From a virus, in IMG/VR virus record IMGVR_UViG_3300009149_003774, positions 1-20,407 of that record: a stretch of 20,407 bases of DNA; one strand, given 5' to 3'. The translations under genes were made by a program, and so were the position numbers. The notes beneath the pieces were generated by a model. That model saw only the letters and a program-made list of their open reading frames with translations. It had not been told where the DNA came from and did no database searches. Positions 1 through 20,407 of this stretch are shown piece after piece. Each line of letters opens with the position of its first letter. Within the stretch, counting starts at the first letter, position 1.

Positions 1-947
1 GGTTCACCAAAGTCTTTCACTGACTCCATGATCTTTGTGAATTGTTGTTTGGTGATTTTATCACGGATTAACATGACAGAATTATTTGATCTCCCTCGTT
101 GTGGATTCTCAATGAACCATGAACCAGTTTTAGCACCAAGCATATCATCGTCGTCAAATGAGAATACACAAATCGTTGCAGAACGTCTAACACCACCTGA
201 TAATACAGCATCAGACATATACATTGCAATGTCATAAGCATCAATTGGTCGTAGTTTTCCAGCAAATTCATCAGTTGTAAAACCATCACTTGATATTCGT
301 TTTTGAACCAATTCTTCAATTTTTTTGATGGAGTTTTTCAACCCTTCTGGACCAGGTGCTTTAAATCCACCTGAAATGAAGCTTCCAGCAGGCCTAATCA
401 ATGAAAAGTCAAATGAAACCTTTTTTCCATTACATTCTGAAAACGCTGTTGAATTTTTGAAAAATGAATTGACAACCATTCCAATGGCATCAGCCCATCC
501 TTCTATATTGTCAGGTATGACATATTCAAATTCACCATTGGTTCTTTTTCCAATTTCTGGCAATTTTTGAATGTGTTCTTTTTGTACCGAAAATCCAGTC
601 CCACATCCACACAACAAAAGATACATACATTCTTGGAAGAATCTTTCTCTGTCACAATACGAAACGATGCAATTGAACATTTTTGCTTCGTGTTTTTCAA
701 TTGATGGTCCTCCAAATTGTAACGCTCTTTGACTCCCAAGCACTCTTCGTTTTGCAACTTGTTTTTTGGCAAATTCAAAATCCTTACGGAATTCTTCGTT
801 TTCACTCAATTGTTTTGCAAATCTTCTTTCGTGCATTGAAAATACACGATCAACTTGTTCCTCCCAAGTTTCTCTGCGTTGATGATCTGTATCGTATTTG
901 GCATATTTTGCGTAAATTGTATAGTCTTGTAATGCTTTAATTGACAT
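1..947 (-). CDS. nrdJ: Class II (adenosylcobalamin-dependent) ribonucleotide reductase, N-terminal part
   Basis: The reading frame starts at ATG 947 and runs off the left edge of the window, giving 315 codons without a stop. This is the N-terminal half of a class II ribonucleoside-triphosphate reductase, which makes dNTPs using a B12-derived radical. Family signatures are seen in order: RVLGSQRALQFGGP (about 68-81); FNC with C93, in the position of the first redox cysteine; LLLCGCGTGFSVQ; ISGGFKAPGPEG; and DAVLSGGVRRSAT followed by RGRSNNSV. The radical-bearing finger-loop cysteine and the C-terminal reducing cysteines would lie outside the window. An AAAGGA ribosome binding site sits about 13 bases before the ATG, and a promoter with a normal leader lies upstream. 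Use of B12 means no oxygen requirement, but it relies on host cobalamin. The family call is firm; monomeric versus dimeric subtype is less certain. Confidence 0.93.
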   Translation of the reverse strand, partial: MSIKALQDYTIYAKYAKYDTDHQRRETWEEQVDRVFSMHERRFAKQLSENEEFRKDFEFAKKQVAKRRVLGSQRALQFGGPSIEKHEAKMFNCIVSYCDRERFFQECMYLLLCGCGTGFSVQKEHIQKLPEIGKRTNGEFEYVIPDNIEGWADAIGMVVNSFFKNSTAFSECNGKKVSFDFSLIRPAGSFISGGFKAPGPEGLKNSIKKIEELVQKRISSDGFTTDEFAGKLRPIDAYDIAMYMSDAVLSGGVRRSATICVFSFDDDDMLGAKTGSWFIENPQRGRSNNSVMLIRDKITKQQFTKIMESVKDFGE

Positions 948-982
948 GATTTTTTATAATCCTTTCGTGTTTTTAAAAATAA

Positions 983-1011
983 ATTGTAATATATTTTGCT
1001 GTTTTAGTCAA
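983..1011 (-). promoter_or_regulatory. Sigma-70-like promoter for the ribonucleotide reductase
   Basis: Reading the minus strand, TTGACT (1006-1011), a 17-base spacer and TACAAT (983-988) stand about 36 bases before the reductase start. The leader contains an AAAGGA site, so this transcript is leadered, unlike several others here. The rest of the 948-1149 gap is AT-rich. I see no gene or convincing terminator in it. Confidence 0.65.
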
Positions 1012-1149
1012 CATATAATATCGATTGTAAGTTTAAATATTGTATATATCTGGTAAGCAGTAAGCATTCACCAAAATAAAATTTTTATTTTTTTCTTCGA
1101 CAAAAACCCCATGAAAAATGCTTTACTGGTCATATTTATTGCCTAAAAA

Positions 1150-2364
1150 TTAAGCGTGTTGAATATATTCACATCCTTTTAGATCATCAATCCGATCACC
1201 CCCACAATACGAGATTGCCGACTGTAAATGACCTTGTAATTCATCTAAATATTCCATGTATGTTTTGCCATTACAATCCAATTCTACCGTAGTACCTTCA
1301 ATGTTTTTGTTATTTCCATTGGATACTGAAGCAGAACCATAATACACTTTCTTTTTGACCGTCAATGTATCATCATCCATGATATCTTCCGCTGGACTAT
1401 CAACACAAGCAGTAAACATTGAGCCAACCATCACCATGTCAGCACCAGCTGCAATTGCTTTGGCGATGTCACCAGGATGACGAATGCCTCCGTCAGCAAT
1501 AATTGGAACTGGATCAACTTGACAGTCTTGGAATCGTTTGTCAATCTCATTATTCAAAACCTCTTTAAATTTCTCTTGTTGGATATGCAGGTTGCCGTTG
1601 GATGTATTTGCTTTGATATATACCAACTCATCCCATGGACTTGAAAAAGAAGGTTCAAACGTGGCAGATGAATGATGCATTTTAGGTCGTGTGGTGTTAT
1701 TCACATAATCCATTGCTTCTTGTTCAGTTTTTTTCGCAATAACCTCTCTCGGAGCAGTTTGAGTTGATATTTTACATTTCTGAATAGTTGAGAACATCGG
1801 AGAATGGAAGCCTGTCATGAGTTTAGTCGAGCATGCGGCTCCTGGGCCGATGCCTACCTTCACCGCGTCAGCACCCCATCTTGACAAGTCTTCTACACCT
1901 TGACGAGTCATGACGTTTCCTGCTATGATTTTAGTTGGTTCATCCACCAATACAGTTTTACAGTGGGATAGAAAGTCTCGCATCTTTTTGCAATGACCAT
2001 GTGCAATATCAACCGTTATGAAATCAACAGGTGAGTCATTTTTAACCAACCATTCAACCAACTTGTAATCTTGATCTTGGACTCCAAGTGAAATGCTTAT
2101 CATCTTCAAGTCTTTTTCATTACTATCCAAAATCCACTGACACAACTCCTTGTATGGCATAAAACGATGTAACACGTAAAAGTAACCAGCTTCGCTTAGC
2201 TTCTCCGCAATTTCATAGTCAATACAACATTTCATATTGGATGGGATTGCAGGTAACTTGAATGTATGCCCACATAACTCAATTGATGTATCTAGTTTAG
2301 ATCTACTATCACCATCAAAATATTTAGCAACCAATGAAACATCTGAATAGTCTAATTCACTCAT
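1150..2364 (-). CDS. guaC: GMP reductase (type 2, Bacillus GuaC-like) with an internal insertion
   Basis: GMP reductase converts GMP to IMP with NADPH, feeding guanine nucleotides from host RNA back into purine exchange. The 404-residue protein follows GuaC closely: HTFKLPAIPSNM near 33-44, YFYVLHRF near 61-68, TVDIAHGH near 117-124, IIAGNV near 146-151, then KVGIGPGAACSTK with catalytic C178. After that come PIIADGGIRHPGDIAKAI (287-304), the VMVGS phosphate site and YYGSAS (341-346). About 80 extra residues (roughly 198-282) separate the catalytic loop from the IIADGG strand, where relatives have about 20. I chose ATG 2364 rather than the in-frame ATG at 2412 because homologues begin just before the D-Y motif. 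The start overlaps the end of the upstream gene by 8 bases. IMP dehydrogenase is the alternative, but HTFKLP and the GuaC2-like C-terminus favour GMP reductase. Confidence 0.88.
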   Translation of the reverse strand: MSELDYSDVSLVAKYFDGDSRSKLDTSIELCGHTFKLPAIPSNMKCCIDYEIAEKLSEAGYFYVLHRFMPYKELCQWILDSNEKDLKMISISLGVQDQDYKLVEWLVKNDSPVDFITVDIAHGHCKKMRDFLSHCKTVLVDEPTKIIAGNVMTRQGVEDLSRWGADAVKVGIGPGAACSTKLMTGFHSPMFSTIQKCKISTQTAPREVIAKKTEQEAMDYVNNTTRPKMHHSSATFEPSFSSPWDELVYIKANTSNGNLHIQQEKFKEVLNNEIDKRFQDCQVDPVPIIADGGIRHPGDIAKAIAAGADMVMVGSMFTACVDSPAEDIMDDDTLTVKKKVYYGSASVSNGNNKNIEGTTVELDCNGKTYMEYLDELQGHLQSAISYCGGDRIDDLKGCEYIQHA

Positions 2365-2587
2365 CTTCAATTTTTTCAATTTGTTTTGATAAGCATATAA
2401 ATTCACCCACAATTGGAAACCTCACCAAACAATAATCCGATGTTGGGTTCTCTTTGATCGCTGGAAAATAATTCTTAATTTTGGTTGATTCTTCCAACTT
2501 TATCAATTTTCCAATTTCACCTTTCGGGATCAAATTTCCATCTGGACCACCAACTTTGATTGGGTATTTTGCTTTTATCTTTGTCAT
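2357..2587 (-). CDS. Small conserved-looking phage protein, function unknown
   Basis: This 76-residue protein is rich in lysine, glycine and beta-branched residues. It has a KVGGPDGNLIPKGEIG segment near the N-terminus and a CLVRFPIVGEFICL strand-like segment near the C-terminus. That pattern fits a small beta-barrel, but I do not recognise a named family. The start codon overlaps the stop of the preceding gene (ATGA), so translation is probably coupled. The end overlaps the start of the GMP reductase gene. Confidence 0.7.
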   Translation of the reverse strand: MTKIKAKYPIKVGGPDGNLIPKGEIGKLIKLEESTKIKNYFPAIKENPTSDYCLVRFPIVGEFICLSKQIEKIEDE

Positions 2588-2835
2588 TTACAGTTTTCGT
2601 TCGCACCACCGCGAAAATTATCAATTTTGTTTTTCAAAAATGAATTTTCTGTTTTGAGTTTGGAAATTTCTTCTTCAAGGGGTTGAATTTGAAGTTTATA
2701 AGTCTGATCAGCCACCTTCATAAGCATATCACGATTTTCCATCAACCAACTGACATACTTCAGTTTTTCCTCGGTATTAACTTTGACAGCTTCCACTTCT
2801 AGTAGAATTTCTTCCCATTCTTCATTATGATTCAT
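2584..2835 (-). CDS. Small coiled-coil protein, function unknown
   Basis: This 83-residue protein is mostly helical. From about residue 45 it has heptad-like spacing of L, I and F with many E and K residues (QIQPLEEEISKLKTENSFLK), which suggests a short coiled coil that could mediate self-association. There are no catalytic motifs. It overlaps its neighbours at both ends: 11 bases with the upstream gene and an ATGA with the downstream one. It is therefore translated as part of the operon that runs from the Cas4-like nuclease to GMP reductase. Confidence 0.7.
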   Translation of the reverse strand: MNHNEEWEEILLEVEAVKVNTEEKLKYVSWLMENRDMLMKVADQTYKLQIQPLEEEISKLKTENSFLKNKIDNFRGGANENCK

Positions 2836-3196
2836 TTTCTACAGCCTTATCTGGATGAACCTCATACACCACTTGATCCGTTTTAGGATTTTTTGCGGTT
2901 ATAGTAGTCATGGTCATCTTTGATGTGATATGCAAAAACAATGCAGCAAATTCATTAATAAATACCGCATGTGCTTTTTGTGGGTCTTCATCAAAATACC
3001 AAGCGGCCAACGGATCTTCACTGTTTGACAACTTAGCACTCAAAAATGCTGGAATCTTCTTTTCTGAACATAACTGTGAAAGTTCTTGCATCTTTTCCAT
3101 GACAAGCTTTTCATCGTCTGTTAATTCAATATTATCAACTGAGTATAATTCATCTCTGTTGTCTTCGTCTTCTGTATTTAGTATATAGTCACTCAT
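2825..3196 (-). CDS. Hypothetical acidic phage protein
   Basis: This 123-residue protein has a strongly acidic N-terminus (TEDEDNRDELYSVDNIELTDDE), then a mixed region with LSAKLSNSEDPLAAWYFDEDP near the centre, and ends with VYEVHPDKAVENES. No catalytic pattern or membrane segment is visible. An AAAGG ribosome binding site lies 7-11 bases before the ATG, which supports this start. It sits between the small membrane protein gene and the coiled-coil gene in the same direction. I do not recognise the family. Confidence 0.72.
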   Translation of the reverse strand: MSDYILNTEDEDNRDELYSVDNIELTDDEKLVMEKMQELSQLCSEKKIPAFLSAKLSNSEDPLAAWYFDEDPQKAHAVFINEFAALFLHITSKMTMTTITAKNPKTDQVVYEVHPDKAVENES

Positions 3197-3223
3197 AATT
3201 TACCTTTATTTTATTTTTCAAAT

Positions 3224-3448
3224 TTATTTTCCAATCATTTCCGCAATTAATGCCAAAAATGCAAGACCGAAAACAAAACCGGCTATACAAATTAGAATTG
3301 AAAAAATGATTGCATATGGAATCCACAATGGAGCAAATATCCACCACCACGACCATGCTATGTTTCCTGTCAATTTGAGGATGATAAAAATGATTGTAAG
3401 CAAAGCACATCCGCTGATTTGAATCCGGCTTGATTTTGTCTTGTTCAT
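3224..3448 (-). CDS. Small two-helix membrane protein of the phage 'transmembrane Fragile-X-F' type
   Basis: This 74-residue protein has two predicted membrane segments, at about residues 14-30 (ALLTIIFIILKLTG) and 40-70 (PYAIIFSILICIAGFVFGLAF). Between them is the tryptophan-rich turn WSWWWIFAPLWIP. The KLTGxIxWSWWWxxxPLW pattern is typical of small phage proteins annotated as transmembrane Fragile-X-F proteins. Their role is not established; an inner-membrane function such as host modification or exclusion is plausible. The ATG overlaps the TAA of the upstream nuclease gene (TAATG), and that gene's end carries a GAAGGA ribosome binding site. Confidence 0.8.
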   Translation of the reverse strand: MNKTKSSRIQISGCALLTIIFIILKLTGNIAWSWWWIFAPLWIPYAIIFSILICIAGFVFGLAFLALIAEMIGK

Positions 3449-4446
3449 TATATTCCTTCTTTTCTGTCACATGGACCACCCTCTTTACAAGAGAATTCAC
3501 AATATTTACAATTGCTGTATTTGGTTTTTCCTTTGTGTGGGTTTTTTCTAAATTTTCCATCTACGTTGTATACGCCATCCGGTGTGAAACAATTCTCAAT
3601 GAATTGTACCAACGTTGATACAGCGTCATTGATCATAACCTTTCCTGATGGTGGAGTTATTTTTTGAATCCTTCCCTCTGGAAAAGAAGCATTCTCCATT
3701 AATGTTCGTTTCAACACCAAAAATTCTACCTCAATCTTGTCAAGCGGAATCCCAAATTGTTGATTGTAAAAAGCCTTGTAGAATAACAACTGCATTATCT
3801 TATGCATGTCTGCTTTTTGATATTTATTCCACATTCTGGTAGATGTTTTCAAATCAATGATCTTGATTTTGCCTGATGCTTTTTCACGAAGTACTATATC
3901 AAGATATCCAACAAAAGATAAGTTATTCATGACAGCCATATTGATTGGAATTTCAATCCCAGCAAGTTCATATTTGTCAGTTGGAAAATACTTTTGACGA
4001 TTTGAATAATCTGAAATGTGTTTCAAAATTAATTCTCCATGCTCCGTAAAAGTATCAAAATCATCATCCGATATATCCACTGGGTCTGATATGGTTTTGT
4101 ATGTTTTCTTTCCATTGTCATCTAATACATAATTACCATCATCATCTTTGACTGAGACTTTTTTCTCTCCTTTCAGTTCTTTTGCAAAAACTTCATTGAA
4201 TCGCCCTATGATGTCAAATCCATCTGCTTCACGACCACCTTCATTAAATAACTTCGTCAGAAAATCTTGGATTGCTTCGTGTATTGCCGATCCGAATGCG
4301 ACGTGGACGTTGTTTTCATACTTGGATAAACCATCAATATACGCTAACTTATACGAATATGGGCACTTAAACCAAGTTGAAAACTGACTATAGCTTACTC
4401 GCTTTCTACCTGATGTGTTTAGTTGTTTCTTCTTTTCTTCTGCCAT
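3448..4446 (-). CDS. PD-(D/E)XK nuclease of the Cas4/RecB type with cysteine cluster
   Basis: This 332-residue protein is a predicted DNA exonuclease of the RecB/Cas4-like family. C28 (WFKCPYSYKLAYIDG) and three closely spaced C-terminal cysteines (NCKYCEFSCKEGGPC) fit an iron-sulfur cluster that ties the two ends of the domain together. The core is visible as H56 in AFGSAIHEAI, an aspartate in GYLDIVL, and KIIDLKTS as the D/E-X-K motif, followed by a QLLFYKAFY helix with the usual Q-x3-Y arrangement. It likely acts in phage DNA recombination, repair or host DNA turnover. It is the first gene of an operon that continues to GMP reductase. Its ATG stands 6 bases after the -10 box, which predicts a leaderless message. 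Confidence 0.86.
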   Translation of the reverse strand: MAEEKKKQLNTSGRKRVSYSQFSTWFKCPYSYKLAYIDGLSKYENNVHVAFGSAIHEAIQDFLTKLFNEGGREADGFDIIGRFNEVFAKELKGEKKVSVKDDDGNYVLDDNGKKTYKTISDPVDISDDDFDTFTEHGELILKHISDYSNRQKYFPTDKYELAGIEIPINMAVMNNLSFVGYLDIVLREKASGKIKIIDLKTSTRMWNKYQKADMHKIMQLLFYKAFYNQQFGIPLDKIEVEFLVLKRTLMENASFPEGRIQKITPPSGKVMINDAVSTLVQFIENCFTPDGVYNVDGKFRKNPHKGKTKYSNCKYCEFSCKEGGPCDRKEGI

Positions 4447-4452
4447 TCTGGA

Positions 4453-4481
4453 ATAATATCATCAAAAATGTGGTAGGTCAA
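4453..4481 (-). promoter_or_regulatory. Sigma-70-like promoter, leaderless type, for the Cas4-like nuclease operon
   Basis: On the minus strand TTGACC (4476-4481), a 17-base spacer and TATTAT (4453-4458) are followed after 6 bases (TCCAGA) by the nuclease ATG. A start about 7 bases after the -10 box would fall on the initiation codon, leaving no room for a Shine-Dalgarno site. Confidence 0.68.
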
Positions 4482-4501
4482 GATATAAAAACACAAAACT
4501 G

Positions 4502-4516
4502 AATATTTATGAATAT
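4502..4516. repeat. 15-base repeat AATATTTATGAATAT, copy 1
   Basis: An identical 15-base, partly self-complementary element occurs here and at 16638-16652. In both places it lies about 14-21 bases upstream of a minus-strand -35 box, followed by a T/G-rich stretch containing TTTTGTG or TTGTGTTT. On the minus strand it reads with CATAAATA, resembling a T4-type late promoter core (TATAAATA). Here it also directly abuts the start codon of the plus-strand ParB-like gene, as TATTTA-N7-ATG. It could be an operator, an UP element or a late promoter. Confidence 0.45.
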
Positions 4517-4954
4517 ATGGATGAGTCGCTTAAAAAATTGTTATTAGAAGTCCAAAATAAATGGACCACCCCAAAACTTGAAAATGAATTGAAAGATTTA
4601 GAAGCAGTCGCTGAAGAATTTGACATTTCACTTGATAGACTGAAAGAAGATTTCAAACGCGGTGAAATCAGAATGCTCCCAAACAAAATCTGGGAAACTC
4701 TCGGCCGTTGTGATTGTAAAAAAGCAAATTCATTTTTGGAAATTGTTGATATCGCTCACAAACAACAAAAAGTTGATCCAGAATACAAATCCCAATGGAA
4801 AGAATTTAAAGAAGCATTCCGAAGCGGGAAACAACTAAGTGCACCCGTTGTTATGAAACATGATCATCAATATCATCTTGTTTCAGGCAACACACGATTA
4901 ATGGTTGCCAAAGTAATGAATGTTACTCCGTTTGTGTATCTATTTGTAAGTTAA
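4517..4954 (+). CDS. ParB-like-fold hypothetical protein
   Basis: This 145-residue protein is the only plus-strand gene in the first 17 kb. Its N-terminal two thirds are helical and charged. The C-terminal part (SAPVVMKHDHQYHLVSGNTRLMVA) resembles the ParB/sulfiredoxin-type nucleotide-binding motif, in which a hydrophobic strand is followed by G-x-x-R (here SGNTRL). Similar motifs occur in phage ParB-like proteins of unknown role; a DNA-related function is inference. The -10-like TATTTA lies exactly 7 bases before the ATG, but I see no good -35 box. The last 32 bases overlap the end of the convergent gene on the minus strand. Confidence 0.75.
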   Translation: MDESLKKLLLEVQNKWTTPKLENELKDLEAVAEEFDISLDRLKEDFKRGEIRMLPNKIWETLGRCDCKKANSFLEIVDIAHKQQKVDPEYKSQWKEFKEAFRSGKQLSAPVVMKHDHQYHLVSGNTRLMVAKVMNVTPFVYLFVS

Positions 4955-5186
4955 GGTAATCTCTCAGTTCAATCATTCTCTGTTCATCAAGCATAACCTG
5001 ATCTCCAAATGGTTTTCCTATTGTAATCACTCTCCAGATATATCTCAGTTTATCTTTGAAACCTAATTTTTTACCTTCACATCCAATAGTGTAAAAATAT
5101 ACTTCAAGAAAATCATCTTCATCTTTCCGAAGAATCAATCCTTCGCCATAACATGCACAAGGTATTACTTTTGTCTCAGTCTTCAT
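4923..5186 (-). CDS. Hypothetical phage protein (87 aa)
   Basis: This is a small soluble protein with KTETKVIPCACYGEGLIL, suggesting a beta-strand start with two cysteines, then a basic aromatic segment (KDKLRYIWRVITIGKPFGDQVML) and a helical end. The RYIWR...GKP...D pattern is familiar from small phage orphans, but it has no assigned function. It is the last gene of the four-gene operon that begins with the PTH2-like protein. Its start overlaps the end of the gene before it by 11 bases, and its end overlaps the convergent ParB-like gene. Confidence 0.7.
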   Translation of the reverse strand: MKTETKVIPCACYGEGLILRKDEDDFLEVYFYTIGCEGKKLGFKDKLRYIWRVITIGKPFGDQVMLDEQRMIELRDYLNLQIDTQTE

Positions 5187-5385
5187 ATACTATATTATCT
5201 TGAGGTTTATATTTAAATCTTCGCAATGCATCTTCTGCTTCCATCAACGACTTCCCACCGACTAAAATTCCATTTGGATATTTACAATCATACCACCAGA
5301 AACACAAAATTTTGTTTTGGACGACATAACAGATTCCCCCATAATGGTTTTTTCGTTCTACGATTCTATATTTTTCCAATTTCAT
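5176..5385 (-). CDS. Hypothetical phage protein (69 aa)
   Basis: This short protein has alternating hydrophobic and aromatic residues (NHYGGICYVVQNKILCFWWYDC), consistent with a small beta-sheet, followed by a helical GKSLMEAEDALRRFKY segment. No known motif is evident. Its start overlaps the stop of the upstream gene (ATGA), and its end overlaps the next gene by 11 bases. This tight packing supports it as a real translated gene. Confidence 0.66.
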   Translation of the reverse strand: MKLEKYRIVERKNHYGGICYVVQNKILCFWWYDCKYPNGILVGGKSLMEAEDALRRFKYKPQDNIVYED

Positions 5386-5663
5386 AATTTGTGCCTAAAA
5401 TCATCATCGTTTCGGGATGGAGTTTCCCAACAATCATTTCTACGATCCCAATGTCGTTTGTCGTAAACATTGAAGTCAATTCCCCAAAATAGAAAATGTA
5501 AATACAATCCACCACCAGCATGATCACATTTTCTCGTGAAGCTCAAATCAAATTTGAAACCACAGTATGAATAACTGTATGGTTTATGCCACTGTATTTC
5601 AAAATTTTTATTTTCGCTTAAAACCAAGTTCAAATAACTAGAGTATATTTTTAATCGTTTCAT
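5382..5663 (-). CDS. Hypothetical phage protein (93 aa), aromatic-rich
   Basis: This protein is rich in aromatic residues and histidine, with a DHAGGGLYLHFLFWGIDFNVYD segment followed by KRHWDRRNDCWE. The 'G-D/D-H then strand then YDxRHW' layout is common in small phage orphans with a predicted beta-sandwich, but no function is known to me. It is translationally coupled on both sides: its start overlaps the stop of the PTH2-like gene, and its stop overlaps the next start. Confidence 0.68.
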   Translation of the reverse strand: MKRLKIYSSYLNLVLSENKNFEIQWHKPYSYSYCGFKFDLSFTRKCDHAGGGLYLHFLFWGIDFNVYDKRHWDRRNDCWETPSRNDDDFRHKL

Positions 5664-6172
5664 GGGTGTAGTTTTAAATGTCCAACTAATTTCTTGGTTG
5701 TTTCACTGTTTTTGTCAGCAAATAAATAAGCACATGTTACTTCGTTTCTGAAGCATACAAAGTCACCGCTTTCAAGTTCATGTGGATCTTCGGTGTGAAA
5801 ATCACGGTCTATCAAATCCTTAACTTCCAAATTTACAATATACGGATATGTTGGGTCGTGTAGATAATCAAACACAACTTGATTCTGTAGTTTAGCAGTG
5901 ACTATGTTAAGATCCACATTCTCAATTTCAACCAAATCACAACCCAATACTAATACAGTACCAAATCCTTGACAGGTTGTGTTTTTCCATTCAAGAGCAG
6001 CTTCAGTCACAGATTTACTTTCCGCCCATAAAGCTTCTTCTTGTTTTGTTCTATCGTCAATATCAGCGACAAAAGCATTACTAACATGACTAGCTTGTGC
6101 CATTGCTTTACCTGGATTCATTGAAGGTAAATCAGTTCTCATTAAAATGTATAGTACGTATTCAGTTTCCAT
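5660..6172 (-). CDS. PTH2-family (peptidyl-tRNA hydrolase II-like) protein
   Basis: The 170-residue protein opens with YVLYILMRTDLPSMNPGKAMAQASHVSNAF. This matches the PTH2 signature in which a hydrophobic strand and R-T-D-L are followed by G-K-x-x-A-Q-x-x-H. PTH2 enzymes release peptides from stalled peptidyl-tRNA. Phage copies are known but not well studied, so activity is inferred. The C-terminal part (ELESGDFVCFRN and HLKLHP) does not match the family in an obvious way. Its ATG comes 6 bases after a strong -10 box, making it a predicted leaderless message. It heads a four-gene overlapping operon. Confidence 0.75.
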   Translation of the reverse strand: METEYVLYILMRTDLPSMNPGKAMAQASHVSNAFVADIDDRTKQEEALWAESKSVTEAALEWKNTTCQGFGTVLVLGCDLVEIENVDLNIVTAKLQNQVVFDYLHDPTYPYIVNLEVKDLIDRDFHTEDPHELESGDFVCFRNEVTCAYLFADKNSETTKKLVGHLKLHP

Positions 6173-6178
6173 AATAAC

Positions 6179-6207
6179 AATATATCAGTATCCTTGTCGT
6201 TTGTCAA
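6179..6207 (-). promoter_or_regulatory. Consensus sigma-70 promoter, leaderless type, inside the end of the upstream gene
   Basis: TTGACA (6202-6207), a 17-base spacer and TATATT (6179-6184) on the minus strand, then 6 bases (GTTATT) and the ATG at 6172. The -35 box and spacer overlap the last codons of the gene ending at 6185. A consensus match this close embedded in a coding end makes the leaderless arrangement notable. Confidence 0.72.
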
Positions 6208-6394
6208 GGAAATTTTGTAATTCGTCTTTAAGTTTTTGTGCAGAGAATAATAAATCATCATGTGCATTGATCACCTCGCTGGCAGGCGCTGTCGCTAAAT
6301 TTTTAAAGTAATGTAGATCCTCTAAATAATCTAAGCATGCTTTGGCTCTATCATCCTTTAATGCCAACTCTTTTAATTGTTCAGATGTTATCAT
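6185..6394 (-). CDS. Small helical protein downstream of PRPP synthetase
   Basis: I chose ATG 6394, giving 69 residues, because GGAAGGG lies 8 bases before it and the gene starts one base after the PRPP synthetase stop. The longer frame from 6466 would overlap that enzyme by 71 bases. The protein is predicted helical throughout (SEQLKELALKDDRAKACLDY, then LKDELQNFLDKRQGY), with no recognisable motif. It is the last gene of the PRPP synthetase operon, and its 3' end contains the promoter of the following gene. Confidence 0.66.
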   Translation of the reverse strand: MITSEQLKELALKDDRAKACLDYLEDLHYFKNLATAPASEVINAHDDLLFSAQKLKDELQNFLDKRQGY

Positions 6395-6395
6395 T

Positions 6396-7349
6396 TTAAA
6401 ACCCTTCCACTTGAAATAATTCAGATATACTTTCGTTTGTGTGGGTTCGTTTAATTGCCCTACCAAGCAGATTACCCACGTTTAATTCTGTCATTTTCCC
6501 CACTCTGGAATTCTGTAGGTTTATGGTTTTGTTATGAGTGGTATTCGTGTAAATGAATTCATCTATCACATGGCCAGCGCTTTCAAATCGTTCTTGTGCC
6601 TTGGTTGTAAATACTCCGTGGGTAATGGCACATGTCACTGTACTAGCACCAGCTTCTTTACAAATATCAGCAGCAGATATCAACGTACCAGCACTTTCTG
6701 TCATATCGTCAACCAATAATACATTTTTGTCCTTAACATCACCACATACTTCACTACTTTCTACTTCCGTGTCTGATATACGTTTCTTGGCAATAAATGC
6801 AAAAGATACATCCAATGTTTCAGCATAAGCGTGAGCACGTTTAACTCCGCCCACATCTGGAGATACAACCACATTGATGTTGTTGGTTTTGTTAAGATAT
6901 TCTGTGATCACAGGTGTTGCATATAAATGATCTACGGGTATCTTGAAAAATCCTTGGGCTTGAGCACAATGAAAATCCATGCTGATGATTCTATTGGCAC
7001 CAGCAGCTTCTATCATATCTGCGACAAGTCTGCCAGAAATAGGCGTTCTACTTTTTGTTTTACGGTCTTGTCGTAAATATCCCATGTAAGGAATCACAGC
7101 GGTAATACGACTGGCAGATGCTCTTTTAGCAGCATCAATCATGATCAATAACTCCATTAGATTGTCATTGACAGGTGTATCCAGACTTTGGATAATGAAC
7201 GTATCTTGGCCTCGTATGTTCTCTTTATACTGACAATACCGTTCTCCAGACGGAAAAGCATGTAGATATACATTCCCAAATGGTTCATCTAAGAATTGGC
7301 AAATTTGTTTGGTTAGTTTTTTGTTAGAGCTACCGCTGAATATTTTCAT
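6396..7349 (-). CDS. prs: Ribose-phosphate pyrophosphokinase (PRPP synthetase)-like
   Basis: This 317-residue protein has full family length. Visible motifs are PYMGYLRQDRK (87-97, ATP-binding region), SMDFHCAQAQGFF (123-135), the flexible-loop region AKKRISDTEVE (187-197) and the PRPP loop VDDMTESAGT (213-222), where most enzymes have DDMIDTAGT. The standard reaction is ATP plus ribose-5-phosphate to PRPP, the substrate of the neighbouring NAMPT. An alternative is important: phage homologues called Adps attach pyrophosphate to ADP-ribose as the first step of the NARP1 NAD+ rebuilding pathway. Sequence alone cannot separate the two. The D-to-E and T-to-S changes in the loop are worth checking. 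The start overlaps the stop of the 46-residue membrane peptide upstream. Confidence 0.9.
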   Translation of the reverse strand: MKIFSGSSNKKLTKQICQFLDEPFGNVYLHAFPSGERYCQYKENIRGQDTFIIQSLDTPVNDNLMELLIMIDAAKRASASRITAVIPYMGYLRQDRKTKSRTPISGRLVADMIEAAGANRIISMDFHCAQAQGFFKIPVDHLYATPVITEYLNKTNNINVVVSPDVGGVKRAHAYAETLDVSFAFIAKKRISDTEVESSEVCGDVKDKNVLLVDDMTESAGTLISAADICKEAGASTVTCAITHGVFTTKAQERFESAGHVIDEFIYTNTTHNKTINLQNSRVGKMTELNVGNLLGRAIKRTHTNESISELFQVEGF

Positions 7350-7486
7350 TTTTTGATTTCTACTTGTTCAATGTTGTCTTTTCCAAGCCAATATTTGTCA
7401 ATCGTTGGTTTGATTCCATTGTTGGATGCTTCAAAAACAAAAACCAACAGCAAAATCGTCAGAATAAAAAGGATTAAATCTTTCAT
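7346..7486 (-). CDS. 46-residue single-pass membrane peptide upstream of PRPP synthetase
   Basis: This short frame is coupled on both sides: its ATG overlaps the stop of the 70-residue gene (TTATGA), and its TGA overlaps the PRPP synthetase ATG. It encodes MKDLILFILTILLLVFVFEA, a clear N-terminal membrane helix, followed by a charged tail ending DNIEQVEIKK. The helix has no lipobox cysteine or obvious cleavage site, so it is probably a membrane anchor with a cytoplasmic or periplasmic tail. Function is unknown. The tight coupling on both sides is the main evidence that it is real. Confidence 0.68.
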   Translation of the reverse strand: MKDLILFILTILLLVFVFEASNNGIKPTIDKYWLGKDNIEQVEIKK

Positions 7487-7695
7487 AATACATTCTCCAT
7501 ATATGTCATTTCCCCAATAGTTTGTTTAGAATCAACTTGATGTGTGATTATATACAAATGGGAAGGTTCTAATGTAAGTGAGGACTCTTGTTTCTCAATC
7601 ATAACTTTTGCTTTGTCAATTGCCATTTCCATCTTGGAAAAACAACCATGTTCGTTACCATCTAGGTCACTGTATAATATGTGTACTTCTTTCAT
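7483..7695 (-). CDS. Hypothetical phage protein (70 aa), first gene of the PRPP synthetase operon
   Basis: This small protein starts with VHILYSDLDGNEHGCFSKME and has a helical centre (AIDKAKVMIEKQE) and a strand-like LYIITHQV. No catalytic motif is seen. The ATG lies 7 bases after a -10 box, so the message is predicted to be leaderless. The stop overlaps the start of the membrane peptide, which in turn overlaps PRPP synthetase, so all three are likely made from one message. Confidence 0.68.
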   Translation of the reverse strand: MKEVHILYSDLDGNEHGCFSKMEMAIDKAKVMIEKQESSLTLEPSHLYIITHQVDSKQTIGEMTYMENVL

Positions 7696-7702
7696 GTTAT
7701 AT

Positions 7703-7731
7703 ACTTTAAATTAGTTTTGTTGAAATGTCAA
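7703..7731 (-). promoter_or_regulatory. Sigma-70-like promoter, leaderless type, for the PRPP synthetase operon
   Basis: TTGACA (7726-7731), a 17-base spacer and TAAAGT (7703-7708) on the minus strand, then 7 bases and ATG 7695. The -35 box comes directly after the T-tract of the NAMPT terminator. The block TTTTTCTTGACATTT is shared with the promoters at 11780 and 12225. Confidence 0.62.
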
Positions 7732-7732
7732 G

Positions 7733-7761
7733 AAAAAGGGGCGGTTAAATTCCACCGCCCC
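7733..7761 (-). terminator. Rho-independent terminator of the NAMPT gene
   Basis: On the minus strand a perfect 8-bp stem, GGGGCGGT with ACCGCCCC (7738-7745 and 7754-7761), encloses an 8-base loop and is followed by TTTTTC. It begins a few bases after the NAMPT stop codon. The GC-rich stem in very AT-rich surroundings makes this unambiguous. The T-tract runs straight into the next promoter. Confidence 0.93.
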
Positions 7762-7767
7762 ATTCAA

Positions 7768-9201
7768 TTAGATTTTAGCACGTTCTCTGACTTCGTCAAA
7801 GGTATGATTCACAAGGATTTCTCCATTTTCATAAACCGTAACCAAATGATTCACAGGTCCGTGAGCAGCATTTTTCAAGTCATCCAGACGGTATGTGGTA
7901 GCTTTACCATCATTCCCAATGTATAACCCGAGACGACCAGCTTTACTTTTCTTGGTTTGATCCAATGGATTCTTTTGGATATCAATCCACTCACCATTCC
8001 GTTTTTGAGCACTACATTTGAAAGCATGTCTCAATGTATCACGGTTTACCTTCTGGAGCAGCCCGCCGCCTTGACCGAAGATCTGCGTTCCGGTGCTGTA
8101 ACCAGCTTGTTTAAGAGCTTCAAGGATTCTTTCAATTCCTTTGGTATCAATTCCGTCACCCCAAATGACACCAACAGCAGGATGTAACTCTTTGTAACCC
8201 TTTGTGTTTAATGTCACACCATAGTCAGCTTCAAGTTGTTGATATGTCCACACGACCAACTCTTCAGGAGTTTCATGCGTTGGCGTGATACTGTCAGGAC
8301 GGATTACAAGCTTCGTTGGGATATCACCAGCGTTAGCATTACGATCAATGATCTGTTGCTTAAAGGTGCTTCCCATTTGTCTCACGAACTCGTAGTAGTC
8401 GTAACTGTCGGCGACTAAACTTACAATTCCAAGTGGGTTTTTATCAAGACAGTCTTGAACGATCTCCATTTCACCTTCTGGACCACCAGCAGTCATTACA
8501 CTGTGTTCAGTTGCAAATACACTATGACCCAATCCTTCAAATGGTGCGTCATAATACTCATTTGCATAATCCAATGCAACCATTGTATCAGTTCCCAAGA
8601 AATTTACCAAGTGAGCAGCACCACCTAAACCAGCACCCTCAAAGGTATTTACACCACGACTTCCAAAATCATGAAGCATAAATGGAAGAAGAAAATCAGC
8701 ATCTGCCGTTTCATCCAAATATCTTTTCAAGATTTTCTTTGTTTGGTAACTTTTGGTTGCCACTGTAATTGGATACCAAACGCGACTCAAGTAAGTCTCA
8801 AGGTAGTTGGTCAACCAAGCACATTTTTCGTCTGTATTTTCAACTGTCATCATGACGTTGTCAATCGGAACTACAGTTCCTTCTGGAACAGCTTTAATCC
8901 GAATTGGAAGCTTTCCACCCAACTCATTGGCAATGTATTCCCAACCTTCACGATTGAAAAAAGTATCATTTCCGAAGAAGTGAGCTTTAATTTTCAAAGC
9001 AGTTGTATCAATCAGGTCTTGTGTTACCACTACCCCCTCAAGCCGTTTAAGCAAAGGTTGTAATCCGAAGAAAACCGCCTCGTTGTATTCTGCACCTTTA
9101 CGTGCCTCAAAGTAGCTATAAATGACCTCTGTACCGGGTCTATAGACTAAATTATGTCCTACTTTGTAGGAATCGACATCCATTATTATATTATGTTTCA
9201 T
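7768..9201 (-). CDS. nadV: Nicotinamide phosphoribosyltransferase (NAMPT/NadV)
   Basis: The 477-residue protein has full family length and converts nicotinamide plus PRPP to NMN. Active-site motifs are all present: HDFGSRG (177-183, aromatic and arginine residues that hold nicotinamide and phosphate), D205 in LGTDT (the residue that selects nicotinamide in NAMPT), H233 in ATEHS (the phosphorylated histidine), RPDS (301-304), WGDGID (347-352) and GGGLLQK (378-384). An AAGGA ribosome binding site, a leader of about 40 bases, its own promoter and a strong terminator make it a single-gene unit. Together with PRPP synthetase and NMNAT it completes NAD+ salvage. In NARP1 phages a NAMPT-like enzyme (Namat) instead uses pyrophosphorylated ADP-ribose, so the natural substrate should be treated as open. 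Confidence 0.95.
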   Translation of the reverse strand: MKHNIIMDVDSYKVGHNLVYRPGTEVIYSYFEARKGAEYNEAVFFGLQPLLKRLEGVVVTQDLIDTTALKIKAHFFGNDTFFNREGWEYIANELGGKLPIRIKAVPEGTVVPIDNVMMTVENTDEKCAWLTNYLETYLSRVWYPITVATKSYQTKKILKRYLDETADADFLLPFMLHDFGSRGVNTFEGAGLGGAAHLVNFLGTDTMVALDYANEYYDAPFEGLGHSVFATEHSVMTAGGPEGEMEIVQDCLDKNPLGIVSLVADSYDYYEFVRQMGSTFKQQIIDRNANAGDIPTKLVIRPDSITPTHETPEELVVWTYQQLEADYGVTLNTKGYKELHPAVGVIWGDGIDTKGIERILEALKQAGYSTGTQIFGQGGGLLQKVNRDTLRHAFKCSAQKRNGEWIDIQKNPLDQTKKSKAGRLGLYIGNDGKATTYRLDDLKNAAHGPVNHLVTVYENGEILVNHTFDEVRERAKI

Positions 9202-9248
9202 TTTATTTTTTCCTTATCTTTATCAGGATTATTGTTTATTAGATTACC

Positions 9249-9277
9249 ATCCTATCATGTAAAATGGCAAAAGTCAA
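9249..9277 (-). promoter_or_regulatory. Sigma-70-like promoter for NAMPT
   Basis: TTGACT (9272-9277), a 17-base spacer and TAGGAT (9249-9254) on the minus strand. The -10 box is a poorer match than the others. It is followed by a leader of about 40 bases carrying AAGGA before ATG 9201. Confidence 0.58.
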
Positions 9278-9387
9278 GTTTTTTTAAACGGGTGATTAAA
9301 GTTTATTCTACCCCTCACCCATCCAGTGTTCTCAAATTCACGTAACATGTTGGGGTTTATACGTTTGTTGGTTTTTCCATCATTTGT
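9274..9387 (-). pseudogene. In-frame extension after the TAG of the 59-aa gene; endonuclease-tail-like fragment
   Basis: Reading on past the TAG at 9388-9390 in the same frame gives 37 further codons before TGA, including NDGKTNKRINPNML and NTGWVRGRINF. The NDGxxNKRI ... GWxxGR layout resembles a short tail seen on phage HNH and GIY-YIG homing endonucleases. This stretch may therefore be a decayed remnant of such a gene, an extension made by stop readthrough, or a micro-ORF starting at the internal ATG at 9348 (24 codons). No ribosome binding site precedes that ATG. The final TGA overlaps the NAMPT -35 box. Confidence 0.35.
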
Positions 9388-9567
9388 CTAATCCACAAAT
9401 TCAACTTCAAATTCAACTTTTCTCACAGACGTTGTTCTAATTCCATCTTCATTCGCCGTTGGAACCCAAAATCTAATGGGAGAAGTTGCGATCAATCCTT
9501 TTGATCCCACATATTCAAGGATTGCTTCTTCAAGTTCGTCTCCCGTCAATTCAACTGTTGTTTTCAT
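9388..9567 (-). CDS. 59-residue hypothetical protein coupled to the NadM/Nudix gene
   Basis: The ATG overlaps the TGA of the NadM-like/Nudix gene, so it is the third gene of the NAD operon. The protein begins TTVELTGDELEEAILEYVGSKG, a helix-forming acidic start, and ends in alternating charged and hydrophobic residues (VRKVEFEVEFVD), which suggests a beta-strand. I recognise no function. The stop is TAG, and the frame remains open afterwards, so a longer product is possible. Confidence 0.62.
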   Translation of the reverse strand: MKTTVELTGDELEEAILEYVGSKGLIATSPIRFWVPTANEDGIRTTSVRKVEFEVEFVD

Positions 9568-10607
9568 AGTATAAAATTCCCATTTTCATCGTAAGCATCA
9601 TTGAGTAATGTTTCAAATAATTCAGCATGTTCTGGAACTAAATCGTCAACATCAATCTCACTAAGTGGAATGTATCGTATCTCTTCAATATCATCTTGTG
9701 CTCTTGGTTCACCGTCAACATATTCAGCAACAAAGAATGTTGTGGTTATACTATCAACCTCACGGCGGTATCTGTGATCATCAATCATAAAACTTCCCAT
9801 ATATTGTAGATTTTGTATCTCAATATTAGCTTCTTCCATCACTTCACGCTTGGCAGCATCTTCAAACTTTTCATTGGTATCAACAAAACCGCCGATGAAT
9901 CTGAATTTGGTTTCATTTGGCTTTCTAGCAAGTAACAGATTTTCACCATCCAGAACAGCAACATCTACAGTTGGATAAACTTTGGGATATTGATTTTGTG
10001 TAGCCCAAATGACACCGTCGCGGAAATCCTTTGTTCCCTTTACGGAACTGCCAGCACGAGCATTCTGAGTCTCGTTGTTTTTGTAGATTTTCTGAGATAA
10101 CTCAACTGCTTTGTGTTTGCCGTTGTAATGTTTGCAGAATGTGTATTTTCCGCCATGAATACCGCTGATAGTTTTCAGCTTATGTTTCTTTGCAAATCTA
10201 TCTACTTGTTCGTCAATTGATTTACTCCATTCATCGTCGCTTCTATTGTCTTTCACATATCCAATATGCAAAGACTCAAAGTTACCGTAGTATTCGTCAA
10301 CCATCAACTTACGTGTCTCAAAATCCATTGGATTCTGTTTCGTTGCAACTACAGGACTCAACCCAAGTAAAATCAACACTTTATCATTTTCATTTAAAAG
10401 TCTGAGGATTTGTGTATTCATTTCAGAGCACATTTCGTCACTTTGAAATCTTCCGATTAATACTGCTAGTTTTTTCATTTTGTTTTCTTTGATCAAGCTT
10501 CTGCCTGTGTTTTTGGAAGCGACGACTATATTCAATTCGCCTTTTTTAATTCCGCCACCGATATCAAACATACGTTTGTCATCTTCCATTGTGTCATATG
10601 GTTCCAT
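9564..10607 (-). CDS. NadM-like nucleotidyltransferase / Nudix hydrolase fusion with degenerate first active site
   Basis: I chose ATG 10607 because GGAG lies 9 bases upstream, giving 347 residues. Residues 1-43 form an extra N-terminal piece containing GGGIKKGELNIVVASKNTG, which looks like the Walker A region of a RecA/DnaB ATPase but lacks the usual GKS/T. Residues 44 to about 200 resemble NadM (KKLAVLIGRFQ, then TKQNPMDFETRKLMVDEYY). However, the H-x-G-H nucleotidyltransferase motif expected after GRFQ is replaced by SDEMCSEM. The C-terminal domain has an intact Nudix box, GGFVDTNEKFEDAAK followed by REVMEEANI (about 239-261). NadM-Nudix proteins join NMN adenylylation with ADP-ribose hydrolysis. 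Here the Nudix activity looks intact and the transferase activity doubtful. The upstream gene supplies a complete NMNAT-type domain. Confidence 0.86.
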   Translation of the reverse strand: MEPYDTMEDDKRMFDIGGGIKKGELNIVVASKNTGRSLIKENKMKKLAVLIGRFQSDEMCSEMNTQILRLLNENDKVLILLGLSPVVATKQNPMDFETRKLMVDEYYGNFESLHIGYVKDNRSDDEWSKSIDEQVDRFAKKHKLKTISGIHGGKYTFCKHYNGKHKAVELSQKIYKNNETQNARAGSSVKGTKDFRDGVIWATQNQYPKVYPTVDVAVLDGENLLLARKPNETKFRFIGGFVDTNEKFEDAAKREVMEEANIEIQNLQYMGSFMIDDHRYRREVDSITTTFFVAEYVDGEPRAQDDIEEIRYIPLSEIDVDDLVPEHAELFETLLNDAYDENGNFIL

Positions 10608-10611
10608 TTTA

Positions 10612-11706
10612 TTATTCTCCATTTCTAATTTGTGTACTACTGATTGGATTGGTGTAATCCAACACCATTGCAATCATATCAATTGCCAATTCTTTGAATT
10701 GAAGAGGTGCGTCAGCCAATGCTTCATACTCTCCATTTTCAAACATCCCATCTCTAGGAACCACAATAAATTTGATTCCATGTGTATGCAACATCAACAA
10801 ATCTTCATATGGATAATCCCACACCAAACGATTCATTGTATCAGCACCAACAACAAATGTGGCACCTTCATAAAATTTGATTTTGTCAATGAATTTTGGA
10901 AGATTGCTGACAATTAAATTTTCATCAAATTGTTTTGCTCTATCGTTTAAATCTCGTGGTAAAACGTCTGGCTTTTCTACATTCTTAACAGACAATTCAA
11001 AATAAACTTTTTTGCCTGTTTGTTTTTCAACCAACCTCGCAATCTCAGCATGACCTTCGTGTTGTGGGTTGAAGCTGCCAGGAAAAATTATGTCATTCCG
11101 TGGGTCACATTCTCCGAGAAGTGCAATTGGTATGTTTCCGTATGCTTCACCATATTCTGTATCAACTTCATCTGCATAAGTTATAACGTCCTCAATCGGC
11201 TTTGTAAGCATATTGTCAAATACATCAGGCATTTCATAAGCATCAGCCATGAAACCCAAGATCAATCCAGATACAGCTTTCTCTTGTAATTTTCTATCAA
11301 CATTTGGTAATTTAATACCCAACGTTTTCAAAGTCTTTCCATTGAAGTAACTGATGAATAATTTGTGTTCTCGTCCTTCTCTTTCACCGTCTTTTTTCAA
11401 AGAACATGTAACACCAAACCCAATTGTTTGTTCAAGTCGTTTGTAGTCATTTACCACTTCACCTTTTCTAAAGGCAGCTAATGCTAACCGCTTTGCAGCA
11501 TTTTCATCACAATATTTGTCAATTTCATACCCAAGAGCTTTATTAAAAGCTTCCGTTGCGTATGGAACTTCAAATCCGAGAATAGTGGCACTACCACCAC
11601 CTTGTTCCAGAAAGTCACCGATAAAGCGGGTTCCTCCGCCAGTGACCAAAAGGTATGCCTTTTCAGGCTTGCCATTAATGGCATCTATAATTTTTTGCTT
11701 ATTCAT
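10612..11706 (-). CDS. CinA-like domain fused to an NMN adenylyltransferase-type domain
   Basis: I chose ATG 11706 (364 residues); the longer frame begins with TTG inside a leader hairpin. Residues 1 to about 185 resemble a CinA C-terminal (PncC-type) domain: LLVTGGG, FLEQGGGSATILGFEVPYATEAF, then FGVTCSL and KLFISYFNG. PncC enzymes deamidate NMN, but this version has the VTGGG start seen in catalytically uncertain relatives. Residues 206-364 form a nucleotidyltransferase domain with IIFPGSFNPQHEGHAEIARL (HxGH at 216-219) and the C-terminal ISSTQIR (355-361), the two hallmarks of NMNAT/NadD enzymes. This gene can thus supply the NMN-to-NAD+ step missing from the degenerate NadM domain next door. 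It lies at the head of the NAD operon, behind a strong promoter and a hairpin leader. Confidence 0.86.
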   Translation of the reverse strand: MNKQKIIDAINGKPEKAYLLVTGGGTRFIGDFLEQGGGSATILGFEVPYATEAFNKALGYEIDKYCDENAAKRLALAAFRKGEVVNDYKRLEQTIGFGVTCSLKKDGEREGREHKLFISYFNGKTLKTLGIKLPNVDRKLQEKAVSGLILGFMADAYEMPDVFDNMLTKPIEDVITYADEVDTEYGEAYGNIPIALLGECDPRNDIIFPGSFNPQHEGHAEIARLVEKQTGKKVYFELSVKNVEKPDVLPRDLNDRAKQFDENLIVSNLPKFIDKIKFYEGATFVVGADTMNRLVWDYPYEDLLMLHTHGIKFIVVPRDGMFENGEYEALADAPLQFKELAIDMIAMVLDYTNPISSTQIRNGE

Positions 11707-11741
11707 ATCTTTATCTGAATGTTTGCGTTTGACTGTTACAG

Positions 11742-11765
11742 CAAGCCTTATCAATATCAGGCTTG
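11742..11765 (-). promoter_or_regulatory. Stem-loop in the leader of the NAD operon
   Basis: CAAGCCT (11742-11748) pairs with AGGCTTG (11759-11765) around a 10-base loop. Allowing one mismatch, the stem extends to 11 positions. It begins only a few bases after the predicted transcription start (about 11773) and lies some 36 bases before the ATG. No T-tract follows, so it is not a terminator. It could stabilise the 5' end or be a regulatory element. The following start codon has no Shine-Dalgarno site. Confidence 0.6.
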
Positions 11766-11779
11766 TTGTGTTATTATTA

Positions 11780-11808
11780 AATATACATTATACTGTTTAA
11801 AATGTCAA
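11780..11808 (-). promoter_or_regulatory. Consensus sigma-70 promoter for the NAD operon
   Basis: TTGACA (11803-11808), a 17-base spacer and TATATT (11780-11785) on the minus strand, giving a leader of about 66 bases. The TTTTTTCTTGACATTTT block and the AATAAAATAA upstream of it are shared with the promoter at 12225, suggesting copied promoter modules. Confidence 0.72.
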
Positions 11809-11854
11809 GAAAAAAGTTATTTTATTTTTCCTCGACTTTTTCATTTGTTTTAAA

Positions 11855-12217
11855 TTATCTATGTGGACTGTATAAAATCCTACCACTAACGGCATCTGAT
11901 ACGACGAGGTTCTTCGTTATTCCAGTGTCTTTTAACGTACGTAACTGAATTCGTGATGGGGGTCTAGTATCATAATCATACATAATTTGATTTGGTTCGA
12001 TTGTAACTCTCACATAACCCTTAGAATACATACCATCGTATATCTTCTCAATATCATCAAAATCCATAGGGTCTAATCCCATTTGGAGAGTTTCCGCTCC
12101 AAAATCAGCATGAGAAGTAACTCGAATGACCTCACCACGATTATCCATCCAGGCAGGAATATATCCCATTGTAGATTCTTCTAATACTTGCTCAACCAAT
12201 TCTTTTAATAATATCAT
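11855..12217 (-). CDS. Hypothetical phage protein (120 aa) with LLKELVE N-terminus
   Basis: I chose ATG 12217 because it lies 7 bases after the -10 box; the ATG at 12238 would overlap the promoter itself. The protein starts MILLKELVEQVLEEST, an amphipathic leader-like segment, followed by GYIPAWMDNRGEVIRVTSHADF and a C-terminus with strand-like RIQLRTLKD and VSDAVSGRILY. The GYIPAW...VIRV pattern is reminiscent of orphans in other large phages, but I know no function. It forms a single-gene transcription unit between the lipoprotein gene and the NAD operon. Confidence 0.68.
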   Translation of the reverse strand: MILLKELVEQVLEESTMGYIPAWMDNRGEVIRVTSHADFGAETLQMGLDPMDFDDIEKIYDGMYSKGYVRVTIEPNQIMYDYDTRPPSRIQLRTLKDTGITKNLVVSDAVSGRILYSPHR

Positions 12218-12224
12218 AATATAA

Positions 12225-12253
12225 TAAATACTACACATTCATTGAAATGTCAA
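12225..12253 (-). promoter_or_regulatory. Sigma-70-like promoter, leaderless type
   Basis: TTGACA (12248-12253), a 17-base spacer and TATTTA (12225-12230) on the minus strand, then 7 bases and ATG 12217. The promoter lies between the arms of a 9-bp inverted repeat (12233-12241 and 12274-12282). Confidence 0.66.
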
Positions 12254-12282
12254 GAAAAACTTATTTTATTTTCTGAATGTGT
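12233..12282. repeat. 9-bp inverted repeat around a promoter
   Basis: ACACATTCA (12233-12241) and its exact complement TGAATGTGT (12274-12282) are separated by 32 bases that include the -35 box of the gene starting at 12217. One arm lies in the promoter spacer and the other in the last codons of the lipoprotein gene. It may be an operator pair or a long-loop hairpin at the end of the lipoprotein message. A chance occurrence is possible in AT-rich DNA. Confidence 0.4.
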
Positions 12283-12445
12283 ATCCCGGAGGGATAAGTT
12301 CTAATCTACGTTGATCTATCCAGACCTCACGACTTCCTTGTTTTATCTTGATCCACTTGTCAGTTTCAATTATTTCACTTTTGGTGGCACACCCGCCCAA
12401 AAATAGAACGGTTGCAAGTAACAATGTTAATTTTATTTTATTCAT
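12266..12445 (-). CDS. Small predicted lipoprotein (59 aa)
   Basis: The protein opens MNKIKLTLLLATVLFLGGCA: a basic N-terminus, a hydrophobic helix and the lipobox LGGC with C19. This is a textbook signal for lipid attachment and export, leaving a mature peptide of 41 residues (TKSEIIETDKWIKIKQGSRE, ending PPGYTFRK). Its ATG overlaps the end of the 2H-phosphoesterase-like gene by 8 bases, so it is the last gene of the eight-gene operon. Phage lipoproteins of this size include outer-membrane spanin subunits and superinfection-exclusion proteins that block receptors. The mature part is not proline-rich as many o-spanins are, so exclusion is equally plausible. Confidence 0.78.
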   Translation of the reverse strand: MNKIKLTLLLATVLFLGGCATKSEIIETDKWIKIKQGSREVWIDQRRLELIPPGYTFRK

Positions 12446-12836
12446 TTAGATATCCTACTGTTAGGTGATATGGCCATTTAGGTTCAGGAGATAGACCAAG
12501 TTTCTCACGTATTTCCGATGCTTCTGGACAATCAACAACTAACCAAAAATAATTATCGTTATTTGTTAATGTTCCGTAGTTAAATTTAACTGTTTCGTCG
12601 GCACGATAACCCCAATTCTTTTTTACCTTCGTATACTTACCAGCAACTACTGTAATATGAGCACCATGAAGCGGCCACGTTATCTTATTTTGTTTGTGGA
12701 GCATCCAATTACACACACGGTTGTAGTAATACACAATGTCAAATGGACAGTCTATTACCACCCAATCGTTTTTATAACGAACTTTACCAGTGGCTGTATG
12801 TGGTGTTTTGTTTTTCACAACTGGAACATACATCAT
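12438..12836 (-). CDS. 2H-phosphoesterase-like protein
   Basis: This 132-residue protein carries two H-hydrophobic-T-hydrophobic motifs: HGAHITVVAG (H60, T62) and WPYHLTVGYL (H124, T126), 64 residues apart. Paired HxT motifs at such spacing define the 2H phosphoesterase superfamily (LigT, CPDase and the phage anti-CBASS enzyme Acb1), which act on 2'-5' or cyclic nucleotide phosphates. The rest is orphan sequence, including WVVIDCPFDIVYYYNRVC and YFWLVVDCPEASEIREKLG. A defence-evasion role like that of Acb1 is inference; RNA end processing is the alternative. It lies between a small membrane protein gene and a lipoprotein gene. The first two codons are both ATG, and I see no ribosome binding site. 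Confidence 0.7.
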   Translation of the reverse strand: MMYVPVVKNKTPHTATGKVRYKNDWVVIDCPFDIVYYYNRVCNWMLHKQNKITWPLHGAHITVVAGKYTKVKKNWGYRADETVKFNYGTLTNNDNYFWLVVDCPEASEIREKLGLSPEPKWPYHLTVGYLNE

Positions 12837-12854
12837 CAGTTATAAAAAGTCAAG

Positions 12855-13049
12855 TCAAAAATCTATTTTTTTCTGAATTCCGTAAATCGGAGGTTTCTCT
12901 GAAAAATCTAAAGCATCATCTTGTTTCCAAATGCTGAAATATCCACTTGAAAATAAAATGATTAATAGTATCACTATCAAAGCTACTTTCTTCCAAGTGG
13001 CAAAGCGTTTAAAGTCACTTATATAAAATTTACTTTCCCACCTTTTCAT
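12855..13049 (-). CDS. Small single-pass membrane protein (64 aa)
   Basis: I chose ATG 13049, since the codon before it is TTG. The protein has a basic N-terminal part (KRWESKFYISDFKRFATWKK), then a strong membrane helix (VALIVILLIILFSSGYFSI) and an acidic C-terminal tail (KQDDALDFSEKPP). The positive-inside rule predicts a cytoplasmic N-terminus and a periplasmic tail. Its start overlaps the preceding gene by 20 bases. Paired with the lipoprotein two genes downstream, it could be an inner-membrane partner of a spanin-type or exclusion system, but this is speculative. Confidence 0.68.
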   Translation of the reverse strand: MKRWESKFYISDFKRFATWKKVALIVILLIILFSSGYFSIWKQDDALDFSEKPPIYGIQKKIDF

Positions 13050-13299
13050 CAATTATATCAAGAAGCGAAAATACGATGTCTCGGTATGTTTGTTCCGCTT
13101 GGAGATATTCACCACGTATTTCTTCATCCACAACAGGAAGTAATGACCCAATCATTCTATTGACTCGCGTAAGAGTATACATGATATCATTCATATAATC
13201 TTCCGTATCCGATTTTGGTGCCTTAGTTGGCGTTTGATGATTGGCCAAATCGGAATAATCTCTTACTCTCGCTTTTCCGTATTGTGCTTGTTCTTCCAT
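13030..13299 (-). CDS. Hypothetical helical protein (89 aa)
   Basis: This protein has a polar N-terminus (EEQAQYGKARVRDYSDLANH) and a helical C-terminal half (NDIMYTLTRVNRMIGSLLPV, then YRDIVFSLLDIIDEKVGK). No motif is recognised. It starts 11 bases after the HNH gene and overlaps the small membrane protein gene. There is no strong Shine-Dalgarno site before the ATG. Confidence 0.62.
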   Translation of the reverse strand: MEEQAQYGKARVRDYSDLANHQTPTKAPKSDTEDYMNDIMYTLTRVNRMIGSLLPVVDEEIRGEYLQAEQTYRDIVFSLLDIIDEKVGK

Positions 13300-13310
13300 G
13301 GCAATAAATA

Positions 13311-13622
13311 TTACCGTTTTCGTTTTCTTTTGTGGGTGTTTGTCATTTTGTTGGAGATTTTGATTCCATCTTTTTGCTTTCTAACCCATTTGGCAAAGCT
13401 TTTCATTCTATCATCATCCATGATTATAGACATGTCATTATAAACATCTCTCAACTCGTTTTCGTTCCAAATCGAATGTATTTTACTATGACAATATGTA
13501 TGAAGACGAATGGTTGGCCCTGTTCTTCCGCCTTTAAGTTGTGGAATCAAGTGATGTATGTTTGAGTTATCGTTGGACATTTGTTGCCCACAAACATCGC
13601 AGTTTCCAAGGATTTCATTCAT
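13311..13622 (-). CDS. HNH endonuclease
   Basis: This 103-residue protein has a zinc-binding start (CDVCGQQMSNDNSNIHHLIP) followed by LKGGRTGPTIRLHTYCHSKIH. Together C8, C11, the HH pair and the later C-H-x3-H form the beta-beta-alpha-metal HNH fold. Two cysteine pairs and an intact HH give a likely active nuclease. Small free-standing HNH genes in phages are usually homing endonucleases, though some assist DNA packaging. The C-terminus is very basic (NTHKRKRKR), which would help DNA binding. The gene is inside the eight-gene operon with overlaps on the upstream side, so it has not visibly disrupted another gene. Confidence 0.84.
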   Translation of the reverse strand: MNEILGNCDVCGQQMSNDNSNIHHLIPQLKGGRTGPTIRLHTYCHSKIHSIWNENELRDVYNDMSIIMDDDRMKSFAKWVRKQKDGIKISNKMTNTHKRKRKR

Positions 13623-13864
13623 TTTGGCAAAATCTGTCCGATGTGGAATATTTGTTTCTTCTCAGTATCGTAAGCAAGAGCTGAGTAATCATCATCAGAT
13701 ACCGAAAAATGGTATGAGAAATACTCAATGGCATCACTCAACGAAGTATTCCAATCATCAACTTGTTTTTGTGCCGCTTCATCAGCGCCTTCATTTACAC
13801 ATAACATTTGACCTTTCAGAATGTCAACTACCTCTTCATTCGTCCAATTATTTCTCTTCATCAT
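13619..13864 (-). CDS. Hypothetical phage protein (81 aa)
   Basis: This small acidic protein begins MMKRNNWTNEEVVDILKGQM, a helix-forming start, with SLSDAIEYFSYHF in the middle and KKQIFHIGQILPK at the end. No function is recognised. It overlaps both neighbours in the operon, which supports translation. The first two codons are both ATG, and either could be used. Confidence 0.62.
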   Translation of the reverse strand: MMKRNNWTNEEVVDILKGQMLCVNEGADEAAQKQVDDWNTSLSDAIEYFSYHFSVSDDDYSALAYDTEKKQIFHIGQILPK

Positions 13865-14258
13865 TTTTTTTCTCTTCCTTGTAATCTTGTTCGTGTATAA
13901 TTCTATATTCCCAGCCTTTTTCTTCTCTAAAACATCTAAGCAAATTAAACTTTCCTTCTTTCTTTGAATCTTCCCAACAATTTATTGCGTCTGATTCCTT
14001 TGCAAATCGTTTTTCATTTCTCCATTCTCGGCGATATCTGTCTTTGTGCCAATCTGATACATCATCGTCATACAATGTTTCTTCTCGCAACCCTCCATAT
14101 ACAACGTGGTGAGTTTCAACCCAACGACCTGTAAAACGAGTTTGGATCAACCAAGGCTTTTTGGATGATTTTTTTCTACATTTCTGGGTTTCAGTATAAT
14201 CAGACTTTCCATTTCTGAAATCCTTTCTGTCTACGCCTCTTTTTTTCCAGTCACCCAT
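13848..14258 (-). CDS. Hypothetical highly charged protein (136 aa)
   Basis: About a third of the residues are K, R, D or E. Recognisable stretches include KKPWLIQTRFTGRWVETHHV, suggesting strands, and the C-terminal EKKNDEEK tail. The basic, tryptophan-rich composition could fit nucleic-acid binding, but no family is recognised. Its start follows the stop of the preceding gene within a TGATATG junction, and its end overlaps the next gene by 17 bases. Confidence 0.62.
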   Translation of the reverse strand: MGDWKKRGVDRKDFRNGKSDYTETQKCRKKSSKKPWLIQTRFTGRWVETHHVVYGGLREETLYDDDVSDWHKDRYRREWRNEKRFAKESDAINCWEDSKKEGKFNLLRCFREEKGWEYRIIHEQDYKEEKKNDEEK

Positions 14259-14259
14259 A

Positions 14260-14646
14260 TCAATCCCAATTCCAATCGTTTTCTTTTCTAAAGACAGGAA
14301 TGTTGTCGTAATCCTCGTGTATCATTCTGTCTTTCACTTTTGCCCTTCTTCGTCTGCTGTAAATTTTTTTAAACCACTTTGGAGCTTTCCAGTAATGTTT
14401 TCCTCCGCTCATATAATATACGAGGGAATGTGCCTGATGACTTTCATCGGTTTCCCTTTCATATTCTATTTCATGTTCTAATCCACCACGAGTATAACGA
14501 CTTACTATCATTTCAGTCTCATCGTAATGGGACATTATATTCTCCCAATCAATTTCAGTCGTTTTCCACTGTTCGTTTTTCAAACGACTGATAATCTTGT
14601 GTTTGATTCGTTCTTTTTGGTGTATTCTATATGCTCTATCTCTCAT
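14260..14646 (-). CDS. Hypothetical basic phage protein, first full-length gene of the eight-gene operon
   Basis: The start is uncertain between ATG 14646, ATG 14658 and GTG 14664. I prefer 14646 because the MRDRAYRIHQ beginning looks like that of related phage orphans, but no candidate has a Shine-Dalgarno site. The protein contains YYMSGGKHYWKAPKWFKKIY and then SRRRRAKVKDR, and ends with NIPVFRKENDWNWD. The 'APKWF..R.RR' segment is common in phage orphans and suggests nucleic-acid binding, but the function is unknown. A 12-codon frame and a perfect palindrome lie in its leader. Confidence 0.64.
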   Translation of the reverse strand: MRDRAYRIHQKERIKHKIISRLKNEQWKTTEIDWENIMSHYDETEMIVSRYTRGGLEHEIEYERETDESHQAHSLVYYMSGGKHYWKAPKWFKKIYSRRRRAKVKDRMIHEDYDNIPVFRKENDWNWD

Positions 14647-14676
14647 GTTTGTAAGCATACCCACAACTTAATTGTC

Positions 14677-14688
14677 GTAGATATCTAC
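14677..14688. promoter_or_regulatory. 12-bp perfect palindrome in the leader of the eight-gene operon
   Basis: GTAGATATCTAC is self-complementary. It spans the stop codon of the 12-codon leader frame and lies about 13 bases before the earliest possible start of the main gene. It could be a small operator site or a short hairpin. Confidence 0.35.
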
Positions 14689-14723
14689 ATGGAGAAATCT
14701 TTGAATGTGATGTTGTAATTCAT
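14685..14723 (-). CDS. Possible 12-residue leaderless leader peptide
   Basis: An ATG sits exactly 7 bases after a consensus -10 box, the same spacing as in the leaderless genes of this window. It opens a frame encoding MNYNITFKDFSM, ending in TAG. The frame is out of phase with the downstream gene. The only support is the promoter-to-ATG geometry. It may be a leader peptide that controls the operon, or a chance ATG. Confidence 0.3.
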   Translation of the reverse strand: MNYNITFKDFSM

Positions 14724-14730
14724 ATAATAT

Positions 14731-14759
14731 AATATATTATAAAAGTTTTAAAAAGTCAA
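14731..14759 (-). promoter_or_regulatory. Consensus sigma-70 promoter for the eight-gene operon
   Basis: TTGACT (14754-14759), a 17-base spacer and TATATT (14731-14736) on the minus strand. The -35 box immediately follows the T-rich tract of the hsp20 terminator. Confidence 0.72.
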
Positions 14760-14760
14760 G

Positions 14761-14796
14761 TAAAAAATAAAGGTGGGCAACTTTTGTCACCCACCC
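14761..14796 (-). terminator. Rho-independent terminator of hsp20
   Basis: On the minus strand GGTGGG (14790-14795) pairs with CCCACC (14772-14777) around a 12-base loop and is followed by TTTATTTTTTA. It starts a few bases after the hsp20 stop codon and is one of two GC-rich hairpins in the window. Confidence 0.9.
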
Positions 14797-14802
14797 AACA
14801 AT

Positions 14803-15288
14803 TTAAAGGATCTTTTTAGATCCCGAATTAACCTCTTTGTTTTCCCATTCAGGAATACTAACAGTCAGCAATCCATCTTTAACATCCGCGCTGATTTTGC
14901 TGACATCAAATCGGTTTTCATCAAGCGACCATGACCTTCGCCATGTTGATCTTTTGATCTCTTTGTGAACGTATCTTCTTCCTTCAACCATCGGATGTTC
15001 TTTTTTACCACCTGAAATTACAAGGTAACTTTCATTACGGGTTTCGGATGGTTCTAGATCAACTGATACTTCCGATTTCTTCAATCCTTGTATATCCGCT
15101 TCTAGAACAATCTTTCCATCTTCATAGTACATATCCGTTTTTGGATAAGCTGCTTTGGAATAAGCCACTCCGAGATTCTGCTTCATGAATTCGGGACTAA
15201 ACATACCATCTTTTAATACGGCATTTAGTGTATCTTGCATTTCATCAAATAAGGTAGGCAAGCCACCTGTGTGTTTTACGATTTTCAT
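14803..15288 (-). CDS. Small heat-shock protein (Hsp20/alpha-crystallin family)
   Basis: This is an ATP-independent holding chaperone that keeps unfolding proteins soluble. The 161-residue protein has the alpha-crystallin domain from about 48 to 145: KTDMYYEDGKIVLEADIQGL, then SEVSVDLE, YLVISGGKKE, YVHKEIKRSTWRRSWSLDE, and the final ADVKDGLLTVSIPE with the typical DGxLxVxxP ending. The C-terminus ends SKKIL, possibly a degenerate I-x-I/V anchor. The gene has its own promoter and terminator, and AAAGGA lies 8-13 bases before the ATG. T4-like phages of marine bacteria often carry hsp20 genes, thought to help capsid or tail assembly. A 27-codon frame occupies the leader and overlaps this ribosome binding site. 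Confidence 0.93.
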   Translation of the reverse strand: MKIVKHTGGLPTLFDEMQDTLNAVLKDGMFSPEFMKQNLGVAYSKAAYPKTDMYYEDGKIVLEADIQGLKKSEVSVDLEPSETRNESYLVISGGKKEHPMVEGRRYVHKEIKRSTWRRSWSLDENRFDVSKISADVKDGLLTVSIPEWENKEVNSGSKKIL

Positions 15289-15292
15289 TTCG

Positions 15293-15376
15293 TTATCCTT
15301 TCATTTTGTTATATTCTTTTGAACTATATACCAGCACCATTTGGCTACTAGTATGATGACCCCGTTTGAGTATCAT
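15293..15376 (-). CDS. Possible 27-residue leader ORF upstream of hsp20
   Basis: An ATG 7 bases after a possible -10 box opens a frame of 27 codons, starting MILKRGHHTSSQ and ending EYNKMKG, then TAA. Its last sense codons, ATG AAA GGA, contain the AAAGGA ribosome binding site of hsp20, and the stop lies 4 bases before the hsp20 ATG. This geometry would couple translation of the two frames. The amino-acid sequence shows no motif, so it may be a regulatory leader or may not be translated. Confidence 0.38.
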   Translation of the reverse strand: MILKRGHHTSSQMVLVYSSKEYNKMKG

Positions 15377-15383
15377 CACTATA

Positions 15384-15412
15384 TAATTATATACAAAATT
15401 TCAAAAAGTCAA
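15384..15412 (-). promoter_or_regulatory. Sigma-70-like promoter for hsp20
   Basis: TTGACT lies at 15407-15412 on the minus strand. Two -10 choices exist: TATAAT at 15386-15391 with a 15-base spacer, or TAATTA at 15384-15389 with a 17-base spacer. The second gives the 7-base distance to ATG 15376 seen elsewhere in the window. Confidence 0.6.
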
Positions 15413-15422
15413 ATTAAAATAA

Positions 15423-15782
15423 TTATTTTTTCAAATATTCTGTGGCGTGACCTTCAAGTAACAACACATCATTTAAACTCATTGAATAATCAGGTGGATA
15501 TACATTGGCAAGCCATCTACCGTATTTTCCTTTAGAATCCTTTATCGTTTCTAATATAACTTCCTTATGAAGTATTGCGTTTCTTACAAATTGTTGAGCC
15601 AAGATTCCAACATCACGTTCTTCTCCACGAATTTCAGGCGTATTTACACCAAGAAGTCTTATTTTTTGGCCTTTCAACCATACCCCCATCCCAAGATCAA
15701 TATCAACGGTGATAGTATCTCCGTCATACACACTGGTTACGATAGCTTTATAATGATACAATGCATGTTTAACTTCCGACAT
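15423..15782 (-). CDS. Thermonuclease (staphylococcal nuclease-like)
   Basis: This 119-residue SNase domain cuts DNA and RNA using calcium. Motifs are VYDGDTITVDI (D20, D22), the catalytic arginine R42 in KIRLLGVNTPE with E50 as the general-base position, and R89 in KYGRWLANVY. In the well-known nuclease NTPE reads DTPE, so the D-to-N change at 47 is a difference, though common in this family. No signal peptide is present, so it acts in the host cytoplasm, perhaps degrading host DNA. It starts 15 bases after the DHFR stop and closes that operon. Confidence 0.92.
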   Translation of the reverse strand: MSEVKHALYHYKAIVTSVYDGDTITVDIDLGMGVWLKGQKIRLLGVNTPEIRGEERDVGILAQQFVRNAILHKEVILETIKDSKGKYGRWLANVYPPDYSMSLNDVLLLEGHATEYLKK

Positions 15783-15797
15783 GCATATAAATATTCT

Positions 15798-16301
15798 TCA
15801 CATACGCTTATAATGCTGAATATAAAATGTTTTTTTATTTGTTGTACCCACATTTCGGAATCCATCCAGCACAACATGATCAAAAAACGTAACATCATCA
15901 TCCACTGAATATTTCAAATCAACCGGAATATGAGAAATGTGAAAATCTGAAATTTTATCAATAAACAACTCAAATATTTCATACCCACCGATTACCCACG
16001 AATCACTTGGCAAATTATCCAATTTACTTGTAAAAAATGTTTCATGTTGAATTAAGTCATCAAGTTTTTTATTATCACCTTGGTGATATTGTTCAAACGA
16101 TTTCCCAGCATCACGTGTGATTACAAATACTTTTCGGTTTCTAAGAAGCAATGGTATATGTTTAAACGTTTCATGTCCGACGATCAACGTTTGTTTCAAG
16201 GTATTTTGTTTGAACCATTTAAGGTCTTCCGGAGAGTACCATGGTAACTTGCCATTGATACCCATCACATTATTTTTGGAAACGGCTACAATACCTCTCA
16301 T
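15798..16301 (-). CDS. folA: Dihydrofolate reductase
   Basis: This 167-residue enzyme reduces dihydrofolate with NADPH, supporting thymidylate synthesis. Family motifs are IVAVSKNNVMGINGKLPWY (with the G-x-x-G-x-x-P-W core), SPEDLKWFKQNT, then TLIVGHETFKHIP and SDSWVIGGYEIFELF, the GG of the NADPH site. The acidic catalytic residue falls in SPEDLKWF. The start overlaps the stop of the upstream gene (ATG 16301 against stop 16298). It is in one operon with the orphan gene and the thermonuclease, and fits the DNA-precursor theme with RNR and GMP reductase. Confidence 0.94.
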   Translation of the reverse strand: MRGIVAVSKNNVMGINGKLPWYSPEDLKWFKQNTLKQTLIVGHETFKHIPLLLRNRKVFVITRDAGKSFEQYHQGDNKKLDDLIQHETFFTSKLDNLPSDSWVIGGYEIFELFIDKISDFHISHIPVDLKYSVDDDVTFFDHVVLDGFRNVGTTNKKTFYIQHYKRM

Positions 16302-16588
16302 ATCGTATGTAATTCACCTTTCAATTCAGGAAGAGAAGAAAAATCGGTGATAATACCACCATCATTTCCGTTTGAATTTTCCATTGATGTCCCAGCAACC
16401 AAACGATCCCTCATTATTTCATCTTCACGAATTTCCCATAGTCTCTGAACAACCAAGCCTTCTGGTATGTATTTGGCAAATGACTCATATACATCACCAG
16501 TATCCTTATACATTATAGCTGGAATTCCAAGTTTTTCATGGAGACCGAATTTAAATCGGCTAGGCATAACATTTTTTTCTTGATTCAT
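16298..16588 (-). CDS. Hypothetical phage protein (96 aa) at the head of the DHFR operon
   Basis: I chose ATG 16588 because it is 7 bases after TATACT; the frame's earlier start at 16639 would lie upstream of the promoter. The protein begins MNQEKNVMPSRFKFGLHEKL, with helical YESFAKYIPEGLVVQRLWEI in the middle and an acidic, glycine-containing end (NSNGNDGGIITDFSSLPELK). No motif is recognised. Translation is coupled to DHFR through overlapping ATG and stop codons. Confidence 0.66.
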   Translation of the reverse strand: MNQEKNVMPSRFKFGLHEKLGIPAIMYKDTGDVYESFAKYIPEGLVVQRLWEIREDEIMRDRLVAGTSMENSNGNDGGIITDFSSLPELKGELHTI

Positions 16589-16595
16589 AACTAAA

Positions 16596-16624
16596 AGTAT
16601 ACTATAATGTAAATATAAAGTCAA
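16596..16624 (-). promoter_or_regulatory. Consensus sigma-70 promoter, leaderless type, for the DHFR operon
   Basis: TTGACT (16619-16624), a 17-base spacer and TATACT (16596-16601) on the minus strand, then 7 bases (TTTAGTT) and ATG 16588. The 15-base repeat at 16638-16652 lies just upstream. Confidence 0.73.
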
Positions 16625-16637
16625 ATTGAAAAAACAC

Positions 16638-16652
16638 AATATTTATGAATAT
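16638..16652. repeat. 15-base repeat AATATTTATGAATAT, copy 2
   Basis: Identical to 4502-4516, and again just upstream of a minus-strand -35 box. This copy is not followed by an ATG on the plus strand, so the shared feature of the two copies is their position relative to the minus-strand promoters. Read on the minus strand it contains CATAAATA. Confidence 0.45.
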
Positions 16653-16694
16653 GTTTAATCTGAATATACAAGTATACTTATAAAAAAGAATCGG

Positions 16695-17615
16695 TTACTT
16701 TTTCCATACAAACCCATTATACGACGTTTCGTTTTTTACAGATTTCCATAATGCTGAATATTTAAGGTTTAGTTCACGTTCTATCTGTTTAATGGAATCC
16801 CACGATTTTACGAATTCACCATTTAACGTGAATTGGTGAATTTCTTGTCGCTTTACACCCGGCTTAGCATAAAAGACGAATCCATTTTTATTGTAATCAT
16901 CAGATTCACGCCAATATGAACCCAAAAACGAATCCCATTTATTTTTCTTAGCACGAATTCTAATTTTTCTAGCATAACACTCAAACTCACAATCCGATGA
17001 CGACAATTCCCTCGCCGCCGCTTTGACTCCGTGCCATTCACCAATCAAATTACCGTTTAAATCAAACCGCATGATAGGATTTCCCATCGCAATAGCTCCT
17101 GGATTATGAGTTTTTAACTTTTCAATGTGTTCTTTTGTGTGTTTATACTCAACCTCACGTAATTTACGTATGTCGCTTATCCGTTTTCTAGCGTCAGATG
17201 AATGGGTTTTTCCATACATTCCATTTTTTTCTCCTTTGAAATTTTCACTGCATTTCTGTCTGAATTCATCAGTTATTATTAAATTTCTAACACCATCTCC
17301 ACCATCAGTCATATTTGTCAGTATTCCCGTTTTCAGATCACGTCTTCCATATTCAGCAATCAACTGTATTTCTTTTTTGTATGCTGTTTCTTCATCGTTG
17401 GTGTAATATACAAACCTATATTCAAGAGAATATCCTTCTTTTATTATTTTTTTAATTGTATTTGTCTTGTGACGATTTGAGTCGGTATCAACATCATGTA
17501 TATGTGATAACCAACGTTTTCTCTTAATAGACCCCTTCCCCACGTAAAATGGTTGATTCTTTATAGGATTCCACAATTCATATACTACATATTTATATTT
17601 TTCATTTATCGTCAT
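16695..17615 (-). CDS. GIY-YIG homing endonuclease with NUMOD-type DNA-binding modules
   Basis: The 306-residue protein starts with a GIY-YIG nuclease domain (about 9-95). KYVVYELWNPIKNQPFYVGKG holds the GIY and YIG positions as VVY and YVG, followed by RWLSHIHD and the acidic EIQLIAEYG. Next is KNGMYGKTHSSDARKRIS, a NUMOD3 module (about 131-148). Two NUMOD1-like repeats follow, with IMRFDLNGNLIGEWHGVKAA and HQFTLNGEFVKSWDSIKQIE; the last ends SYNGFVWKK. This modular order is typical of free-standing phage homing endonucleases that copy themselves into related genomes. It lies alone between the DHFR operon and the plus-strand cluster, at the strand switch, a plausible insertion point. There is no clear promoter or ribosome binding site. 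Confidence 0.9.
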   Translation of the reverse strand: MTINEKYKYVVYELWNPIKNQPFYVGKGSIKRKRWLSHIHDVDTDSNRHKTNTIKKIIKEGYSLEYRFVYYTNDEETAYKKEIQLIAEYGRRDLKTGILTNMTDGGDGVRNLIITDEFRQKCSENFKGEKNGMYGKTHSSDARKRISDIRKLREVEYKHTKEHIEKLKTHNPGAIAMGNPIMRFDLNGNLIGEWHGVKAAARELSSSDCEFECYARKIRIRAKKNKWDSFLGSYWRESDDYNKNGFVFYAKPGVKRQEIHQFTLNGEFVKSWDSIKQIERELNLKYSALWKSVKNETSYNGFVWKK

Positions 17616-17646
17616 ACCAATAAATAGAGATAGATGAGGTTTTTTC

Positions 17647-17675
17647 TTGATTTTTATTAAAATATGATATATATT
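17647..17675 (+). promoter_or_regulatory. Weak sigma-70-like promoter for the plus-strand cluster
   Basis: TTGATT (17647-17652), a 17-base spacer and TATATT (17670-17675), 4 bases before ATG 17680. The very short distance means either that a different -10 (TATATA at 17668-17673, spacer 15) is used or that translation begins at ATG 17716, which has its own ribosome binding site. Confidence 0.4.
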
Positions 17676-17679
17676 AACA

Positions 17680-18360
17680 ATGATAAAATTAAAAAAATTA
17701 ATAGAAGGTGATATTATGGAAAATGAACAAAAGGTTACTAAAATTTATTTAGATTGTGATGGCGTACTGTGCGATTTCTCAAAACAATACGCAAAATATC
17801 TCGCAAATGATAATTTGTGGAAGTCTGTATTAAACAATAAAAAGTTGGTTTCACAAAGAAAACTTGACAACCTCGGAATAGACCGAGAAGAGTTCAACCG
17901 ACGTGCAACTGAAATCAGAAATGATGCATTGTCAAAAAATGGCGACGAAATTTACGACACATTGAAGACTCGTTGTAAAACGGAATTAACCTCAAACCCA
18001 GCATGGAGTTTAATCATATATGGTGGTGAAGATTTTTGGTCAACTATGGACTGGATGCCGGGTGGACAAGAATTGGTTAAATTTGTGTTCGGTTTAGGAA
18101 TTCCCACTGAAATTTTAACTGCTGGTCAGGGACCGGAGACTGCCAAGGGTAAACAGAAATGGTTACAAACTCATGGATTGGGTGATTTGAAATTCAATAT
18201 AGTTCGTACTGGAAAAGATAAGTGGGAATATGCTGAAGAAGATTATTTATTGATCGATGACATGGAAGAAAACATCGTGTTGTTTAAGCGAGCAGGCGGA
18301 AGGGGTGTAATCCACAAGAATACATCAGACTCAATCAAACAGATACAACGACTAATATGA
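17680..18360 (+). CDS. HAD-superfamily 5'(3')-nucleotidase-like protein (NT5C type)
   Basis: This 226-residue protein is a predicted phosphatase of the deoxyribonucleotidase family. Motif I is IYLDCDGVLCDF (D25, D27). The centre has DWMPGGQELVKFV and the motif II segment TEILTAG, then KGKQKWLQTHG, and motif IV is YLLIDDMEENI. It may recycle nucleoside monophosphates or act on host nucleotides. The first 12 codons (MIKLKKLIEGD) form a short amphipathic segment before a second ATG at 17716, which has GAAGGTG 7 bases upstream. Two products are therefore possible. The LIE-G sequence also resembles a T4-type prohead protease site. Its stop overlaps the next start (ATGA). Confidence 0.84.
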   Translation: MIKLKKLIEGDIMENEQKVTKIYLDCDGVLCDFSKQYAKYLANDNLWKSVLNNKKLVSQRKLDNLGIDREEFNRRATEIRNDALSKNGDEIYDTLKTRCKTELTSNPAWSLIIYGGEDFWSTMDWMPGGQELVKFVFGLGIPTEILTAGQGPETAKGKQKWLQTHGLGDLKFNIVRTGKDKWEYAEEDYLLIDDMEENIVLFKRAGGRGVIHKNTSDSIKQIQRLI

Positions 18361-19472
18361 AACTAAAAGATTTAATACCAGGCGGGATGGCGGATGGCAA
18401 ATCTATCCAAGATATTGCAGATAAACACCATACAGATGTTGCTAACATCCAAAGTCAGCTTGAAAAAGGAGTTGAAGTTGAAATGGAACATACAAGCGAT
18501 CAAGACATGGCACACGAAATTGCATTGGATCATATATGGGAACTTCCAGATTATTATGACCGACTTGAAAAAGTTGAAAAACAAATTGCAGAGGAAACTC
18601 AACTTCAACAGATAAAAGCGGGTGAGTTGGTTGATCAATTCACGAAAAAATATCAAGGGAAAACTATCATTGTGTTCGACACGGAAACTTTAGGATTACA
18701 AACCCAGATTGATTATATTCAACTTACAGAATTGGCAGCCATGGCAGTTGACGGTGACGACTTCAATGTAATTGACAAAATGAATTACAAAGCAAATCTT
18801 CGTCCAGATTCTAAAAAGGTGACAACATCACCGACTTCTCCTGAATTTAAGGATTATGTGAAGCGTGAAAAAGGAAGTTTGAAACGAAAAGTCAAGCGTG
18901 GAAGAAAAAATAAACAAAGTGTCAATTGGAAAGACATGAAAATTAACAAAAATAACTTCTTCACTCCAAAGATGGCAATGGATTTAACAAGATACGATGA
19001 ACCAACTGCTGAATTTGTTGAAGAAAAAGAGTTATTGGAAACGTTTATTAAATTTGTTTCAAAGTTTGACAATGTTGTATTGATGGCACAGAATGCTAGA
19101 TTTGATATGAAGGTAATAGTATCACGGGCTAGAAAATACAATTTACAATTCCCAACAAATGTCAGAGTGGCTGACACATTAACATTGACCAAAAATGTTT
19201 TAACCCCAATACTAGAATACATCAAAAATTCAGATGATAATGCAGCTAAAGCATTCAGACAGAAGTTCATAAAGACAGATAAACGAGGGACTGAAAGACT
19301 GTCAATGAGTTTGGGGATTATCGCTAAAGCGTTTGATGTTGAACCTACTGGATGGCATAACGCCTTAGCGGATGTTGAAATGACAATTCAAATTTTGAAG
19401 AAGACATTACAATTTCTTGAAAAATACAAAAATGTAGATATTCGCCCATACATGAAAAAATCAAAATATTAA
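18357..19472 (+). CDS. DUF5661-like domain fused to a DEDDh 3'-5' exonuclease
   Basis: The 371-residue protein begins MKLKDLIPGGMADGKSIQDI and continues to EHTSDQDMAHEIALDHIWEL and PDYYDRL, the pattern of DUF5661, a short helical domain of unknown role (about 1-75). Residues 102-350 form a DnaQ-like exonuclease: VFDTETLG (D108, E110), NARFDMKV (D250) and WHNALADVEMT (H334, D339), all five DEDDh residues. Between the first two motifs lies a long insertion with the very basic KREKGSLKRKVKRGRKNKQS (about 169-188), which could contact DNA or RNA. It is translationally coupled to the HAD gene and followed closely by the lysozyme gene, so the three form one operon. Proofreading, RNA trimming or host DNA degradation are all possible. 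Confidence 0.88.
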   Translation: MKLKDLIPGGMADGKSIQDIADKHHTDVANIQSQLEKGVEVEMEHTSDQDMAHEIALDHIWELPDYYDRLEKVEKQIAEETQLQQIKAGELVDQFTKKYQGKTIIVFDTETLGLQTQIDYIQLTELAAMAVDGDDFNVIDKMNYKANLRPDSKKVTTSPTSPEFKDYVKREKGSLKRKVKRGRKNKQSVNWKDMKINKNNFFTPKMAMDLTRYDEPTAEFVEEKELLETFIKFVSKFDNVVLMAQNARFDMKVIVSRARKYNLQFPTNVRVADTLTLTKNVLTPILEYIKNSDDNAAKAFRQKFIKTDKRGTERLSMSLGIIAKAFDVEPTGWHNALADVEMTIQILKKTLQFLEKYKNVDIRPYMKKSKY

Positions 19473-19475
19473 AAT

Positions 19476-20387
19476 ATGAAATCAATGATTAACTTATTAC
19501 GTGAAAGTTTTGAAGAAGACTTAGAAGACATTTCCATTACAGTTGAATTAAATGGAGGTGGGAAATTTGATTATGCCATAGTAGATGAATTAATGTCACC
19601 CACAAATGAAGGGAAACTGGCATACATTTCTAGTGTATCAGCACCCAAAGACGCGGAAATGAATCCCATCAAGGGAACTAAAACTCTTCAACGAATGGCA
19701 AAATACATCAAACAAAAACATCCACAGGTTGAGTATATGATCGGTAAGCCGATTTCAGATTCAGCCGCCAAAGCATTCACCAACAGTTTTAACTTGACAA
19801 CTGACGCAAAAAAAGATAGTATGTTTAGAATAAATCTAAACGAATCAAGAATGAAAAAGATAGCATCAACATTAGCAATAGCAGCAGCATCGGTTTTACC
19901 TCTAAAGGGTGCAATTGATCACACCGCGTTATTCAAACAGATTGCAGATCATGAGGGAATTGAAAAAAGGGCATATAGAGATGGAGACGGATATTCAATT
20001 GGAATTGGATTCAATCTAACAGACAAGGATAATTTGAGATTTTTGCAAATGAAAGGAGTTGATATACGTGGATTATTGAAAGGTGAAAAAGAACTCACTG
20101 ATAAATCAATTACAAACCTTTACAAATTCTCATTGAATAAAGCATACAATGATGCAAAATCAATCTTCAAAAACTTTGACAGTTTGCCAGAGGAAGCTCA
20201 AATGGTTCTTTTGGATATGAGTTTCAATTTGGGTGGTCCGAGATTGAAAAAATTTGAAAAAATGATTGCGGCTGTCAATAAAAAAGACTTTCAGAAAGCA
20301 GCCGATGAAATGAAAAACAGTAAATGGTATGACCAAGTAAAACGCCGTGGTGTTAAATTGGTAAAAATGATGAGAAGTATAAAATGA
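19476..20387 (+). CDS. Two-part lysozyme: GNAT-like N-terminal domain plus T4-type lysozyme (GH24)
   Basis: Residues 1 to about 122 include ELNGGGKFDYAIVDEL, KLAYISSVSAPKDAEM and GTKTLQRMAKYIKQKHPQV, resembling a degenerate acetyltransferase (GNAT) fold. Residues 126-147 (MKKIASTLAIAAASVLPLKG) look like an export signal or SAR segment. From about 149 the T4-lysozyme domain follows: HEG with catalytic E160, RDGDGYSIGIGF (acidic D169 or D171, and S174 where T4 has threonine), EEAQMVLLDMSFNLGG and KNSKWYDQVKRRGVKLVKMM. An in-frame ATG at 19851 could make the signal-bearing lysozyme alone. LNE-S just before it resembles a T4 prohead-protease site. The gene begins 3 bases after the exonuclease stop, without a clear ribosome binding site. 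Confidence 0.86.
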   Translation: MKSMINLLRESFEEDLEDISITVELNGGGKFDYAIVDELMSPTNEGKLAYISSVSAPKDAEMNPIKGTKTLQRMAKYIKQKHPQVEYMIGKPISDSAAKAFTNSFNLTTDAKKDSMFRINLNESRMKKIASTLAIAAASVLPLKGAIDHTALFKQIADHEGIEKRAYRDGDGYSIGIGFNLTDKDNLRFLQMKGVDIRGLLKGEKELTDKSITNLYKFSLNKAYNDAKSIFKNFDSLPEEAQMVLLDMSFNLGGPRLKKFEKMIAAVNKKDFQKAADEMKNSKWYDQVKRRGVKLVKMMRSIK

Positions 20388-20407
20388 GACCAAGTTACAG
20401 AGAAAAA
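20384..20407 (+). CDS. Start of a further gene, cut by the window edge
   Basis: An ATG at 20384 overlaps the TGA of the lysozyme gene in the ATGA arrangement used throughout this window. It opens a frame that reads MRPSYREK to the last base. Eight codons are too few to suggest a product. The coupling geometry is the only evidence. Confidence 0.45.

Follow-up and report, generated by a model that had tools for sequence, protein, structure and literature searches.

A probable PRPP-route NAD+-rebuilding cassette in a phage contig, with an NMN adenylyltransferase fused to a CinA-like domain

The window analyzed here, a 20,407-nucleotide stretch of the viral record IMGVR_UViG_3300009149_003774, carries on its minus strand four large NAD+-pathway genes between positions 11706 and 6396 (Table 1), where a preliminary description made from the sequence had placed them. 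The PRPP-synthetase-like, NAMPT, CinA-like/NMNAT, and NadM-like/Nudix genes named in that description all match their families far beyond chance. Because a second, separate 62.7-kb viral contig carries the same DNA with 99.95% identity, an assembly artefact is unlikely. A search of the window gave no Rfam match and no tRNA, and PADLOC returned weak generic matches only. When viral contigs were scanned with a single-protein query, only the same contig was recovered; alignment queries were required to reach relatives, and an alignment of nine NadM/Nudix proteins proved too divergent to serve as one.

Table 1. Features of the NAD+ gene cassette and its surroundings, in the order of transcription
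Feature	Position	Strand	Details
Sigma-70-like promoter before the fusion gene	11780..11808	-	TTGACA-17-TATATT, consensus match only
CinA-like/NMNAT fusion protein	10612..11706	-	364 aa, start ATG 11706, stop at 10612; HEGH and ISSTQIR intact
CinA-like (PncC-fold) domain	11226..11706	-	Deamidase lysine absent; G-x-S and Tyr positions for phosphate binding retained
NMNAT domain, presumably the functional NMN adenylyltransferase	10615..11100	-	PF01467; Foldseek 5llt, probability 1.00
NadM-like/Nudix fusion	9564..10607	-	347 aa; alternative start 10622; ~41-aa disordered leader
CSEM in the HxGH place of the NadM adenylyltransferase domain	10419..10430	-	HxGH lost
Nudix domain, catalytic glutamates intact (GGFVDTNEKFEDAAKREVMEEANI)	9567..9974	-	PF00293, 1.2e-18
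59-aa ORF between NadM/Nudix and NAMPT	9388..9567	-	No detectable relative in other cassettes
NAMPT, nicotinamide phosphoribosyltransferase, PRPP-type	7768..9201	-	477 aa; family matches, motif, tree
Terminator-like hairpin 3' of NAMPT	7738..7761	-	8 pairs, 7 G-C, then T run
Sigma-70-like promoter before 70-aa ORF and Prs	7703..7731	-	TTGACA-17-TAAAGT, consensus match only
70-aa ORF, no assigned function	7483..7695	-	No relative in the related cassette
Prs, canonical ribose-phosphate pyrophosphokinase	6396..7349	-	317 aa; family matches, tree
Pth2-like protein	5660..6172	-	Follows Prs here and in a related cassette; 42% identity to L044

Two NAD+ reconstitution routes had been considered for this locus, either or both of which its genes might serve. 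The NARP2 route consists of a phage NAMPT plus an NMN adenylyltransferase, as in KVP40-type Vibrio phages. Under the NARP1 route, the Prs-like and NAMPT-like proteins would be Adps and Namat, which lead in two steps from ADP-ribose pyrophosphate and nicotinamide to NAD+. The two genes do lie on the same strand about 420 bp apart, resembling NARP1-type loci, the protein folds are related, and the same NADase products could be used. However, the Namat selectivity clamp, a GSx-x-x-TRD motif whose positions 3 and 7 are aromatic (PMC12774641), is absent from the window NAMPT, which reads GGLLQKVNRD where control Namats have GSYTYQYxTRD. The NAMPT matches PHROG 448 at 3e-146 and its best solved structure at E = 4e-113, and Prs matches Pfam Pribosyltran_N at 2.5e-51 and NCBIfam NF002320 with 376 bits (cut-off 297). 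Trees of both proteins, proposed in the preliminary description, place them with canonical, housekeeping-type enzymes, which is one half of the outcome that it had set as refuting its reading: six Namats split from 19 phage NAMPTs, the window protein among the latter (support 100/100), and the window Prs, which has a canonical N-terminus and length, joins the E. coli and phage Prs proteins apart from six Adps-type enzymes (support 100/99). In addition, a NARP1 locus would have no need of NMNAT and Nudix genes of its own. NARP1 is therefore rejected on motif and trees as highly improbable (the route proposed here would take three to four steps as against its two), and of the two routes only the NARP2-type one stands; a PRPP-route, NARP2-type pathway is supported by these sequence comparisons. 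The cassette shares with NARP2 a PRPP-type clamp region in NAMPT, an NMNAT in the same cassette, and a Nudix domain. It differs in that its NMNAT is of a CinA-fused class rather than NadM or NadR, its NadM domain is degenerate, and it includes Prs.

The fusion protein is predicted to adopt a CinA and an NMNAT fold, both with a Foldseek probability of 1.00. The HxGH and ISSTxxR motifs reported earlier for the NMNAT half are indeed present, as HEGH and ISSTQIR, and this half matches Pfam CTP_transf_like at 6e-9; it is presumed to be the working NMN adenylyltransferase of the cassette. The CinA half matches 2a9s, 5kvk, and 4ct8 in Foldseek and aligns with E. coli PncC with an hhalign probability of 95.5 (E 1.6e-8). 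Such a half could be an active NMN deamidase, in which case the fusion would yield NaMN and then NaAD for the host NadE. Its fold agrees with this reading, as do the membership of its bacterial relatives in PF02464 and the retention of two phosphate-binding residues, the Tyr and the Ser of G-x-S. The fold and these positions are shared with the PncC/CinA deamidases. In contrast to those enzymes, it is fused to an NMNAT, its ESCTGG serine is not recognisable, and the lysine of YxNxxK is missing in 32 of the 32 members aligned. That lysine is absolutely conserved in active NMN deamidases and is the proposed general base (PMC4246079, PMC3855486), so that deamidase activity is quite unlikely. The probable role of the CinA-like half is to bind NMN or to help the protein dimerise, without hydrolysis.

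Fusions of this kind are widespread in marine bacteria. The bacterial family (SAR86, Planctomycetota, and others) has the same two domains, the same motifs, and the same missing lysine, but is chromosomal. No experimental description of a bacterial CinA-like/NMNAT fusion was found in the literature searched, and the fusion has no PHROG match. It also occurs in about 20 other phage contigs, mostly beside NAMPT and often with a Nudix gene; the Nudix genes adjoining it encode real Nudix domains. In 18 of 32 viral loci, redundant contigs counted, a NAMPT gene shares the strand of the fusion and lies within 6 kb of it. The fusion is not always partnered with NAMPT, as LR745208 contains it with no NAMPT-family match. 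The contigs L044 and L045 repeat the whole order of CinA, NMNAT, NadM/Nudix, NAMPT, Prs, and the Pth2-like gene. In the fusion tree, the phage sequences form two groups set apart from most bacterial ones. As the window sequence is a long branch that joins another long branch, the tree does not assign it a nearest donor.

The adjoining gene has the NadM-like/Nudix architecture described earlier, and the top matches to its predicted structure are 2qjt, 2r5w, and 2qjo, with the Francisella NadM/Nudix at 3e-17. It resembles these bifunctional enzymes (Francisella 2qjt/2r5w, and 2qjo) in domain order, fold, and Nudix box. In contrast to them, it lacks the adenylyltransferase HxGH, a loss that the preliminary description had missed; CSEM stands in its place. 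In a set of 61 distinct phage NadM/Nudix proteins, one or both motif histidines are retained by 59, and both by 50. Both are lost in only two, the window protein and that of L044, and only these two adjoin the fusion. Since the two are related (49% identity), the loss may have been a single event. The two NMNAT types are mutually exclusive in the records compared: the full fusion is present in none of 20 records with a motif-bearing NadM/Nudix, and of 22 fusion-bearing viral records a NadM domain is present in only three (the L044/L045 pair and the present contig), 13 others having a Nudix match only. A contiguous NadM/Nudix-NAMPT-Prs set occurs in L214.

It could be argued that the NadM half still acts as an NMNAT by way of an atypical active site, giving the phage two such enzymes. 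The domain retains the fold in prediction and is 32-44% identical to relatives, and therefore some constraint acts on it; the alignment of ISATxxR is uncertain in the window protein, where a two-residue shift would retain an arginine. Against this, the histidines were both lost solely where a second NMNAT adjoins, in two lineages, and a contig scan gave no PF01467 match to the domain even at E = 1. A retained activity is accordingly unlikely. Apparently, the CinA-fused NMNAT has superseded the NadM half, whose active site has decayed. Such a replacement points to the Nudix domain as the part still under selection. The Nudix half is most likely an ADP-ribose pyrophosphatase; a point against this is that its box has N for the second G (EEANI).

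Taken together, the gene set is probably a PRPP-route cassette that rebuilds NAD+ with a CinA-fused NMNAT, a retired NadM half, and recycling of ADP-ribose by Nudix and Prs, and it likely makes NAD+. Prs would make PRPP, NAMPT would form NMN from it and nicotinamide, and adenylation of NMN to NAD+ would fall to the CinA-fused NMNAT; the NadM half, whose ATP-binding motif is gone, would no longer take part in this step. The Nudix half would split ADP-ribose into AMP and ribose-5-phosphate, which Prs could return to PRPP. Nicotinamide and ADP-ribose, which a defence NADase releases, could therefore both be rebuilt into NAD+. A more elaborate proposal can be offered only tentatively: a distinct pathway that recycles both products via free ribose-5-phosphate, in which NMN is captured by a CinA half without catalytic activity and thereby protected against the host deamidase, and the NadM half persists as a pseudo-enzyme that serves in regulation or docking.

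NAD+ genes in phages can also be plain metabolic helpers. The cassette might be a general metabolic aid that supplies more NAD+ and PRPP for the making of phage nucleotides, and have no anti-defence role. Genes for a GMP reductase, a DHFR, a ribonucleotide-reductase-like protein, and a cobalamin adenosyltransferase are also encoded in the window and its sister contig, and nucleotide salvage likewise uses PRPP. On the other hand, the recurrence of Nudix, NAMPT, and NMNAT together is consistent with reuse of what an NADase releases, and phage NAD+ synthesis by NARP1 has been reported to overcome NAD-depleting defence (PMC12774641), with NARP2 listed as counter-defence (PMC12028318). We therefore consider a purely metabolic role possible yet rather unlikely, and a role against NAD-depleting defence plausible by analogy with phage gene sets that rebuild NAD+ and are known to beat bacterial defences destroying it. 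A survey of viral NAD+ systems named two phage NMN adenylyltransferases, NadM and NadR (PMC9503650). The CinA-fused enzyme would be a third class, which screens for NARP2 keyed to NadM or NadR would miss. Beyond the minimal NARP2, the locus has this presumed working NMNAT, a NadM without HxGH, and a possible return of ADP-ribose to PRPP.

The preliminary description also listed small coupled genes. The 59-, 70-, and 93-aa ORFs have no detectable relatives in the nearest related cassette, so on present evidence they are not counted as part of the module. The leader GGGIKKGELN of the NadM/Nudix protein, predicted to be disordered, occurs once in the 62.7-kb contig and is absent in L044. A GGAG Shine-Dalgarno-like sequence of the NadM/Nudix gene overlaps the stop of the preceding fusion gene. 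As a strong terminator-like hairpin lies between NAMPT and Prs, the latter may be expressed separately.

All four enzymes encoded by the cassette, the CinA-like/NMNAT fusion, the NadM-like/Nudix protein, NAMPT, and Prs, have strong family matches. The start adopted for NadM-like/Nudix has a GGAG ribosome-binding-like site in its favour, and that site overlaps the CinA-like/NMNAT stop codon. As a terminator-like hairpin lies 3' of NAMPT and a promoter-like site (consensus match only) 5' of the 70-aa ORF, Prs may form a separate transcription unit.

Coordinates and order of the cassette genes and of other features discussed
Feature	Position	Strand and transcription order	Length
CinA-like/NMNAT	window 11706-10612	minus, 1st	364 aa
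NadM-like/Nudix		minus, 2nd	347 aa, from best-supported start
59-aa ORF		minus, 3rd, between NadM-like/Nudix and NAMPT	59 aa
NAMPT		minus, 4th	477 aa
70-aa ORF		minus, 5th	70 aa
Prs		minus, 6th	317 aa
GMP reductase-like protein	window 1150-2412		
2H phosphoesterase	window 12438-12836		
Homing-endonuclease-like protein	window 16695-17615		
Reductase-like gene	L009:7973-11194		
PrkA, DUF444 (YeaH), SpoVR genes	L009:11287-16348		
CinA-like and NMNAT ORFs	L044:6001-7030		
Nudix-NrtR protein	L055:3629-4438		

The preliminary description held that these parts could serve either or both of two NAD+ routes, NARP1 (Adps plus Namat, from ADP-ribose) and NARP2, which reportedly combines NAMPT with NMNAT. 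Only the NARP2-type route from PRPP survives comparison with six Adps/Namat-type loci from phage records. The Namat selectivity clamp is GSx-x-x-TRD with aromatic residues at positions 3 and 7 (PMC12774641, 2026), and the control Namats (Felixounavirus, Crifsvirus, Hena1, PAK_P1) carry GSYTYQYxTRD or a near-match, whereas the window NAMPT has GGLLQKVNRD at this position. In the NAMPT tree, a 100/100 branch separates the six Namats from 19 NAMPTs; the window protein is one of the 19, and its sister is that of L044, a viral contig bearing a related cassette. Similarly, the window and L044 Prs proteins group with those of E. coli and a Microcystis phage, apart from the six Adps-type proteins (100/99). 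Judged from these placements, a PRPP-type NAMPT and a canonical Prs, the module should produce NMN from PRPP, for which an NMNAT is required.

The NadM domain has lost its HxGH motif. Among 61 distinct phage NadM/Nudix proteins, both HxGH histidines are present in 50 and one in nine; the two proteins with neither are those of the window (CSEM) and L044 (NPIL), which are also the only ones of the 61 to adjoin the fusion. In both, the Nudix box is intact save for a G to N change. Comparison of ISATxxR for NadM hinges on the alignment. As the best match of the predicted structure of the window protein is Francisella NadM/Nudix, the NadM domain is, on this model, retained as a fold; the window and L044 proteins being related, HxGH loss may have been a single event. 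Among 22 fusion-bearing viral records, a NadM domain occurs only in the contig that contains the window and in L044 and L045, which are nearly identical to each other; 13 others have a Nudix match without it. No full fusion was found in the 20 motif-bearing NadM/Nudix records, where a frame of 150 aa gave one weak partial match.

An AlphaFold2 model of the fusion, built from 15 aligned sequences (mean pLDDT 76), matched CinA structures and a Plasmodium NaMN adenylyltransferase in Foldseek (probability 1.00 each). In a profile alignment of its CinA half with E. coli PncC (probability 95.5, E 1.6e-8), the phosphate-binding Tyr is kept and G-x-S occupies the position of G-S-S, but the catalytic lysine is replaced by Phe; none of 32 fusion-family members has lysine there. 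In Thermus CinA, Gly-284, Ser-286, and Tyr-296 contact the phosphate, and the deamidase lysine is invariant among active enzymes (PMC4246079). PF02464 scores above cut-off in SAR86A and archaeal-MAG members of the family.

Relatives of the fusion occur in 340 genome stretches, the best 80 being mostly from SAR86, Planctomycetota, and other Gammaproteobacteria. The fusion had no PHROG match and two in INPHARED, LR745208 (full length) and LR756511 (NMNAT half only). Of the 34 loci that an alignment query gave in viral contigs, two (L071 and L072) appear to be short, unrelated nucleotidyltransferases. In a published survey covering 21,191 viral proteomes, the phage NAD+ salvage enzymes were given as NadV with NadM or NadR (PMC9503650), and our literature searches found no report of a CinA/NMNAT pairing in phages. 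One such phage protein is already among public structure models, labelled only cytidyltransferase-like.

At 18 of 32 viral-contig loci (redundant contigs counted), NAMPT is encoded on the same strand no more than 6 kb from the fusion; a NAMPT-family match is present somewhere in 16 of 25 records, and stand-alone Nudix genes are common beside the pair. L044/L045 repeat the window's gene order, including the same Pth2-like gene after Prs. There, the CinA-like and NMNAT parts are two overlapping ORFs, so the fusion appears either split or joined by a frameshift. The 485-kb record LR745208.1 has the full fusion and no NAMPT-family match in its whole length, so the fusion there may act on host-made NMN. 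At another viral locus (L055), the gene directly upstream of NAMPT and the fusion encodes a Nudix protein that also has an NrtR winged-helix domain; it may be a regulator of NAD+ genes carried by the phage.

The simplest reading is enzyme replacement. A NadM/Nudix-NAMPT-Prs phage set, as in the viral locus L214, would have acquired a CinA-type NMNAT; the NadM active site would then have decayed and Nudix been retained. In solved NadM/Nudix enzymes, going by the names of the structure matches, Nudix acts on ADP-ribose, which is assumed for the window Nudix. If so, Nudix and Prs could convert ADP-ribose to PRPP, and both NADase products, nicotinamide and ADP-ribose, would be rebuildable by the cassette. 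We infer this recycling loop and any effect on defence.

The entire window, a viral record of 20,407 bases, is contained, reversed and at 99.946% identity, in a 62,683-base IMG/VR contig (L009), which encodes other phage genes and a partial terminase-like ORF. No close isolate was found in a DNA search of the cassette region against 50,697 phage records, the sole matches being short, about 65-68%, and inside the Prs gene; searches of the window for tRNAs and Rfam elements returned none. L009 also carries consecutive PrkA, DUF444, and SpoVR genes, a stress/sporulation-linked bacterial cassette here borne by a virus, and a large reductase-like gene with a below-cut-off match to a B12-dependent ribonucleotide reductase insertion domain, adjoined by a cobalamin adenosyltransferase gene. 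In the window, an insertion of about 75 residues divides the family match of the GMP reductase-like protein into two stretches, and the GIY-YIG/NUMOD homing-endonuclease-like protein weakly matches the PADLOC model PD-T4-3. The 2H phosphoesterase (2H-SAK, 9.5e-9), with two HxT motifs, is encoded 0.7 kb upstream of the fusion gene and is a candidate nucleotide-cleaving enzyme.
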